From NCBI RefSeq assembly GCF_001956985.1, contig NZ_CP019082.1, forward strand, positions 5,766,001-5,830,000: a stretch of DNA of 64,000 nt, given 5' to 3'. Position 1 is the first letter of the stretch. Every line of letters begins with the position of its first letter. The notes beneath the pieces are model-generated. The model was not told where the DNA came from, did no database searches, and saw nothing but the letters and a program-made list of their open reading frames with translations. Below, piece by piece: positions 1 through 64,000 of the stretch. This DNA is from Paludisphaera borealis. Its GTDB lineage: Bacteria; Planctomycetota; Planctomycetia; Isosphaerales; Isosphaeraceae. A program made the position numbers and the translations under genes.

Positions 1-3
1 CGA

Positions 4-408
4 TTGATCGCGATGAACGGCCTGGTCTTGATCCTGGGGATTTCCTCGGGGTGCGGTCTGGGCCCGCGCAACTTTCGCAAGATCCAGCATCCCGCGCCCC
101 TGGTGCGGGCCCGGGCGCTCAGTCTCGGCGATCAGCGGTCGAGTTCGCAGGTCGTGCCGGCGCTGGTCGCGCGGTTGAACGACGCCGATCCGGTCGTCCG
201 GCTCGCGGCTCACGAGGAGTTGAAGAAGCGGACCGGCCAGGATTTCGGCTACGTGCCGTGGGCCGAGGAGCCCGAGCGGCAGGCCGCTGTGGCGCGCTGG
301 AAAGACTGGCTGGGCGGGCGACCGCCGGCCGGGACGCCCTCGCCGCAGAAGCCGGGCAAGACGCTGCCGGCGACGGCCACGCAGTACCGCCAAACCATCC
401 GGGGGTGA
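4..408 (+). CDS. HEAT-repeat-like putative lipoprotein, possibly 5'-truncated
   Basis: Small protein of about 134 residues. A short hydrophobic N-terminus ends in Ser-Ser-Gly-Cys, which reads as a lipobox. The middle (roughly residues 28-75) has the alternating helical pattern of a HEAT/PBS-lyase-type repeat (ALVARLNDADPVVRLAAHEEL), and the tail is Pro/Thr-rich. The first codons are TTG then ATG (position 13), and the frame is open to the window edge, so the true start may lie outside. It ends 7 bases before the MlaE-like permease gene and is probably in one operon with it. A role in envelope lipid transport is inferred only from this position. Confidence 0.6.
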   Translation: MIAMNGLVLILGISSGCGLGPRNFRKIQHPAPLVRARALSLGDQRSSSQVVPALVARLNDADPVVRLAAHEELKKRTGQDFGYVPWAEEPERQAAVARWKDWLGGRPPAGTPSPQKPGKTLPATATQYRQTIRG

Positions 409-415
409 GATCGAC

Positions 416-1375
416 ATGGCGCTTGGCACCAGCATGAACGCCTCCGAATCCGAATCGCCCGCCTGGCTGGCGCCGATCGGCTGGCTTGGCTGGTTGGTCG
501 TGGGGACGCTCGGCCACCTGGGCGCGACGGCCGTGGTGATGATCTCGGCCGCGACATCGTTCGTTCGATCGTCCGACGACGACGAGGAAGCCGGGCTCTG
601 GTCGGCGACGATCGCCGAGCTGTCGTGGATGCTGTTCGCCGGCTGTCCGCTCGTCGGCCTGGTTCACGTCGCGATGGGCTCGTTCCTGTCGTTGCAGGCG
701 TATTACGGCAGCACATTCGTGGACGGCACGGGGGCGGTCGTGGGAGTCGGGCTGCTCCGCAACCTCGCCTCGATGATGACCGGCCTGACACTGGCGGGCC
801 TCTTGCCCGTGCGGATCATCCCCGAGCTTCGCGGCATGCAACGCCGACGCCGGATCGAGCGGGCGCGGGCGACTCAAGCGGAAGCCGTCCGCGGCTCGAC
901 GGGTCGGCCGACGGCCGCCGAGCGCGAGGCGCCGATCCCCTCGCCGGGCCGGCTGGCCGGGCCCAGGCTGTTGGCGGCCGTCGTGGCGACGCCGCTGCTC
1001 TCGATCTGGGGGTGCCTCGTGGGGACGGTCGTGGGCTGGCAATCGTCGGGAACGCTCATGGGCCTCCCCTCGGAGACGTTCTTCCTGATGTTCGTGCGGA
1101 TGATCTGGTACCGCGACGTGGTCGGGCTGCTGGTCAAGGGGTCGCTGTTCGGCCTCTTCACCGCGGCGCTCTCCTGTTCGGAAGGGCTGAGAAACGACGA
1201 GTCGGAAACGGACGGAGACGAGGTCCGGGGCGGGTCGACGCACGGGGCGGCGATCCTCCGCGCCTCGTGCCTGTCGATGGCGGCCATCCTGCTGATCAAC
1301 ATGACCTGGTTCGTCCTGATCTATCATGCGGCTCCGGTCTACGGGCCGTCGCTGTTGCAACCACCGACTCCGTGA
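416..1375 (+). CDS. MlaE-family ABC transporter permease
   Basis: Integral inner-membrane permease of the MlaE (Ttg2B/YrbE) family, which moves phospholipid between the inner and outer membranes together with an MCE protein and an ATPase. The family signature is visible around residues 82-138: GSFLSLQAYYG, then VDGTGAVVGVGLLRNLA, then LAGLLPVRIIPELR. Several hydrophobic segments flank it. At 319 residues it is longer than the usual 250-260, because of an Arg/Ala-rich hydrophilic insert near residues 140-180. The ATG follows a GGTGAG ribosome site. The MCE gene lies 47 bases downstream. No MlaF-type ATPase gene is next to it in this window. Confidence 0.85.
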   Translation: MALGTSMNASESESPAWLAPIGWLGWLVVGTLGHLGATAVVMISAATSFVRSSDDDEEAGLWSATIAELSWMLFAGCPLVGLVHVAMGSFLSLQAYYGSTFVDGTGAVVGVGLLRNLASMMTGLTLAGLLPVRIIPELRGMQRRRRIERARATQAEAVRGSTGRPTAAEREAPIPSPGRLAGPRLLAAVVATPLLSIWGCLVGTVVGWQSSGTLMGLPSETFFLMFVRMIWYRDVVGLLVKGSLFGLFTAALSCSEGLRNDESETDGDEVRGGSTHGAAILRASCLSMAAILLINMTWFVLIYHAAPVYGPSLLQPPTP

Positions 1376-1422
1376 CGGGCCGGGCCGTCGTAAGTACAAT
1401 CCACACCGGGGAGGGAACCCCA

Positions 1423-2709
1423 ATGCGTGCGCGATCGTCGATGCGAGAAGTCTGGATCGGTCTCCTTGTGATCGGGGCCCTGGCGGGCCTGCTCGGTCTC
1501 GTGGGGCTGGCCAGCGACGGCCCGGGCTTCCTTGCGCCGCAGAAGACCATCAACGTGATCTTCCGCGACGGCCAGGGCATCCGGGTGGGGAGTCCGGTGC
1601 GAATCGCCGGGCTCGACGCCGGCAACGTCGTCGACCTGTCGTTGGTCGAGGTCGAGGGCTCGCTCCGCGCCCAGGTGCGGCTGTCGCTCCCCACGAGCCT
1701 GCTCAAGAAGCTCAAGCAGGACGTGAAGGTGACGATCGCGCCGGGGCTCACGGGGATGAGCCACGTCAACGTGGTGGCCTCCGGCCGGTCGGACGTCGCG
1801 CTGGTGCCGGGGCAGACGATCCAGGGGGTCGAGTCGTCGTTCTTCGACCCGATCATCGAACAGGTGGGCCTGGGGCCGCAGGAGCGGAACCACCTCAGCC
1901 ACACGATCGCTGAGGTCCGCCAGACGGTCGACTCCGTCGGGCCCAGGCTGCGGCAGATCCTGGCGTCGTTCGAGGACGCCTCGGGCAACGTCAAGGAGAT
2001 GAGCGACTCCCTTCGACCTGCCGTCGAGGCGACCGTTGGACACGTCGAGGACCTGACCCGGCGGATCGGCTCGACCTCGCCTCGGATCGAGGCCACGATC
2101 ACCCGGCTCGACGTCCTCACCCGGCTCGTCGAGCTGATGCTCTCCGAGAACCGCGACAACGTGCGGTTGACCGTCGCCTCGGTCAAGGACCTGACCGGTT
2201 CGGCCAAGGAGATCGTCACCGTCAACCGGCCCAAGGTCGAGAAGGTCATCGAAGGGGTCGACATGCTCGCGGCCCGGTCCAACCGCGTCATGTACCAGGC
2301 CGACGTTCTCGCCAACCAGGCCGTGCAGATCGTGACCACGGGCCGCTCCGACATCGAGCGGTCGATCTCGAACGTCCGCGACGCCACCGACTGGGCCGAC
2401 AAGCTCGTTCAGAAGATCTTCACCAATCCGTTCGTGCTCAGCCCGTTCTACAAGCCGTCGAACGAAGACCTGCGGGTCCAGACGGTGTACGACACGGCCC
2501 AGGTGTTCAGCAAGGGCGCCCAGGAGCTGCACGACGCGGCCAAGACGCTCGACTCGATGCAGACGCGGCCGACCTCTCCCGAGCAGCAGCAGGAAGTCGC
2601 CCGGCTTCAGCAGCAGGTTCTCGCGCTGACCGAGAGCCTTGGCAAGACTTCGCAGTCGCTGGCCGAGGGGTTGAAGCGGCCCGCGACGACCGGACGGGTC
2701 CGCCGCTGA
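1423..2709 (+). CDS. MlaD/MCE-domain lipid-binding protein
   Basis: Membrane-anchored periplasmic substrate-binding component of an Mla/MCE lipid transporter. One N-terminal transmembrane helix (about residues 11-30) precedes an MCE domain: INVIFRDGQGIRVGSPVRIAG, later VKVTIAPGLTGMSHVNV. A long helical C-terminal region (about residues 150-420) is rich in heptad-like Val/Leu spacing, as in MCE proteins that form needle-like hexamers. The ATG was chosen because a GGGGAGGG ribosome site sits 8 bases upstream; the frame is open much further upstream through the permease gene, but that part is not coding. It pairs with the upstream MlaE-like permease. Confidence 0.85.
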   Translation: MRARSSMREVWIGLLVIGALAGLLGLVGLASDGPGFLAPQKTINVIFRDGQGIRVGSPVRIAGLDAGNVVDLSLVEVEGSLRAQVRLSLPTSLLKKLKQDVKVTIAPGLTGMSHVNVVASGRSDVALVPGQTIQGVESSFFDPIIEQVGLGPQERNHLSHTIAEVRQTVDSVGPRLRQILASFEDASGNVKEMSDSLRPAVEATVGHVEDLTRRIGSTSPRIEATITRLDVLTRLVELMLSENRDNVRLTVASVKDLTGSAKEIVTVNRPKVEKVIEGVDMLAARSNRVMYQADVLANQAVQIVTTGRSDIERSISNVRDATDWADKLVQKIFTNPFVLSPFYKPSNEDLRVQTVYDTAQVFSKGAQELHDAAKTLDSMQTRPTSPEQQQEVARLQQQVLALTESLGKTSQSLAEGLKRPATTGRVRR

Positions 2710-2953
2710 TCAGAAAAGGAATGGAGGATGGTTTTTTCCGGTTTTGACTCAACTGGGGGCGACGCCGGTCCGATAATTAAGAGCGTCGGCGCCCAATAAC
2801 GGGCGTCAAGGCAGTGGACGAAGACCGGCGCCGGGGATTCGACTGATGTCAGTCGGCTCGCAAACGTGAGAAACCCCCCGGCCGTCCAGTCGAGCGGCAC
2901 CCGGTTTTGCTGAAGGTAAGGCCTTCGGCCACAGCACCAATTTGGAGGCGCAA

Positions 2954-3235
2954 ATGGAAATCTTCGGTGCAGGGGGTACCCAAGGCCCTCAACCCGTTTA
3001 CCCGCGGCTCGCCCCGTTCAGCGTTGACGCCGGTCAGACCGTGCACGCTGGGGCCCCGCGAGACCAGGTCGAAATCTCGCCGCTCGGCCAGATGCTGGAC
3101 GGCATCAGCCGGTTGCCGGAAATCCGCCACGAGAAGGTGGACGAGATCCGCCGCCAGATCGCCGAGGGGACGTACGACACGCCCGAACGGCTTGAGCTGG
3201 CTCTCGATCGGATGCTCTCCGAATTCCTGGGCTGA
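2954..3235 (+). CDS. FlgM-like anti-sigma-28 family protein
   Basis: A 93-residue protein whose C-terminal half matches the FlgM anti-sigma-factor pattern: DQVEISPLG at residues 38-46, then LPEIRHEKVDEIRRQIAEG (54-72), TYDTPERLELALDRML and a short end. FlgM binds sigma-28 and is exported by flagella; in planctomycetes FlgM-like proteins often occur away from flagellar genes, as here. The ATG is preceded by GGAGG with 5-base spacing, better than the TTG at 2942. The N-terminal third is Gly/Pro-rich and unassigned. The partner sigma factor is not identified. A 319-base untranslated gap follows. Confidence 0.7.
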   Translation: MEIFGAGGTQGPQPVYPRLAPFSVDAGQTVHAGAPRDQVEISPLGQMLDGISRLPEIRHEKVDEIRRQIAEGTYDTPERLELALDRMLSEFLG

Positions 3236-3554
3236 TCCCTTATCGCGGCTGGTCCGCGATCCCGAACACGATCGTAACGAACAGGCCGGCGTCGAGCAGA
3301 CCATGCATGGTTCGCTCGCGCCGGCCTATTGGCGTTCGCGGCCGTCGGGATTTGTCGAAAATCGACGATTCGACGCGGGCGTCGATCTTGGCAAGCGTCC
3401 ACGCATGAGAAACAATACGGTTTGAGACGATCCGGCGACGCCCGCTCGACCGTCGGCGTGAATCGCGCAGGGAATCACCCGCGAGCCGACGACGGCGTGA
3501 CGCGTCGCCTTGGCGCCGGGCGGGACGTCGGCGTCTCAAGGGAGGTTTTGGTCC
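3236..3554. other. Intergenic stretch with one GC-rich hairpin
   Basis: No convincing gene. A 9-base-pair stem, AGGCCGGCG at 3283-3291 with CGCCGGCCT at 3319-3327, encloses a loop holding the self-complementary CCATGCATGG (3301-3310). No T-run follows, so it is at best a non-canonical terminator for the FlgM-like gene. A good ribosome site, GGGAGG at 3540-3545, belongs to the downstream ATPase gene, whose promoter presumably lies here. Confidence 0.4.
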
Positions 3555-5096
3555 GTGGACTCATCGACCTCGACGACCGGCCCCAGCGTTCCTATTCCTC
3601 CCTTGTCGCCCGAAGACGAGGTGATGGCCTCGGTACTCGTCAACAAAGGGATGCTCACCGGCGAGCAGCTCACCCTCGCGCGGCAGTACGGCGCCGAGCG
3701 CGACACCGACCTCAAGCAGGCGATTCTCGAGCTCAACCTGATCTCGCCCGAGCGACTCAACCAACTCGCCTTCGAGCGGCTCACGGCGATGGCCCAGGAC
3801 ACGCCCGAGAAGCCCGCCCTCCTGGTCGAATCGTCGATCATCGCCGCCGCTTCCTCCCATCCGGTCCCGATCTCCCCCGATCGCAACCAGATTCAGCGCG
3901 ACGTTCGCAAGGAGCTTCAGGAGTCGAGCCAGACCGCTCCGGTGCCCGAGCTGATCGGCCAGATTCTGGAACGCGCCATCGATTGCCGCGCTACCGACAT
4001 CCACTTCGATTCGCTCGACAACGGCATCCGCGTCCGTTACCGAATCGACGGCCAGCTTCAAGACATCCTGTTCGTCGAGGCTGGGACCTCTGCCGCGGTC
4101 ATCAGCCGCATCAAGGTCATGTCGAATCTCAACATCGTCGAGCGCCGGCATTCCCAGGACGGCCGGATCTCGATCATGCACCACAACCGGCCTCGCGACC
4201 TCCGCGTGGCGACCTTCCCGACGATCTACGGCGAGAAGATCGTGATCCGGATCCACGAGGTGCTCACCGACGTGGTGGGGTTCAACCATCTGGGGATGAC
4301 CCAGACGCAGGCCGACACCCTCGACCGGCTGATCGTTCAGCCGTACGGCGCGGTGTTCGTCGCCGGACCGGTGGGGGCCGGCAAGACCTCGACGTTGTAC
4401 AACTGCCTGGAGCGGATCAATTCGCCGCTCCGCAACGTCATGACGATCGAAGACCCGATCGAGCACCGGATGCCCGGCGTCAATCAGACGCAGGTCGGCA
4501 ACAACCCCGGCGATATGTCGTTCGGCGAGGGCCTTCGGGCGCTTTTGAGGCAGGACCCCGACATCGTCATGATCGGCGAGATCCGCGACGAGGAGACCGC
4601 CCGGATCGGCATCCGCGCGTCGCTCACCGGCGTTCTCGTCTTCAGCACCCTGCACGGGTCCGACGCGCCCAGCACCATCAGCAACCTCTTCAACTTCGGC
4701 ATCCCCGGATACCAGCTCTCCAGCAGCCTCCTGGCCATCGTCTCCCAGCGCCTGATCCGCAAGATCTGCCCGTATTGCCGCGTCTCCTACGCCCCCGACG
4801 AGAAGCTGCTGCTGGCGCTCGAACTCGACCCGGACGAGCACCGCGACCTGCATCTCCAGCGCGGCATGGGCTGCCCGGCGTGCTTCCAGACCGGTTACAT
4901 GGGGCGCACCGGAGTCTTCGAGATCATGGTCGTCGGCGAGGAGCTGCGCGACCTCATTTTCCAGCAAATTCCCAAGGACGTCCTCCGACGTGTCGCGGTT
5001 GATCTGGGAATGCGAACTTTGAAGCAGTCGGCGGTCGATAAGATTGTCGAGGGAGTCACCACGGTGGAGGAAGTCTACCGCGTGGTGTCATTTTAG
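3555..5096 (+). CDS. GspE/PilB-type secretion or pilus assembly ATPase
   Basis: Cytoplasmic hexameric ATPase that powers a type II secretion system or type IV pilus. The N-terminal GspE/MshEN-like domain covers about residues 20-90. The AAA core contains the Walker A GPVGAGKTST (271-280), an Asp-box-like region MTIEDPIEHRMPGVNQTQV, a Walker B-like region RQDPDIVMIGEIRDEETA and a His-box region. The C-terminal zinc-binding CPYC ... CPAC pairs are typical of GspE. GTG is chosen as start because GGAGG lies 9 bases upstream; a TTG at 3510 has no such site. 513 residues fits the family. No other Gsp/Pil gene is adjacent, a common planctomycete situation. Confidence 0.9.
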   Translation: MDSSTSTTGPSVPIPPLSPEDEVMASVLVNKGMLTGEQLTLARQYGAERDTDLKQAILELNLISPERLNQLAFERLTAMAQDTPEKPALLVESSIIAAASSHPVPISPDRNQIQRDVRKELQESSQTAPVPELIGQILERAIDCRATDIHFDSLDNGIRVRYRIDGQLQDILFVEAGTSAAVISRIKVMSNLNIVERRHSQDGRISIMHHNRPRDLRVATFPTIYGEKIVIRIHEVLTDVVGFNHLGMTQTQADTLDRLIVQPYGAVFVAGPVGAGKTSTLYNCLERINSPLRNVMTIEDPIEHRMPGVNQTQVGNNPGDMSFGEGLRALLRQDPDIVMIGEIRDEETARIGIRASLTGVLVFSTLHGSDAPSTISNLFNFGIPGYQLSSSLLAIVSQRLIRKICPYCRVSYAPDEKLLLALELDPDEHRDLHLQRGMGCPACFQTGYMGRTGVFEIMVVGEELRDLIFQQIPKDVLRRVAVDLGMRTLKQSAVDKIVEGVTTVEEVYRVVSF

Positions 5097-5195
5097 ACTG
5101 GGCGCCGCGAAGCCCGACGGCCTCGGGATGGATCTCGACCGGCCGTTGGATCGAGCCCGATCGCAGGCGCCAGGTGAACCGACAGGAGGTCGGCA

Positions 5196-6128
5196 ATGCA
5201 CGCGCACATACTTCGGACTCGTGGTCTGGTCCTGGCCGTCCCCAGCGTGCTGGTGATCGCCGCCGCCGTGGGGTCGACGCCGGTTCACGGCGACGATTCG
5301 GGCATTCTGGGACGGTTCTTTCGGCTCGGCGGCTCGTCGTCGTCCAGCTCCAGCCGGGCGCGGTCGAACCCCGCGCCTTCCGCGCCCGCCACTCCGTCCG
5401 CGTTGCCGTACGGCGGAAGCGGCAATCCGAACGCGATGAAGGGCAACGGCGGCGCCTTCATCCCGCCCGCGAGCCCGAGGGCGCCGGCGGCGACCCCGAC
5501 GACCGGGCCGATCACGGAAGGGCCGTCGACGCCCGAAGTGACGGAGTCCGGAGTCGGCCTGCCCGCCGTCGCGCCTCGCCCTCGGGTCAGCAACGCCGCG
5601 ACCAGCGCCGAGCCGCTCTTGACCCGGATGGCCCTGGGACGATCGAACGACGGCAGCCAGTTCGGCATGTTCCTCCAGATCTACGCCGACGGCACGGTGA
5701 TCGACTCGGAAGGCGTGCACAGGCTCTCGCCGAGCGACCTGAAGCCGATCGCCGATCTGGTGAACTCCGGCGAACTCGGCCGTCTCCGCGGCCATTGCGG
5801 CAACCCGTCGAGCGACTTCATCGAGGAAGTCCATGTGATCGCCTACGAGCGCCGGCTCGGACGGTTGGCCGCCGTGCCGTTCTCGTATTCCGGCAACCCC
5901 CAAGGCTGCGATCATGCCGTGAAGCAGCTTCACACGCTGGTCGAGAACCTTCAGACCAAGCTCAGTCGACAGCCCGTCGCCACCGCTCCCGCCGTGGGCG
6001 CTCCCTCGCTGGGCGCGGCCGTCGCGGCTCCGGGACCGGCGGCGATCGCCTCGGGCGCGGCGAGCCCCGCGCTGGCGCCGACGGGCCCCGTCATCCCGCT
6101 GACGCCGATCGACCCGCACGCGCACTGA
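5196..6128 (+). CDS. Exported hypothetical protein
   Basis: 310-residue protein with a classical signal peptide (RTRGLVLAVPSVLVIAAAVG, predicted cleavage after VHG near residue 34). A low-complexity Ser/Pro/Ala-rich linker follows (about 50-140). A compact domain (about 145-260) contains FGMFLQIYADGTVIDSEGVHRL and a potential disulfide pair at HCGNP and QGCDH. The tail is Ala/Pro-rich. The start is supported by AGGAGGT five bases upstream. I do not recognise a family. It sits between the GspE-like ATPase and the Fur-type regulator, 99 bases after the former. Cell-surface or periplasmic location is inferred from the signal peptide. Confidence 0.7.
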   Translation: MHAHILRTRGLVLAVPSVLVIAAAVGSTPVHGDDSGILGRFFRLGGSSSSSSSRARSNPAPSAPATPSALPYGGSGNPNAMKGNGGAFIPPASPRAPAATPTTGPITEGPSTPEVTESGVGLPAVAPRPRVSNAATSAEPLLTRMALGRSNDGSQFGMFLQIYADGTVIDSEGVHRLSPSDLKPIADLVNSGELGRLRGHCGNPSSDFIEEVHVIAYERRLGRLAAVPFSYSGNPQGCDHAVKQLHTLVENLQTKLSRQPVATAPAVGAPSLGAAVAAPGPAAIASGAASPALAPTGPVIPLTPIDPHAH

Positions 6129-6224
6129 CGCCTCTGATCGCGGCGAGCAGGGCGGCCAGTCCTTTCGCCCCTCTGCTCGCCGCGACGCGACCTGTCCGGG
6201 CTGGAAGAAGGACGCGTCAATCTC

Positions 6225-6245
6225 TACAATGGAGAATCATTCTTG
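6225..6245 (+). promoter_or_regulatory. Candidate -10 element and Fur box upstream of the Fur-family gene
   Basis: TACAAT at 6225-6230 resembles a -10 hexamer and is followed directly by GGAGAATCATTCTTG (6231-6245), which has an AGAAT-C-ATTCT inverted core. It matches 10 of 15 positions of the 7-1-7 Fur-box form TGATAATCATTATCA. It lies 57-71 bases before the start of the Fur-family gene, suggesting autoregulation. The -35 region is weak. Function is inferred. Confidence 0.5.
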
Positions 6246-6301
6246 ATTTAGTGCTGGTCTCGCCTGGAGAGAGACCACAGTCCGGACAGAAGGAAGCCGC
6301 C

Positions 6302-6802
6302 GTGGTCAACCCACAGACCGATGAAATCAGGCCGATCAGCGTCTCGGAGTCTCCGGAAGACAAGTTCCGTGAGTTCCTGGAAATTCGGGGCGAAAAGCTG
6401 ACCGACCCTCGGCGCGTGCTGGTGCGGCACATCTACAGTACGCACAAGCACTTCGACGCGGACGAGCTGGTCCGCGACCTGCACGATTCGGGCCGTGCGA
6501 TCAGCCGGTCGACGGTCTATCGCACGCTCCGGCTGCTCGTCGACGCAGGGCTTTTGCGTGAGCTTCGCCTGACGAACCGGACGGCGTACGAGCACGATTA
6601 CGGCTATCCGGACCACGACCACCTGCATTGCACGTCCTGCAACAAGGTGGTCGAGTTCCGCAATGAAGAGATTTTGAAGCTTCGCGACGCGGTGAGCCGG
6701 GCCAATGGCTTTCGGGCGTCGGGCCATCGCTTCCTTATCGAAGGCGTCTGCTCGTCGTGCAGCCGCTCGCACAGCCCGCGAAGACGGCTCGACCTGATCT
6801 GA
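6302..6802 (+). CDS. Fur-family metal-responsive transcriptional regulator
   Basis: 166-residue DNA-binding regulator. The winged-helix domain (about 20-90) holds the family recognition pattern HFDADELVRDLHDSG ... ISRSTVYRTLRLLVDAGLL. The dimerisation domain has the metal-binding HDHLHC (105-110) with C110-x2-C113 and a second pair C150-x2-C153, the structural zinc site. Which metal or peroxide it senses (Fur, Zur or PerR) cannot be decided from sequence alone. The start is GTG preceded by GGAAG; 166 residues fits the family with a short N-terminal extension. A candidate Fur box lies in its promoter region, consistent with autoregulation. Confidence 0.9.
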   Translation: MVNPQTDEIRPISVSESPEDKFREFLEIRGEKLTDPRRVLVRHIYSTHKHFDADELVRDLHDSGRAISRSTVYRTLRLLVDAGLLRELRLTNRTAYEHDYGYPDHDHLHCTSCNKVVEFRNEEILKLRDAVSRANGFRASGHRFLIEGVCSSCSRSHSPRRRLDLI

Positions 6803-6816
6803 TCTCAGGTCGAGCC
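6786..6816. terminator. Perfect 12-bp hairpin between convergent genes
   Basis: GGCTCGACCTGA (6786-6797) and TCAGGTCGAGCC (6805-6816) form a perfect stem with a 7-base loop. It overlaps the last codons and stop of the Fur-family gene and faces the convergent phosphodiesterase gene. No T-tract is present on either strand, so it would be a non-canonical, possibly bidirectional terminator or RNA-stability hairpin. Confidence 0.45.
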
Positions 6817-6830
6817 CCGGGGCGTCCAGC

Positions 6831-8501
6831 TCATTCGAGGTAGCCGAGGTCGGCGAGCCGCTGTTCGATGATCGCCTGCTCTTCGGGCGAGTACTCGAAC
6901 GGGCGGCGGTGCGGGCCTTCGAGGGGCTCTTGCGGGGGATCGAGCCGGCTGGGAGTGAACGAGTTCGCCGCCGGCGCGGTTGCGGTTCGCGTCGCGCCGA
7001 CCGGGATTCCCTCGATGTGACTCGGGATTGGCTGGCCCAAGAGCTGAAGGATCGTCGGGGCGACGTCGATCAGGTCCGCCTGGAGGTAACGGCCCGGCGC
7101 GATTCCCGCTCCGGCGATCGCGACGATTCCTTCGGGACGGTGCGTGCCGGGGAGGTTCGGGTCGGACGAGACCCAGCCGCGACTCGCGCCGAGCTTAGTG
7201 CGCACCCAGTATGGGGCGTCGGGCATGGCGATCAAGTCGGGATAGCCCTCGCGCGCGGGATCGACGCCGTAGGTCTCGGCGGTCTGGATGATCCGGGGGA
7301 ACAGCGGTTCGCCCGTCTCGGGATGCCGGGCCTCTGCCAACGCGCGAGCCGCTTCGCCGCGCGCCTCATCGATCTCGCGAGGCGTGAACAGCGGGGGGCA
7401 GTTCCGGGTCGAGCCGAATCGCGCCGGGGAGTTCACGTAGATCATTGCCGCGGTGTCCTGGTGCGGCGCGAAGGCGATCGTCCGCTTCCAGTCGAACGGG
7501 AACTGCGCCGAGACCGACGTGTCGAATGACGCCGAACGGGCTTTGGGATCGCCCCGTTTGACGTTCCAGAGGCGAAGCCGGTCGACGGCCTGGTCGGCGC
7601 GGCGGGTCAGCTTGCGGACCAGTCCCTCGCGCTGGGCGACGCCGGCGTCGACGAGGATCTGATTGACGTCGATCCGACCCAGGCAGGGGCCGAATCCGTG
7701 GTCGCTGACGACCATGACGGCGGCGCCCCGCTTGTCGGCCAGCTCGCAGAGCGAGCCGATCGCCCGGTCGAGCCCCTGAATGACGCTGGCGGCGGCGACG
7801 TTCCATTCGGGGTCGTCGATCCCGGTTTCATCGACGTTCAAGTAGCGCCAGACGCGATGCTGGAATGGGTCGAGGTTCTGAAACTGGACCATGAGCACCG
7901 ACCAGTCGGGCGTCGCGCGGTCGGCGACGAAGCCCCCTTCGGCCCGTCCCTGAAAGCTCTCGACGGTGAGCCGGGCGTTGGTCTGGAGTTCTTCGAGCGA
8001 CTGCGGAGCGCGCTTCCAGAAGTAGCGGAGCGAGTAGTTCGGCGCTTCGGCCTTGAGGCGGGCGGCGAATTCGGGATACCCCTGGAGCGCGCCTTCGAGG
8101 TGCGGGGCGTCCATGCCCGATACGACCACGCCGTTGACGCGCGGGGGCGGGTAAAGGCCCGGCACGTTGAGGCACGCGATCGATCGTCCGGCATCGCTGA
8201 GCAGCCGCCAGATCGTGGGGACGCGGATTCGGCCCGAATGATTGACTTTCATCCGGTTCTCGGCGGCGTCGAAGTAGCGGTGGTCGAAGACCCCGTGCCG
8301 CGCCGGGTTGCAGCCGGTGACCATCGAGGTCCACGCGGCGGTGGTCACCGGCGGGATGATCGAGGTCAGCTCGCCGTGGGCCGCTCGCTTGAGAAGGGCG
8401 TCGAGGTTCGGCATGAGCCCGCGGCGTCGCATGGGATCGAGCACCGTCCAGGTCGCGCCGTCGAGTCCTAGAACCAGTATGCGATCGATGGATGTCGCCA
8501 T
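6831..8501 (-). CDS. Alkaline-phosphatase-superfamily phosphodiesterase/nucleotide pyrophosphatase
   Basis: 556-residue hydrolase of the type I phosphodiesterase/nucleotide pyrophosphatase family. The metal site begins at LGLDGATW (Asp14), the Thr nucleophile region is PPVTTAAWTSMVTG (about 50-63), and VVSDHGFGP provides later metal ligands. The pattern GCNPARHGVFDHRYFD is typical of the subgroup often found beside polysaccharide and sulfur-metabolism genes. There is no signal peptide, so a cytoplasmic site is likely; the substrate is unknown. The gene overlaps the 3' end of the upstream methyltransferase gene by 34 bases, implying co-transcription and perhaps joint action on a glycan or lipid. 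Confidence 0.85.
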   Translation of the reverse strand: MATSIDRILVLGLDGATWTVLDPMRRRGLMPNLDALLKRAAHGELTSIIPPVTTAAWTSMVTGCNPARHGVFDHRYFDAAENRMKVNHSGRIRVPTIWRLLSDAGRSIACLNVPGLYPPPRVNGVVVSGMDAPHLEGALQGYPEFAARLKAEAPNYSLRYFWKRAPQSLEELQTNARLTVESFQGRAEGGFVADRATPDWSVLMVQFQNLDPFQHRVWRYLNVDETGIDDPEWNVAAASVIQGLDRAIGSLCELADKRGAAVMVVSDHGFGPCLGRIDVNQILVDAGVAQREGLVRKLTRRADQAVDRLRLWNVKRGDPKARSASFDTSVSAQFPFDWKRTIAFAPHQDTAAMIYVNSPARFGSTRNCPPLFTPREIDEARGEAARALAEARHPETGEPLFPRIIQTAETYGVDPAREGYPDLIAMPDAPYWVRTKLGASRGWVSSDPNLPGTHRPEGIVAIAGAGIAPGRYLQADLIDVAPTILQLLGQPIPSHIEGIPVGATRTATAPAANSFTPSRLDPPQEPLEGPHRRPFEYSPEEQAIIEQRLADLGYLE

Positions 8502-9295
8502 AGACTTTTCTTCCCGTTGCCGACTTTCTTGGGATCGTGCTTCTTCGAACCGGGGGTTGCACTTGAGGCGGCGTCGAAACGCGCTTCGCGCGTCGCGGAC
8601 GGCTGCAACTCCACCCCTGTCTCGACCGTGAAGTCAGAGTGGTAGTAGCCGGTGAGTTGCTGGCGCTCGCCCTTGGATCGGTAGATCGCGCCGATCCGCC
8701 GCCGCATCTTGGCGCGGAGGGGAAGGCTCGCACTGGCCTCTTCGAGGTGGCGACGGTAGCCGGCGATCAGCGCTTCGGCCCGTTCGGTGAAGTCCGAGGG
8801 CGCCGGCGTCTTGGCGCCCAACGCCATCACCGAATGCGGAAACGACGAGAAGCCCTGCGAGCCGATGATCCGCCCTTCGTAGGGGCTCATCATCCGCCTC
8901 AGGCAGCTTGGCGTCATCCGCCAGTAGTCGTCGGGGTAGGCGTGAATCCGGAAATTCAGCGGCGTGGTGATGAGGAACAAGCCGCCGGGCTTGAGAATCC
9001 GGAACACCTCGTCGAACGCCCTGCGGACTTCGAAGACGTGCTCGAACGTCTCGACGCAGAGCACCGTTCCCGCCGAATTCGACGGCAGGGAGATGGCCGA
9101 AACGTCCTCGATCCGGTCGACGCCGGGGCCGGCCCGCATGTCGCAGCCGACGAACGACTTGCCGGCGAACATGCCGCGGAGATTGGCGTAGCCTTCTTGA
9201 CCTTCGACCTGATAGGACCCGAACTCGAAGACAGGGGCGGGACAATCGAAGGTCTCGGCCACAAGGCGGCAGAACGCCTTGTTGTGGTCTCGCAT
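8468..9295 (-). CDS. Class I SAM-dependent methyltransferase
   Basis: 275-residue protein with a Rossmann methyltransferase fold: FEFGSYQVEG as an atypical motif I (about 24-33), CDMRAGPGVDRIEDV for the ribose-binding acidic region, and VETFEHVFEVRRAFDEVFRILKPGG as motifs IV-V. The subgroup resembles methyltransferases of glycan or natural-product loci; the substrate is not predictable. The C-terminal 50 residues are polar and may not be folded. It starts at an ATG and overlaps the phosphodiesterase gene by 34 bases. A 361-base region with palindromic repeats separates it from the next gene upstream. Confidence 0.8.
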   Translation of the reverse strand: MRDHNKAFCRLVAETFDCPAPVFEFGSYQVEGQEGYANLRGMFAGKSFVGCDMRAGPGVDRIEDVSAISLPSNSAGTVLCVETFEHVFEVRRAFDEVFRILKPGGLFLITTPLNFRIHAYPDDYWRMTPSCLRRMMSPYEGRIIGSQGFSSFPHSVMALGAKTPAPSDFTERAEALIAGYRRHLEEASASLPLRAKMRRRIGAIYRSKGERQQLTGYYHSDFTVETGVELQPSATREARFDAASSATPGSKKHDPKKVGNGKKSLWRHPSIAYWF

Positions 9296-9416
9296 CGTCG
9301 TTGCTCCTCCATGAGCTGGTTAATTGAGCGGACCGCGGCGGGAGATCGGGCCTGAGCGGAATCTCCTCCGTGATGGCGGCGGATCTTAGAAAGTTCGCCG
9401 AAATCGGTCAAGTACA

Positions 9417-9482
9417 AGCCCGAAGCGCCAGCGAGTGAATTTCCTTGGATCGAGGGCGATTCATTCGCAGGCGCTTCGGGCT
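9417..9482. repeat. Imperfect inverted repeat (REP-like)
   Basis: Arms at 9417-9440 and 9459-9482 are complementary at 22 of 24 positions with an 18-base loop. The left arm reads AGCCCGAAGCGCCAGCGAGT followed by GAAT. It is clearly related to the perfect palindrome 35 bases downstream; consensus of the left arms is CAAGCYCGAAGCGCMAGCGA. It lies between the stop of mqnE and the start of the methyltransferase gene, and no protein gene is seen in this 361-base gap. Confidence 0.75.
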
Positions 9483-9516
9483 GTTTTGAAATTAACGCGC
9501 GGGGTGATCAGGGAGC

Positions 9517-9626
9517 GAAATACAAGCTCGAAGCGCAAGCGAGTGGATTGGTTCGTCCGGTCGTTTCGAGGCGCGCACCGAGGCAAGCGAGGAAATCCAC
9601 TCGCTTGCGCTTCGAGCTTGTATTTC
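9517..9626. repeat. Perfect 33-bp inverted repeat (REP-like, second copy)
   Basis: Left arm 9517-9549 and right arm 9594-9626 are exact reverse complements over 33 bases, with a 44-base spacer. The arm core is AAGCTCGAAGCGCAAGCGAG. Together with the neighbouring imperfect copy it makes a two-hairpin array, as in bacterial REP/BIME elements mobilised by RAYT transposases. The spacer is far too short for a transposase. It may also end transcripts of mqnE, which stops 31 bases away. Confidence 0.8.
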
Positions 9627-9656
9627 GGGCCTCCGCCGAGTCCGTGAGGGCGGGCC

Positions 9657-10808
9657 TCAGCGCGGGTTCAAAACGGCCAGCGCGGGGGTGGCGATCCGCT
9701 CACCGCTGGTCCAGCGGCCGTCGCCGCGGTTCACCTGGCGGTACAGCGTGTCGCGCTCGACGGGGACACGACCGGCCTCGGTGATGAGGCGGCGGATCTC
9801 GTCGACGACCACTTCCTGGGGCGTCTCGGCACCGGCCTCGTGGTAGATCTTCTCGTGAACGACGGTGCCGTCGATGTCGTCGGCGCCGAACGAGAGCGCG
9901 ATCTGCGCGGTCTTGAGCCCCAGCATCACCCAGTAGGCTTTGATGTGAGGGAAGTTGTCGAGCATCAGCCGGCTGATCGCCATCGTCTTGAGGTCCATCA
10001 TCCCCGACGGCTTGGGGATCTCGGACATCTCCGAGTTGTCGGGATGGAACGCCAGCGGGATGAAGGTCTGGAAGCCGCCGGTCTCGTCCTGAAGCTCGCG
10101 GAGCCGCACCAGGTGGTCGATCCGGTGCAACGGGCGGTCGATGTGGCCGTAGAGCATCGTGGCGTTCGAGTGCAGGCCCAGGCGATGCGCCGTCCGGTGG
10201 ACGTCGAGCCATTGCTCGGTCGAGGCCTTGGCCCCGCAGACCTTCTCGCGGACTTCGAGATGGAAGATCTCGGCGCCGCCGCCGGGAAGGCTTCCCAGGC
10301 CGGCGTCGATCAGTCGCTTCAAGACCTCTTCGGTTGAGACCCGCGTGATCTTGGAGAAATATTCGATCTCGACGGCGGTGTACGCCTTCACGTGGATCTC
10401 GGGCGCGGTCTCCTTGATCCAGCGGACGACGTCGATGTAATAGTCGAGCTTCAGCTTGTGGTGCAGGCCGCCGACGATGTGCATCTCCGTCGCCCCGCGC
10501 GACGCCGCCTGGCGGGCGCGCTCGATCACTTGATCGCGATCCATCACGTACGCCTTGGCCTCGCCGAGATCGGCGCGGAAGGCGCAGAAGTCGCACGTGT
10601 AGACGCAGACGTTCGTCGGATTGATGTGCGTGTTGACGTTGTAGAAGCCGAGATCGCCGTTGAGCCGCTCGCGCACCAGGTTGGCCAGCGAGCCCAGCTC
10701 GAACAGGTCGTGCGACTCCTCCATCGCCAGACCATCCTCGAAGCTGAGCCTCTGGCCGGCTTCCACCTTCTCGCGAATCACCTTGAGACGAGCGACATCG
10801 TCCGCCAT
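9657..10808 (-). CDS. mqnE: Aminofutalosine synthase (radical SAM)
   Basis: Radical SAM enzyme of the futalosine menaquinone pathway; it joins S-adenosylmethionine to the enolpyruvyl benzoate precursor to give aminofutalosine. The 4Fe-4S ligands are C68-x3-C72-x2-C75 (CVYTCDFC). The subfamily signature LPGGGAEIFHLEVREKVCG separates it from MqnC, CofG and CofH. 383 residues matches the family. The ATG at 10808 is preferred to one at 10859 because homology starts with MADDV and an AGAGAGGA-like site precedes it. It is the last gene of a menaquinone group, 173 bases after the prenyltransferase gene. MqnA, MqnB, MqnC and MqnD are not in the window. Confidence 0.9.
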   Translation of the reverse strand: MADDVARLKVIREKVEAGQRLSFEDGLAMEESHDLFELGSLANLVRERLNGDLGFYNVNTHINPTNVCVYTCDFCAFRADLGEAKAYVMDRDQVIERARQAASRGATEMHIVGGLHHKLKLDYYIDVVRWIKETAPEIHVKAYTAVEIEYFSKITRVSTEEVLKRLIDAGLGSLPGGGAEIFHLEVREKVCGAKASTEQWLDVHRTAHRLGLHSNATMLYGHIDRPLHRIDHLVRLRELQDETGGFQTFIPLAFHPDNSEMSEIPKPSGMMDLKTMAISRLMLDNFPHIKAYWVMLGLKTAQIALSFGADDIDGTVVHEKIYHEAGAETPQEVVVDEIRRLITEAGRVPVERDTLYRQVNRGDGRWTSGERIATPALAVLNPR

Positions 10809-10981
10809 GCCTGTAACCGATCCTCTCTCGATCCGACCTCGCGCGGGCCGGGTTTCCATTTCTGGAAACTCTTCGCCAGGCGCGTCTCAATCCCCGATGG
10901 TTTCTGGAATTTTAGTCGGGATTGAACGAAACGGCAACCGCTGCCGAGACGAGGCGTTCCAACCCGGCTTCTCATTTCACG

Positions 10982-11860
10982 TTATACGATCAAGTCGATC
11001 ACGCTGAAAACCAGAAGTCCGACGCTGACGACGACGTTGACGTGGAAGAACGCCTGGTTCACGCGCGCCAGGTCGTCGGGCCGCACCAGCGAATGCTCGT
11101 AGACCAGAAGGACCGCCGCCGCCGCCACCCCCACGTAGTAAACCCCGCCGAGCGGGTAAACCAGCCCGAGGCCCACGAGCGCGGCGATCATGAACGCATG
11201 GCAGAGCGCGGCCAGGTGGAGCGCTCGGGCAATTCCCAGCGTGCCGGGTACGCTTCGAAGCCCCGCCTCGCGATCGAAATCGGCGTCCTGGCAAGCGTAG
11301 ATGATGTCGAATCCCGCCACCCAGAAGAAGACCGCCAGGGCGAGCAGGACCGGGGCCCAGGTGACGTCGCCCCGAAGCGCGATCCAGGCGGCGATCGGAG
11401 TGAGGCTCAGCGAGGCGCCCAGCCAGAAGTGGGCGAGGCTCGTAAACCGCTTCGTGTACGAATAGCCCAGCAGCCAGAGCAAGACCGGCAGCGCGAGCCG
11501 GAGCGGCCAGGGGTTGGGCAGGAACAGCAGCGTCGAGGCGACGAAGGCCGCCGAGCAGAGCGCCGTGAAGCCCGCCACGGCGGTCGGCGTGAGCAGGCCG
11601 GCGGGGAGGTGACGGCCGGCGGTGCGCGGGTTGCGGGCGTCGTAATCGCGGTCGATCAGCCGGTTGAAGGCCATGGCCGCCGACCGGGCCGTCGCCATGC
11701 AGAGGAGGATTCCCAGCCAGTCGCGCGGGCGACCTTCAAGCCCCCTCGGCCCCCAGGCCGCCAGCACCGCCCCCAGCAGGGCGAAGGGCAGGGCGAACAG
11801 CGTGTGGCTGAACCGCACGAGTTCCAGGTAGTCGCGGACGCGGGACAATGCGATCGACAT
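10982..11860 (-). CDS. UbiA-family prenyltransferase, probably menaquinone MqnP
   Basis: Integral membrane prenyltransferase of the UbiA family with about eight or nine transmembrane segments. The two Asp-rich metal-diphosphate sites are visible: NRLIDRDYDARN and DADFDREAGLRSVP. The position among mqnE and menG/ubiE points to prenylation in the futalosine menaquinone pathway (MqnP) rather than ubiquinone synthesis; this is inference. The ATG at 11860 is chosen because AAAGGAGG lies upstream (13 bases, rather long); a GTG at 11893 in frame would place that site inside the gene. 292 residues is normal. It follows the SDR gene by 29 bases. Confidence 0.85.
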   Translation of the reverse strand: MSIALSRVRDYLELVRFSHTLFALPFALLGAVLAAWGPRGLEGRPRDWLGILLCMATARSAAMAFNRLIDRDYDARNPRTAGRHLPAGLLTPTAVAGFTALCSAAFVASTLLFLPNPWPLRLALPVLLWLLGYSYTKRFTSLAHFWLGASLSLTPIAAWIALRGDVTWAPVLLALAVFFWVAGFDIIYACQDADFDREAGLRSVPGTLGIARALHLAALCHAFMIAALVGLGLVYPLGGVYYVGVAAAAVLLVYEHSLVRPDDLARVNQAFFHVNVVVSVGLLVFSVIDLIV

Positions 11861-11889
11861 CGATTTCGACGAGCCTCCTTTGACCACGT

Positions 11890-12771
11890 TCACGCCGAGG
11901 CTTCGGTCGACGAAGCCTGCGCGTGATCAACCTGAAAGATCCGGGCGACCACCCAGTCGCCAAGGGCTGGGAACATCCGCCCGAGCACGCCGAGCGCCCG
12001 GAACGGCCACACCAGCCGACGTCGGACCGAGAGCCTGCGCTGGGGGTGGTCGATCAGACCGACCACGCGGCGGGCGACGTCGTCGACGTCGGCGGTCATC
12101 CACGACGAGGGGGTTTCGACCACGGGGTGCGCCTTGGTTCCCGGAGCGACTCGGCTCTGCATCGCTTGGGAGAAATCGGTCCGGATCGGCCCCGGTTCGA
12201 CGAGGCAGACGGTCACGCCCAGGCTCGCCAGCTCGCGGCGGAGGGCGTCGTTCCAGTAGGCGAGCCCGGCCTTGGTCGCCCCGTACGCGCCGAGGGCCGA
12301 GCTGGCGACGCAGGTGATCGCCGAGCCGATAGTGATGATCGTGCCCCGCCGGGCGATCAGCGAGGCGATCAGATGTCGGGTCAGGACCAGGGGCGCCAGG
12401 AAGTTGACGGCCACCTGCTGCTCGATGTCTTCCACCGGCGCGTCGGCGAAAAGCGTCGGCAGGCCGAGCCCCGCGTTGTTGATGAGGACGTCGACCCCGC
12501 CGAACCGGTCGATCGTCTCGCGAGCCACGCGTTCGCAGGCGACGGGCTCGGAAAGGTCGGCGGCGATCGTCAGGACTTCGAGCCGGGGGGCGAGCTTTTT
12601 CAGATCGGCGGCCAGAGCGTCCAGCCGATCCGCTCGACGCGCGACGAGGACCAGCGCGGCGGCCTTGCATTGATCGACGATCGCGCGCGCCAGGGCCGCC
12701 CCGAGTCCGGCTGAAGCGCCGGTGATCAGAATGGTTCGACCCTTGGGTCTGGCGGATGATGCGTCGGTCAT
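11890..12771 (-). CDS. Short-chain dehydrogenase/reductase
   Basis: 293-residue NAD(P)-dependent oxidoreductase of the classical SDR family. The nucleotide-binding TGASAGLG motif lies near residue 20, NNAG near residue 90, and the catalytic YGATK comes after the Ser of the SAI...SSALG region. The C-terminus has two weakly hydrophobic stretches, as in membrane-associated SDRs acting on lipids. It lies between menG/ubiE and the prenyltransferase, a location that suggests a quinone or lipid substrate, but none of the known futalosine steps needs an SDR. The ATG at 12771 is used; a GTG at 12780 overlaps the stop of the upstream gene. Confidence 0.8.
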   Translation of the reverse strand: MTDASSARPKGRTILITGASAGLGAALARAIVDQCKAAALVLVARRADRLDALAADLKKLAPRLEVLTIAADLSEPVACERVARETIDRFGGVDVLINNAGLGLPTLFADAPVEDIEQQVAVNFLAPLVLTRHLIASLIARRGTIITIGSAITCVASSALGAYGATKAGLAYWNDALRRELASLGVTVCLVEPGPIRTDFSQAMQSRVAPGTKAHPVVETPSSWMTADVDDVARRVVGLIDHPQRRLSVRRRLVWPFRALGVLGRMFPALGDWVVARIFQVDHAQASSTEASA

Positions 12772-12776
12772 GGGAC

Positions 12777-13598
12777 TCACGCGCCTCCGGCGTCCGCTCC
12801 GCGAACGGGCTTGGTTCCAACGTAAAGCGTGGCGACGCCGAACGTCAGCGGGTGCATCTCAAGGTCGACCAGCCCGCGCGAGCCCAGCAAATCGAGCAGT
12901 GCCTGGCCGTCGGGGAATTCGAGCACGGTGCGCGGCAGGTAGTTGTAGGCGTCGTCCGCGTTGGGGGCGACGGCCTGGCCGATCCGCGGCAAGACCTTGC
13001 GAAAGAACGCCAGGTAGAGCGGGCCGAGCAGACGGCCGCGAGGTTTGGAGAACTCGAGGATGGCCACCTTGCCGCCGGGGCGCGCGGCGCGGATCATCTC
13101 GTCGACGCCGGCCACGGTGTCGCGGACGTTACGCAGGCCGAACGCCACGCTGACCACGCCGAACGTGTCGCTCGGCACCGGCAGCCGCTGGGTGTCGCCC
13201 TCGATGAGCGTCACGCGGCCCGACGCGGCGGCCTTCTCGACCTTGCGGCCGCCGACCAGGAGCATCTCGCGGCAGAAGTCCGTCCCGACCACCTGAGATC
13301 TTCCATTCGCCGCCCGGTCGTAGGCCAGCGCCAGGTCGGCCGTCCCCGTGCAGCAGTCGAGGACCGGGACGCCCGCCTGGGGGGGCACGGTGCGGGTCGT
13401 GAAGGTCCGCCACGAGCGGTCGATGTTCAGGCTCAGCAGGTGGTTGAGCAGGTCGTACCGCCGGGCGATCGACGCGAACATCCGCCGAACGCGCAGGTCC
13501 GACTTGTCCTCGGAGGCGGTTGCGGTGGTCTCGGGAGCTAAGGTGGGCACGAAAACGTCGTCCAATTTCTGTTGGTGTAACACGGATGTTTCACCCAT
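12777..13598 (-). CDS. menG: Demethylmenaquinone methyltransferase
   Basis: SAM-dependent methyltransferase of the UbiE/MenG family, which adds the ring methyl group in the last step of menaquinone synthesis. Evidence: MFASIARRYDLLNHLLSLN near residue 40 (the UbiE N-terminal signature), LDCCTGTADLAL (motif I, with Cys-Cys instead of the common Val-Ala-Cys), VSVAFGLRNVRD, and GKVAILEFSKPRG. 273 residues including a 35-residue variable N-terminal extension. The ATG at 13598 has no strong ribosome site. First gene of the minus-strand menaquinone group; its stop abuts the SDR start. Confidence 0.88.
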   Translation of the reverse strand: MGETSVLHQQKLDDVFVPTLAPETTATASEDKSDLRVRRMFASIARRYDLLNHLLSLNIDRSWRTFTTRTVPPQAGVPVLDCCTGTADLALAYDRAANGRSQVVGTDFCREMLLVGGRKVEKAAASGRVTLIEGDTQRLPVPSDTFGVVSVAFGLRNVRDTVAGVDEMIRAARPGGKVAILEFSKPRGRLLGPLYLAFFRKVLPRIGQAVAPNADDAYNYLPRTVLEFPDGQALLDLLGSRGLVDLEMHPLTFGVATLYVGTKPVRGADAGGA

Positions 13599-13648
13599 TT
13601 TGCTCTCGACGGCCTTCGGCGACAAGTCGGACAGCGTGGCGAGGCGTC

Positions 13649-14770
13649 TCAACCCGGCGATCCGGCGGGTTCTTCGGGCTTCGAGACTGGTGCCGCGTCG
13701 CCCCATCCCAGCTCGCGCGCGGTCAGCGGGTCGACCCGAAGCCGTTCGAGGCGGCTCACGTCCATCCGCATGATGTCGCGGTTGGTGACGAGGCCCGGCC
13801 GGAACGACGCGAGCGGGACGCCGTATTTGTCGGACGCTCCGAACAGGTGCAAGACCTCATGGGCGATCATGGCGGCGTCCGGGGTCGGCGATCGGACGAT
13901 CGAGTCGGAGAAGTTTTTGGAGTGGGCGTAGCAGAGGGCCAGGCTGACGCCGTCCAGCTCCGTGAGATCGAGGGGCACCGCGAACGAACGGCCGGCGCGG
14001 CGGAGGTGGAGCAGCCAGACGGGGATCGCGCTGCCGAGCCGGCCGCCGACCTCGCGGACGAAATCCACGGAGTCATGGAACCCAAGCTGCGCGGCGGCCC
14101 GGCTCATCAGGGTCAACGATCGCGTGATCGAATTCATCTCGAAGAGGCCGAGCCCGGCCCCTTCCCACCCATAGCCGATCTCGGTCTCGGGCGTGCGGTC
14201 GCCCTCGACGCTGAAATACGTGTCGGCCACGCCGACCGCGACCTCCGCGCCGTAGCGGTCGGCCTCCTGGCGTATCCAGCGGGCCACCCACTCGATCGAA
14301 GTCGTCCAGCGTGCGATCTCGGAATCGGTCCAGGATCGGCCGTCCGAGCCAATAAACATTGAGACCAGCGCGACCCGGCCGCGCAACGCAGGGGACGCGA
14401 CTTTCCCCCACGGCATCGGTGGGCCCGGCTTCGCCCCGTCCTCGGGATGGAACGGCCCAGCGTAGCGTCCGTAGCGGCTGTCGCGAAAATTGGGCTCCTT
14501 GGGAATGAGGGCGACCGCGGCGAGGCCGTCGGGAAAGTCGTCGGCCCGGCTCTCGCGGCCTGCGCGTCTTGCCTGCTTGCCCTGAAGTGCCGCGCGACGA
14601 ACCCGTAGCGAAAACCGGACCAGTTCCATAACCAACCCGACCAGGCCCGCGCCGATCAGGAACAGCCACACGCCCAGGCCGAGCCCTTCGCCATTGGCCC
14701 AAAGGATCGGTGGATCGGTGCTGAAGACGATCTCCAGACTGGTTTTCGAGTCGGTCATCCATGATCTCAT
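13649..14770 (-). CDS. Membrane-anchored putative zinc metalloprotease
   Basis: 373-residue protein with one N-terminal transmembrane helix (about 31-52, VWLFLIGAGLVGLVMELVRF). A large domain contains HEVLHLFGASDKYG near residue 314, an HExxHxxGxxD zinc motif as in metzincin-like gluzincins and archaemetzincin-type proteases; Glu would be the catalytic base. I recognise no named family. The N-terminus could also be the ATG at 14758, and neither start has a good ribosome site. It lies upstream of menG on the same strand with a 50-base gap, but a functional tie is not evident. The divergent phosphatase gene begins 111 bases away. Confidence 0.65.
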   Translation of the reverse strand: MRSWMTDSKTSLEIVFSTDPPILWANGEGLGLGVWLFLIGAGLVGLVMELVRFSLRVRRAALQGKQARRAGRESRADDFPDGLAAVALIPKEPNFRDSRYGRYAGPFHPEDGAKPGPPMPWGKVASPALRGRVALVSMFIGSDGRSWTDSEIARWTTSIEWVARWIRQEADRYGAEVAVGVADTYFSVEGDRTPETEIGYGWEGAGLGLFEMNSITRSLTLMSRAAAQLGFHDSVDFVREVGGRLGSAIPVWLLHLRRAGRSFAVPLDLTELDGVSLALCYAHSKNFSDSIVRSPTPDAAMIAHEVLHLFGASDKYGVPLASFRPGLVTNRDIMRMDVSRLERLRVDPLTARELGWGDAAPVSKPEEPAGSPG

Positions 14771-14881
14771 TGCAAAAGGAGGTCGTCGGTTTCAACAAAT
14801 CGCCATTTGAAGACTCGGCGTAATGCGGTATCTCTATCGTTTCCCGAGGAGCATCGCCAGATCCAGGAGGGACGGCGGAAT

Positions 14882-16810
14882 ATGGAAGTATGGAAGCGTG
14901 GACGGGTTGGGTTGGTCTTGCTGCTGACGGTTTTCGCCGGCTGTCAGAAGGTTGCGCCCGTCGAGTCGTTGCCCGGCGTCCGGCGGACGTTGGACGAGGT
15001 CGGTGTGCGGCTCGGCCAGGTGAAGTCGGAACGCGAGCTGACGGCCGTGGCGACCAGGCAAGCCGCGCTGCTTTCGCTTCTGAACCCGGCCGAACGGCTG
15101 GCGCTCGGGCGCAACGCCGTTCGGTTCCGGACCGCCGCGCCGGTGATGGTCGCGGTCGCCTCATTGCGCGGGGCGTCGCCGTTCTGGCTCGAAGATCAGG
15201 GTTTCCGACCCACCGGCTTCTCGCTTCACACCGAAGACGGCGAATGGGTCGTCCACCACAAGACGTATCCTCGCGGCTGGGTGGGGCTGGGCGTCAACGG
15301 CCTCGATCGCACCACGACTACGCATTACGCGGCGTTCGTCCGATCGGCCCCCGGGCAATCGCCGCTCGACGTCGACAAGCTGGACCTCGTTCAGGACGAC
15401 GGCGCCGGCTGGACGAAGCGGATCGCTCATCAGGGCGTGAGCGCGTCGAGCGGGCTGGACCGGCCGTTCCGAGAGCTTCCGAAGGAGCTTGACGGCGCGA
15501 TCCTGCTGCAACCGGCGCACGACCGCCGCCACGCGGCCCTTCTCGCGGGCGGGCGGGTCTGGAAGACGCATTCGGTTTCGCGCGACATTCCCGACCAGGC
15601 GGTGGTCAGCTTCGGTCTCGACCCCGCGCGTGAGCTGGTCTGGAGCTGGCGGACGTCGGCCCGGGTCGATCGCAGCGCCATCCGGATCGTGCCCGCGAAG
15701 TACGAGACCGCCGAGAGCGACCCCACGACCAACCCCGACCTCCACGGCATGCGCACCGTCGAAGGCGACTCGCAGCTCGTCCGGTCGGACGGCCTGGTCA
15801 ACGACCCGCTCATCCGCCGCCATTCGGTGACGGTCGGCGGGCTCGAACCCGACACCATGTTTTACTACTCGCTCGGCGACGGCGACGCGGGACGTTGGGG
15901 GCCGTGGCGAACCGTCAAGACGGGACCGAGCCAGCCCCGGCGGCTGGAATTCCTTTACCTCGGCGACGCCCAGACGGGGCTCGAACAGTGGGGCAAGCGG
16001 CTGAGCGCGGCCTTCCGCCGCCATCCCGGCATGGACGGCATCCTCCTGGCCGGCGATCTCGTCGACCGCGGCAACGAACGCACGAACTGGGACCATTTCT
16101 TCCTCCGCGCCGAGCCGATCTTCGATCGCGTGCCGGTCATGCCGGCGGTCGGCAATCACGAATACCTCGATCAAGGGCCGCGACTCTACAACGCCTTCTT
16201 CCGGCTCCCCCGGAACGGTCCGGAAGGCGTCGCGCCGGGGCTCGTTTATCACTTCCAGTATGGCGGCGCGCTCTTCGCGGTCCTCGACAGCACGCTCGCC
16301 GTCATGAGCCCGAGCCAGGCCCGTAAGCAGGCCGAGTGGCTCGACAAGCTACTTACCGAGTCGACGGCGGAGTGGAAGTTCGTGATGTTCCACCATACCG
16401 TCTACCCGTCGCACCCCGTCCGCGACAATCCCGTGATCCGCGAGCACTGGGTGCCAATCTTCGACAAGCACCACGTCGACATGGTCTTGCAAGGGCACGA
16501 CCACGCCTACCTGCGGACGTATCCCATGAAGGCCAATCAACGGGTCTCGACGTCGGCGGAAGGGACGACCTACGTGGTCGCGGTCTCCGGCGACAAGTTC
16601 GCCGTCCAGGGCGATCGCGACTACATCGAGGTCGGCTTCACTGAACTCTCGACTTACCAGACGATCGAGATCGACGAGATCGCCCGCCGTCTCACCTACC
16701 GCGCCTGGACCGACGACGGCGAGGCCGTCGATTCGCTCGTCATCGACAAGCCCGCCCGCGACGCGAATCGGCCCCTGGTCGTGCGGCCGCCGTCGATCAA
16801 AACCCGCTGA
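14882..16810 (+). CDS. Purple-acid-phosphatase-like metallophosphoesterase lipoprotein
   Basis: 642-residue exported phosphatase. The signal peptide ends in a lipobox-like FAGC with Cys21 as the probable lipid anchor. An Fn3-like N-terminal purple acid phosphatase domain (VTVGGLEPDTMFYYSLGDGD, about 320-340) precedes the calcineurin-like core: YLGDAQTG, LLAGDLVDRG, AVGNHEYLD, MFHHTVYPSH and QGHDHAYLRTYP supply the two-metal ligands. The first 250 residues are an extra domain I cannot name. ATG 14882 is chosen from AGGAGGG about 12 bases upstream and from the signal peptide; the frame is open from 14807. Substrate unknown; a periplasmic or outer-membrane site is inferred. Confidence 0.85.
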   Translation: MEVWKRGRVGLVLLLTVFAGCQKVAPVESLPGVRRTLDEVGVRLGQVKSERELTAVATRQAALLSLLNPAERLALGRNAVRFRTAAPVMVAVASLRGASPFWLEDQGFRPTGFSLHTEDGEWVVHHKTYPRGWVGLGVNGLDRTTTTHYAAFVRSAPGQSPLDVDKLDLVQDDGAGWTKRIAHQGVSASSGLDRPFRELPKELDGAILLQPAHDRRHAALLAGGRVWKTHSVSRDIPDQAVVSFGLDPARELVWSWRTSARVDRSAIRIVPAKYETAESDPTTNPDLHGMRTVEGDSQLVRSDGLVNDPLIRRHSVTVGGLEPDTMFYYSLGDGDAGRWGPWRTVKTGPSQPRRLEFLYLGDAQTGLEQWGKRLSAAFRRHPGMDGILLAGDLVDRGNERTNWDHFFLRAEPIFDRVPVMPAVGNHEYLDQGPRLYNAFFRLPRNGPEGVAPGLVYHFQYGGALFAVLDSTLAVMSPSQARKQAEWLDKLLTESTAEWKFVMFHHTVYPSHPVRDNPVIREHWVPIFDKHHVDMVLQGHDHAYLRTYPMKANQRVSTSAEGTTYVVAVSGDKFAVQGDRDYIEVGFTELSTYQTIEIDEIARRLTYRAWTDDGEAVDSLVIDKPARDANRPLVVRPPSIKTR

Positions 16811-16829
16811 AAGCCGCTCGCCGATCAGA

Positions 16830-16988
16830 TCAGAGCTGCGCGCGAACCCAGCCGAGAAGTCCCGGGAACCGGTGCAGCACCGCCGAGTGGAAATAAGCCG
16901 CGGACCAGACCACGACCCAGGCGAGGATGATCCAGCCTGCAACGTCGCGGGTTGAGGCTGTGTTCGAGTCGTTCGCGAGCTGGCTCAT
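16830..16988 (-). CDS. Small single-pass membrane protein
   Basis: 52-residue protein beginning MSQLANDS with one hydrophobic helix (GWIILAWVVVWSAAYF, about 18-33) and a basic/aromatic tail. GGAGG lies about 11 bases before the ATG, which supports translation. Unknown function. It sits convergent to the phosphatase lipoprotein gene (20-base gap) and downstream of the glycan operon. The chance that it is spurious is real because of its size. Confidence 0.45.
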   Translation of the reverse strand: MSQLANDSNTASTRDVAGWIILAWVVVWSAAYFHSAVLHRFPGLLGWVRAQL

Positions 16989-17038
16989 GATCGTCGGGCC
17001 TCCGTGCGGGTGCATGAACGCGGGACCGGGCTGTATTC

Positions 17039-17061
17039 CCTTCTCCCGCAAGGGGAGAAGG
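17039..17061. repeat. Short palindrome CCTTCTCCC/GGGAGAAGG
   Basis: Stem arms 17039-17047 and 17053-17061 are exact complements around a 5-base loop. This type of CCTTCTCCC...GGGAGAAGG hairpin is a frequent intergenic repeat in many GC-rich genomes. Here it lies between the stop of the glycan operon and the small membrane protein gene, where it could act in transcript 3'-end formation. Confidence 0.5.
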
Positions 17062-17114
17062 CATGCTCGCGCAGGCCTGTTTTGATAGCTGTCTGCAACA
17101 CTTGAGTAATCGTG

Positions 17115-18467
17115 CTAGCTCGGGTTGTACGGGGACTGCGCCTGTTGCGTCCGCGCCCACCACCGCCGGGAAGCGCGGTAGACGCGGTCGGGGTCGAGGC
17201 CGGCCATGCAGAGGTGTTCGGCCAGCGGGCACGTCTTCTGGTGGCATGGGCCGCAGGGGACGCGCTTCCGCAAGACGAGCGAGTGCTTCGACCAGGGCCG
17301 CCATTGCAGCGGGTTGTTGGTGCCGCTAAAGAGGATGACCGACGCGACGCCGGCCGAGGCCGCCAGGTGCGCGGGGCCCGAATCGGCCCCGATGAACAAG
17401 TCGGCGCGTTCGAGCAGGGCCGTGGTCTGGGTGACGCTGAGTCGGCCCGACCAGTCGATAAGCCGATCGTGGGGCGTCAACACGCGCGTGAGCGGAGGAT
17501 CTTCCGGCCCGCCGACGATGACGATCCGCCAGCCGTCTTCCAGGAACCGCTCGATGAGCGTCTTCCAGTGGCCCTTCGGCCATCGCTTGGCCGAAGTGCC
17601 GGCGCCGAGGTGGACGGCCAGCAGTGGAGGCTGGGGGCTGAATCGCTCGGCGTGCAGCCAGCCGGCCGAGTCGTCGGGATGGACCGCCGTCGATCGCGCG
17701 CCGCGCCATTCGTCGTGTTCTCGACCGGCCGCCGTGTGCACCGTCGCCTCGTGCCGTCGACCGGCCGAGGCTCGGCGCGGCCAGGCTTCGAGGAGCTTGG
17801 CGGCGATGAGCATTCGGTCTTCGTCCTGAATGTGGACGGCGGCGCGGGCGGTCGTGTCGGGCTCGATTCCCAGGGGTTCGAGCAAGGCCAGGCGCGAGCG
17901 AACCTCGTGGCGACCGGCCGTCCATTCGGCGACGTCGGTCAGCAGGAACGCGCCGCCGCCCATGGCGAAGCCGACGCGTCGCGCGACGCCGCCCAGGGCC
18001 AGCACGAGGATCGACAGGACGTCGCCCCGGACGTCGATTCCGAGATCGTAGTCTTCGCCTCGCAGCGATCGGCCGAGCCGCCAGACCTCGCGGAGCAGGC
18101 CACGACGGCCAGGCGTCCGCTCGAACCAGGTGCGCTCGGCGATCCGCACCCGGTCGATGTTGCGGTTCGACTCGAAGACCTCGTGATTGCTCGGCGAGGC
18201 CAGGACGTCGATCGTCGCCTCGGGATACGCAGCCTGAAGCTGCGCGATCAGAGGGGCGGTCAGGACCGCGTCGCCCAGGTGGTCGAGCTGCACGATGAGG
18301 ATCCGCCGCGGCGATGCGACGGACCGGGGGGGCCGCAGCCGTCGCCAGATCGGCGCGGCCAGGCCGCCCGCGGCGTCGAGCGCGCGGACGAGGACTCGCC
18401 ATCGCCACTTGCTGTAGCGATAGCGTCCCGTGGTCACAGGCTTGAGGTCAGTCGGCGACCTGCTCAT
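17115..18467 (-). CDS. Glycosyltransferase family 9 (heptosyltransferase-like)
   Basis: 450-residue cytoplasmic glycosyltransferase of the GT-B fold, ADP-heptose:LPS heptosyltransferase type. The N-terminal signature is RRILIVQLDHLGDAVLTAPLIAQLQ (about residues 54-78) and the C-terminal donor site is FIGADSGPAHLAASAGVASVILFSGTNNPLQW. It ends with CGPCHQKTCP, a cysteine-rich motif common in GT9 proteins. An insert near residues 230-290 is rich in Arg and His and poorly conserved-looking. ATG 18467 with GGAGG just upstream overlaps the previous gene by 20 bases. Last gene of the glycan operon; it probably adds a heptose-like sugar to a lipid-linked glycan. Confidence 0.85.
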   Translation of the reverse strand: MSRSPTDLKPVTTGRYRYSKWRWRVLVRALDAAGGLAAPIWRRLRPPRSVASPRRILIVQLDHLGDAVLTAPLIAQLQAAYPEATIDVLASPSNHEVFESNRNIDRVRIAERTWFERTPGRRGLLREVWRLGRSLRGEDYDLGIDVRGDVLSILVLALGGVARRVGFAMGGGAFLLTDVAEWTAGRHEVRSRLALLEPLGIEPDTTARAAVHIQDEDRMLIAAKLLEAWPRRASAGRRHEATVHTAAGREHDEWRGARSTAVHPDDSAGWLHAERFSPQPPLLAVHLGAGTSAKRWPKGHWKTLIERFLEDGWRIVIVGGPEDPPLTRVLTPHDRLIDWSGRLSVTQTTALLERADLFIGADSGPAHLAASAGVASVILFSGTNNPLQWRPWSKHSLVLRKRVPCGPCHQKTCPLAEHLCMAGLDPDRVYRASRRWWARTQQAQSPYNPS

Positions 18468-19572
18468 ACACCTCCGCCGTGGTTCGAGCGACTTGGTCCC
18501 AAAGGTAGTTCGAAGCCATGTGGGCTGCAAGCCCAGAAGATGGTCCTTCTCGCCAGGCCTTCGACAGCGCGGCGGCGATTTCGTTGATCCGGTTCGGTCG
18601 CGCGTAGAGCGCGTGATCGCCGAAATACTCGCGGGTCGAGCCGAACGGCGTAACGACCACCGCCGCGCCGGCCAGCGCGGCTTCAAGCGCCGACAGTCCC
18701 GGCGTCTCGAACCAACTGCACAGCGCGAAGACGCGCGCCGCGGCGTAAGCCGAGATCAAGAGCGGGTCTTGATGGTCGCGGCTTTCCAGCCAGACCACGC
18801 GATCCCCCCCCTCGCGGCGGCAGAGCCGTTCATAGTCCTCGAATCGCGGGGGGGCGTCGCCGACGACCACCAGCGGCAGGCCGAGATCCCGGGCCGCGCG
18901 GATCAGCCCGAGCGGGTTCTTGCGCGGCTCGATCCGTCCCACGAACAGGATGAAATCAAAGTTGCCGACCTGTTCGCGAAAAACATTCGGCGACGCCCAC
19001 CCGAACGCCGGCGAAACGCCGTTGGGAACCACCGTGAACCTCCCGCGATCGACGCCGAAGAGTCGGGCGAGCTGGTCGGCCTCGGCGTTCGAGTTCGGCA
19101 GAATCCGGTCGGCGAGATGCAACAGCGTCCGCCGCCAGCTCGGGCATCGCGGTACGGCGCGGCGGATCGACCAGAGGCCCAACGCGGCGAGCTTCCGGCG
19201 CAGGTTCGGCTCAAGCGCCCAGAGGGCGCGCGGCTCATACCAACAGATCGGCGAAAGGACGACCGGCACCCCGCGCGACTTCGCTGCCTGGGCGAGTTCG
19301 AGTCCCTCGCGCGACATCCCGAACAGGTGCAGCGTCCGGGCTTGCTGGATGCGGTCGGTCCACGCCGAGAAGAGTCGGACCGGGACGTCCATCGCTTCGA
19401 GGCCGCGGCCTGTCTGCACAAGCTGATTCTCGCCGCCGCCTGGCGATTGGAAGGCGAACGACGGGGCGTGCAGGAACACCGAGTCGGTCGGGAACGGCCC
19501 CTGCGAACGCGAGGCGAGCCACGCCGCGGTGGTCAGCTCGGAATCGGTGGTTTCCATCGAACGGCCGTCCAT
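18448..19572 (-). CDS. Glycosyltransferase family 4
   Basis: 374-residue GT-B glycosyltransferase. Family features: ADRILPNSNAEADQLARLFG, VVPNGV (about 195), FVGRIEPRKNPLGLIRA (donor domain start) and the ExxGLxxLEA motif ETPGLSALEAALAGAAVVVTPFGS. The ATG overlaps the stop codon of the deacetylase-like gene (TGATG), a sign of translational coupling that decides the start. Overlaps the GT9 gene at its 3' end. The sugar donor is not predictable. Likely acts on the inner face of the membrane in the same glycan pathway as its neighbours. Confidence 0.85.
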   Translation of the reverse strand: MDGRSMETTDSELTTAAWLASRSQGPFPTDSVFLHAPSFAFQSPGGGENQLVQTGRGLEAMDVPVRLFSAWTDRIQQARTLHLFGMSREGLELAQAAKSRGVPVVLSPICWYEPRALWALEPNLRRKLAALGLWSIRRAVPRCPSWRRTLLHLADRILPNSNAEADQLARLFGVDRGRFTVVPNGVSPAFGWASPNVFREQVGNFDFILFVGRIEPRKNPLGLIRAARDLGLPLVVVGDAPPRFEDYERLCRREGGDRVVWLESRDHQDPLLISAYAAARVFALCSWFETPGLSALEAALAGAAVVVTPFGSTREYFGDHALYARPNRINEIAAALSKAWREGPSSGLAAHMASNYLWDQVARTTAEVYEQVAD

Positions 19573-21068
19573 CAATTGGTCCCCGTTCGTTGAAGCTTCC
19601 ACCACCGCAGACTCTTTTTCACCCGGCCGGCCAAGGTCGCGCCGGCCAGCTCGTTGATCGGTGTTTCGGTCTCCCAGTCGATCGCCTCGCGGACGATCTG
19701 CCTGAAGGTCGAGGGACGGCGATCAAGCGAGGGCGGACGGACCACGCGGTCCACGGGCTCGGTCCGCTTTTCATAGACGAGATGCTGAAGGTCGAGGATC
19801 GTCCGCGCCTTTGTGAGCGGAATCGAGCAACGGAAGCCGCTCCGATCGATTTCCAGGGCGAGCGGATACTCGGAAGACCATTCGTCGAATTGAACCTCGA
19901 ATCGACCGCTGCTGCGCGGGATCACCAGCCACTTGCGATCGGCCCGCCATCGCCACCAGCGCGCCATCTCTGTCAGCGTCGTCCGCCAGACCAGGGGCCG
20001 CGACTTGAGCGTGCGGGCCAGGGCGAACAACACCTCGGGCATCCGGCCGAGCCGGCGCTCGGGATGGCCGTAAACGAACGCGGGCTCGCCGGCCGCGATC
20101 TTCTCCTCGACCACGCTCGCGAGGTATTCGCCGATCAAACGGTTGTCTTGAACTCCGGCGTCGAGGAACAACCCTTCGCAGACGGGGTGAACGGGAACCT
20201 GCAACACCCGCGAGAACCGCCCATTCTTCCAGGGGAAGAACGGCAGATCGTCGTAGCCGACCCGAAAATCGGACGAGTAGCGATAGCCGATCGACTCCAG
20301 CGCGTCGTCGAGCGAGGCGTTCCAGCGCCCGTGCGGGGCGGCGAAGCCTTCGATCTCGAAGCCCTTCTCGCTCAGAATCCGCTCGGCCCGTTCGAGGTTC
20401 TTCCGGTTGGCCTCGCCGTCGCGGTAGACGTAGTGATAGTGGCCGTGCGACTGCGTGTCGTACCGCCGCAGGTCGCTCAGGACCTCGGGCTCGTTCTGGT
20501 AGGCGTTGGTGCTCACGAAGTGCGTGCAGCAGTCGGCGAGCAGGTTCCGCGCCAGGCCGAAGCGGTGATAGTCCTCGGCCACCGGCTCGTCGAGGTCGAC
20601 CCGCAGGTTGAAGGCCGAGCGGTACGGATGCGGGAACGGCGCCAGCCGCATCCAGACGCCGCCATGGGCCGCGACCGCCTCGCGAATCGCCGCGATCAGC
20701 CGCCGGCGTATCCAGCCCTTGGGGTAGCGGGCGACCCGCTCGCGCAGCGTCCAGCCGCGAACGTCCCAGCTCGACCGCGCGTCGCGGTCGTCGATCAACG
20801 CCTGGAACGGGTCGACCGCTTCGCCCTCGCGGAGGCCGTCGACGTCGATGGCCACGTGCTCGTGCGTGAGCAGGCTGCGCATCGCGGCGGCCGACTCGCG
20901 GCGGCCGTCGTAAAGCACGAACCTCCCCACGCGGAACGCGAACGCATGGGCGTCGCGCACCGATTCGAAGGGCACGCCCTCTTGAGCCAGGATCAATTCC
21001 AGGCCGGGCGGCGTCTTCCAGAGTAACAGAGGCAGCGGGGCCAGCGTCGACCCGGACAGCTCAGACAT
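19572..21068 (-). CDS. Polysaccharide-deacetylase-like protein
   Basis: 498-residue protein whose middle (about 150-370) resembles a NodB/polysaccharide deacetylase barrel: FNLRVDLDEP could carry the catalytic Asp, SHGHYHYVYRDGE gives candidate metal His residues, and FAAPHGRWNASLDDALESIGYRYSSDF matches the later barrel strands. The N-terminus (1-140) and C-terminus (370-498) are unassigned. ATG 21068 has GGAGG five bases upstream and overlaps the methyltransferase stop by 8 bases; ATG 21080 is less likely. No signal peptide is visible, unusual for a cell-wall deacetylase and in keeping with action on a cytoplasmic lipid-linked sugar. Confidence 0.7.
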   Translation of the reverse strand: MSELSGSTLAPLPLLLWKTPPGLELILAQEGVPFESVRDAHAFAFRVGRFVLYDGRRESAAAMRSLLTHEHVAIDVDGLREGEAVDPFQALIDDRDARSSWDVRGWTLRERVARYPKGWIRRRLIAAIREAVAAHGGVWMRLAPFPHPYRSAFNLRVDLDEPVAEDYHRFGLARNLLADCCTHFVSTNAYQNEPEVLSDLRRYDTQSHGHYHYVYRDGEANRKNLERAERILSEKGFEIEGFAAPHGRWNASLDDALESIGYRYSSDFRVGYDDLPFFPWKNGRFSRVLQVPVHPVCEGLFLDAGVQDNRLIGEYLASVVEEKIAAGEPAFVYGHPERRLGRMPEVLFALARTLKSRPLVWRTTLTEMARWWRWRADRKWLVIPRSSGRFEVQFDEWSSEYPLALEIDRSGFRCSIPLTKARTILDLQHLVYEKRTEPVDRVVRPPSLDRRPSTFRQIVREAIDWETETPINELAGATLAGRVKKSLRWWKLQRTGTN

Positions 21069-21762
21069 CCGCGCCTCCATCGGCCCGGGCGACCCACAAG
21101 GCCATCAGGCGGGTCGTCGGCAGCTTGCGAAACAACATGTGCTCCTCCTCGTCGGGTGAGAGCAGGTGCACGATCCGAACGTCGGCGAAATACCTCTGCA
21201 TCTCTTTGCGAAGCTTGCTGGGCCAGAACCATCGCTCGCGGACCGGGCCGTCGGCCGGGTACATCCAGCGTCCTCGGCGCTCGTCGATACGCTTCAGCAG
21301 GGCGCTCGGCACCCACGGCCGCTGCGCGTTCCAGGAAGCCAGGCTCTTGTCGACGATCGCCAGCGATCCCCGGGGCGCCAGAACGCGCCGCGCCTCGCTC
21401 AGCGTTTCGTGCCACGTCCCAGGTTCGAGGTGCTCGAAGACCTCGACCGCGAGCACGGCGTCGAAGCAGCCCGAGCGGAACGGCAGGCGGCGGGCACTTC
21501 CTCGAACGCGGTCGACGCCGGTCGCTTCGGAGAGCATCGCCGACGACAGGTCGATCCCCGTGACCTCGGCTCCCTGCTCCTGAAGCGCCCGGGCGAATCG
21601 CCCCTTGCCGCATCCGAGATCGAGAATCCGCATGCCGTCGACCGGACCGATGGCGTTGCGAATCCCCCGGAGGCGGTAATCCTCGGGATCGACCGACGCC
21701 TTGAACCGCCAGTGCAGCGCGTCGAACCGGAACGTGACTTCCGTCTCATGAGCCGAGATCAT
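21061..21762 (-). CDS. Class I SAM-dependent methyltransferase
   Basis: 233-residue methyltransferase with a canonical motif I, ILDLGCGKGRFARAL (about 46-60), an acidic loop GIDLSSAM and post-I/IV VLAVEVFEHLEPGTWHETLSEARRVLAPRG. It resembles UbiG/UbiE-like enzymes of glycan loci. The start overlaps the preceding glycosyltransferase stop as ATGA and its own end overlaps the deacetylase-like gene, so the three are almost surely translated together. Probably methylates a sugar or lipid intermediate; no specific substrate can be named. Confidence 0.82.
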   Translation of the reverse strand: MISAHETEVTFRFDALHWRFKASVDPEDYRLRGIRNAIGPVDGMRILDLGCGKGRFARALQEQGAEVTGIDLSSAMLSEATGVDRVRGSARRLPFRSGCFDAVLAVEVFEHLEPGTWHETLSEARRVLAPRGSLAIVDKSLASWNAQRPWVPSALLKRIDERRGRWMYPADGPVRERWFWPSKLRKEMQRYFADVRIVHLLSPDEEEHMLFRKLPTTRLMALWVARADGGADV

Positions 21763-22526
21763 GACGCGGTCTCCAGGTGATCGAGTTCACGAAGCTTCCA
21801 TGTGCGGACGGCCGCCGAGACTCCCGACAAGGCGCAGAACATCAGACCTTCGAGCCCGTCGCGAAAACCCTGCTTGTACAAGTAGAGCTTGAGGAAGAGC
21901 CAGACCGGCCTCAGCGTCAGGTCGCGGGTTCGATAGCGATCACCGGACCGGTAGAGGTCGTGGGCTTCGAGCGTCGTGTACTGGTCGATCTTGCGGAGGA
22001 AGACCCGGACGTCTGGGATCGTATGGTGGTCGAGCGGGTGCCGCATCCGGCCGATCGAGCCGTCGAGATCGACGGTTTCGTGAACCTGCCCGGTCCAGCT
22101 TCCACGGCCGCGACGAAAGAGCCGCATCGGCAAATCTTGCTGGGTTCCCGAGTACCCGAACGGCCGGCCGAGGATCTCGCTACGAATCGGAATCCGGAAG
22201 CCGGCGTGGCGGTTGGCCGGTTCGGCGAGCGCGCTTCGGATCTCGTCGGCGAGACCGGGCGTGACTCGTTCGTCGGCGTCGATCGAGAGGATCCAGTCGC
22301 CGGTGGCCGCCGCCAGGCCGGCGTTGCGCTGGGAGGCGAAATCGTCGAACGGGCGGACGATGACGACTTCGGCCGAGCGTCGGGCGATGGCGAGCGTATC
22401 GTCGTCGCTGGCCGCGTCGACGACCACGATCCGCTCGTGGGCGAACCGGACCGAGTCGAGGCAGCCGGGCAGTTTGCGCTCCTCGTTGCGGGCGACGATG
22501 AGGGCGGTGATTTTCGGCTCAGGCAT
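21759..22526 (-). CDS. Glycosyltransferase family 2 (WaaE/KdtX-like)
   Basis: 255-residue GT-A glycosyltransferase: ALIVARNEERKLPGCLDSV at the N-terminus, VVVDAASDDDT, and the metal-binding ILSIDADERVTP (DxD region) near residue 85. The pattern SQRNAGLAAATGDWILSIDADERV and the later HHTIPDV and KQGFRDG segments are typical of the LPS beta-1,4-glucosyltransferase (WaaE) subgroup. It overlaps its neighbours by 8 and 4 bases. Role: transfer of a hexose onto a lipid-linked oligosaccharide is likely, by homology pattern only. Confidence 0.85.
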   Translation of the reverse strand: MPEPKITALIVARNEERKLPGCLDSVRFAHERIVVVDAASDDDTLAIARRSAEVVIVRPFDDFASQRNAGLAAATGDWILSIDADERVTPGLADEIRSALAEPANRHAGFRIPIRSEILGRPFGYSGTQQDLPMRLFRRGRGSWTGQVHETVDLDGSIGRMRHPLDHHTIPDVRVFLRKIDQYTTLEAHDLYRSGDRYRTRDLTLRPVWLFLKLYLYKQGFRDGLEGLMFCALSGVSAAVRTWKLRELDHLETAS

Positions 22527-23559
22527 GCGCCGCCCCCTTCCGCGCGATCCCGGCGAGGGCCCGCAGCGGGAAGTATACGGCGTAGGCGGCGAGTGCGAGA
22601 TCGAGCCGGCCGACGAGCGCGAGCACGATCCACAGATGCCAGCGGAGGTCGGCGTGCCCCATCGCCGCGACGACGCCGCGAATGCGAGATGTCGAGCCGA
22701 CGCGCGGCCGCGCTTCGCCGGCGGCCTTCTCCATCTCGGCGCCGGTGAGCGACTGGACGAGGAACATGTACTTGCCCGACGCGTAGAGGATGCCGAGGAC
22801 GAGCCAGTAGGCGGGCGCTCCCGACTGGAACATCGCCCAGGCGATCGCGCCGTGGAGCGCGAGATCGGCGAGCTCGTCGAGCACCTGATCGAGCCACTGG
22901 CCGAAGGCCGAGCACGTCCCCTGAAGCCGGGCGAGCCGGCCGTCGGCGGTGTCGAGGACCAGGGCCGAGGCGAAGGCCAGGGCCGTGGCCGTCCGGCTGA
23001 TCCAGCCGAGACCGCCGCACGCCACGATCGCCGTCCCGCTCAGCATGAGCGATGCGGCGGCGAGCGTCACGGCGTTGGGCCGGACCCGCGTATGCTGGAG
23101 CGCGGCGGCGAGCCGTTCGGCGATCGGGAACGCCCAGTAGCGGCCCAGAGGCTGATAGGTCAAACGCCGGGTCAGTTCTTGCTCGGCCGTCGCCAGCGAC
23201 TCGGGACGGTCGAGCCGCCAGATCTCGGCGGTTTCGGGACGCTCGCCGCGGCGGACGGCTCGGCGGAGGCGACGGCTGTCATAAAGGCGATCGGTGCGCA
23301 GCACGGCGGCTTCGGCCGAGGGGGGCTCGGACCGCAAGGCGACTCGTCCCGGCGCGGCGTCGATCAGCAGCGCTTCGAGCGCCTCGCATTCGCTCCCCCA
23401 CGCGTGGACGGCGACCGTCCGGCCGGGGCCCGCGACGTCGAGGGCCTGATCGATCAGCCGGGCGAGCAACGAACGCCCGAGCACGACCTCGGCGGCGAGC
23501 AGCCCCCGAGGCCCGCGCGGTCGGGCGTCGATCACCAGGTCGAGAGCCGGAGAAGTCAT
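22519..23559 (-). CDS. CDP-alcohol phosphatidyltransferase with extra N-terminal domain
   Basis: 346-residue membrane enzyme. The C-terminal half carries the CDP-alcohol phosphotransferase motif in full: D206-G207-x2-A210-R211-x8-G220-x3-D224-x3-D228, amid several transmembrane helices. The first 140 residues are soluble and look like a degenerate nucleotidyltransferase-like or regulatory domain (LLAAEVVLGRSLLARLIDQAL); fusions of a sugar/inositol nucleotidyltransferase to this family are known in di-myo-inositol-phosphate synthesis. The start is ATG with GGAGG six bases upstream, rather than an open frame reaching 23733. Within a glycan operon it may make a phospholipid or phosphodiester-linked headgroup. 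Confidence 0.8.
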   Translation of the reverse strand: MTSPALDLVIDARPRGPRGLLAAEVVLGRSLLARLIDQALDVAGPGRTVAVHAWGSECEALEALLIDAAPGRVALRSEPPSAEAAVLRTDRLYDSRRLRRAVRRGERPETAEIWRLDRPESLATAEQELTRRLTYQPLGRYWAFPIAERLAAALQHTRVRPNAVTLAAASLMLSGTAIVACGGLGWISRTATALAFASALVLDTADGRLARLQGTCSAFGQWLDQVLDELADLALHGAIAWAMFQSGAPAYWLVLGILYASGKYMFLVQSLTGAEMEKAAGEARPRVGSTSRIRGVVAAMGHADLRWHLWIVLALVGRLDLALAAYAVYFPLRALAGIARKGAAHA

Positions 23560-23641
23560 TCCTCGCCTCCCTGCGGGGCCCAAGCACACGCCTCGAACCG
23601 GCCTCGCTCGCGATTCCTTCGCGACGCGTCGACGCGGTCCC

Positions 23642-24598
23642 TCACCACTCGAATCGGCGGAAAAACGCCTCTTGTCGTTCCACCCACCCCACCTGCCCGA
23701 CATGCAGCGACCGCCGGGCCGACCAGATTTCACGGGCTCGCCCCAGCGCCTCGATCAGTGCTTTCGGAAACGCCCATCGTCCCCGAATCAGCGAGGCCGC
23801 CAGGCGGATCGGCACCCAGAAGCAATGCCCGGCCAACCGCGCCCCCCGGAGGTTCTTCCAGGCGAAGATCAAGGTGTTCCGCATCGCCAGGCCGTCGCAG
23901 CGCGCGTCGCCGAGTTCCGGGGCGAAGGTGCCGAACCCCTTGTGAAAGGCGATCGACTCGGGGACGTAATAGCCTCGGCATCCGTCCATCCAGACCCGAA
24001 AGCCCAGGTCGAGGTCTTCGATCCGGCCGGGGAAGAACAGGGCGTCATAGCCGCCGAGCTTCAGGAATTTGATTCGATCGACGGCCAGGATCGGGCCGGC
24101 GGCGGCGGTGAGGTCGGGCTGGTCGACGTGGTCTTCGTGTCCGGGTACGCGCGACATCCCTTGAACCAGGCCGAACCGCGAGCGAACGCGCGTCCGCATC
24201 CCCTCGTAGAGCGAGCCGTCGAACGTCCAGCACTGGGGCGCCGAGAACAGCGCGTCGGCGTGTTGGTCAAAGACCGCGAGCAGCGGTGCGACGGCGTCTG
24301 GGGCGAGCTTGACGTCGTTGTTCAGCAGCAGGACGACTGATTCGTTCAGGTCGGCGAGGACCGCGTTGAACGAGGCGAGCCCGCGATTGGGCTGGCGGAT
24401 CACCCGGACATCCGGCCAATTCGAGGCGAGCCATTCGCGCGAGCCGTCGGTCGAGTCGTTGTCGACGACGATGACGCCGCAGCCGCCGGGAGCCCGATGC
24501 GCCGCGTCGAGCACCGAGGGGAGGCACTCGTCGAGCAACGCCCGTCCGTTGAAATTGAGCACCAATATCTGGGTGCGATCGCTCGACAAGGGTTCCAT
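23642..24598 (-). CDS. Glycosyltransferase family 2
   Basis: 318-residue GT-A glycosyltransferase of the rhamnosyl/galactofuranosyl-like group: ILVLNFNGRALLDECLPSV, VVDNDSTDGSREWLA, VVLLLNNDVKLAPDAVAPLL (DxD-equivalent NND) and GRIEDLDLGFRVWMDGCRGYYVPES with the catalytic-site acidic pair. A short hydrophobic C-terminal part may associate with the membrane. ATG 24598 is preferred because the domain begins 11 residues later; ATG 24643 would add 15 residues with no ribosome site. First gene of the minus-strand glycan operon, separated from the CDP-alcohol enzyme by 82 bases. Confidence 0.85.
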   Translation of the reverse strand: MEPLSSDRTQILVLNFNGRALLDECLPSVLDAAHRAPGGCGVIVVDNDSTDGSREWLASNWPDVRVIRQPNRGLASFNAVLADLNESVVLLLNNDVKLAPDAVAPLLAVFDQHADALFSAPQCWTFDGSLYEGMRTRVRSRFGLVQGMSRVPGHEDHVDQPDLTAAAGPILAVDRIKFLKLGGYDALFFPGRIEDLDLGFRVWMDGCRGYYVPESIAFHKGFGTFAPELGDARCDGLAMRNTLIFAWKNLRGARLAGHCFWVPIRLAASLIRGRWAFPKALIEALGRAREIWSARRSLHVGQVGWVERQEAFFRRFEW

Positions 24599-24830
24599 CC
24601 CTGGGTCTGTCAACGCAAGACGAAAGTCGAAGCGGGGAAACATCCGGGCGACCCGGCGTCGAGCGAACCAGCCGGAGCGTCAGTACCGCGCCGGCTCGAT
24701 TTTTCGCTCGACTGGGGCGCGTGAACGAGAACTTCCCTGCCTCGTCACGCGTCCGTCGGTTCGCACCGTGTCGATCTCTTCGCGAACGATAAGAAATCCC
24801 GCGAATCCGGTCAAGGCCGGGATCGATCAC

Positions 24831-25811
24831 TCATCCGGTGTATCCACTGCTCCTGACTTCCTCCAAGAGCTTCTTGGTGGCTTTGATGCCTTCGGGCTCG
24901 CCGAGGCGATTGCCCTCGTACTCGATGCCGACCCAGCCGTCGTAGCCGGCGTCGCTGACGATCTTCATGATCCGGGCGAAGTCGAGCTTGGACTCGCGGC
25001 CCTTGTCGTCGAAGTCGTAGCTCTTGGCGGAAACGCCATGGGCGTACGGCATCATCCGGGCGATGGCGTCGTAGACGTCGATCGAGTACTTGCCGTCCTT
25101 CTGGGGGAAGTTGCCGAAGTCGGGCAAGGTGCCGAAATTCGCGCCGGTGGCGACCGTTTTCGTACCGTTGACGGCCTTCATCAGCGCGAGCAGGGCGTCG
25201 GGGTTGCTCGACGGCCCGCCATGGTTCTCGCAGATCACGTGGATCTTGTGCTGCGCGCCGTAGTCGGAGAGGATCGCACAGGCTTCGGACACGTCCTTCA
25301 CGTCGGTCGGGCTGTAGTGCTCGCCGGTGTTCACGCGGATGGCGTGGCAGCCGAGAGCGGCGGCGGCGTCGACCCACTTCTTGTGGTTGTCGACGGCCCT
25401 GGCACGCGCCTCCTTCTCTGGGGCGCTGAGGTCGCCTTCGCCGTCGATCATGATCAGGACGCAGGTCACGCCCTGGTCGTCGGCCCGCTTCTTGAGGTCC
25501 TTCAAGTAGACGGAGTCGTGGGCCTTGTCCTTGAAGAACTGGTTGACGAACTCGACGCCTTCGATGCCGTACTGCTCGCGGGCGACCTTGGGGAAGTCAA
25601 GGTTGTCCAGCTCCTTGGCGCGGAGGGCACGGTGGAGCGACCACTCGGCCAGCGAGATCTTGAACGGCCCGATCTTGCCCGGCTTGGGGCTTCCGGTGAC
25701 CTCGCCGGCGCGGAGGATGCTCCCGTTCAGACCGAGGCCCAGCCCCAGCGCGGCGCCTCCGGCCACGGCGCCTTGAAGAAACGAGCGACGGTTGAGCGGC
25801 ATGTCGTTCAT
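24831..25811 (-). CDS. Tat-exported xylose-isomerase-like TIM-barrel protein
   Basis: 326-residue protein of the sugar phosphate isomerase/epimerase (AP endonuclease 2/xylose isomerase-like) family. The N-terminus is a twin-arginine signal: NRRSFLQG followed by an Ala/Gly-rich hydrophobic stretch and cleavage near residue 35. The barrel shows VTCVLIMIDGEGDLSAPEKEAR, IRVNTGEHY, VICENHGGPSSNPDALLALM and WVGIEYEGNRLGEPEGI, with candidate metal ligands Glu, His and Glu. Planctomycetes encode many such exported proteins, usually assigned to sugar breakdown but without proven substrate. It lies 43 bases downstream of the related cytoplasmic gene, so the two may share a transcript. Confidence 0.82.
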   Translation of the reverse strand: MNDMPLNRRSFLQGAVAGGAALGLGLGLNGSILRAGEVTGSPKPGKIGPFKISLAEWSLHRALRAKELDNLDFPKVAREQYGIEGVEFVNQFFKDKAHDSVYLKDLKKRADDQGVTCVLIMIDGEGDLSAPEKEARARAVDNHKKWVDAAAALGCHAIRVNTGEHYSPTDVKDVSEACAILSDYGAQHKIHVICENHGGPSSNPDALLALMKAVNGTKTVATGANFGTLPDFGNFPQKDGKYSIDVYDAIARMMPYAHGVSAKSYDFDDKGRESKLDFARIMKIVSDAGYDGWVGIEYEGNRLGEPEGIKATKKLLEEVRSSGYTG

Positions 25812-25854
25812 CGCGGGAGGCTCCCTTGGAAGTGATTGCGAGTCAAATCGACGT

Positions 25855-26679
25855 TCAGGCGTAGGCGATCGAGCGATCGTCGAGGATGCGTTTCAAGGCG
25901 TTGGCGGCGTCGGCGAAGCGTTCCGGACCGGTGAAACCGTAGGAAAGCTCGGCCACCACAAGGTGCGGTTCGAGGACGCAGAAGCCATCGTAGCCGTTGG
26001 CTGTGGCGTCGTCGAGTAACTGCGGGATCTGACCGTCCCCTTCGCCGGCCGGCACGCAGCGATGGGTCTTGGCGTCGTAGTCTTTCACATGAAAGTGTTT
26101 GACCATGGGTCGAAGCAGCGACCAGGCGGCGTGGATCGGCTGGCCGACCTCGACGTAGTTCGCCGGGTCGAAGGCGTGGACCAGGGCCGGCGAGCCGACC
26201 GTCGTGAGCAGGTCGTGGACCCGTTCGGCGTGGTCGCCGTAGATCCCCTTCTCGTTTTCGAGCAAGAGCACGACGTTCGCCGCCTCGGCCCGGCGCGCGA
26301 GTTCGGCCATCCGGTCCATGACCTCGGAACGGTGGGCCGCCGGGTCGTCGCCGGGGGGGATGTAGAAGCTGAAGACCCGGACGCGGGGGCAGTCGTAGTA
26401 GTCGGCCAGTTCGAGGGCCTTGGCGAACCGGGTCAGGTGCTCGTCGAACGGCTCGGTGATCCGGATCTTGCCGATCGGCGAGCCGATCGCGCTGAGGCCG
26501 AAGCCCTCGCTTCGCAGCAGGCCTCGAAATTCCTCGTGCTGGGACGAGCTGAGATCGAGCACGTTGGTTCCGTGGATGGCGCGGAACTCGATGTGCTTGA
26601 CGCCGTGACGGGTCAACACGTCGATCTGCGTCCTCGGATCTTGCGAGATCTCGTCGGCGAAGGCGCTGAGGCGAATCAT
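25855..26679 (-). CDS. Sugar phosphate isomerase/epimerase family protein
   Basis: 274-residue TIM-barrel protein without signal peptide: LSAFADEISQDPRTQIDVL at the start, IEFRAIHGTNVLDLS, VVLLLENEKGIYGDHAERV, LVHAFDPANYVEVGQ, HFHVKDYDA and FCVLEPHLV give the typical ladder of metal-binding Glu, Asp and His residues. Belongs to the xylose isomerase-like superfamily; probably an epimerase or isomerase of a keto-sugar or inositol derivative. ATG 26679 is chosen because homology begins there; an open frame reaches 26715. It is upstream of, and probably cotranscribed with, the Tat-exported relative. Confidence 0.82.
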   Translation of the reverse strand: MIRLSAFADEISQDPRTQIDVLTRHGVKHIEFRAIHGTNVLDLSSSQHEEFRGLLRSEGFGLSAIGSPIGKIRITEPFDEHLTRFAKALELADYYDCPRVRVFSFYIPPGDDPAAHRSEVMDRMAELARRAEAANVVLLLENEKGIYGDHAERVHDLLTTVGSPALVHAFDPANYVEVGQPIHAAWSLLRPMVKHFHVKDYDAKTHRCVPAGEGDGQIPQLLDDATANGYDGFCVLEPHLVVAELSYGFTGPERFADAANALKRILDDRSIAYA

Positions 26680-26789
26680 CGATGTGGGTCTCGTCAGCGG
26701 TGGCGTGTCGTACAATGCTTTTGGCGATGATAGCAGCTTGGCGAGAAACCGCCAGGCCCCGGTGGTGCGGGCCGATTCTTCCGAGTACG

Positions 26790-27290
26790 ATGCGGTTGAC
26801 CTTCGGCGACGTCGCGGACAACCGGTATGAGAATGTGGGACGACCGCTCATGATGATGCTGATCTTGACCGTCTTGATCTACTGGCTCGTGGCCTTCGTG
26901 GGCTGCTTCGTCATCGTCGAGATCGCGCAGGACCAGCTCTACGATCAGCTCACGCCGCGCGCGGGGCTCAAAGTCTCGTTGGCGGCGGTCGTGCTGGCGG
27001 GGCTCATGACCTATTTCCACCCGGCGTTCGAGTCGATGTTCACGACCAACATCCTGAACACGATCTTCCAGGGGCTCGTCTGGTTCGCGGTCTTCATGTT
27101 GATTCTGGAGTTCCATCCGTGGCACGCGCTGGGGCTGGGCGTGATGACGATGCTTCTGGTCTCGGGATTGGCGACGATGGGCGTCGACGCCATGCTCAAG
27201 CCGGCGCCCCCGGTCGCCTCCACGGCACCCGCGGCCGTCAATGCGCCGGTGCGAGGGTCGCTGGCCCGGCCCGCCGCGAAAACGAAGTGA
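26790..27290 (+). CDS. Small integral membrane protein, unknown function
   Basis: About 166 residues with four likely transmembrane segments (first MMMLILTVLIYWLVAFVGCFVIV, in two halves here: MMMLILTVLIYW then LVAFVGCFVIV; later LKVSLAAVVLAGLM, FQGLVWFAVFMLILEF and LGLGVMTMLLVSGLATMG) and a Pro/Ala-rich tail. No family recognised. Neither possible start (ATG 26790 or ATG 26850) has a clear ribosome site; the later one would give 146 residues beginning at the first membrane segment. It diverges from the isomerase genes and converges on the hopanoid operon with a 19-base gap. Confidence 0.6.
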   Translation: MRLTFGDVADNRYENVGRPLMMMLILTVLIYWLVAFVGCFVIVEIAQDQLYDQLTPRAGLKVSLAAVVLAGLMTYFHPAFESMFTTNILNTIFQGLVWFAVFMLILEFHPWHALGLGVMTMLLVSGLATMGVDAMLKPAPPVASTAPAAVNAPVRGSLARPAAKTK

Positions 27291-27309
27291 TCGTGGGCGG
27301 CGACCGGAA

Positions 27310-28083
27310 CTAGGCGAGACCGCGAATGAGGACCTGGAGGCCGTTCGCCAGCCGGTCCGACGATTCCATCGCCTGGGCGTGCAGCGTCCAGAAGTCTTTC
27401 AACGACGACGGCCGGCTCCAGATCGCGCGCATGGCCGCGCCCACGCGATAGGTGCCCGACGTGTTGAGCAGTCGACCGATCTCGGCGGGAAGCTCCGTCC
27501 GCGCGTCGTCGCTGATCACTCGCAGCGAGACGAACGGCGCGCCCTGATCGCGGGCCGCGGCGGCGACGCTGAAGGTCTCCATGTCGATCAGATCGGCCTG
27601 ATGCGCAAGCCGGAGCGCGGCCTTCTCGCCCGGGTCGGTGATCACGCGGTCGACGAGAAGCAGCCGACCCGCCTTGACGATCCCCGGGAGGGATTCGACG
27701 AGGGCCTCGTCGATCTCGACGGCGTCGCCCGCGCCGTCGATCACGATTCGGGGCGCGACCAGATCGTTGCGCTTGAGGTCGACGTCGAGGGCGCCGGCGA
27801 AACCGGCCGAAACCAGCACGCGCGGGCGGTGCCCGGCCATCAGGTGTTCCGCGCCCCGGCGGGCCGAGGCTCGGCCGACCCCCGAGACGATCACGGCCAC
27901 GATCCGGCCGTCGAGTTCGCCTTCGGTCACCGTCAGCGACCGGGAGTTGTAGCGGCGGACCCGCTCAAGCCTGTCGAGGAGATAGCCGGCCTCGATCGGC
28001 ATGGCCATGACCACGCCGATGTCGGCCGGAGCGGGAGCGGGTGCGAGCCGCTGGGGCTCGGGGTCTCTCAAAGGAATTGCCAC
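27310..28083 (-). CDS. hpnG: Adenosylhopane nucleoside phosphorylase HpnG (phosphorylase-superfamily)
   Basis: 257-residue protein of the nucleoside phosphorylase/MTAN superfamily: IGVVMAMPIEAGYLLDRL, VSGVGRASARRGAEHL, VSAGFAGALDVDLKRND, ADLIDMETFSVAAAA and FVSLRVISDDAR. In hopanoid synthesis HpnG removes adenine from adenosylhopane to give ribosylhopane. The call rests on its place directly after hpnH and the cyclase; without context, a futalosine hydrolase or MTA nucleosidase would be equally possible. GTG 28083 keeps the first beta strand and overlaps hpnH by 16 bases; TTG 28071 is another option. Confidence 0.75.
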   Translation of the reverse strand: MAIPLRDPEPQRLAPAPAPADIGVVMAMPIEAGYLLDRLERVRRYNSRSLTVTEGELDGRIVAVIVSGVGRASARRGAEHLMAGHRPRVLVSAGFAGALDVDLKRNDLVAPRIVIDGAGDAVEIDEALVESLPGIVKAGRLLLVDRVITDPGEKAALRLAHQADLIDMETFSVAAAARDQGAPFVSLRVISDDARTELPAEIGRLLNTSGTYRVGAAMRAIWSRPSSLKDFWTLHAQAMESSDRLANGLQVLIRGLA

Positions 28084-29069
28084 CGGACCATTTTGAGGGT
28101 GTCGCCCAGCCGGCTGTTGACGCCGAGCGCGGCCGACGTCTCGAAGCCCGAGTGCATCATGCAGTTCTCGCACCTCGGGTCTTTGCCGGGGCCGTAGTTC
28201 TCCCACTCGGTCTTGTTGAGCAGGTCGTCGAAGGTCGGATGGTGGATGTCGGTGATCAGGTAGCACGGCCCCTTCCAACCCTTGATGTTGCGGGTCGGGT
28301 TGGCCCAGGCGGTGCAGGACAGCTCGCGCTTGCCCTGGAGGAATTCCAGGTAGATCGGCGACGAGTAGAATCGGTACTTGCGGAACATGGCCTCGGCGGC
28401 GCGGAACTTGGTCCGGATGTCGTCGCGGGTCATGAAGATCTCTTTCGAGTCGACGGCCGCGTAGCCGTAGCCCGGCGAGATCAGGAAGCCGTCGACGTCG
28501 AGGCCGGTCAGGTAGCCGAAGAGCTCGTCAAGCTCTTGCATGTCGGTCTCGTGGAAGACCGTCGTGTTGGTGCAGACGAGGAATCCGGCCTCCTTGGCGG
28601 CCTTGATCCCGTCGATCGCCGAGTCGAAAACGCCTTCGCGCTCGACGGCGATGTCGTGGTTCTTCCGCATGCCGTCGAGGTGGACGTTGAAGAAGAACCG
28701 GGAGTTCGGCTTGAAATCCTTGATCTTCTTGCGGATGAACATCCCGTTGGTGCAGAGGTAGACGACCTTCTTGCGCTCGAGGATCTTGGCGGTCAGCTCT
28801 TCGATCCCGGGGTAGATCATCGGCTCGCCGCCGCAGATCGAGACCACCGGCGCGCCGCATTCGTCGACCGCCGCCAGGCACTCGTCGATCGAGAGCTTTT
28901 GCTTGATCGTCGAGACGTACTCGCGGATTCGACCGCAGCCCGTGCAAGTCAAATTGCAGGCGTGAAGCGGTTCGAGCATCAGGACCATGGGGAACTTCTT
29001 GGTCCTGGCGATCTTCTTCTTGGCCACGTAACCGGCGATCCGGCTACTCATCTCAAGCGGGAAACGCAT
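28068..29069 (-). CDS. hpnH: Adenosyl-hopene transferase HpnH (radical SAM)
   Basis: Radical SAM enzyme that adds an adenosyl group to hopene (diploptene) as the first step toward C35 hopanoids. The 4Fe-4S ligands are C38-x3-C42-x2-C45, preceded by PMVLMLEPLHA. Other family features: CGGEPMIYPGIEEL, LDGMRKNHD, LSCTAWANPTRN and a C-terminal RCENCMMHSGFETSA, matching the HpnH-specific SPASM-like tail. 333 residues fits the family. ATG 29069 has AAAAGGAG ten bases upstream. It lies between the squalene-hopene cyclase gene (127-base gap) and hpnG (overlap). Confidence 0.93.
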   Translation of the reverse strand: MRFPLEMSSRIAGYVAKKKIARTKKFPMVLMLEPLHACNLTCTGCGRIREYVSTIKQKLSIDECLAAVDECGAPVVSICGGEPMIYPGIEELTAKILERKKVVYLCTNGMFIRKKIKDFKPNSRFFFNVHLDGMRKNHDIAVEREGVFDSAIDGIKAAKEAGFLVCTNTTVFHETDMQELDELFGYLTGLDVDGFLISPGYGYAAVDSKEIFMTRDDIRTKFRAAEAMFRKYRFYSSPIYLEFLQGKRELSCTAWANPTRNIKGWKGPCYLITDIHHPTFDDLLNKTEWENYGPGKDPRCENCMMHSGFETSAALGVNSRLGDTLKMVRWQFL

Positions 29070-29196
29070 CGGGCGACGACTCCTTTTCTCTGCTTGCGGG
29101 CGACCGGATCGAACCAGCCTGTTCTCAACATCCTCAGGCCGAAGGGGCAGGGGCGGATCGCGGCGGAATCCCGTTCCCACCCCGATCGACGGTCGC

Positions 29197-31227
29197 TCAG
29201 TCCAGCGGCTTCGGTTCAGCCGGAATCCGGCTCGCCAGGGCCCCCGGCGCGAGGCCGCGAGTCCTGGCGACGGCCTGGCTGTACCGCGAGATCGCCATGA
29301 GCGGGAAGTAGATCCGATAAAGGTGGTACTTCAAATAGAAAACTTTGGGGAAACCGGTTCCCGTGTACTCGGGTTCATCCCACGAGCCGTCGTCCGACTG
29401 GCTGTCCACCAGGTACTGGACGCCCCGGGCGACCGCCTCGCTCGACGCGCGTCCGGCGGCGATCAGGCCGAGCACTGCCCAGGCCGTTTGCGAGGCCGTT
29501 GGCTCGCCGGTCCCCTTCAGGGCCGGGTCGTCGTAGCTTCGGCAGGTCTCGCCCCAGCCGCCGCACGGCTGCTGGACCGTTTCGAGCCAGTCGGCCGCCT
29601 TGACCAGCGCCGGCAGGTCCATCGGCACTCCGACGGTCTTGAGCCCCTGGAGAACTTGCCAGGTTCCGTAGACGTAATTGACGCCCCATCGGCCGTACCA
29701 GCAGCCTTCGGGCTCCTGCGAATTCCAAAGGTATTCCAGCCCCCGGGCGACGGCCGGATGACTCGCCTTGTGGCCGAGCGTTCCCAGCAGCTCGATCACC
29801 CGCGCGGTGATGTCGGCGCAGCTCGGATCGAGCATCGCGTTATGGTCGGCGAATGGGACTTTCGTGAGCACTTCATTGTCGATGTCGACGTCGAACGCCG
29901 CCCAGCCGCCGTCGCGGTTCTGCATCGCCAGTAACCAGTCGACGCCGCGCTTGAGGGCCTCGGCGACCTGATTTCCGCCCCCCGCCGCGGGCGACCTCAA
30001 GAGGGCCATCAAGACCATCGCGGTGTCGTCGATGTCGGGGTAGTAGCCGTTGGCGTACTGGAAGTGCCAGCCCGTCGGTTCGACGTTGGGCCGCCGGACC
30101 TGCCAGTCGCCCCCCCGGCGCAGCTCTTTGCCGAGCAGCCAGACGACCGCTCGCTCGACGGCCGATTCGTCCGCCGGTTCGTCGGCGTCCGAGAGCGCGA
30201 TCGTCGCGATCGCCGTGTCCCAGACCGGCGAGACGCACGGCTGCAACCGGGTCGTATCGCCCTCGCGGATCTCAAGATCGGCGAGGTGCCGCCACGCCCA
30301 TTCCATGCTCGTCGAATCGGAGTCGTAGCCCAGGCACTTGAGAGCGACGATCGTGTAGATCATCGGCGGGAAGATCGCGCCCAGGCCGTCGGAGTCTTCG
30401 AAGTGCTCGAGCATCCAGCGGTGGGCCGCCGTGAGCCCGGGTCGACGCCACGAGACGGGGAGCCACCGGTCGGCCCATTTCAGACCGCGATCGGCGGCCA
30501 GGAAGAAGCGGGCCCAGGAGAACAGCGGCTCGTTGCATCGGGGACGGCGGCGGGAGCCGTTCAAGAACAGATCGTCGATGCCTCGCTTGGGCTCGATCCG
30601 ACGCACCGGCTTGTAGTGCGACATGATCGACAGCGGCACGACGATCGACCGCGTCCAGGCCGACATCGCGCTCAGGCTGAAGTTGAGGCGAGACGGGATC
30701 AGGACCAGTTCGGGGGGGACGGTCGGGCAATCGTCGTACGTGATCTGTCCGAGCAACGCGAGGTAGAACCGCGTGAAGCTGTTGCAGGCCGCCGCGCCGC
30801 CGAGGTCGAGGATCACCTTGCGGGCCTTCACCAGCGCCGGGTCGTCGACGGAATAGCCGACGAGCTTGAGCGCGAAGTAGGCCTTCACCGAGGCGCTGAT
30901 CTCCGCCGGGCCGCCGGGGTAGATCGCCCAGCCCCCCTCGGGAAGTTGCCGTTCGAGCATGTAGCGGGCGCACCGCTTGCAAACCTCTTCGTGCTCACGG
31001 CCGAGAAAGGCGTGGAGCAGGACGTATTCGGATTCGAGGATCGTATCGCCTTCGAGCTCGCCGACCCAGTGGCCGTCGGTCTGCTGCCGGGCCAGGAGCC
31101 AGCCTCGGGTCCGGTCGAGAGCCGCTTCATAGCCGTCGGCCCGGAGGGGATTTCGCCGTGAGGATAGCCGGGTGATGTGATGATCCGCGGATACCGGCGA
31201 AGCGCCTTCCTCCCTGTTGGCGATCAT
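29197..31227 (-). CDS. shc: Squalene-hopene cyclase
   Basis: 676-residue membrane-associated triterpene cyclase that converts squalene to hopene/hopanol. The catalytic DxDDTA appears as D398-I-D-D-T-A403. Several QW-type repeats are visible, e.g. QLPEGGWAIYPGG, QNRDGGWAAFD, QEPEGCWYGRWGVNYVYGTW, QQPCGGWGE and QSDDGSWDEPEYTG. Length agrees with bacterial SHCs. ATG 31227 is chosen with a GAGGA site upstream; the frame is open to 31329. First gene of the hopanoid operon, giving the membrane sterol surrogate common in planctomycetes. No squalene-synthesis genes (hpnCDE) lie in the window. Confidence 0.95.
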   Translation of the reverse strand: MIANREEGASPVSADHHITRLSSRRNPLRADGYEAALDRTRGWLLARQQTDGHWVGELEGDTILESEYVLLHAFLGREHEEVCKRCARYMLERQLPEGGWAIYPGGPAEISASVKAYFALKLVGYSVDDPALVKARKVILDLGGAAACNSFTRFYLALLGQITYDDCPTVPPELVLIPSRLNFSLSAMSAWTRSIVVPLSIMSHYKPVRRIEPKRGIDDLFLNGSRRRPRCNEPLFSWARFFLAADRGLKWADRWLPVSWRRPGLTAAHRWMLEHFEDSDGLGAIFPPMIYTIVALKCLGYDSDSTSMEWAWRHLADLEIREGDTTRLQPCVSPVWDTAIATIALSDADEPADESAVERAVVWLLGKELRRGGDWQVRRPNVEPTGWHFQYANGYYPDIDDTAMVLMALLRSPAAGGGNQVAEALKRGVDWLLAMQNRDGGWAAFDVDIDNEVLTKVPFADHNAMLDPSCADITARVIELLGTLGHKASHPAVARGLEYLWNSQEPEGCWYGRWGVNYVYGTWQVLQGLKTVGVPMDLPALVKAADWLETVQQPCGGWGETCRSYDDPALKGTGEPTASQTAWAVLGLIAAGRASSEAVARGVQYLVDSQSDDGSWDEPEYTGTGFPKVFYLKYHLYRIYFPLMAISRYSQAVARTRGLAPGALASRIPAEPKPLD

Positions 31228-31479
31228 GCGTTCTCGATCCTCTGCCTCTGATATTCGAGGTCCATGATGACAGGAAAATCGACATCGTGCCCGAGCCCGT
31301 GGGGCGGATTTTGGAAGGTCCACCCCCAAGCGAGGTCATCCTAAGCCGGCCGCCGAGAATCGATCAAGGTCAAACCCCGGCGAGATTTGCGACTTTCCCG
31401 AGATCCCGCTGGATTCGTCGAACGGACATTTCGCCCATCTTCTCTGGCTGCCGTTTTCAACCACGACGGGTCCCTGAAA

Positions 31480-32775
31480 TCAGTCGGTGCTGAAGGTTGG
31501 CTCGATGTGGAAATCGCGCAGCAAGGGGATGGAGCGGAGGGTCGCGGCGACGCGCGCCTGGTCCTCGTCGGGCAGGAGCGTACCGCGGACTTCGACGACG
31601 TCGCCGCGAATCCGGACGCGGTCGATGTGGGCGACATCGCCGGCGTGGCGGCGGATCTGGTAAGTCAGGTAAGGTTCGAGGTCGTCGGGGCGGGCCTTGT
31701 CCTTGAGCGGGTTCGGATGGTTCTCGTCGGGCATCTGAAACTCAAGTTTGTCGATCACGTCGCGGACGCCGGGCGTCTGCTCGACGGCCCGATACGCCAG
31801 CATGGCCTCGTAGGCCGATGGAACTTTGCCCGAGAGCGTCACGACGTCGTCGTTCGACTGCACGGCGATCGGCAACTCCTTGAGCGCCGGCCGCCGCTCC
31901 AGCGCCCGGACCGCGCGGCCCGTCAGGTTGTGGCCGTCGCGCGCCGTCACGAGGTCGATCGGCTTGGGCTTTCGCGCGTCGTCGTCGGGCGTCGGTGAGG
32001 GCTGGGGCTCGGGGGCCGGCGCCTTCGGTCGGACGTCGATCGCCGCGCCGTCGATCGGCTGTGGGGGAGGGGGCGGAGTCGTTCGGCTGGCCACCTGAAG
32101 CTCGTTGAACACGCGGGTTACGCCGGGTGACAGCCGGGCCTCTTGCTCGATCATCCGCTTGTCTTGCTCGGACGCGACCACCCCCGAGAGGAACACCTGC
32201 CCGGCGGAATCGACGGTCAACTGCACCTGCCCCTTGATCGGGCCGGCGGCGGCCCGGCGAGCCGGCTCGGGAGTGCGGGTGTAGCCCGGGGGAAAGCTCA
32301 GAATCGGCGGCTCGAACCCCCAGAACGGATCGTCGAGGCGGCCGAAAAGCGGCGGCGGATACACAAAATAGGGGGCCGTCCCGGTGCTTGCCGGAAGTCC
32401 CGGCGCGGGGCCGTTGTACGACTGGCTCAGGGCCACGCGATGGGCTTCGGCGGTGTCGATCACCAGGTCGTCGTGTGGGATGAGCCCGAGGTCGATCACG
32501 GTCCGGACGGCCATGTCGTGGACTTGCTTCGTGCCGACCTTGCCCGACAGGACGATCGCGCCGTCGCTCGGCGTCACCTGGATCGCGTATGGGAGGATCA
32601 GTGGATTGGCGCGGAGGGCGTCGACGACGGCCTGGGCCCCCTCCCCCTCTATCGGCTGGGGGCGCTTCGGACTCGATCGAGGCGAGACCGTCGATTGTCC
32701 GTTCGCGGCGGTCAGAAGCGGCGAGAGGGAAACAACGCCGAGAACGGCGGACGCGATCATGGTGAGCCGGATCAT
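31480..32775 (-). CDS. Exported BON-domain protein
   Basis: 431-residue secreted protein. A signal peptide (LTMIASAVLGVVSLSPLLTAANG) precedes three or four BON domains, the phospholipid-binding fold of OsmY: examples AVVDALRANPLI...VTPSDGAIVLSGKV, IKGQVQLTVDSAGQVFLSGVVASEQDK, ALKELPIAVQSNDDVVTLSGKVPS and a final IDRVRIRGDVVEVRGTLLP. Domains are linked by Pro-rich spacers. ATG 32775 was chosen because the signal peptide starts there. Periplasmic envelope role is inferred. It sits 159 bases downstream of the transglutaminase-like gene on the same strand. Confidence 0.8.
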   Translation of the reverse strand: MIRLTMIASAVLGVVSLSPLLTAANGQSTVSPRSSPKRPQPIEGEGAQAVVDALRANPLILPYAIQVTPSDGAIVLSGKVGTKQVHDMAVRTVIDLGLIPHDDLVIDTAEAHRVALSQSYNGPAPGLPASTGTAPYFVYPPPLFGRLDDPFWGFEPPILSFPPGYTRTPEPARRAAAGPIKGQVQLTVDSAGQVFLSGVVASEQDKRMIEQEARLSPGVTRVFNELQVASRTTPPPPPQPIDGAAIDVRPKAPAPEPQPSPTPDDDARKPKPIDLVTARDGHNLTGRAVRALERRPALKELPIAVQSNDDVVTLSGKVPSAYEAMLAYRAVEQTPGVRDVIDKLEFQMPDENHPNPLKDKARPDDLEPYLTYQIRRHAGDVAHIDRVRIRGDVVEVRGTLLPDEDQARVAATLRSIPLLRDFHIEPTFSTD

Positions 32776-32934
32776 GGTTGCTCGCCCCTTCTTTGCGGAC
32801 GTGGGGAGCGCGAGGCATCTACGAAGACCTTCGTAAATCAACTCTACCGACCGACGCGCGCCGCCGGCAATGCGTGCAACTCGTCGAACGGTAGAGATGT
32901 TGATTCCAGCTCGCGACGGACGTCGGCCAGGCCG

Positions 32935-34449
32935 TCAGCGCAGCTCGACGGGGTCGATCGTCAGCTTGCCCAGCACGCGGACGATGGGCAGGAACGACTC
33001 GAACGGAGAGACCCCTTCGAGGCTCGAATCCGACAGCTTGATATGCGTCGCGTCGACGCTCGACTGGTCGAACGACGAATCGAGGGCCACCCACCGGTTG
33101 TTGACGTAGACTTCGTGCCACATGTGGAAGCCGAAGCCCTTCACCGGGAACTTCTCGTTGTCGACGTAGATCAGACCGACGGCGACGCGCGAGGGGATGC
33201 CCACAGCCCGCGACATGGCCGCGGCCAGGACCGAATGCTCGGTGCAGTCGCCCGTCAGGTTGAGCGCGACTTCGCTGGCCGGTGCGAACGTCGTTTCGAA
33301 GTTGCTCTTCATGCCGTCGAACACCCAGTGGTTGATCTTCACGGCCTGATCCCAGGGGTCGACGGCGTTGCCGATCGCGCGTTGAGCGAGCCGTTTGACG
33401 CGGTCGTGGCCGCTGGTGATGATGCCGTTGGGCCGGAGGAATTCAGCGTCGACGCTCGGCGCGCCGGCCGTTCCTTCGGTGGGGCCGACGGTCTGGACGA
33501 TCAGCGTCGCCGATCGCCCGTCGCCGGCCGGCTGAATGCTCTGCCGCGCGTCGGTCGGAAAGACTTCGGCGGGGTCGCCGTCCTTGAGCGTGAGCTGGTA
33601 CTTCACGTACCGCGTCTGGTAGGGGTTGGGGATGAGGCGGCCGACCTTGATGATCGTGTTCCGGATCTGGTCGTACTTGACGGCGCGTCCCGGAGCGCCG
33701 GCGGCCTTGGCGCCCGCTTCGGTGGTGCGGTAGGTCGTCATGCCGCCCAGCAGGTCGACGTCTTGCTTGAGCACCTGGCCGCTCGCATCGACCCAGAGGA
33801 CGGCGTTCAGTTCGGATCGCGGCTTGCCGTCGAGCCTGGCGAGCTGCTCGACTTTGAGCAGCGGCCGCTTCGCGCCGTCGCCCAGCAGCGTGTCGACCGT
33901 TTCGCCGGCCTTGAGCTCGATGTCGACGATCCGGTTGAGGTCGGGGATGTACATTTTGAGGGTGCGGCTCTCGCCCTTCGTCATGGGCTTGCGCGCCATG
34001 CTCTGCTCGGCGGCGTAGGGGCCTCGGACGTCGCTTCCCCAGGGGATCACTTTCTCCTGGCGCTGCTGCGTCCCTTCCAGGATCAAGTTCATCTGCCCCT
34101 TGATGGCGTCGCCGTAGACCCGGATCTCGTTGTCGCTGGTGAGTGTGCGGGTGTCGAGGCGGAGGACCTCTCCATCGGGGGTCTCGATCGTCCCGTACGA
34201 CATTTTTTGGGTCACGACGTCGTCACCGCGGCGGAAATTGAGGACGGTGTCGACCCGGACTCGATTCAGCGGCCTCCCCTTCTCGGAGACTTTCTCGATG
34301 AACGTGTGGATGTGGCCGATCTTGTTCCCCGCGAGGAAGATCGCGTCCCAGGCGTCCTGGGCCCGAGCGGCCGAAGGGGCGATCAGCACCATGGCGGCTT
34401 CCAGCAAAACGACGACGCTCAGTCGGCGGGGGAGGCGAGACCAGTCCAT
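32935..34449 (-). CDS. Exported transglutaminase-like protein
   Basis: 504-residue secreted protein with a signal peptide (LSVVVLLEAAMVLIAPSAARAQ). The C-terminal transglutaminase-like core has the full triad: C402 in GDCTEHSVLAA, H445 in FHMWHEVYVN and D457 in ALDSSFD. The N-terminal 300 residues form a beta-rich DUF3857-like or unassigned domain. Enzyme could be a protease or crosslinker; substrate unknown. ATG 34449 starts the signal peptide and has AGGAT directly upstream; an open frame extends to 34596. Planctomycetes typically encode several such proteins. Confidence 0.82.
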   Translation of the reverse strand: MDWSRLPRRLSVVVLLEAAMVLIAPSAARAQDAWDAIFLAGNKIGHIHTFIEKVSEKGRPLNRVRVDTVLNFRRGDDVVTQKMSYGTIETPDGEVLRLDTRTLTSDNEIRVYGDAIKGQMNLILEGTQQRQEKVIPWGSDVRGPYAAEQSMARKPMTKGESRTLKMYIPDLNRIVDIELKAGETVDTLLGDGAKRPLLKVEQLARLDGKPRSELNAVLWVDASGQVLKQDVDLLGGMTTYRTTEAGAKAAGAPGRAVKYDQIRNTIIKVGRLIPNPYQTRYVKYQLTLKDGDPAEVFPTDARQSIQPAGDGRSATLIVQTVGPTEGTAGAPSVDAEFLRPNGIITSGHDRVKRLAQRAIGNAVDPWDQAVKINHWVFDGMKSNFETTFAPASEVALNLTGDCTEHSVLAAAMSRAVGIPSRVAVGLIYVDNEKFPVKGFGFHMWHEVYVNNRWVALDSSFDQSSVDATHIKLSDSSLEGVSPFESFLPIVRVLGKLTIDPVELR

Positions 34450-34762
34450 ATCCTGACCCTTTCCATGGTGGAACAGCCGGGCCGTCGCTTGCCGGGATCG
34501 TGGTGAAGCTGAAGTGGGCGCGCGTCGTGTGATCGAAACGCGGGCGGTCGGCGACCGGATTGATGCGACGACCGTCGAGCCGGCCGACTCCCTCAACTAT
34601 TGTCGAAACCCCCAGTCGGCTCAAGCTCAACTGCCGCAAGTCGAGCCGTCGGACGGAGGACGGCCGGCTCGACCGAACGACGCCGACGCGCCGGGCCGAG
34701 GGAGGGGGCGGCGGGCGCGTCGTGGGAGGTTGGGAGGGAGTGGGTTGTCGCGGCAGGGCGAG
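34450..34762. other. Intergenic stretch without recognised features
   Basis: Lies upstream of the transglutaminase-like gene (minus) and past the end of the PEP-CTERM gene. It is purine-rich on the plus strand, with runs of GGGAGG-type sequence around 34685-34745. I found no plausible gene, no clean terminator and no strong promoter. It may hold the promoter of the minus-strand gene. Confidence 0.4.
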
Positions 34763-35776
34763 TCACGCGGTCGCGGGCTGCTTATTACGGCGGCGAGTGT
34801 AGCCCAGGGCGAACGCCAGACCGAAACCCGCGAGTAGGATCGAGCCCGGCTCGGGGACGGCGGTCGCCACGAAACCACGCTGGAGGCCGGTCGTGGCGTC
34901 GACGTAGAAACCAGTGATTTCGTTCGAGTTGTTGATCCCGGTTATCTGGGTGATGGAGAAACCGCTCTTCGCCGCATTGGGATCGTCCAGGAAACTGTAC
35001 GTCCCGTTCTTGAGGTTGTAGAGGAAGCCGTGCTGGCTGCCGTCGTTCGTCTGGTAGTAGCCGACCGCCAACCCCTTGTCATTCACCCCGAGGAACTGGG
35101 TGAGTTCGAGGTTGGCGATGTTGGGGTCGGCGAGCAGCAAGATCTGCTGGCTGACGGTGTCGTACGTGAAGCCGTGCTGGTGAACGCCGTCGGCGGAATA
35201 GAAGCCGATCGCGAGCCCGTTGTTGTCGATGTTCTGAACATTCGTGACGGTGGACGTGTTCGTCGCCTGGAAAATCGTGAACACGCCGTTGGCCAGGACG
35301 AAGCCGGGCTGGGTGTCCGTCGAGTTCTGGGTGAACTGACCGACGATGACGCCGGCCTTGTTGATTCCGAAAGCGTTCTCCATCCCGGTGTCGCCCGGCT
35401 TGGCCGGCGGCAAGGCTGTGAAGCTGTTGGTCTTGGAGTCGAGTGAGAAGGCGTTGTTCTGGGAGAGGCCGACGACGACGCCGACGTCGTTGATTCCATT
35501 GGCGTTGGCGAGCGGATCGTTGTTGATGTTCAGCGTGGTGAAAGAGCCGTTCGGGTTGCGAACAAAGTTCGTGAAGAGAGTGGGCGTCGCGGCGTTGTCC
35601 GAGCTGAAGCCGACCACGGCGCCGTTGTTGTTGATGGCGTTGACGGTGGTTCCGCCGCCGTTCTGGCCCGGCCCGTCGAAGTTCACGAAAGAGTAACTGT
35701 CGGCGCGGACCGAGGGCGACGGCAGGAGCGCAAGACTTGTCAGTCCGGCGGCAATGCATGTGCGGGTGATGATCAC
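34763..35776 (-). CDS. PEP-CTERM protein with HAF-like repeats
   Basis: 337-residue secreted surface protein. Signal peptide at residues 1-25 (ending RADS). The body has repeating units of about 45-55 residues such as INDVGVVVGLSQNNAFSLD, INKAGVIVGQFTQNST, IDNNGLAIGFYSADG and VNDKGLAVGYYQTND, similar to HAF-type beta-propeller-like repeats. The end is a PEP-CTERM sorting signal: V307-P-E-P310, a hydrophobic helix LLAGFGLAFALGY and RRRNK, recognised by exosortase. GTG 35776 is chosen because GGAG precedes it by about nine bases and the signal peptide follows. Asn- and Thr-rich composition stands out from its neighbours. Confidence 0.85.
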   Translation of the reverse strand: MIITRTCIAAGLTSLALLPSPSVRADSYSFVNFDGPGQNGGGTTVNAINNNGAVVGFSSDNAATPTLFTNFVRNPNGSFTTLNINNDPLANANGINDVGVVVGLSQNNAFSLDSKTNSFTALPPAKPGDTGMENAFGINKAGVIVGQFTQNSTDTQPGFVLANGVFTIFQATNTSTVTNVQNIDNNGLAIGFYSADGVHQHGFTYDTVSQQILLLADPNIANLELTQFLGVNDKGLAVGYYQTNDGSQHGFLYNLKNGTYSFLDDPNAAKSGFSITQITGINNSNEITGFYVDATTGLQRGFVATAVPEPGSILLAGFGLAFALGYTRRRNKQPATA

Positions 35777-36014
35777 GTTCGGTTCTCCGGGGGGTGGTCG
35801 TTGGTTGCGCGGCCGAGTTCGGACATCGAGCACGGAATAGGGCGGTCCACTGAGACATTGCCAAGCGACGAGCGGTCCGGACGTCGAAAATGAGGAAACT
35901 CGAAAGGAGGCGTCGGAAGCGGATGTTTCTCCCTTCACGGGGCTCCGTCTCGCTTTCTCTTGTGCGGCGGCATGCGGGCGTGAGTGTGTTGGTTGGGGGG
36001 GGCGCTCGTCGATC

Positions 36015-37748
36015 TCAGGGCCGAATCGTGTTCGGGGCGGGTGCCGTCGGGAAGCCGCGTTCGAGGGAGCGGGCAAGCAGGGAGCCGATACGCTCGGCAC
36101 ATCGACGTCGCAGCGCCGTGACCCGAGTTTCGGCGGGACCGGCGGATCGCGGCCCGCTCAGGACGCGAACGCACTCCCCGATCGCGGTGGTCAGCGCCGC
36201 GCGGTCCTCGGCGGTGTCGGCGACGACCGAGCAGACCGCTTCCACCGTGTCGAGAGCGTCGGCGGTACTGCCCAGCGCGTTGAGCAAGCGAACGCGAGCC
36301 GGAAGCAACCGACAGGCGTCACGCGCCGGCCGCGCGAGGAGGGAGGGCAGGGCTTCGAGGGCCAGCGGGGCGGCTTCGCAATCGGCCAACTCCCTCTCCA
36401 GGACTTCGACTTCCAGGAAGTCGTGGGGAGCGGGTGCGGTGAGACCCTCGCGAGGAATTCGATTCAGAGTCTCGATGGTCCGGCGGTAGGTGGAGGCCGC
36501 CTCGGAAAAATGCGAGAGGTCGCGCTGGAGCCGCGCCCGATCATACTGGGCGTGGACGAGCATGACACGGACGTCCGCGTTCTCGGGGTCGGACTCGACC
36601 GCCTCCGCGAAGAGCGTCTCCGCTTCGGCGTAAAGCGAACTCGCCTCGGCCGGGTCGTGGCGGCGGGGGAGGACCTTCGCGAGATCGTCCAGCGCGGCGG
36701 CCAGATGGGTCTTGATCTTGAGGTCGGTCGGGTGCGACTTGAGGCTCTCGCGACCGACTGCGATCGCCCTGACATAGTCGCTCCGGGCCTCATCAAGGTC
36801 GCCTGAGAGCTTGCTCATGTCGGCGATCTTGCGATAGCACCAGGCCAGCATGGCAGCCGCATCGGCGTCGCCCGGCTGGTCGACGCTCCATTGCTTGGCC
36901 AGGGGGAGCGATTTGAGGAACCAGGCTCGCGCCTCGCCAAAGTCTCCATGGAAGCCCTGGGCTCGTCCCAGGCGGACGTACGCTTCGAGCAGTCCACGGC
37001 GGGCGCTCGGACGTCCGGGGTCGGCTGCGGCGATTTCCTCGGCAAGCTCCAAAACCTGATGAAAATGCCCCAGCGCGAGGTCGATTCGATCGGCTCGCAG
37101 GTGGATCTCGCCGAGTCCGACGTGGGAGCGGCTCAAGCAGTCCTTGACCGCGAGGTCCTCCGGCGCGGCGGTCGCGAGCTGCTCCGCCAACCGGACCGCC
37201 TGCTCGAACTGTCGCGAGCCTTCCGTCGATCGGCCCAATTGGCGATAGATCTCCCCGAGCTTCTGGTGGGCGACCGCGCGGCTCAGGTTGGAGGAGCTCG
37301 CCTCGGTGCTGCTCGCGATTTCATCGAGGCCGGCGATCGCGGTGTCGAGCAGGCTTCGCCTTAAGGATCGTGTCGCGGGAGTCTCGCCCAGCCGCTCTTG
37401 TACTTCGAAGACCAGCTTGTCAAGGGCCTTGAGCGCGAGGTTGCGCTGCTCGAGGGCGACCCGGGCGTTTCGGTCGGCCTCCGCCTTGGCCGTCCGGGCC
37501 GTCCGCACGCCGGCGCGGAGCAGGGAATCGTAGTACAGGATTCCGGCGAGGAAGACCGCGACGGCCGCCGCCGCTCCGGCGAGTGCGCAGGCGCGAGCCG
37601 GACGGCGTCGGCCCCACTTCACCGCCTTCTCCCAGATGGGCGAGGGCCGCGCGAGGATCGGGCGGCCCTCGAGGAAACAGCGGAGGTCGTCGGCGATCGC
37701 CTGGGCGGTGGGATAGCGCCGGGCGGGGGTCTTCTCCAGGCACTTCAT
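36015..37748 (-). CDS. C-terminal part of a Ser/Thr kinase, with TM helix and TPR-like repeats (frameshifted)
   Basis: Open frame beginning at the kinase tail (ICMKCLEKTPARRYPTAQAIADDL), followed by one transmembrane helix (ALAGAAAAVAVFLAGILYYDSLL, two parts: ALAGAAAAVAVFL and AGILYYDSLL) and a large TPR-like helical domain (KLGEIYRQLGRSTEGSRQFEQA, AYVRLGRAQGFHGDFGEARAWF). The kinase domain in the other frame ends at about 37850, and translation continues smoothly here if one base is added at the C-run 37847-37850. In real life the two parts are probably one gene. The isolated frame is unlikely to be translated by itself. The final 150 residues are Arg/Ala-rich. Confidence 0.6.
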   Translation of the reverse strand: MKCLEKTPARRYPTAQAIADDLRCFLEGRPILARPSPIWEKAVKWGRRRPARACALAGAAAAVAVFLAGILYYDSLLRAGVRTARTAKAEADRNARVALEQRNLALKALDKLVFEVQERLGETPATRSLRRSLLDTAIAGLDEIASSTEASSSNLSRAVAHQKLGEIYRQLGRSTEGSRQFEQAVRLAEQLATAAPEDLAVKDCLSRSHVGLGEIHLRADRIDLALGHFHQVLELAEEIAAADPGRPSARRGLLEAYVRLGRAQGFHGDFGEARAWFLKSLPLAKQWSVDQPGDADAAAMLAWCYRKIADMSKLSGDLDEARSDYVRAIAVGRESLKSHPTDLKIKTHLAAALDDLAKVLPRRHDPAEASSLYAEAETLFAEAVESDPENADVRVMLVHAQYDRARLQRDLSHFSEAASTYRRTIETLNRIPREGLTAPAPHDFLEVEVLERELADCEAAPLALEALPSLLARPARDACRLLPARVRLLNALGSTADALDTVEAVCSVVADTAEDRAALTTAIGECVRVLSGPRSAGPAETRVTALRRRCAERIGSLLARSLERGFPTAPAPNTIRP

Positions 37749-39043
37749 GCAGATCGTTTCCAGGTCGAGCGGAATGGTCCGTTGGAGCTTGCTGGGAGTG
37801 AGCGGCTCGTGGTTGGCGACCTGGTCCAGAGTCGCGAGCGGCGTGGCCCCTTGAACGGCGGCCGGCCGGTCAGGGCCTCGTAGAGCATCGCCCCCAGCGC
37901 ATAAACGTCGGCCGCGGGCGTGATCTCATGCGAGGAGCCCAGGAATTGCTCGGGGGCCATGTAACTGGGGGTCCCCAGGATCGTTCCGGAGACCGTTGAA
38001 CACTCGTTCTGTTCGAGCAGTTTCGCGAGTCCGAAGTCGGTGATTTTGGGAGTTCGGCTCGAGGTCATCACGACGTTGGCCGGTTTCAGATCGCGGTGGA
38101 CGATCCCGCGCTCGTGGGCGTAATGAATCGCCCGGGCGAGTTCTTCGATCAGGGCCGAGGCTACGGTCGGGGCCCACGGTGTGCCGGCGATCGCGGCCTC
38201 GAGGCTCCCGCCGGCGGCGTATTCGAGAGCGAGGTAGCCAAGTCCCTCGTGCTCGCCGACCTCGTGGACTTGGATGATATTCGGGTGCTGGAACCGGGCC
38301 GTCGCTTCGGCCTCGGCGTGGAATCGCTCGACCGCCCCGGGTAAGGCGCGATGGCCGGCCTGGATCACTTTGAGGGCGACCAGACGATCGAGCGTGAGCT
38401 GACGCGCCTTGTAAACCACGCCAGCCCCCCCTCGTCCGAGTTCGCCGAGGATTCGATAGCCGGGTATCCGAGGCGCCCCCGCGATCGTCGGGCCGTCGTC
38501 GCCTTCGCGGTTGGCTTTCCGCGCCCGGGGGGCGGGGACTCCCTCGCCATCTGCGCCGTCGTCGCTCGAGAGGGCGCGGTGCAAGGCGAGCTGGCGCGCG
38601 AGCCGGTCGGCGAGATCAGGGAATCGCCAGACGAACTCCTCGAGGCAGGGCCGTTCGCCCAGGGACTCGCGGAGCAAGAACTCGTTGTAGACCACCTCGA
38701 ACACCGCCTCACTCTCCGCCGGGAAGAGCGGGTGCAGAGCGAGATAGGCCTCGGCCGGAATCCGCCGGCCGGCTTGCCAGTCGCGGATCTGGTCGGAGCA
38801 GATCCACTCGACCCGCTGCGGTTCGCTCGCGCCGTCGGCCAGAGCGAGCCGTTCACGAATGTCGAGCCAACGCTCCGAAAGGCTGGAAGTCTCCTGTTGC
38901 GGCGCTGGCGCCCGCCGCGCCGCGTCGTCCCGATCCAGGCCGATCGAAATTGGGTTCTGGTCCGTCGCCACGGTGTCGAGATCCGCGAGGGAAAGGATTC
39001 GTCGCGCCGCGTCCCGCCTCGGTGAGGCATTTTCGTCAGCCAA
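37745..39043 (-). CDS. Ser/Thr protein kinase, N-terminal and catalytic part (frameshifted)
   Basis: Protein kinase of the PknB-like bacterial type. An N-terminal planctomycete-type domain (EEFVWRFPDLADRLARQLALH) precedes the kinase fold: glycine loop GELGRGGAGVVYKAR, VALKV (ATP-binding Lys), HRDLKPANV (catalytic Asp), DFGLAK, and GTPSYMAPEQ. The frame breaks at the stretch TGRPPFKG, after which residues are out of register and a stop follows at 37745. TTG 39043 overlaps the sigma gene stop by 8 bases and is my preferred start, with GTG 38971 as an alternative; both are uncertain because no ATG precedes the fold. One kinase gene spanning 36015-39043 with a one-base deletion fits best. Confidence 0.7.
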   Translation of the reverse strand: MADENASPRRDAARRILSLADLDTVATDQNPISIGLDRDDAARRAPAPQQETSSLSERWLDIRERLALADGASEPQRVEWICSDQIRDWQAGRRIPAEAYLALHPLFPAESEAVFEVVYNEFLLRESLGERPCLEEFVWRFPDLADRLARQLALHRALSSDDGADGEGVPAPRARKANREGDDGPTIAGAPRIPGYRILGELGRGGAGVVYKARQLTLDRLVALKVIQAGHRALPGAVERFHAEAEATARFQHPNIIQVHEVGEHEGLGYLALEYAAGGSLEAAIAGTPWAPTVASALIEELARAIHYAHERGIVHRDLKPANVVMTSSRTPKITDFGLAKLLEQNECSTVSGTILGTPSYMAPEQFLGSSHEITPAADVYALGAMLYEALTGRPPFKGPRRSRLWTRSPTTSRSLPASSNGPFRSTWKRSA

Positions 39044-39644
39044 CGACCGAGTCGAGTCCAAGTTCCAGGCCGACCCGGGCGACGGCGCGGGCAAGCTGCT
39101 TGCGACGGCCCTCGGGGGTGCCGCCAAGCTCCCGGGCCACGGTCGCCCAGTCGTGCCCTTGCGACCGCAGGTCGGCGACCTCTTGTTCTTCCACGGACAG
39201 GCGTCCCCGGAACAGTGCGAGCAACTCGCGCCGGGAGATCACCTCGCTCGGCGTCTCGGCCTGGGACGGGATCGCCCATTCCTCCGTGTCGTTCACGTCG
39301 ATCCGGCGGACGTCGCGGCGATGCCTCTGGTGGAAGCGTACGCGCTCGGCGAGCCGGTTCCGGGCCATGCCGACAAGGAGGCGGATGAGCTGCGAAGGCT
39401 CGTCCAGGTCGAATTCGCCGACTGCGGCGCGGAGGAAAAAGTCGACCATGATCGACTGGCAGATGTCCATCGAGTCAAAGACCCGCCGCAGCCGCGAGTC
39501 GCGGAGACGAAGCAAGGCGCGGACCTCCAATCGGACCTCGGGCTCATAGAGCCGGATCAGGTCGTCCGCCGCTCGCTCGTCGCCCAGACGGATGCGACGA
39601 ATAAACTCCGCGTATTCTTTCCCTCGCAACGGCTCGTTCATCAT
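39036..39644 (-). CDS. ECF-type RNA polymerase sigma factor
   Basis: 202-residue extracytoplasmic-function sigma factor. Region 2: EYAEFIRRIRLGDERAADDL ... SMDICQSIMVDFFLRA (region 2.4-like) and LLVGMARNRLAERVRFH. Region 4: SRRELLALFRGRLSVEEQEVADLRSQGHDWATVARELGGTPEGRRKQLARA. The kinase gene starts at its stop codon; sigma-kinase pairing is characteristic of planctomycetes (reported ECF-STK families) and suggests that the kinase controls sigma activity. No anti-sigma gene is seen. The ATG at 39644 is adjacent to a second one at 39641. Confidence 0.88.
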   Translation of the reverse strand: MMNEPLRGKEYAEFIRRIRLGDERAADDLIRLYEPEVRLEVRALLRLRDSRLRRVFDSMDICQSIMVDFFLRAAVGEFDLDEPSQLIRLLVGMARNRLAERVRFHQRHRRDVRRIDVNDTEEWAIPSQAETPSEVISRRELLALFRGRLSVEEQEVADLRSQGHDWATVARELGGTPEGRRKQLARAVARVGLELGLDSVVG

Positions 39645-39806
39645 TTCCTCCAGATCACGACGCGATTATATACGGAAGCGGAGCCGATGGAACCCTTCGC
39701 CTCGATCGGGGCGCCTTCTCGGGCCGACGCGAGGCTGCTAAATTGGAGGACTGGCCGAGACGCACGCACCTCGCCCCTCAAGGGCGCGACAGGTTGAGAT
39801 GCACTT

Positions 39807-40367
39807 ATGGAGAACCTGGAGACGGATCGGCTCAAGCTGCGGATGTTCCGCGAGTCCGACCTGGACGCGTACGCCGAGATGTGCGCCGACCCCGACGTCA
39901 TGAAGTATCTCGGGCCGGGGCCGATGAACCGCTCGGAAGCGTGGCGGAACATGGCGCTGGTCCTTGGGCACTGGGGGCTTCGCGGCTTCGGCCTCTGGGC
40001 GGTCGAGGAGCGGGGCAGCGGCGAGCTGATCGGCCGGGTCGGCTGCTGGCGCCCCGAGGGCTGGCCCGGGATGGAGATCGGCTGGACCCTGCGGCGCTCG
40101 TCCTGGGGGCGCGGGTTCGCCACCGAAGCCGCCCGGGCGGCCCTGGACGTCGCCCTCGGCGAGCTGAGCCAATCGCACGTCATCAGCATGATCCACAGCG
40201 AGAACGCGGCTTCGGTCCGCGTGGCCAAGCGGCTGGGCATGCGGCTCGAAGGAAGGGCCGAGCTGATGGGCTACCCGGTCGTCGTCTACGGAATCCGTCG
40301 ATTGAAAACCGTTGTAAATGATCATCGTCTGCACGTCCGGAGCGACGGCGCGGCGAAAGGATCCTGA
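39807..40367 (+). CDS. GNAT N-acetyltransferase (RimJ/RimL-like)
   Basis: 186-residue acetyltransferase: ETDRLKLRMFRESDLDAYAEMCADPDVMKYLG at the N-terminus is the RimJ/RimL signature (first two segments: ETDRLKLRMF and RESDLDAYAEM), and RRSSWGRGFATEAARA gives the acetyl-CoA pyrophosphate-binding loop. Substrate is unknown; RimJ/L relatives acetylate ribosomal protein N-termini or small amines. The ATG at 39807 lacks a good ribosome site. The gene diverges from the sigma factor gene across 162 bases. Its last 20 residues are basic and less conserved-looking. Confidence 0.8.
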   Translation: MENLETDRLKLRMFRESDLDAYAEMCADPDVMKYLGPGPMNRSEAWRNMALVLGHWGLRGFGLWAVEERGSGELIGRVGCWRPEGWPGMEIGWTLRRSSWGRGFATEAARAALDVALGELSQSHVISMIHSENAASVRVAKRLGMRLEGRAELMGYPVVVYGIRRLKTVVNDHRLHVRSDGAAKGS

Positions 40368-40560
40368 CGGCGAAAGGTGGTCGGCGCGCGGGGTTTTCCG
40401 GTAGAATGACAAGTTTTTTCGATTTTCGATTTATTGGAAGAATCGGTCTATCTTTCAGGTCCATGGATCTCTATACTCTGGTTTGGTTGGAATTCGAACG
40501 AGCGCGTGTCGTGGATCCCTTCGGAGCTTCTCGTCTGCCTCATCCGCCTTCCACCGTCCT

Positions 40561-40584
40561 GGGCCGTGACGACGGCCCCCTTTT
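40561..40584. other. Hairpin with short T-run in the leader of the RNA-binding protein gene
   Basis: GGGCCGT (40561-40567) pairs with ACGGCCC (40572-40578) around a 4-base loop, and CC then TTTT (40579-40584) follows. This resembles a weak intrinsic terminator or attenuator, 56 bases before the start of the RRM gene. Confidence 0.4.
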
Positions 40585-40639
40585 CGAATAGCCCGGAAAG
40601 TGAGTAGTGGGTTGAGTCGCCTCGGTTAGGAGTCTGAAG

Positions 40640-41068
40640 GTGGGTAAGAAACTGTACGTTGGGAATCTCTCATACCAGATGACCAGCTCGGACCTCGAGC
40701 AACTCTTCGCCCAGCACGGCAGCGTTGAGAGCGCGGAGGTCATCTCCGATCGCGACACCGGACGCAGCAAAGGGTTCGGCTTCGTGGAAATGAGCAACGA
40801 CGCCGAAGCCCAATCGGCGATCGACGCGCTGAATGATTACGAGTCAGGCGGTCGACGACTGACCGTCAATGAAGCTCGTCCGCGCGAACCTCGTTCCGGC
40901 GGTGGCGGCGGTGGCTACGGCGGTGGTGGCGGCGGCCGTTCCGGCGGCGGCGGCTACGGTGGCGGCGGCGGCTACGGCGGTGGCGGTGGTGGCGGCGGCT
41001 ACGGCGGCGGCGGTGGCGGTGGCCGCGATCGTCGCGGTGGCAGCGGTGGCGGCGGCAGCCGTTATTGA
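40640..41068 (+). CDS. Glycine-rich RRM RNA-binding protein
   Basis: 142-residue protein of the bacterial glycine-rich RNA-binding (Rbp) group. One RRM domain (1-80) contains RNP2 KLYVGNLS and RNP1 SKGFGFVEM. The C-terminal 55 residues are almost all Gly with Tyr, Arg and Ser interspersed, a disordered RNA-binding tail as in plant and cyanobacterial cold-responsive RRM proteins. Probably acts as an RNA chaperone. Start is GTG, with AGGAG seven bases upstream. It is a single-gene unit: a leader hairpin lies upstream and a strong terminator downstream. Confidence 0.92.
   Translation: MGKKLYVGNLSYQMTSSDLEQLFAQHGSVESAEVISDRDTGRSKGFGFVEMSNDAEAQSAIDALNDYESGGRRLTVNEARPREPRSGGGGGGYGGGGGGRSGGGGYGGGGGYGGGGGGGGYGGGGGGGRDRRGGSGGGGSRY
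40897..41060 (+). repeat. GGC/GGT-rich tandem repeat encoding the Gly-rich tail
   Basis: About 160 bases of imperfectly repeated GGCGGT- and GGCTAC-type units inside the RRM gene. Such repeats slip readily, so allele length may vary between strains and assembly errors are possible. The reading frame stays open throughout here. Confidence 0.8.
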
Positions 41069-41143
41069 TCGCTGACACGAGCCGGCCCGAGTCCAAACAC
41101 CACGAATCGCCGCGTCTCGCGCGGCGCGCTCGTTGAAATCAAG

Positions 41144-41187
41144 AAGCCGCCGAGCGGGTGAAACCCGCTCAGCGGCTTTTCTTTTTT
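41144..41187 (+). terminator. Rho-independent terminator after the RRM gene
   Basis: AAGCCGC-C-GAGCGGGT (41144-41159) pairs with ACCCGCTC-A-GCGGCTT (41163-41178) around a 3-base loop, with one internal mismatch, and a T-rich run (TTTTCTTTTTT, 41177-41187) follows. It is the clearest terminator in the window and serves the RRM gene. The coiled-coil gene on the other strand ends 45 bases further. Confidence 0.9.
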
Positions 41188-41222
41188 GGCTGCTTCACCG
41201 GGCGGTGGGAGGGCTGGTTGGT

Positions 41223-41729
41223 TTAACCTTCCGGCTTCTGTCGCGCGACGGCCAACGGGCGGAGGACGGCGAGCATCGTATTCAGATGCGCCAGACGCGG
41301 GCCGAAGCGGTCGACGAAGTCGGTCAGCGAGAAATCGCCTTCGAGAAGGTTCTCGTGGTTCTCCTCCACGTAGCCGGCCATCTCGCCCAGCAGGGCGGCG
41401 TGCACCTGTTCGAGCCGGCCCAGGGTTTCTCGGCTGGCGTCGAGGACGCTCTCATGCCCCGCCTGCCAGCGCTCAAGCTCGGCGACTTGTCGGGCGCGTT
41501 GCTCGCGATTGACCTGGACAATCTCACGCGTCAGCTCAAGCTGCTGACGCTGGACTTCCATGGTCTGACGAAGGACGTCCAGAGTCTGATTCTGGAGATT
41601 GACCATGTGATGGAGCAGGACGATCGAATCGTTCGGACCATGAACCGCGGTCGTCGGACTCTGCCCTGTCGGCGAAACTTCCGTGCGATACGTCCATGAG
41701 GCCGACGACGGGTTCTCGGGGGCTGACAC
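41223..41729 (-). CDS. Coiled-coil protein of unknown function
   Basis: 168-residue cytoplasmic protein. A long coiled-coil runs over about residues 40-120, with Gln- and Glu-rich heptads (VQRQQLELTREIVQVNREQR, ELERWQAGHESVLDASRETL). The first 35 residues are Ser/Thr/Pro-rich and the last part reads LLEGDFSLTDFVDRFGPRLAHLN. No family recognised. GTG 41729 is preceded by AAGGAGG with about 5-base spacing, a strong ribosome site that decides the start. Next gene upstream is nnrD on the same strand after a 203-base gap without recognised features. Confidence 0.65.
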   Translation of the reverse strand: MSAPENPSSASWTYRTEVSPTGQSPTTAVHGPNDSIVLLHHMVNLQNQTLDVLRQTMEVQRQQLELTREIVQVNREQRARQVAELERWQAGHESVLDASRETLGRLEQVHAALLGEMAGYVEENHENLLEGDFSLTDFVDRFGPRLAHLNTMLAVLRPLAVARQKPEG

Positions 41730-41932
41730 TCCGACCTCCTTCGCGTGACTGAGCAGGCGGAAATGGGCGTCGTCTGAAGGGACGACCCGCGCCAGGTCCG
41801 ATCCGAGGTGATCAGGCCGGGAGAGATGTCCCCAACTATACCCTACGCATCGAAGACGGTACAGGCAAGTCGTGGCCTGGCCGCCTGAACATCAGGAAAA
41901 CGCGGCGCGGCGACGATCGATCGGGTCGACGA

Positions 41933-42838
41933 TCAGGGCGTGAGACCGATGTCGTGCAATTCCTGATTCTGCACGACGTGGTCGAAAGCGTCGGGCAGGG
42001 CGTCGACGACGTCCCCCGCGATCAGGCCGATCTCGCCGTTTTGATCGCGCGCGATGTCGCCGGCCAGGCCGTGGACGTAGACGCCGAGTTGGGCCGCCTG
42101 GAACGGCGACAACTTTTGTCCCAGGAGCGCGGCGACGACGCCCGTCAGCGCATCGCCCGCGCCGCCGGTGGCCATGCCTGGGTTGCCGGTCCGATTCACG
42201 TAGATTCGCGAGCCGTCGGTGACGACCGTGCCGTTTCCCTTGAGGACGACCACCAGATGTCCGAATCGCGAGGCGAGGCTCGCGGCCTGGTTCTCCCGAT
42301 CGCCCTGGATGCGGTCGACCGAGACGCCGACCAGTCGGGCGAACTCGCCGGGATGCGGCGTGACGACGGCCGGCTGAGTCAGGCCGCCAAATACCGAGAC
42401 GTCGCCGTCGAGCGCGTTGAGCGCGTCGGCGTCAAGCACCAGGGTTTTACCGGCCGACGTGATGAGCCAGCGCACCAGGGCGCGGACGTCGTCGGATTGA
42501 CCGAGCCCGGGACCGACCGCCACGACGTCGACCTTCTCCATCAGGCGTTCGAGCACGCCTTGCGACGACCTGAAGCTGATGACGCCTTCCTCATCGCAGG
42601 GAAGGGGGTACGTCATGTACGAGGGTTCAAAGCTCGCGACCGTGGCGTTGACCTCGGCCGCCGTCGCGACCCGCACGAGGCCCGCCCCGGAGCGGAGAGC
42701 CGAAGCGCCGGCGAGCGCCGCGGCGCCGGCCATTCCTCGGCTGCCGGCGACGACCAGGATCGAGCCGAACCGCCCTTTGTGACTATCGGCCGGGCGGGGG
42801 GCGAGCGAAGGAATCGATTCGACTCGTTCAAGAGCCAT
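41933..42838 (-). CDS. nnrD: ADP-dependent NAD(P)H-hydrate dehydratase
   Basis: 301-residue ribokinase-fold enzyme that repairs hydrated NADH and NADPH. Features: HKGRFGSILVVAGSRGMAGA at the start, VVAVGPGLGQSDDV, LVLDADALNAL, VVTPHPGEFARLVG and GNPGMATGGAGDALTGVVAALLG, where the GGAGD Asp is catalytic. It lacks the NnrE epimerase domain found in fused NnrE-NnrD proteins. ATG 42838 overlaps the larB gene end by 11 bases, so the two are cotranscribed. Cytoplasmic metabolite repair. Confidence 0.9.
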   Translation of the reverse strand: MALERVESIPSLAPRPADSHKGRFGSILVVAGSRGMAGAAALAGASALRSGAGLVRVATAAEVNATVASFEPSYMTYPLPCDEEGVISFRSSQGVLERLMEKVDVVAVGPGLGQSDDVRALVRWLITSAGKTLVLDADALNALDGDVSVFGGLTQPAVVTPHPGEFARLVGVSVDRIQGDRENQAASLASRFGHLVVVLKGNGTVVTDGSRIYVNRTGNPGMATGGAGDALTGVVAALLGQKLSPFQAAQLGVYVHGLAGDIARDQNGEIGLIAGDVVDALPDAFDHVVQNQELHDIGLTP

Positions 42839-43661
42839 GGGCGTGTCGGCCTCGGGAAGAAGAGGAGGGATCGGAGGGAGGGGCGGCGGCCGCGCTGCGG
42901 GCCAGTCCCGCGCGGCGGGCGATCAAGCCGGCGACGTGGCCGCCGCTGAATCCGGCGTCGATGTTCACCACGACGACATTCGACGCGCAACTGTTGAGCA
43001 TGCCGAGCAGGGCCGCGAGTCCATGAAAATTGGCGCCGTAGCCGATGCTGGTGGGGACCGCGATCACCGGGCAGGCGACCAGCCCGCCGACGACGCTGGG
43101 CAGGGCCCCTTCCATGCCGGCGGCCACCACGAGGGCGTCGGCCTCGTGGAGCCGTTCGAGCTGGTTCAAGAGCCGGTGCAGGCCGGCGACTCCCACGTCG
43201 GCGAGGAGCGTCACGTCGCAGTTCCACGCCTCGGCCGTCACTCGGGCTTCCTCGGCGACCGGCAGGTCGCTGGTTCCCGCCGTGACGACGACGACCCGGC
43301 CGAGCTTGGGGTCGTTCGCGTCCGGTCCGGCGATCCGGAACGTCCGGGCCGTCGCGTTGTGCACGCCTTCCGGGAAGACCGTCTTCAGGTGTTCGGCCGC
43401 CGTGGGATCGAGCCGGGTGACCAGGCCCCCCTGGTCGTGCTCGACGAGCGTGCGGAGGATCGTCTCGATCTGGGGGGCCGTCTTGCCCTGGCCGAAGATC
43501 ACCTCGGGGAACCCGCACCGCGATCGACGCTGCAAGTCGACGTGCGCGAATCCGCCGGCCTCGACGAACGACTGCGGGCGTACCCGACGCGCGGCGTCCG
43601 CCGGAGCGACCGTTCCGGAGGCCACCGCCTCCAACAACTGAGTCAGTTCGTGTGAGTCCAT
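42828..43661 (-). CDS. larB: Nickel-pincer cofactor biosynthesis protein LarB
   Basis: 277-residue protein of the LarB family (PurE/AIR-carboxylase-like fold), which carboxylates nicotinic acid adenine dinucleotide in nickel-pincer nucleotide synthesis. Features: FPEVIFGQGKTAPQI, VVVVTAGTSDLPVAEEARVTAE, GVAGLHRLLNQLERLHEADALVV, VAAGMEGALPSVVGGLV, PVIAVPTSIGYGANFHGLAALL and VVVVNIDAGFSGGHVA. LarC and LarE genes are not near, so the cofactor path cannot be confirmed here. The C-terminal 30 residues are a low-complexity Ser/Arg tail. Start ATG 43661; overlaps nnrD. Confidence 0.85.
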   Translation of the reverse strand: MDSHELTQLLEAVASGTVAPADAARRVRPQSFVEAGGFAHVDLQRRSRCGFPEVIFGQGKTAPQIETILRTLVEHDQGGLVTRLDPTAAEHLKTVFPEGVHNATARTFRIAGPDANDPKLGRVVVVTAGTSDLPVAEEARVTAEAWNCDVTLLADVGVAGLHRLLNQLERLHEADALVVAAGMEGALPSVVGGLVACPVIAVPTSIGYGANFHGLAALLGMLNSCASNVVVVNIDAGFSGGHVAGLIARRAGLARSAAAAPPSDPSSSSRGRHAHGS

Positions 43662-43919
43662 GTTTGGTTTGTTTCAATCCGCGTCCCCCGTGGGGGACAA
43701 ACCGGGAAGCGGGTTGGGTCGTCCGCGGGCTTCGGAGTTCGATCTCGTGGCGCGCGGTCGATCAACCGTAACGGCCCCGCGTGGAAACCGCAACCGATCT
43801 GAGCTTTCGGGCGGGCCGAAGCCCATGCTACAGTGGTTTTCGGAGGCACGCACGAGGTTCTTAATCTTAAGACTTTGGACGAAGCCCGACCTTCGTGTCC
43901 AGGGGGGAGCCGCAACGGC

Positions 43920-44933
43920 ATGTCGACGTCCCCGACGGGGGAGCCTTCCGCTCCCATCAAGACTCCAGACCCGGTTCCGATCGCTTACGCTCCCCGGCGG
44001 TCGCCGCGCGTGATCCGGGCAGCCGAGCCACTTCGCGACGAACCCACGGGCACCTGGTTCGACGGCTTCTGGACGGCCGAGTCGCTCAAGGGCTGGGCCG
44101 GCTCGCTGTCGCTGCACACGGTCCTCCTGACCTGTCTGGGGCTCTGGTATCTGGCTCCTCCGCTGCGGAAGGCCGTCAGCTTCGACTCCCGCCTGGGGGG
44201 CTCGGTCAACGGCGTCCCCGAGGGAGTCACGCTCGAAGGCGGGCTGAACACGCCGGAAGACGTCCAGGGGATGCCCGAAAATTTGTTCGAAGCCCCGCTC
44301 GAAGCTTCGATCGAGCTGGCGCAGCCGCCAATGGAACCAACGATCTCGCTGGGACGCGGCGCCAAACCGAGCGCCGGCGGCGGGAGGCCCAACGACAACG
44401 CCGGAGCGGGCGACGGCGACGGCTTCGGGCTCGCCCGGTTCGGCGACGGCGGAGAGTTTGTGCGCGGCGTCGCCGTGAAAGTCGGCGATCCGCAGTTCAC
44501 CCTGATCTGGGACACCGACGCCGATCTCGACCTCCACGTGATCGAGCCGGGCGGGAAAGAGATCTTCTGGGAAGAACCCAAGGGAAAGCAAGGCGGCGAA
44601 CTCGACGTCGACAACACGAAGGGTTTCGGCCCCGAGAACATCTACTGGCTCGTCGAATCCCAGGGGCCTGGATCGACCAAGGTCCGAGGGCCGGGACCTC
44701 CTGGACAGTATCGGTGGTTCGTCGCCTACTGGGGAGGATTCGGCGGCATCCCCAAGGTCACCAAGTGGCAGGTCCGGATCAAACACGCGGGCAAGCTCAC
44801 CATCGAACGAGGGAAATTCCGAGCCCTCAACGAGCGCAGTCGGCTGTATTCGCTCACCGTCGAACCGGCGGCGGGTTCCGCTGAAGCGACGGACGCCGAC
44901 GCCGCGCCCCCGGCTCGCGCCGAACAGCCTTGA
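43920..44933 (+). CDS. Membrane-anchored DUF2135/YfaP-like protein
   Basis: 337-residue protein. N-terminal 60 residues are polar, then one transmembrane helix (LSLHTVLLTCLGLWYLA, about 62-78) and a Gly/Asp-rich linker. The C-terminal domain (about 185-320) reads TLIWDTDADLDLHVIEPGG, EIFWEEPKGKQGGELDVDN and GPENIYWLVESQG, a pattern of the DUF2135/YfaP-type beta domain with Asp-rich, probably Ca-binding, loops. Function unknown. ATG 43920 is chosen as start because an AGGGGGGAG-type site precedes it; the frame is open from 43833. It diverges from larB and is followed by the efflux operon after 247 bases. Confidence 0.65.
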   Translation: MSTSPTGEPSAPIKTPDPVPIAYAPRRSPRVIRAAEPLRDEPTGTWFDGFWTAESLKGWAGSLSLHTVLLTCLGLWYLAPPLRKAVSFDSRLGGSVNGVPEGVTLEGGLNTPEDVQGMPENLFEAPLEASIELAQPPMEPTISLGRGAKPSAGGGRPNDNAGAGDGDGFGLARFGDGGEFVRGVAVKVGDPQFTLIWDTDADLDLHVIEPGGKEIFWEEPKGKQGGELDVDNTKGFGPENIYWLVESQGPGSTKVRGPGPPGQYRWFVAYWGGFGGIPKVTKWQVRIKHAGKLTIERGKFRALNERSRLYSLTVEPAAGSAEATDADAAPPARAEQP

Positions 44934-45093
44934 CGATCTCGGCCTACGAAACTAAAGCAATCAAGCGCGCGAAAAATCGCCCCGGTCTCTCCAACGAAAC
45001 GTGACGTACAGCGAGTGTCTTGAGTGCGTCGACGTGAAGCGATTCGTCTTGCAGGGTTTCGCACTCGCGTGCGAGCAAATTTTAGGATAGTTT

Positions 45094-45114
45094 GTACACG
45101 ATAAACTCGTGTAC
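45094..45114. promoter_or_regulatory. Perfect palindrome GTACACGA-N5-TCGTGTAC, candidate repressor operator
   Basis: Arms 45094-45101 and 45107-45114 are exact complements around TAAAC. Size and symmetry fit operators of TetR- or MarR-type repressors. It lies 67 bases before the start of the HlyD-type gene, with a TAGGAT hexamer at 45083-45088 just upstream that could be a -10 element. No repressor gene is adjacent, so the regulator would act from elsewhere. Confidence 0.55.
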
Positions 45115-45120
45115 CTATTT

Positions 45121-45140
45121 CGCGCCGGACCCCCGGCGCG
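45121..45140. other. 8-bp GC hairpin in the efflux operon leader
   Basis: CGCGCCGG (45121-45128) and CCGGCGCG (45133-45140) form a perfect stem with the loop ACCC. It is located between the candidate operator and the start codon, 41 bases before ATG. It could shape the 5' untranslated RNA or simply reflect base composition. Confidence 0.4.
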
Positions 45141-45180
45141 CGGCTTCGAGTTATCAGCTTATCCTCAGTCGAGGGTCCCC

Positions 45181-46473
45181 ATGGCGAGCAGTTTGCGTGA
45201 GGAACTCGCATCGCTCAAGATCGACCGGCCCGAGTCGATGCGATCGTCGCCCCAGAGAGGCGCGTCCGTCGCCTACCGGCGTCGCGGACGCGGGCTTCGC
45301 TTGTTCTCGATGCTGCTCTGGCTGATTCCGTTGAGCATCGTCGGCGTCGCGGCCGCGGTCGCGTACAAGCAATACCAAGACATTCGCAGCAAACCCGAAG
45401 TCACCATCGGCGTCGTTCAGAAGATGACGCTGGGCGAAGCCGAGAAGTTGCTCAGCTCCAAGGGTTATCTCAAGTCGCGGTTTCAGGCCATGATCGGCAC
45501 CCGGATCGCGGGTCGCGTCGAGGAGATGCGGGTCCACGAGCGGGCCGAGGTCAAGAAGGGCGAGATCCTCGCCGTGATCGAGCATCACGATATGGACGCG
45601 ATGCTCCTTCAGCGGAAAGCCAGCCTGATCCGTTGCGAGGCCGAGCTTGAAGAGGCGAAGGTCGAGCTCTGGGACAAAGACCGCCAGGAGAAACGCCTCG
45701 AACGGCTGCTCGTCAAGAAGATGACCCCCCAGGAAGACTACGACAAGGCCATCGCCGCCCGGAAGATGACCGAGGCGCGGGTGTCAGCCCTGGAGGCCGC
45801 GATCAAGGCCGTGAAGGCGAACGTCGATGAGACGGAAGCCACGATCAAATACCAGATGTATCTCTACGCCCCCTTCGACGGCACCGTCGTCGAGAAGCAG
45901 GGCGAGGTCGGCGAGGTCATCAATCCGATGGCGATGAGCTCGTCGCTGGGACGTTCGGCGGTGGTCACGATCGCCGACCTCAGCAGGATGGACGTCGAGG
46001 CCGACATCCCCGAAGAGCAGATGTACCGCGTCGCGGAGGGGCAGCCGGCGGAGGTCTCGGTGACCGCCGTGCCGACCAAGCGCTATCGCGGCCGGCTCCG
46101 CCAGATCACGCCGATGGGGGACCGGACCCGGGCGACGGTGAAGGTCAAGGTCGAGATCCTCGACCCCGACGACAAGCTGTTTCCGGAGCTGGCGGCGACG
46201 GTCCATTTCCTTCCCGATAAGAAATGGGCCGAGTCGGACGCGAACCGGTCGTACCTGTTCATCCCGCTCGAAGCGGTCTTCCAGGACGACGGCCACGACT
46301 GCGTCTGGCTGCTCGACAACGATTCGCGCGTCGCGAAGCGGCGGATCGAGGTCGCCAACACCCAGTCGGGCACGACCCGCGTCGAGTCCGGCCTGAAAAT
46401 GGAAGACAAGGTGGTCCTGAGCCCTCCGAAGGGCCTTCGCGACGGCGACGTCGTCCGCGAAGCGACGCGGTAA
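45181..46473 (+). CDS. HlyD/MacA-type membrane-fusion adaptor
   Basis: 430-residue periplasmic adaptor of an ABC efflux system. A transmembrane anchor spans about residues 41-61. The barrel-sandwich/lipoyl part ([25 protein letters not shown]), a helical hairpin (about 140-220, with [22 protein letters not shown]) and the beta-barrel part ([37 protein letters not shown]) follow in order, as in MacA. ATG 45181 follows a GAGGG site. First gene of a four-gene operon with an ABC ATPase and two FtsX-like permeases. Likely exports a small molecule, peptide or lipoprotein; no outer-membrane channel gene is adjacent. Confidence 0.9.
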
Positions 46474-46529
46474 GCGACGACCACACGGACGTCCAACGCA
46501 ATTCCATCAACCCCAGAGGTCGTTTTTCC

Positions 46530-47246
46530 ATGGAATCGTCGCCGTCGATCGAGCTGCGCGGAGTGGATAAGGAGTATCGCCGCGACGAGTTCGTGGTCCC
46601 TGTCCTTCAGGGGCTCGACCTCAGCGTTGCGGAGGGGGAATACCTGGCGCTCATGGGACCCTCGGGATCGGGCAAGACGACGCTCCTGAACCTGGTCGCG
46701 GGCCTCGACACGGCGACGCGCGGCGAGGTCCTGGTCCACGGCCAGAATCTCGGGCGGCTCTCCGAAGCCGAGATCACCCGCTGGCGCGCCCACAACGTCG
46801 GCTTCATCTTTCAGACCTATAACCTGATCCCGGTGTTGACCGCGTTCGAGAACGTCGAGCTGCCGCTCCTGTTGACCCATCTGTCCCGTCGCAAGCGACG
46901 TGAGAACGTGATGACCGCGCTGCGGGTGGTCGGGCTGGAGGGGCGCGAGCACCATTCGCCCCGCCAGCTCTCCGGCGGCCAGGAGCAGCGCGTGGCGATC
47001 GCCCGCGCGATCGTCACCGACCCGTACCTGCTCGTGGCCGACGAACCGACCGGCGACCTCGACCGGGTCACCGCGGGCGAGATCCTCGAACTCCTCGAAC
47101 AGCTCAACCGCGAGTTCCAGAAGACGATCGTGATGGTGACGCACGACCCGCTGGCCGCCCGCCGCGCCAGTCGCGTGCTCCATCTCGACAAGGGCCGGCT
47201 CGTGGACGACGTGATCAACGAAACCTCCATCTCGGCGGCGTCATGA
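46530..47246 (+). CDS. MacB/LolD-type ABC transporter ATPase
   Basis: 238-residue ATP-binding subunit. Walker [10 protein letters not shown] (43-51), Q-loop [21 protein letters not shown], signature LSGGQ (147-151, followed by EQR), Walker [13 protein letters not shown] (167-178) and the H-switch VMVTHDP. The N-terminal sequence [22 protein letters not shown] is typical of the LolD/MacB group that works with FtsX-like permeases. The ATG at 46530 follows AGAGG. It overlaps the next permease gene as ATGA, indicating coupled translation. Cytoplasmic face of the inner membrane. Confidence 0.92.
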
Positions 47247-48442
47247 AGTACCTGACCTACATCCTCCGCAACGCCCGGCGGAATCCGGTCCGGACCGGGC
47301 TGACGATCGCATCGACGAGCATCTGCTTGTTCCTGATGATGATCCTCCTGTCGTTCTTCGCCATGAACACCGAGGCCACCAGCTCGACGCGGATCTTCAA
47401 TCGCATCGTGACGATGAACGCCAACGGGTTCGCCGGCATGCTGCCGGTCTCGCGGGTCCGCCAGATCGCCGCGATGGAAGGCGTGGTGGGTGCGACGCCG
47501 TTCCAGTGGTACGGCGGCAAGTACCACGACGAGGTGATGCCGTTCGCCCAGTTCGGAGTCGACGCCGACTCGGTGTTCACGATCCTCGACGAGTACGCCG
47601 TCCCCGCCGACCAGCTCGCCGACTTCAAGGCCAACAAGGACGGGGCGATCATCGGCCGCAAGCTCGCCACGGACCGCAATCTGAAGGTCGGCGACCCGTT
47701 GCCGTTGAAGGGGGACATCTACCCCGTCGACCTGGATCTCACGGTCCGGGGGATCTACAACGGAGACACCAACCGCGATCTCCGGATGTGCCTCTTCCAT
47801 TACGAGTACCTGGACGAGGCGCTCAAGAAGACGACGATGTCCGGGTCGGGCGGCTCGCTGGCGACGGCCTCGTCGCAGCGGTCGGGGAACGCCGGCAGCA
47901 TCTTCATCAAGTGCAAGAGCGCCGACGTCACGACGTCGCTCTGCAAGAAGATCGACGAGGAATATCGCAACACCGAGTTCCCGACGCGGACCCAGACCGA
48001 GGAGGCGTTCGGCCTGATGTTCGCCGAGATGCTCGGGGACCTCAAGAACACCATCTACTGGATCGGCGCCGCGGTGGTGGTCTCGCTCTTGTTCGTGGCC
48101 GGCAACGCGATGGCCATGACGATGCGCGAGCGGACGACCGAGGTGGCCGTTCTCAAGGCGATCGGCTTCACCAAGGGCCTGGTCCTCTTCCTGGTGCTGA
48201 GCGAGGCTGTTCTGGTGGCCGGTCTGGGCGGCGCGATCGGCTCGCTGGGCTGCAAATACTTCTGCGATTTCGTCGACGTCGCCCGCTTCAGCGGCGGCTT
48301 TCTCCCGTTCTTCTACATCCCCTGGAACATTGCGATCCTCGGCCTGGCGGTCTCGCTTTTCGTGGGGTTCGTCAGCGGGCTGATCCCCGCGTTCCTCGCC
48401 GCCAATTCGTCCGTGATCGACGGTCTCCGCAAGGTCGTTTGA
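47243..48442 (+). CDS. FtsX-like ABC transporter permease (first)
   Basis: 399-residue MacB-type permease: N-terminal transmembrane helix ([17 protein letters not shown]), a large periplasmic domain (about 45-280) with MacB-PCD character, then three transmembrane helices ([62 protein letters not shown]) framing [15 protein letters not shown], the coupling-helix motif of the FtsX family. Starts inside the ATPase stop codon and is followed by a second, related permease, so the transporter may be a heterodimer rather than a MacB homodimer. Confidence 0.9.
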
Positions 48443-48449
48443 GGTTCCC

Positions 48450-49610
48450 ATGATCCCGTTCAAGTACAACGTCCGCAACCTCCGCGTGCGCTGGAAGACG
48501 ACCCTGATGACCATGCTGGGGACCGCCCTTCTGGTGGCCTCGTCGTGCATCCTCTTCGGGCTCGTGGAAGGGCTGGAATACAGCCTGAAAGTCTCGGGCG
48601 ATCCGCTCGACCTGATGATTCTCCGGAAGGGGGCGTCGAACGAGACGACCGGCGGTTTCGAGGCCAAGAAGGCCGACGAGGTGCTGACGCTCAACGGGAT
48701 TCAGCGCGACGAAAACGGGCCGATCGCCGCCAAGGAAATCCTCAACATCGCCATCACCGAGCGGACCAACGGCACGCGCAACAACCTGATCATCCGGGGC
48801 GTTCAGCCCGCCTCGCGGAAGCTGCGGCCCGACTTCAAGATCGTCGCCGGACGGGACCTCGAATCGGGCAAGGGGGAGTGCATCGTCAGCCGCAACATCT
48901 CCCGCCTTTACAAGGGCGCGCAGGTCGGCGGGCTGCTGGAATTCGGTGAGAAAGAGCGCTATCGGGTGGTCGGCGTCTTCACCGCCGGCGGCAGTTCCGC
49001 CGAGAGCGAAGTCTGGGCCGATCTCAAGGACGTCGAGCGGAACACCGGCCGGGACGGCTCGGTCTCCTGCGTCCAAATTCGCGCGGCCAGCACGAAGGAC
49101 CGCGACGACCTCAAGAAGGCGATCGAGGACGGCACCCAGTTCAAGCTCGCCGCGATCCCCGAGGCGACCTACTTCGAGAATCAGTCGAAATCGAGCATCT
49201 TCCTGAAGGCGGCCGGCACCCTGATCGCCGTGCTTCTGACCTTCGGCGCCATGTTCGCCGCCGCCAACACGATGTTCTCAGCCGTCAAGTCGCGGACCCG
49301 CGAGATCGGCACGATGCGGGCGCTCGGCTTCTCCCAGCGCGACGTCCTGATCTCGTTCCTGGGCGAGTCGTTCCTGCTCTGCGTGCTGGGCGGCCTGCTC
49401 GGTCTGCTGGCGACCTTGCCACTGAGCTTCTTGACCATTGAGACCAGCAATTTCAGCAACTTCGCCTCGGTGACGATCAACTTCCGGTTCGGCCCCTGGG
49501 TCATGGCGGTCGCCCTGATCATGACCGTGGTGATGGGCCTGTTCGGCGGCATGATCCCCGCCATTCGCGCGGTTCGCATCGAAGTCATCTCGGCGCTTCG
49601 CGAACTCTGA
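48450..49610 (+). CDS. FtsX-like ABC transporter permease (second)
   Basis: 386-residue paralogue of the preceding permease: N-terminal helix (LMTMLGTALLVASSCILFGLV), a periplasmic domain (about 40-260) and three C-terminal helices (AAGTLIAVLLTFGAMFAAANTM, FLGESFLLCVLGGLLGLLATL, PWVMAVALIMTVVMGLFGGM) with REIGTMRALGFSQRDVLISFL as coupling motif. Lies 7 bases after the first permease. The pairing supports an asymmetric ABC efflux or lipoprotein-sorting type exporter. Last gene of the operon; it converges on the metallo-beta-lactamase-fold gene. Confidence 0.9.
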   Translation: MIPFKYNVRNLRVRWKTTLMTMLGTALLVASSCILFGLVEGLEYSLKVSGDPLDLMILRKGASNETTGGFEAKKADEVLTLNGIQRDENGPIAAKEILNIAITERTNGTRNNLIIRGVQPASRKLRPDFKIVAGRDLESGKGECIVSRNISRLYKGAQVGGLLEFGEKERYRVVGVFTAGGSSAESEVWADLKDVERNTGRDGSVSCVQIRAASTKDRDDLKKAIEDGTQFKLAAIPEATYFENQSKSSIFLKAAGTLIAVLLTFGAMFAAANTMFSAVKSRTREIGTMRALGFSQRDVLISFLGESFLLCVLGGLLGLLATLPLSFLTIETSNFSNFASVTINFRFGPWVMAVALIMTVVMGLFGGMIPAIRAVRIEVISALREL

Positions 49611-49625
49611 GAGTCGAGCGGACGA

Positions 49626-50288
49626 TCACCGCGCGTGTTCCAGCACGTAGATCGTCCGACTCGCCGGCAGCGTTCGGCGCTCGACGTTGAAGACGCTGTC
49701 GGCGATTCGCTCGACGCGGTCCCCGGGCAAGACTTCGAGGAACCGCTCCAGCGGCTGGATGGCGAGGTTGATCTTGGGCGTCTTGTAATGCATCGGCACG
49801 ACGACCTTCGCGCCGATCGCATCGAGCAGCGCCGGGATTTCGGGGAAGTCGATCGTCGGCGGCCCCCCCGCGGCGATCAGGACGACGTCCGCGCCGCGGA
49901 TCGGGGCCAGCTCGGTCTCGTTGAGCGCGTGTCCCAGGTCGCCGAGGAACGCGACGTGGAGATCCTCCGAGCGGAAATGGACGATGGCGACCTCGTCCTC
50001 AGGCATCCTCTCGGGCGTTTCAAAAACATGGACCGCCTCGAATCGCAGGCTCCGGACGACTTCGCCCCCTTCGGGCAATTCGAGCGCGCGGACGACCTCG
50101 AACGGCCGGACGATCTGCCCGAGATGGCTGTGATAACGGTCGTTCTCGTGACTCACGATCACGAGGTCCGTCGGCTCGTCGATCGGCTCGTAACCGCCCG
50201 AGTCGGGCGAGCGGTACGGGTCGAGAATGATCCTCAGCCCCTGCGTCTCGATCAAGAACGCGGCGTGTCCGTACCACTTGATGCGCAT
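49626..50288 (-). CDS. Metallo-beta-lactamase-fold hydrolase (UPF0173/UlaG-like)
   Basis: 220-residue MBL-fold protein: MRIKWYGHAAFLIET at the N-terminus, IILDPYRSP, and the first metal site written HENDRYHSHLG, in which the usual HxHxDH is altered. GDLGHALNE and VVPMHYKTPK supply later ligands. The family resembles UlaG (ascorbate-6-phosphate lactonase) or UPF0173 metal-dependent hydrolases. A substrate cannot be given. Start ATG 50288; it diverges from the membrane glycosyltransferase and converges on the efflux operon. Confidence 0.78.
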   Translation of the reverse strand: MRIKWYGHAAFLIETQGLRIILDPYRSPDSGGYEPIDEPTDLVIVSHENDRYHSHLGQIVRPFEVVRALELPEGGEVVRSLRFEAVHVFETPERMPEDEVAIVHFRSEDLHVAFLGDLGHALNETELAPIRGADVVLIAAGGPPTIDFPEIPALLDAIGAKVVVPMHYKTPKINLAIQPLERFLEVLPGDRVERIADSVFNVERRTLPASRTIYVLEHAR

Positions 50289-50375
50289 CAGCCAGGCCCC
50301 CGAGGCGGTTCCTTCGTCCAGGATCGAGTTTCGGTTCCAGTCTAGCGTGGCGGGACGGCTCGGGGCGACATCATA

Positions 50376-51680
50376 ATGAGCCTCTCGCGGTTCGACGAAT
50401 CCGCTCGAAGCGTTTTGGGGTCCATGGAGCAGCGTTCGCTCGTGTCATTCTTTGATTCTCTGTCGCATCCGATCGACTTTTCGCCGCACCGCCGCTGGGT
50501 GCGTTACCGCGTCGAGGACCGTCCGCTTGAGACGCTCATCTGGCTCGGGGCGTTGTTGCGGGTCTGGGTCTTCCTCGACGGACGTCCTTACTGGATGGAC
50601 GAGGGGTCGCTGAGCGCGAACCTGAGAGGCGGCCCGATCCTCGATTTTTCGCGTCCCCTGGCCGGCGACCAACTGGCGCCGTTCGGCTTCTTGATCCCCG
50701 AGCGCGTGCTCGTCGCGTTGTTCGGCGGCTCGGTCTACGTGACGCGGCTGATCCCGTTAGTCTGCGGGATTGCGGCTCTCGGGCTGTTCCGCCGTCTCGC
50801 GGAACGCTTGATGAGCCGTTCGGGGGCGATCGTCGCGATGATCCTGTTCGCGTTCTCGGACGACCTGATTTACTATTCGAGCGAGTTGAAGCCGTACTCG
50901 TGGGATCTCGCGATCGGGCTCGTCGTGACGCTCGTCAGCCTCGGCGAACTTGCCGTGGACTCCAGCCGGTGGAGGCTCGGGCTGCTGGCCCTGGTCGCGA
51001 TCGGCTCTCCCTGGATGTCGTTCCCGTCGGTCTTCGTCGTCGCCGGCTGCGGGGCCGTTCTGCTCGCTCATCGCCTGCTCGCGGGCCGCTGGCGCGACGC
51101 CGCGCGACTCGCCGCGATCGCCGGCGGATGGGCGGCCAGCGCGGTCGTCGCCTACCGCGCGTCGAGTCGGCTGCTCAACGAGGCGACCTCCATGTACGTC
51201 TTCTGGAACTTCGCGTTCCTGCCGTTCCCGCCGACGACGCGCAAGGCTCTGTCGACGACTTCCGGCATCCTCCTCGAAACGTTCGTTACGCCGCTGAACC
51301 TCGTGCCGCCGTTCCTGCCTTACGCATTCGCCGGCCTGGCGGTCGCGCTCCTGATCTTCGGGACGGCCGCTCTCGGCCGCCGCGATCCGGCCGCGCTGGC
51401 GATCCTACTCGCCCCGCTGGCCCTCGCGCTGGCGGCCTCGGCGCTCCGCAAATATCCGTTCCACGGCCGCCTGATCGTCTGGCTGGTCCCGGTTTTCTTC
51501 GTGCTGATCGCCGAGGGGACGCAGACGGTTCGGGGCAGGGGGGGCCGGCGGTTGTACGGCGCCGTACTGGCGATTTTGCTGGTGTATCCCTGCTGCGATG
51601 CGGTCAACGAGTCCACGGGCCGGCGGATGCGCGACTTCAACATCCATGGAGATCTGCGCAAAAATCAATTCATGGAATGA
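50376..51680 (+). CDS. Polytopic membrane glycosyltransferase (GT39/ArnT-like)
   Basis: 434-residue integral membrane protein with about ten hydrophobic helices. The conserved early acidic motif appears in WMDEGSLSANL (about residue 73), in the position of the catalytic Asp-Glu of the GT-C fold, which uses polyprenyl-phosphate sugars in the periplasm. Closest idea is a dolichyl-phosphate-mannose/ArnT-like transferase (GT39/GT83). ATG 50376 has only a weak ribosome site; ATG 50424 is possible. Preceded by 87 bases from the divergent MBL gene. Target glycan or lipid not known. Confidence 0.75.
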   Translation: MSLSRFDESARSVLGSMEQRSLVSFFDSLSHPIDFSPHRRWVRYRVEDRPLETLIWLGALLRVWVFLDGRPYWMDEGSLSANLRGGPILDFSRPLAGDQLAPFGFLIPERVLVALFGGSVYVTRLIPLVCGIAALGLFRRLAERLMSRSGAIVAMILFAFSDDLIYYSSELKPYSWDLAIGLVVTLVSLGELAVDSSRWRLGLLALVAIGSPWMSFPSVFVVAGCGAVLLAHRLLAGRWRDAARLAAIAGGWAASAVVAYRASSRLLNEATSMYVFWNFAFLPFPPTTRKALSTTSGILLETFVTPLNLVPPFLPYAFAGLAVALLIFGTAALGRRDPAALAILLAPLALALAASALRKYPFHGRLIVWLVPVFFVLIAEGTQTVRGRGGRRLYGAVLAILLVYPCCDAVNESTGRRMRDFNIHGDLRKNQFME

Positions 51681-51688
51681 TGCGCGGG

Positions 51689-53104
51689 TCACTCGGCGTC
51701 GGGCTTCCGCGGCTGGTCCTCGCCCTGAGCCGCGACCTTGCGCGCGTCGGACGGGATCGCCGCCTGTTCGGCGGTGATCAGCGGGAGGTCGTCGGGAAGG
51801 GTCTTGAGGAGGACGTCCTTGTACTGGATGGCCATCGGCGGGCCGACGTGGACCTGCACGGCGAGCACCCCTTCGAGCTTGCGTCCCTTCTCGTCGAGGT
51901 CGATCAGGTCGACCGTCGGATGGCCGTCGATCCAGTGGCGGTGGTGGTTCCCTTCGACCAGGACGCGGAAGTCGTGCCACTCGCCGGGCTTGAATGTGCG
52001 GAGCGGAAAGGTTCCAACCGTCCAGGGCTGGCCTTGCGGGTCGATCACGACCTTCTCGCCGGTGTGGGACAGGATGCGGCGTCCTCTCTCCTCGTAGAGC
52101 ATGCCGTTATAGTCGGGGCGGTCGGCGACCACGTCGCACTGGTAGCCGATGACGACCGATTCGCCCAGGTCGGGCCGCTCGGTCCCACGGTATTGGAGAC
52201 CGCTGTTGCCGCCTGGCGAGACCTTCACCTTGACCCGCAGCTCGAAGTTCTTGACCGTGCCGTCCCTCCAGGTGATGAAGCGGTTGAACTTGAGCGTGCC
52301 GTCGGCCTTGCCCGTCAGGCAGCCGTTCTCGGCCGACCAGTACTTCGGACTTCCGTCCCAACCAGTCAGGTCGCGACCGTTGAAGATCGCCCGGAACCCC
52401 TCGGGACGGCCCTGATCGGCCGTCGCGCCGCCGGCTTTCAGTTCACGGATGCGGACGTTCCGCCAGCGCACCTGATACGGTCCCTGGTCCTTGGCGATGC
52501 CGTGGACCTGAAGCCCGACGAACCCGTGGGCGTCCGTGGCGTCGTGGAAGTCGGAGACCGCAGCGCCGTTGACCCACGAACGATAATGGTCGCCTTGCGC
52601 CACGATCCGGTACGTGTTCCAGCCGTCGTCATCGAAAGCGCCCTTCGCCGCGTCGGCGATCTCGCCGCTGATCCACCTTCCACGACGCCCTTCATCGTAG
52701 AACCGTCCCGCCGTTCCCGTCTCCTTGCGGGCGATTTCGCATTGCGGGCCGTAAACCACCCCCGCCCGGTCGCGGTTCTTAGGATCGGAATCGTCTTTTC
52801 CGTAGACGTGGCTGCGGACCTGAACCCCCGAGTTCAGCCGGGGATCGCATCGGACTTCCAGCTCGAGTTCGAAGTCCTTGAAGTCCCCTTTGCAGAGGAA
52901 GGTGTTGGGGCTTCCCTCGACCGTGTTCCCCACGATCTCCCCATTCTCGACCTGGTATCTGGCGAACCCACCGCGGACCGTCCACCCTTCCAGGCTCTTG
53001 CCGTCGAACAGGTTCACCCAGGGCTCGTCGGCCTGAGCCGGCCGTCCGGCCGAGGCGGCGAAAGCCATAACCAGCGATGCGACGAGGAGAGGTCGTTTCA
53101 CCAC
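51689..53104 (-). CDS. Exported protein with two DUF1080 domains
   Basis: 471-residue secreted protein. Signal peptide PLLVASLVMAFAASAGRPAQA, then two DUF1080 (3-keto-disaccharide hydrolase-like/LamG-type) domains: the first starts WVNLFDGKSLEGWTVRGG and the second FRAIFNGRDLTGWDG. Both contain HDFRV- and NSGVQ/NSGLQYRG-type strands characteristic of the family. DUF1080 proteins bind or hydrolyse polysaccharides and are highly amplified in planctomycetes. GTG 53104 is chosen with GGAG nine bases upstream. Convergent with the membrane glycosyltransferase, 8-base gap; its other end faces the hydrogenase operon across 210 bases. Confidence 0.85.
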   Translation of the reverse strand: MVKRPLLVASLVMAFAASAGRPAQADEPWVNLFDGKSLEGWTVRGGFARYQVENGEIVGNTVEGSPNTFLCKGDFKDFELELEVRCDPRLNSGVQVRSHVYGKDDSDPKNRDRAGVVYGPQCEIARKETGTAGRFYDEGRRGRWISGEIADAAKGAFDDDGWNTYRIVAQGDHYRSWVNGAAVSDFHDATDAHGFVGLQVHGIAKDQGPYQVRWRNVRIRELKAGGATADQGRPEGFRAIFNGRDLTGWDGSPKYWSAENGCLTGKADGTLKFNRFITWRDGTVKNFELRVKVKVSPGGNSGLQYRGTERPDLGESVVIGYQCDVVADRPDYNGMLYEERGRRILSHTGEKVVIDPQGQPWTVGTFPLRTFKPGEWHDFRVLVEGNHHRHWIDGHPTVDLIDLDEKGRKLEGVLAVQVHVGPPMAIQYKDVLLKTLPDDLPLITAEQAAIPSDARKVAAQGEDQPRKPDAE

Positions 53105-53314
53105 GGCGGGAGTCTCCGATACCGATTCTGAGGCGGGTCTCAAAACACGAATCGCCCTGATTATGCCCGTGCCTGAAGCCGTCGTCCACCAGTCACACCC
53201 GTGGAGAGCCGTTCATCGAATCGCGGAAAAGGGGCGCTCTTGGCATCGCGTGTGCCGGCATCAAGTGGTCGCGGACCTCTGGGATTGAAACACCCCTTGC
53301 GCTGGATCACTCTT

Positions 53315-55600
53315 ATGGAGCGACGGGCGATCGTGGTCACCGGAGTGGTTCAGGGCGTCGGTTTTCGGCCGTTCGTCTATCATCTCGCGGATCGTTTCCA
53401 GCTCCACGGCTCAGTCAAGAATCAGTCAGGCAGCGTGCTGATCGAGGTCGAGGGGGAGCCGTCTTCGCTGGAAGGCTTTCTGGCCGAGCTGGCCGACCGG
53501 CCGCCGCCGCTGGCTCAGATCGATCGGCTTTCGTGGGAGCCGCAAGCGCCGCGAGGCGAGAGTCGATTTCAGATCGAGTCGAGCGAGGCCGACGGGGCGA
53601 GCCCGGTTTTCATCTCGCCCGACGTGGCCACGTGTGCGGATTGCCTCGCGGAGGTGTTTGACACCGGCGACCGTCGGTTCGGTTATCCGTTTCTCAACTG
53701 CACCAATTGCGGCCCGCGACTGACGATCATCACCGGCGCGCCGTACGATCGGCGGCGGACGACGATGGCGACGTTCGCCATGTGCGCCGCCTGCCGCGCC
53801 GAGTACGACGACCCAGCCGATCGCCGGTTCCACGCTCAGCCGACCGCCTGCGCGGACTGCGGCCCGAGGCTCCGGTTGCTGGACGGAGCCGGCCTGCCGC
53901 TTCCAAGCCCTGACCCGATCGCGTTCTTCGCCGAGGCGCTCGAAAAGGGCGAGATCGGGGCGATGAAGGGGCTGGGGGGCTATCACCTGGCTTGCATGGC
54001 GCGCGATCGCGCGACCGTGGCCGAACTGCGAAGGCGGAAGCACCGCGACGAGAAGCCGTTCGCGGTGATGGTCGCCGATCTTGAGGCCGCCGAGCGTCTG
54101 GTCGAGATCGGGCCCGCCGAGCGTTCGCTGCTGCTCTCGGCCGCCCGGCCGATCGTCTTGCTGCGCGCGCTTCGGCCCGACGTCGTGGCGGAGGAGGTCG
54201 CGCCGGGCAATCCCTGGCTGGGGGTGATGCTGCCTTACACGCCGCTCCACCACCTCTTAATGCGGGCGGTCGAGGGCGTTCCGCTGGTGATGACCAGCGG
54301 CAACCGGTCCGATGAGCCGATCGTCCACCGCGAGAGCGATGCGGGAACGCTCGCCGGGATCGCCGATCTGTTCCTGGTCCACGATCGGCCGATCCACGTG
54401 CGATGCGACGACTCGGTCACGCGCGTGGTCGACGGCGTCGAACTCCCGGCGCGCCGGTCTCGGGGCTATGCGCCGTCGCCCATCGCCCTGCCTGTCGCCT
54501 GTCCGCGGCCGGTTCTGGCGGTCGGAGGGCAGCTCAAGGTCACGTTCGCCCTCGGCCGTGGTCGTCAGGCGTTCGTCAGCCATCATATGGGGGACCTCGA
54601 CCACTACAATGCGTTCCGGGCGTTCGAGAACGACGTCGAACTCTATCAACGCCTGTTCGCGATCCGGCCGGAACTACTCGTTCACGACCTCCACCCGGAC
54701 TATGTGACGACTCGGTATGCGCAAGACGGGGCGGCGAGGGAGGGAACGCAGCTTCTCGCCGTGCAGCATCATCATGCGCATGTCGCGAGCTGCATGGCCG
54801 AGAACGGTCTGGACGAGCCGGTCATCGGCGTTGCGTTCGACGGCTCGGGATTCGGCGAGGACGGAGCTATCTGGGGCGGTGAATTCCTCGTCGGCGACTA
54901 TCGAGGCGTTCGGCGAGCCGCCCATCTCCGCTACGTCCGCATGGCGGGGGGCGACCGCGCCGTCCGCGAGCCCTGGCGGTTGGCCCTGGCCCACCTCCGC
55001 GACGCCGGCGAAGAAATCAATGATATTAAGGCACATGCTTTGCATGCAGACGTTCGGGTTGTTTTGAGGATGCTTGAACGGAATATCAACGCTCCGTTCA
55101 CATCCAGCGTGGGTCGGCTTTTCGACGCGGTCGCCTCGCTCGCCGGGGTGCGGGACCGTGTGAGCTTCGAGGGGCAGGCCGCGATCGAGCTGGAGGCCCT
55201 GGCGACCGCGCAGCCCGAAGGGGCGGCGTATCCCCTGGACTTCGAGCCGAGCGGCGGAGGAGGCGGTATGGATGGGCCGATGATCATCGACACCAGGCCG
55301 ATGATCCGGGCTGTGGCGGACGACGTGGCGAGCCACGTCTCATCGAGCCTCATCGCCAGACGCTTTCACTCGACGATGGTCGATCTCATCGCCCTGACCT
55401 GCGGCCGGCTCCGGGATGCGACGCAAATCGAGACGGTCGTTCTCAGCGGCGGGGTGTTTTTGAACGCTCTGCTGACGCATGAAGTGTGCGCGCGGCTCGG
55501 CCGCGAGGAGTTTCGGGTCTATCGTCACCGCCTCGTCCCGCCGAACGACGGCGGATTGAGCCTCGGGCAACTGGCTGTCGCCGCGGCCCTCCTCTCTTGA
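53315..55600 (+). CDS. hypF: [NiFe] hydrogenase maturation carbamoyltransferase HypF
   Basis: 761-residue maturase that converts carbamoyl phosphate to the cyanide precursor on HypE. Domains in order: acylphosphatase (VQGVGFRPF, Arg18 catalytic, about 1-90); four zinc-type Cys pairs C107/C110, C129/C132, C157/C160 and C179/C182; a YrdC-like domain (about 200-390, GAMKGLGGYHLACMA, KHRDEKPFAVMV); and the Kae1-like transferase domain (HHHAHVASCMAENGLD, VAFDGSGFGEDGAIWGGEF). ATG 53315 starts the acylphosphatase part; the frame is open from 53201. First visible gene of the hydrogenase operon, 33 bases before hypC. Cytoplasmic. Confidence 0.96.
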   Translation: MERRAIVVTGVVQGVGFRPFVYHLADRFQLHGSVKNQSGSVLIEVEGEPSSLEGFLAELADRPPPLAQIDRLSWEPQAPRGESRFQIESSEADGASPVFISPDVATCADCLAEVFDTGDRRFGYPFLNCTNCGPRLTIITGAPYDRRRTTMATFAMCAACRAEYDDPADRRFHAQPTACADCGPRLRLLDGAGLPLPSPDPIAFFAEALEKGEIGAMKGLGGYHLACMARDRATVAELRRRKHRDEKPFAVMVADLEAAERLVEIGPAERSLLLSAARPIVLLRALRPDVVAEEVAPGNPWLGVMLPYTPLHHLLMRAVEGVPLVMTSGNRSDEPIVHRESDAGTLAGIADLFLVHDRPIHVRCDDSVTRVVDGVELPARRSRGYAPSPIALPVACPRPVLAVGGQLKVTFALGRGRQAFVSHHMGDLDHYNAFRAFENDVELYQRLFAIRPELLVHDLHPDYVTTRYAQDGAAREGTQLLAVQHHHAHVASCMAENGLDEPVIGVAFDGSGFGEDGAIWGGEFLVGDYRGVRRAAHLRYVRMAGGDRAVREPWRLALAHLRDAGEEINDIKAHALHADVRVVLRMLERNINAPFTSSVGRLFDAVASLAGVRDRVSFEGQAAIELEALATAQPEGAAYPLDFEPSGGGGGMDGPMIIDTRPMIRAVADDVASHVSSSLIARRFHSTMVDLIALTCGRLRDATQIETVVLSGGVFLNALLTHEVCARLGREEFRVYRHRLVPPNDGGLSLGQLAVAAALLS

Positions 55601-55633
55601 GTTCCACGAGTTCGGATCGGAAGGGAGTCGCTT

Positions 55634-55885
55634 ATGTGTTTAGGCATCCCCGGCCGCGTCGTCGAGACCTACCGCGAGGACGACGTCCTCATGGGCAAGG
55701 TCGATTTCGGCGGCGTCTCCAAGCGCGTCTGCCTTGAGCACGTCCCGGAGGCGGCGCGCGACGATTACGTCCTCGTCCACGTCGGCTTCGCGCTCTCGAT
55801 GATCGACGAGGTGGAGGCGAAGCGGGTTTTCGGGTTCCTGGAGCAGATGAGCCAGCTCGACGAGTTGGAGGTTCCGCCGCCATGA
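55634..55885 (+). CDS. hypC: Hydrogenase maturation chaperone HypC
   Basis: 83-residue HypC/HupF chaperone that carries the Fe(CN)2CO unit with HypD to the large subunit. The defining [12 protein letters not shown]-terminus has Cys2, the residue that links iron and the large subunit. The rest ([40 protein letters not shown]) matches the small OB-like domain. Ends overlapping the hypD ATG (ATGA). Small size is normal for the family. Together with hypD, hypE and hypF it makes the complete CN/CO ligand set; hypA and hypB are not seen in the window. Confidence 0.95.
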
Positions 55886-57024
55886 AATACATCGACGAAT
55901 ACCGCGACGGCCAGGCCGCCCGCGCGCTCGCTGCTTCGATCACCCGCACCGTGACGCGGCCCTGGACGATCATGGAGGTCTGCGGGGGCCAGACGCATAG
56001 CATCGTTAAGTACGGTATCGACCGCCTGCTCCCACCGGAGATTGAGCTGGTGCACGGTCCGGGATGTCCGGTGTGCGTCACCTCGCTGGAGACCATCGAC
56101 CGGGCCAACGCCATCGCGTCGCGTCCCGACGTGATCTTCTGCTCGTTCGGCGACATGCTCCGCGTGCCGGGCTCGCGCGGCGATCTGCTGCAACTCAAGT
56201 CGCAAGGGAGCGACGTCCGCGTGGTCTACTCGCCCCTCGACGCCGTCGACCTCGCCGCGGCCCGGCCCGATCGCAAGGTGGTGTTCTTCGCGATCGGCTT
56301 CGAGACGACCGCCCCGCCCAACGCGATGGCCGTCTGGATGGCCAAGAAAAGGAAGCTGTCCAATTTCAGCGCGCTCGTCTCGCACGTCCTCGTCCCGCCG
56401 ATGATGAACGCGATGCTCGGCGCGCCCGACAATCTCGTCCAGGGCTTCCTCGGGCCGGGGCATGTCTGCACGGTGATGGGCGAGTCCGAATACAGGCCGA
56501 TCGTCGACCGATTCCACGTGCCCATCGTGATCACGGGCTTCGAGCCGATCGACCTTCTTGAAGGCGTCCTTCGGACCGTCGAGCAGCTCGAATCGGGCCG
56601 GGCGGATGTCGAGAATGCGTACGCCCGCGCCGTGCGGCCCGAAGGCAACCCGAGGTCGCGGCAACTGCTCAACGACGTCTTCGAGGTCTGTGACCGCAAG
56701 TGGCGAGGGGTCGGCATGATCCCTCAGAGCGGCTTCCGGTTGCGTCCCGAGTATCGCGATCACGACGCCGAGCAGATCTTCAAGGTCGACGACATCGAGA
56801 CCCACGAGTCATCGATCTGTATCAGCGGGCAGATCCTCAAGGGGCAGAAGAAGCCTCACCATTGCCCGGCCTTCGGCAAGCAATGCACCCCACAGACGCC
56901 GCTCGGGGCGACGATGGTCTCGTCCGAAGGGGCCTGCGCGGCCTATCACGCCTACGGCCGCCACCTGGAGGCCGTTGCGACTGTGGACGGGGCGCAAGCC
57001 CCGCTGATGTCGACCGCGACGTAA
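55882..57024 (+). CDS. hypD: Hydrogenase maturation scaffold HypD
   Basis: 380-residue iron-sulfur scaffold for assembly of the Fe(CN)2CO group. Conserved motifs: EVCGGQTHS (Cys34), GPGCPVCV (Cys62 and Cys65), MIPQSGFRL, and the C-terminal cluster region [45 protein letters not shown], giving four further cysteines. The catalytic Cys-rich set is intact. Translational overlap with hypC by four bases; hypE starts 21 bases after its stop. Confidence 0.95.
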
Positions 57025-57045
57025 CGAATTCTGGAGGTCGTCCCC

Positions 57046-58131
57046 ATGGCCGTCGACGATTCCCGGGCCGTCCTTCCACTTGGCGCGTGCCCCGTGCCGC
57101 AGTCGCGCTATGAGCACATCTTGCTGGGCCACGGCAGCGGCGGACAGTTGACGGCCGAGCTGATCGGGAAGCTGTTCGTGCCGGGGTTCGGCGGCGACGT
57201 GCTCGGGGCTCTTGAGGATGCCGCCACGCTCTCGCTGAGTTCCGGCAACGGAGTGCACGGGCCTCGGCTCGCCTTCACGACCGACTCGTTCGTCGTCCGG
57301 CCACTGTTCTTCCCCGGCGGCGACATCGGCCGGTTGGCGGTGCACGGCACGGTGAACGACCTGGCGGTGGCGGGAGCGCGGCCGTTGTTCCTGTCGTCCG
57401 CCTTCATTCTGGAGGAGGGCCTGCCGCTGGACGACCTGCGGCGGATCGTCGCATCGATGCGCGCCGCGTGCGCCGAGGCGGGCGTGACCCTGGTGACGGG
57501 CGACACTAAGGTCGTAGATCGGGGTAAGGGGGACGGCGTGTTCATCACGACGTCGGGCGTGGGCCTCGTCCCGGAAGGACGTTCACTGTCGATCCACTCG
57601 GCCCGGCCCGGCGATCGCATCCTGGTTTCCGGGACGCTCGGCGATCATGGAATCGCCGTCATGTCGGTGCGCGAGGGGCTGGAGTTCGAGACGGTCCTGG
57701 AAAGCGACACTGCGCCTCTGAACGGCCTGGCCCGGACGATCCTGGAGACATGTTCCGAGACCCGCTGCATGCGCGACCCGACGCGCGGCGGCCTCTCCAG
57801 CGCCGTCAACGAGCTGGCGTCGGCCTCGGGGGTTGGGGTGGAACTGGAGGAGACCGCGATCCCGCTCCGCGCCGAGGTCCGGGCGGCTTGCGAGATGCTC
57901 GGGCTTGATCCGCTCTACGTGGCGAACGAGGGGAAGCTGATCGCCGTGGTCCCCCCCGAGCACGCCGACCGCGTCCTGGGAGCGATGCGGTCGCATCCCC
58001 TGGGACGCGACTCGGCGCTGATCGGCGACGTCGTGGCTGAGCATCCCGGAATGGTCATCCTCCGATCGCGCGTCGGCGGCCGTCGCGTGGTCACGCTTCT
58101 GGCAGGCGAACAACTTCCGAGGATCTGTTGA
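57046..58131 (+). CDS. hypE: Hydrogenase maturation protein HypE
   Basis: 361-residue PurM-like ATP-dependent dehydratase that turns HypF-delivered carboxamide into cyanide. The glycine-rich N-terminus (LLGHGSGGQLTAEL) and GDTKVVDRGKGDGVFITTSG match the ATP-binding fold; the protein ends in Pro-Arg-Ile-Cys, the terminal Cys that carries the thiocyanate. Other signs: AVHGTVNDLAVAGARPLFLS and CMRDPTRGGLSSAVNELA. ATG 57046 with a GGAGG site about 10 bases upstream. 90 bases separate it from the hydrogenase small subunit gene; that gap shows no clear terminator. Confidence 0.95.
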   Translation: MAVDDSRAVLPLGACPVPQSRYEHILLGHGSGGQLTAELIGKLFVPGFGGDVLGALEDAATLSLSSGNGVHGPRLAFTTDSFVVRPLFFPGGDIGRLAVHGTVNDLAVAGARPLFLSSAFILEEGLPLDDLRRIVASMRAACAEAGVTLVTGDTKVVDRGKGDGVFITTSGVGLVPEGRSLSIHSARPGDRILVSGTLGDHGIAVMSVREGLEFETVLESDTAPLNGLARTILETCSETRCMRDPTRGGLSSAVNELASASGVGVELEETAIPLRAEVRAACEMLGLDPLYVANEGKLIAVVPPEHADRVLGAMRSHPLGRDSALIGDVVAEHPGMVILRSRVGGRRVVTLLAGEQLPRIC

Positions 58132-58220
58132 GGGCCTGCGCGATCGTTCTCGATCGGACCGAGAGGTAGACCAACGCTGCTGATGCCCACTAACCATTTT
58201 TTCGGAAAGGAAGGGCGATC

Positions 58221-59342
58221 GTGGCTGAATCGACACAAGCCCCTTATGGGAGGAAGACGCAGAAAGCGCCCGCCGTCAAGGAGATCCACATCCTCTGGAT
58301 GCCCGATGCGCTGGGCTGCGAGGGCGACACGGTCTCGACGACGGCCGCCACTCAGCCGAGCATCGAGGACATCCTGATGGGGGCCATTCCGGGCCTGCCG
58401 AAGGTCCATCTCCACAACCGGATTTTGGACTTCTCCCAGGGGGGCGAGGACTACCTGAAGGTCTGGTACGACGCGGCCGAGGGGCGGCTCGAAGCGCCCT
58501 TCGTGTTCATCGTCGAGGGCTCGATCCCCAACGAGAAGATCAAGTCCGAGGGCTACTGGGCCGCGATGGGCACGAACGCGAAGACCGGCCAGCCGATCAC
58601 CGTCACCGAGTGGATCGACCACCTGGCCCCGAGGGCCCTCGCGGTGGTCGCGGCCGGCACCTGCGCGGCATACGGGGGCATCCACGCCATGGCCGGCAAC
58701 CCGACCGGCTGCATGGGGCTGGCCGACTACCTCGGCTGGAGCTGGCGGTCCCATGCCGGCGTTCCGATCGTCAACGTCCCCGGGTGTCCGGTGCAACCCG
58801 ACAACATGACCGAGACGCTCCTTTACCTCCTCTACCAGGCGGCGGGCCTGGCGCCGATGATCCCGCTGGACAAGGAGCTGCGGCCGACCTGGCTGTTCGG
58901 CAAGACCGTCCACGAGGGCTGCGACCGCGGCAGTTATTACGAGCAGGCCGACTTCGCCCACGAGTACGGCTCGCCCAAATGCCTGGTGCGGCTCGGCTGC
59001 TGGGGGCCGGTCGTCAATTGCAACGTCACCAAACGCGGCTGGATGAACGGCCTCGGCGGCTGCCCGAACGTCGGCGGCATCTGCATCGGCTGCACGATGC
59101 CCGGCTTCCCCGACAAGTTCATGCCGTTCATGGACGAGCCGCCCGGCGGCGTCCTCTCGTCAAGCCTGATCGGGATGTACGGCAAGATCATCCGGAGGCT
59201 CCGCGCGATCACCAACACGACGCTCAACCACGAGCCGAAGTGGCGGCACGCCGGGCCCGATCTGACCACCGGCTACCACCCCACGTCCTACGACCACGAG
59301 CCCGTCGAGATCGAGAGAGGAGCGACCGCATGGCGACCGTGA
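58221..59342 (+). CDS. hhyS: Small subunit of actinobacterial-type (group 1h) [NiFe] hydrogenase
   Basis: 373-residue electron-transfer subunit with three Fe-S clusters. Proximal cluster candidates: C33, Asp36 (LGCEGD), C148 and C189. Distal cluster: H231, C234, C254, C260. A third cluster can draw on C267, C281, C288 and C291. The Asp replacing a usual Cys in the N-terminal motif is a known feature of this O2-tolerant class. No Tat signal is present, unlike group 1 periplasmic enzymes, in line with a cytoplasmic location. GTG start with a GGAAAGGAAGG-type ribosome site. Its 3' end overlaps the large subunit by 13 bases. Together they would oxidise trace H2. Confidence 0.93.
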   Translation: MAESTQAPYGRKTQKAPAVKEIHILWMPDALGCEGDTVSTTAATQPSIEDILMGAIPGLPKVHLHNRILDFSQGGEDYLKVWYDAAEGRLEAPFVFIVEGSIPNEKIKSEGYWAAMGTNAKTGQPITVTEWIDHLAPRALAVVAAGTCAAYGGIHAMAGNPTGCMGLADYLGWSWRSHAGVPIVNVPGCPVQPDNMTETLLYLLYQAAGLAPMIPLDKELRPTWLFGKTVHEGCDRGSYYEQADFAHEYGSPKCLVRLGCWGPVVNCNVTKRGWMNGLGGCPNVGGICIGCTMPGFPDKFMPFMDEPPGGVLSSSLIGMYGKIIRRLRAITNTTLNHEPKWRHAGPDLTTGYHPTSYDHEPVEIERGATAWRP

Positions 59343-61126
59343 CCCGACCCGTCCGCGAAACCCACGACGGCCCTCGCAACCTGGTCGAGATGTCGTGGGA
59401 CCCCATCACCCGGATCGTCGGCAGCCTGGGGATCTACACCAAGATCGACTTCGCCAACAAGCAGGTCGCCGAGTGCCACAGCACGTCGTCGATCTTCCGC
59501 GGCTACAGCGTCTTCATGAAGGGGAAGGACCCGCGCGACGCCCATTTCATCACCAGCCGGATCTGCGGGATCTGCGGCGACAACCACGCCACCTGCGCGT
59601 GTTACGCCCAGAACATGGCGTTCGGCGTCCGTCCGCCCGCCATCGCCGAATGGATCGTCAATCTTGGCGAGGCGGCGGAATATATGTTCGATCACTGCAT
59701 TTATCAGGACAACCTCGTCGGGGTGGACTACTGCGAGCAGATGGTCCGGGAGACCACGCCGAGCGTCTGGGCGAAGGCTCAGAAGAAGGCCGCGCCGCAC
59801 GCCGCCGACCACGGCTATCGGACGATCGCCGACATCATGACCGCGCTCAATCCGTTCACGGGGGACTTCTATCGCGAAGCCCTCCAGATGAGCCGGCTGA
59901 CGCGCGAGATGTTCTGCCTGATGGAGGGCCGGCACGTCCATCCGTCGACCCTGTATCCCGGCGGCGTCGGCACGGTGCCCACGCAACAGCTTTTCACCGA
60001 CTACCTCGTCCGGCTGATGAAGTACGTCGAGTTCATGAAGAAGGTCGTGCCGCTCCACAACGACCTGTTCGACTTCTTCTACGAGGCGCTTCCGGGCTAT
60101 GAGGAGGTGGGCCGTCGCCGCGTCTTGCTCGGCTGCTGGGGCTCGTGGAACGACCCGAAGGTCTGCGACTACGAGTACCGCCACATGAACGAGTGGGGCA
60201 AGGCGATGTACGTCACGCCCGGCGTCGTCGTCGACGGCAAGACGGTCACGAACAACCTCGTCGACATCAACCTCGGCATTCGCATCCTCCTCGGGTCGTC
60301 GTTTTACGACGACTGGGAGGGGGACGAGATGTTCGTCACGCACGACCCGCTCGGCAACCCCGTAGACCGCCGTCATCCGTGGAATCAGACGACCACGCCC
60401 CGGCCGCAGCGGCGCGATTTCGAGGGCAAGTACAGTTGGGTCATGTCGCCGCGCTGGAAGCACCCGGAGACCGGCGAGCACCTGGCGCTCGACACCGGCG
60501 GCGGCCCGATCGCCCGACTCTGGTCCACCGCGCTGGCGGGGACGGTCGACATCGGCTACATCAAGGCGACCGGGCACAGCGTCAAGATCTACCTGCCCAA
60601 GACCGCGATGAAGCCCGAGGTCGAGTTCGAGTGGAAGATCCCCAAGTGGAGCAACGCCATCGAGCGGAACCGGGCCCGCACGTACTTCCAGGCCTACGCC
60701 GCGGCCTGCGCCCTGCATTTCGCGGAGAAGGCGATGGAGGAGTTGCACGCCGGCCGGACCCGCACGTTCACCGACTTCACGGTGCCCGACGAGGCGATCG
60801 GCTGCGGCTTCCACGAGGCGGTGCGCGGCGTCCTGTCGCACCACGTCGTCATCCGGGACGGCAAAATCGCCAATTATCATCCCTATCCGCCGACCCCCTG
60901 GAACGCCAACCCGCGCGACGTCTACGGCACGCCCGGCCCGTACGAAGACGCGGTCCAGAACACGCCGATCTTCGAGGAGAACGGCCCCGACAAATTCAAG
61001 GGCGTCGACATCATGCGCGCCGTCCGCAGCTTCGACCCCTGCCTGCCGTGCGGCGTCCACATGTATACGGGCGAGGGCAAGCTGCTCGAAGTTCGGCACG
61101 TCCCGATGTTCGGCGCGCAGGGATGA
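59330..61126 (+). CDS. hhyL: Large subunit of actinobacterial-type (group 1h) [NiFe] hydrogenase
   Basis: 598-residue catalytic subunit carrying the NiFe centre. L1 motif RICGICGDNHATCA has C79 and C82; the L2 motif DPCLPCGVH has C571 and C574 with H577, followed by a 21-residue tail that would be cleaved by a specific endopeptidase after Ni insertion. No such protease gene is visible in the window. Other diagnostic sequences: ITRIVGSLGIYTKIDF at the N-terminus and GTVDIGYIKATGHSVKIYLPK. ATG 59330 has AGGAG upstream and overlaps hhyS. Length and motifs agree with the high-affinity group 1h/5 rather than membrane-bound group 1d. Confidence 0.93.
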   Translation: MATVTRPVRETHDGPRNLVEMSWDPITRIVGSLGIYTKIDFANKQVAECHSTSSIFRGYSVFMKGKDPRDAHFITSRICGICGDNHATCACYAQNMAFGVRPPAIAEWIVNLGEAAEYMFDHCIYQDNLVGVDYCEQMVRETTPSVWAKAQKKAAPHAADHGYRTIADIMTALNPFTGDFYREALQMSRLTREMFCLMEGRHVHPSTLYPGGVGTVPTQQLFTDYLVRLMKYVEFMKKVVPLHNDLFDFFYEALPGYEEVGRRRVLLGCWGSWNDPKVCDYEYRHMNEWGKAMYVTPGVVVDGKTVTNNLVDINLGIRILLGSSFYDDWEGDEMFVTHDPLGNPVDRRHPWNQTTTPRPQRRDFEGKYSWVMSPRWKHPETGEHLALDTGGGPIARLWSTALAGTVDIGYIKATGHSVKIYLPKTAMKPEVEFEWKIPKWSNAIERNRARTYFQAYAAACALHFAEKAMEELHAGRTRTFTDFTVPDEAIGCGFHEAVRGVLSHHVVIRDGKIANYHPYPPTPWNANPRDVYGTPGPYEDAVQNTPIFEENGPDKFKGVDIMRAVRSFDPCLPCGVHMYTGEGKLLEVRHVPMFGAQG

Positions 61127-61146
61127 GTAAGAGCCTGTCTCGTAAG

Positions 61147-61215
61147 GGGAGGGCGAGGCTCCCGCCGAGCCGGGCGTGGCGGTGAAAACCGGCTCGGCGG
61201 GAGCCTCGCCCTCCC
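61147..61215. repeat. Perfect 27-bp inverted repeat between hhyL and nifU-like gene
   Basis: Left arm 61147-61173 and right arm 61189-61215 are exact reverse complements with a 15-base loop; the arm core is AGGGCGAGGCTCCCGCCGAG. No T-run follows, so it is not a standard terminator. It sits inside the operon, 21 bases after the hhyL stop. It may be an attenuator/processing hairpin that sets hhyL-to-accessory ratios, or a mobile palindromic repeat. Confidence 0.8.
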
Positions 61216-61275
61216 GTAATACGCGTTTGTGGGCCAGACTCTAAGGCGGACGAACGCAAGAAACGGGAGACAGTG

Positions 61276-61830
61276 ATGACAGACCGTCTCGACGGCCCCG
61301 AGTTTCAGTCGCGGCTTCAGCGCCTCGACGCCTTGCTCCAGGACGTGGAACGCCTCGCCGACCCCGCGGCTCGGTCGCAGGTCGGCGAGGTGGTGCGGGC
61401 GCTCCTGGAATTGCACTGCGCGGGGCTCGAATCGATTCTCGAACACCTTGAAGCCGCGGGCGAGCCTGGCGCGGCAGTTCTCAGCGCCTGCGCACGCGAC
61501 GACATGGCGGGGGGCTTGTTGCTTCTGCACGGGCTCCATCCTTTCAGTCTCGAAGAGCGCGTGCTCCAGGCGCTCGAACAGGTCCGGCCGGTGCTTCGCT
61601 CGCATGGCGGAAACGTGGAAATGGTCGGGGTCGACGGCGGCGTCGTGAGGCTCCGCCTGACGGGAAGCTGCCACGGCTGCGCGTCGTCGGCCGTGACGAT
61701 GAAGCAGACGATCGAGGAAGCGGTCCTCGGCCGCGCGCCCGACGCCGTCGGCCTGGAAGTCGAGGGCGTGGTGGACGAACCGGAAACGACGCCGGACGGC
61801 CGGCGGCTGGTCGTCTTGACGGGAATCTAA
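61276..61830 (+). CDS. NifU-like C-terminal-domain Fe-S scaffold
   Basis: 184-residue protein with an N-terminal helical region (1-95) and a C-terminal NifU domain (about 96-160: RVLQALEQVRPVLRSHGGNVEMVGVDGG, in two parts RVLQALEQVRPVLRSH and GGNVEMVGVDGG, then GSCHGCASSAVTM). The cluster-binding pair is C132-x2-C135. It can deliver Fe-S clusters to the hydrogenase; similar NifU-like genes occur in group 1h operons. ATG 61276 is preferred (GGGAG six bases upstream) to the overlapping GTG 61273. It is followed by a 66-residue gene after 23 bases. Confidence 0.85.
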   Translation: MTDRLDGPEFQSRLQRLDALLQDVERLADPAARSQVGEVVRALLELHCAGLESILEHLEAAGEPGAAVLSACARDDMAGGLLLLHGLHPFSLEERVLQALEQVRPVLRSHGGNVEMVGVDGGVVRLRLTGSCHGCASSAVTMKQTIEEAVLGRAPDAVGLEVEGVVDEPETTPDGRRLVVLTGI

Positions 61831-61853
61831 ACTTCAAGAAAGGAGCGTCGAAG

Positions 61854-62054
61854 ATGGGATGGCACGACTCCAGGGCGGCGCTGGCCGCCCACACTTCAGG
61901 GGTCCCCCGGGGCGAACAAATGGTCAGCAAGAGGGGGCGCGAGCCGGGCCGTGACGATCCGATGACCGGCCGCACGGCGCGCGACGCGACGAGCATTAAC
62001 GCCGCCGACCGCGAGCCGATCGACCCGCGCATGCCTCACCTCCCGCCGGCGTGA
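61854..62054 (+). CDS. Small protein of the hydrogenase operon, unknown function
   Basis: 66-residue hydrophilic, Arg/Pro/Asp-rich protein (MGWHDSRAALAAHTSGVPRG...). No membrane segment, no Cys. AAAGGAG lies 8 bases before the ATG, supporting real translation. It begins 23 bases after the NifU-like stop and overlaps the following frame slightly if that gene used its first GTG. I recognise no family. A disordered accessory, or a non-coding spacer, cannot be ruled out. Confidence 0.5.
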   Translation: MGWHDSRAALAAHTSGVPRGEQMVSKRGREPGRDDPMTGRTARDATSINAADREPIDPRMPHLPPA

Positions 62055-62083
62055 CACGATCGCGGACGATGAGGAGCCTTACC

Positions 62084-62716
62084 ATGAAAATCGAAACGCG
62101 CGTCGAGGGCCGCGAACAGTCGGTCTTCGCCTCGATCCGCCGGTACGCTCGACCTCGACAGGCCCGCGAGCGGTGTGGCATCTGCGACGCGGGGCTTGCC
62201 GCCGAACACGCGCACCTTATCGAGACGGCCGTCGGCCGGCTGACTTGCGCCTGCGAGCCCTGCGCGATCCTGTTCGGCAATCAGGACGCCGGGCGCTATC
62301 GCCGCGTGCCGAGGGACGCCTGGTTCCTGCCCGAGTTCCAGCTTTCGGACGTGGCGTGGGAGGGCTTCTCAATTCCGATCAATCTGGCCTTTTTCGTCCA
62401 CAGCACGCCGGCAGGCCGCGTGGTCGCGTATTATCCGAGCCCCGGCGGGGTCGTCCAGTCGCTCGTCTCGCTTGATGAATGGGCCGCTCTAGTCGCGGAG
62501 AACCCGGTCCTTGGCCGCTTCGAGCCGGACGTCGAGTGCCTGCTGGTGAACCGTGTCGGGGAGACGTGCGACTGCTATCGGGTGGGGATCGACGCGTGCT
62601 ACAAGCTCGTCGGCCTCGTCCGGATGAACTGGCGCGGGATGACGGGCGGGACGGCGGTCTGGAATGAGATCAATCGCTTCTTCAACGGTTTGAAGGAGCG
62701 GTCGAGCCATGCCTGA
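62084..62716 (+). CDS. Nine-cysteine accessory protein of group 1h hydrogenase operons (probably DUF5947)
   Basis: 210-residue soluble protein. Metal-site candidates: C31-x2-C34, C55-x-C57-x2-C60 with H42/H44 nearby, and a second set C152, C162, C164, C172 in the C-terminal half. No membrane segment. It matches my memory of family DUF5947, found with this hydrogenase type; the name was not checked. ATG 62084 is chosen because AGGAG lies 7 bases upstream. It overlaps the next gene by 8 bases. The cysteine set suggests an Fe-S or zinc protein, possibly an electron carrier or cofactor carrier, but no function is known. Confidence 0.8.
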   Translation: MKIETRVEGREQSVFASIRRYARPRQARERCGICDAGLAAEHAHLIETAVGRLTCACEPCAILFGNQDAGRYRRVPRDAWFLPEFQLSDVAWEGFSIPINLAFFVHSTPAGRVVAYYPSPGGVVQSLVSLDEWAALVAENPVLGRFEPDVECLLVNRVGETCDCYRVGIDACYKLVGLVRMNWRGMTGGTAVWNEINRFFNGLKERSSHA

Positions 62717-63371
62717 CCTGAACTTCCAGGTGGAGGGAGTCGAGCCCCAAAAGTTTGCGGCCGAGCCGTTGCTGCTGTTCAAGCTCCGCGTCTCCGAAGC
62801 CCTGAACAACGGCCTGGCGCCGACGCCGGTCCACACCGTCGCGCTTCGCTGCCAGGTGCGAATCGAGCCCGGCCGGCGAACCTATCAGGCAGCGGAGCGC
62901 GAGCGACTGCTCGGCCTGTTCGGCGCTCCCGAGCGCTGGGGGCAGACGCTGAAGCCGATGCTTTGGAGCCATGTCTGCGTCGTCGTCCCGTCGTTCGAGG
63001 GCGAGGTCGTCGTCGACTTGCCGATCCCGTGCAGTTTCGACTTCAGCCTGGCGGCGACGCGGTATTTCAGCGCGCTCGACGGCGGCGACCTGCCGCTCGG
63101 CTTCCTGTTCAGCGGCACGATTTTCTTCGCGACGGAAGAGGGCGATTTGCAGGTGCGACCGATCGCGTGGGACAAGGAAGCCTCGTTCCGGCTCCCGGCC
63201 TCGACCTGGCGCGAGCTGATGGACGTGTTCCATCCCAACACCGCCTGGCTGTCGATCCGCCGCGACGTCTTCGACCGACTCGACCGCTACAAGACGGAGC
63301 AAGGCATGCCGACATGGGAACGGGCTCTTGAGCGGCTGCTCGCCACGGCCGAGGAGGGAGCGACGCCATGA
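62709..63371 (+). CDS. Hydrogenase-operon accessory protein (probably DUF6084)
   Basis: 220-residue soluble protein, rich in beta strands: MPDLNFQVEGVEPQKFAAEP at the start, RTYQAAERERLLGLFGAPERW, VVVDLPIPCSFDFSLAATRYF, and LPLGFLFSGTIFFATEEGDL. Aromatic-rich, no Cys cluster, no membrane segment or signal peptide. It fits family DUF6084, which I recall as a companion of group 1h hydrogenases; unchecked. It overlaps both neighbours (8 and 4 bases), so is strictly coupled to them. Function unknown. Confidence 0.8.
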   Translation: MPDLNFQVEGVEPQKFAAEPLLLFKLRVSEALNNGLAPTPVHTVALRCQVRIEPGRRTYQAAERERLLGLFGAPERWGQTLKPMLWSHVCVVVPSFEGEVVVDLPIPCSFDFSLAATRYFSALDGGDLPLGFLFSGTIFFATEEGDLQVRPIAWDKEASFRLPASTWRELMDVFHPNTAWLSIRRDVFDRLDRYKTEQGMPTWERALERLLATAEEGATP

Positions 63372-64000
63372 ACCGCGCGCTGGTCGACCGCATCGCCGAC
63401 GCCGTTCTGTATGAAGGGTACATCCTTTACCCCTACCGCCCGTCGATCAAGAACCATCAACGCTGGACCTTCGGCGGCCTCTTTCCCGAGAGCTACACGC
63501 GGTCCCAGCGCAACGGCGACGCGTCGAGCAATCGGACCGAATGTCTGGTCCACGGGACGCGCGCGTCGGCGATCGACGTCCGGGTCCGCTTCCTCCATCT
63601 GACGGCCCGTCAGGTGGGCTTCCTCGATCCGCCAAGCGCTGAATGGCCCGAAGACGGCCCGGAGCCGCCGTTCCAACCGGTCGAGTCGCTCCGCGCGGGC
63701 GGGGCGATTCACCAGACGTGGCAGGAGGCCGAGGAGCGCGAGGCGAGCCTGGGCGAAACGACGATCGACGACCTCATCACTCGACCGCGCGAGACGACCT
63801 TCGCGTTCGTGGGAGGACGACGGTGGGAGCCGATCCGCGTGCCGGGCCGAGGCGTCGTCGGCGTCATCGTCCGCGATCAACAGCCCGTCGCGGGGGGCGT
63901 CGAGGCGTCGGCCGTCGAGGTCGCCGAGGGATTGTTCCGCCTCTCGATTCGCGTCGCCTGTCGGTCGTCGATGGAGGATGCGGCGGTCGCGGATCGCGAC
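63368..64000 (+). CDS. Hydrogenase-operon accessory protein of unknown function, cut by window end
   Basis: The first 211 codons of a protein starting MNRALVDRIADAVLYEGYIL and continuing with PYRPSIKNHQRWTFGGLFPE and SYTRSQRNGDASSNRTECLVHG. The frame remains open to the last base, so the gene is incomplete. The ATG overlaps the preceding stop (ATGA), proving operon membership. The LYPYRPSIKN...WTFGGL motif recurs in hydrogenase-linked hypothetical proteins as I remember them. No Cys cluster in this part except one in TECLVHG and one near the end. No function assigned. Confidence 0.75.
   Translation, partial: MNRALVDRIADAVLYEGYILYPYRPSIKNHQRWTFGGLFPESYTRSQRNGDASSNRTECLVHGTRASAIDVRVRFLHLTARQVGFLDPPSAEWPEDGPEPPFQPVESLRAGGAIHQTWQEAEEREASLGETTIDDLITRPRETTFAFVGGRRWEPIRVPGRGVVGVIVRDQQPVAGGVEASAVEVAEGLFRLSIRVACRSSMEDAAVADRD

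Follow-up and report, generated by a model that had tools for sequence, protein, structure and literature searches.

DUF5947, a class-specific accessory protein of group 1h [NiFe]-hydrogenases with seven invariant cysteine and histidine residues

The DNA analyzed here is a 64,000-nucleotide stretch of the Paludisphaera borealis chromosome (hereafter the window), and toward its 3' end it carries a hydrogenase operon, all genes of which are encoded on the forward strand. This operon involves hhyS (58221–59342), which codes for the small subunit (PF14720 and PF01058), and hhyL (59330–61126), the open reading frame of the 598-residue [NiFe]-hydrogenase large subunit, the relatives of which are 77–87% identical. 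hhyE (61273–61830) encodes a NifU-like protein of 185 residues (PF01106, E 2.9e-21), which contains a CxxC motif (C133/C136) and is without the Rieske-like C-terminal domain. An unannotated ORF of 66 amino acids (61854–62054) follows, and then the DUF5947 gene (62084–62716), which thus sits 3' of hhyS and hhyL and shares an 8-nt overlap with the subsequent DUF6084 gene (62709–63371; PF19562, E 5.7e-87). The last ORF (63368–64000) extends beyond the window end and encodes an unnamed operon protein of 356 amino acids, relatives of which are present at 31 of the 32 loci compared below. Past the window, the 356-aa protein is followed by a YceI-like protein, which was labeled by eye, and then by a maturation protease, which was labeled via the matches of annotated neighbors.

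The preliminary description had placed at 62084–62716 (+) an ORF of 210 amino acids with Cys at positions 31, 34, 55, 57, 60, 152, 162, 164, and 172, and our analysis reproduced these data. A Shine-Dalgarno-like GAGGAG is located at 62071–62076, 7 nt 5' of the ATG, and for this reason the ATG at 62084 is favored over a GTG at 62051 as start codon. The protein was assigned to DUF5947 (PF19372, E 1.3e-66) with 224 bits (gathering cut-off 25), and the match covered positions 1–176 of the 177 profile positions. This was its sole Pfam match, and it was also the single match to the family in its own genome. Neither PHROGs nor a PDB sequence search with the single protein yielded a match. Our literature search on DUF5947 retrieved no paper, and for DUF6084, PF19562, and PF19372 the only match was a paper on aurodox biosynthesis.

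The 32 loci used for comparison comprised the window, three Acidobacteria contigs, eight plasmid records (Cupriavidus, Mycobacterium, Methylocystis, Embleya, Streptomyces twice, Kitasatospora, Streptantibioticus), eight genomes of the window family, and 12 genomes from the G338 draw described below. Loci sharing genomes or records with others (L020–L022, L035, L036) were left out, and so were the L006 row (55-residue match at a contig end) and the duplicate or near-duplicate rows H1, H3, H8, and H10. One of the loci (L005) ends early and the hhyE of another (L060) is a fragment. At all 32 loci, DUF5947 is located 3' of an hhyE-type gene on the shared strand, and between the two genes there is at most the small ORF, plus an additional 187-aa ORF in L005. 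As far as the sequence of each locus extends, the order is (hhyS)-hhyL-hhyE-DUF5947-DUF6084-hyp-protease. Among the 32 loci, DUF6084 was not found in L005 (which ends early), L039, and L059.

The 253-nt gap 5' of the DUF5947 gene was considered as a decayed Rieske-like domain, but this candidate was rejected since tblastn gave no match; the gap holds the 66-aa ORF, which carries a conserved C-terminal RTARDATSxNxxxxxPIDPxMPHLPPA motif. Equivalents were found at each of the 12 loci (out of 32) that have an hhyE-DUF5947 gap of at least 178 nt, and the one in L059 is divergent. No Pfam or NCBIfam model matched this ORF, and its product is probably disordered. A search with a ten-row profile gave matches in 4 of the 45 and in 5 of the 247 genomes of two draws, one per genome and always at a group 1h locus. 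Build rows are among these matches, and for many genomes the initial scan scored a subset of the candidates. Because the build rows are included, the informative part of this search is the absence elsewhere. In L005, the small ORF is followed by the 187-aa ORF, which is membrane protein-like and, as judged by eye alone, similar to DoxX-type proteins.

Exclusivity was quantified in three disjoint draws of 585 genomes altogether, in which G000 was counted once. In the draw from the window phylum, DUF5947 was present in 1 of 294 genomes, and this genome (the window's own) also contained the sole group-1h-like HhyL; 22 further genomes carried distant NiFe large subunits alone (identity of 47% or less) and none of them contained DUF5947. 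For the window family, we observed DUF5947 in 9 and HhyL in 10 of 45 genomes (best match 80–100% identity; Fisher p 1e-8). The HhyL-containing genome without DUF5947 is G309, and we attribute this exception to the contig end, because the hhyE match stops 68 nt short of it. In the draw from the phylum of G338, 13 of 247 genomes contained DUF5947 and the identical 13 carried HhyL at 77–84% identity (Fisher p 7e-22), while the 43 genomes with distant NiFe matches alone were all without DUF5947. Over all draws, DUF5947 was found in 22 of the 23 genomes with a group-1h-like HhyL and in 0 of the 562 genomes without it, 65 of which contain distant NiFe hydrogenases alone. The earlier suggestion of an accessory tied to the group 1h hydrogenase is, thus, borne out by gene order and co-occurrence, and DUF5947 is a genuine accessory that is specific to the group 1h class of [NiFe]-hydrogenases.

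To explore the conservation of the Cys and His residues, we aligned 32 DUF5947 orthologue rows, the pairwise identity of which ranged from 32 to 98% (median 46%). Here, we found that C31, C34, H42, H44, C55, C57, and C60 are each present in 32 of 32 rows and that they constitute the sole invariant columns within residues 31–60. The cluster reads C31-x2-C34-x7-H42-x-H44-(L/V)-x9-C55-x-C57-x2-C60 (62174–62263), and its spacing is fixed apart from one additional residue ahead of the HxH in two rows. Seven of the 13 Cys and His residues of the window protein fall into the 17 invariant columns among its 210 positions (hypergeometric p 8e-6). The remaining Cys are located in the C-terminal alpha/beta domain (residues 82–210; 62327–62713), which was defined by alignment and model. 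C172 is present in 30 of the 32 rows, and the counts for C152, C162, and C164 are 1, 2, and 7, so that these three Cys are additional in the window copy when compared with most relatives. Two Cys groups and strict conservation of all nine Cys had been expected from the window protein. The first group stood (its five Cys are invariant and H42/H44 join them), but the second did not, and with five of nine Cys invariant the alignment rules out the nine-Cys, two-cluster reading. Because invariance is confined to the first Cys group plus H42/H44, the protein has a single metal-site-like cluster rather than two.

The Cys motifs of the neighboring HhyE behave differently. Its NifU CxxC is intact at 20 of the 32 loci and lost or displaced at the other 12, where several actinobacterial rows keep a neighboring CxC, and the Rieske-like C-terminal CxxC..CxxC is present at 5 of 32 loci, with a variant in a sixth one (L049). 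Since the loci were picked for the presence of DUF5947, this contrast with the constant DUF5947 motif is valid for these operons alone. HhyE and HucE, putative Fe-S proteins of the M. smegmatis hydrogenases, resemble DUF5947 in being operon accessories with Cys motifs and a proposed role in electron transfer or maturation, but they belong to a different, NifU-like family, in which the Rieske-like domain may be present or absent and the motifs are not conserved at many loci. Deletion of hhyE in M. smegmatis showed that HhyE is needed for H2 oxidation (accessible part of PMC6883350). Two length forms, a long one with and a short one without the Rieske-like CxxC..CxxC domain, were observed for HhyE (L017, L005, L049–L052). 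The possibility that the Cys region of DUF5947 is a detached C-terminal domain of HhyE was ruled out, since both are present in Mycobacterium and in several Acidobacteria.

For structural comparison, a full-length AlphaFold model was built with 24 alignment rows (the eight plasmid-derived rows were left out). It reached a mean pLDDT of 87.5 and a pTM of 0.81, and residues 31–60 scored at pLDDT about 94–95. The AlphaFold models contain no metals. In the Cys region, the model predicts two strands forming a hairpin (43–47, 52–56) after a knuckle and a helix (58–64), and identical elements were predicted for the isolated 56-residue domain (pLDDT 83.1). A treble clef consists of a knuckle, a beta-hairpin, and a helix with CxxC pairs, the second Cys pair being located at the helix start. 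Since C57/C60 open the helix after the hairpin in our model, the order of the elements fits this fold. When we searched with the full-length and the isolated-domain models, Foldseek gave nothing at E ≤0.001. A second structural aligner yielded for the isolated domain Z-scores of 3.1–4.0 over 36–52 residues among the matches listed, none of which is significant, and by title these were mostly ribosomal (60S), FYVE, RING, ZZ, PHD-like, and GATA zinc domains. We take the ribosomal 60S chains to be L24e-like. For the full-length model, the Z-scores did not exceed 2.9 and the hits for the C-terminal domain were weak and mixed. No ferredoxin or rubredoxin chain was among the structural matches listed, which by itself does not amount to proof against such a fold.

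On the sequence level, the sole recurrent match of the DUF5947 profile was Ta0938 (2fqh), which at E 0.064–0.072 stays below significance, and 3 of 29 DUF5947 members weakly matched Pfam Ta0938. Other profile matches (Rad50, a viral premembrane protein) were at chance level, and no Fe-S family (ferredoxin, rubredoxin, Rieske) was among the weak family matches listed with E-values up to 10. A literature search combining Ta0938 and zinc retrieved no paper. Jointly, the weak matches of fold and sequence lean to zinc with none of them being significant alone, and this leaning should be taken with caution because zinc-finger families are numerous and chance matches are easily obtained. If the models are right, DUF5947 would share with treble-clef zinc domains (FYVE, L24e, Ta0938) the knuckle, the beta-hairpin, and the helix as well as the CxxC pairs. 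However, the similarity to these domains is weak (Z up to 4.0; E 0.064) and DUF5947 adds the invariant HxH and C55.

The idea of DUF5947 as electron acceptor is not new. Hypothetical proteins encoded 3' of HhyE, notably MSMEG_2717, a homologue of PHG067, have been suggested by Islam et al. 2019 as possible electron acceptors, and PHG067 itself had been put forward as R. eutropha acceptor by Schafer et al. 2013, as cited in the accessible part of PMC6883350. In the accessible part of PMC4377017, hofK and hofG correspond to PHG064 and PHG065, and PHG066 and PHG067 are highly expressed and range within the top 50 genes. Since the DUF5947 gene of pHG1 is the second gene after hofG, we assign it to PHG067, and by gene order C. 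necator H16_RS31855 is the probable PHG067. The acceptor proposal is thus in print for a probable orthologue. PHG067 and, as reported, MSMEG_2717 belong to DUF5947 like the window protein and, as it does, follow the NifU-like gene of a group 1h operon, and the seven-residue cluster is identical in our Cupriavidus and Mycobacterium rows (L016, L017). The group 1h enzyme of Methylacidiphilum fumariolicum SolV is functional, and this organism reportedly does not contain homologues of the hypothetical Pyrinomonas operon proteins, which were proposed there for electron flow (accessible part of PMC7174314). Because of this report, neither a zinc-accessory nor a redox role would be universal.

With moderate confidence, we suggest that DUF5947 is a dedicated cytosolic accessory of the group 1h enzyme, which carries a structural zinc finger and has a docking or assembly role. 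This suggestion builds on the observed family assignment, operon membership, co-occurrence, and seven-residue invariance and on the predicted fold elements, from which we infer the metal, its ligands, the location, and the role. C31, C34, C57, and C60 would most likely hold a structural Zn2+ in a treble-clef-like knuckle (residues about 31–60), with H42, H44, and C55 on the neighboring hairpin face and the alpha/beta domain after the knuckle. Jointly with HhyE and DUF6084, the protein would most likely serve HhySL in docking or assembly and may help to assemble or stabilize the hydrogenase or couple HhySL to its acceptor, rather than itself carrying electrons. The additional invariant residues H42, H44, and C55 are more than one structural zinc requires, which counts against this explanation. 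Because these residues would lie close together next to the zinc site and on one face, we also considered a paired site, with zinc at C31/C34/C57/C60 and, on the shared hairpin face, H42/H44/C55 as ligands of another metal that is redox-active or can be transferred. The simplest pairing of strands 43–47 and 52–56 in the model would place H44 opposite C55 and H42 opposite C57. In most group 1h hydrogenases, such a site might act as the shared point where electrons leave or as the shared source of metal, and it would be kept where HhyE lost its Fe-S motifs, but we consider this speculative and quite improbable.

If, in contrast to the structural zinc finger we favor, the metal in the cluster is redox-active, either as rubredoxin-like Fe(Cys)4 or as Fe-S, electrons might flow from the distal cluster of HhyS via DUF5947 to menaquinone. 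Such electron carriage is possible but, in our opinion, rather unlikely. The printed proposal for PHG067 and the five invariant Cys are in line with it, and a search of the Hhy operon of M. smegmatis for a counterpart of cytochrome b had been negative (accessible part of PMC6883350). Should a universal redox partner be required by the enzyme, DUF5947 would be a better candidate than HhyE because its motif is constant and the HhyE CxxC erratic, and this difference keeps the redox idea alive. On the other hand, the treble-clef-like predicted topology, the zinc-type weak matches, and the lack of Fe-S families among those listed argue against a carrier, and Hyd-1h of SolV was purified as two bands, HhyL and HhyS (accessible part of PMC7174314), although SolV may lack DUF5947.

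Alternatively, DUF5947 might cooperate with NifU-like HhyE as a transient maturation factor, which supplies HhyS with its Fe-S clusters or puts them in place in the presence of air and then leaves, in analogy to the rubredoxin-related factor of an R. eutropha membrane-bound hydrogenase. This possibility, which we consider unlikely, is consistent with the position of DUF5947 after hhyE at all 32 loci (with the small ORF in between in some of them). Moreover, no activity is left when HhyE is lost, not even with NBT, and a maturation role was therefore kept open with reference to Fritsch et al. 2014, the rubredoxin-related factor being cited as well (accessible part of PMC6883350). That factor and DUF5947 are both small Cys-rich accessories, each associated with one hydrogenase class, but DUF5947 has no rubredoxin sequence or fold match among the matches listed. 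The R. eutropha factor is presumably HoxR. Beyond the invariant cluster, DUF5947 does not contain a scaffold-type motif, and a maturation function would overlap with the assembly role we favor. Finally, ribosomal and GATA types among the structural matches might suggest a regulatory or nucleic acid-binding zinc finger with no link to catalysis. However, the tight operon place, the overlapping genes, and the restriction to group 1h make this highly improbable.

Group 1h enzymes contribute to the biological atmospheric H2 sink, and their electron route to the quinone pool was left open (accessible part of PMC6883350). In the operons examined here, the constant Cys-rich accessory is DUF5947 and not the cluster motifs of HhyE, which narrows the question of the quinone route, and the seven invariant residues stand out as mutation targets. 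The value of these data is a sharpened, testable question about DUF5947, rather than a new system, and a small conserved ORF without Pfam or NCBIfam model has been brought to light.

Two minor observations concern the surroundings of hydrogenase genes. In G307:C208 (L066, 1–4028), which comes from a member of the window family, a second HhyL-like gene (78% identical) is followed by an ORF that looks PAS/histidine kinase-like by eye. No hhyE or DUF5947 was found within 8 kb of this gene, which is possibly a sensory or displaced copy in an assembly that is 9% contaminated. On the Mycobacterium intracellulare plasmid (L017, 13133–18537), NADH-quinone oxidoreductase genes are located directly 3' of the group 1h operon.
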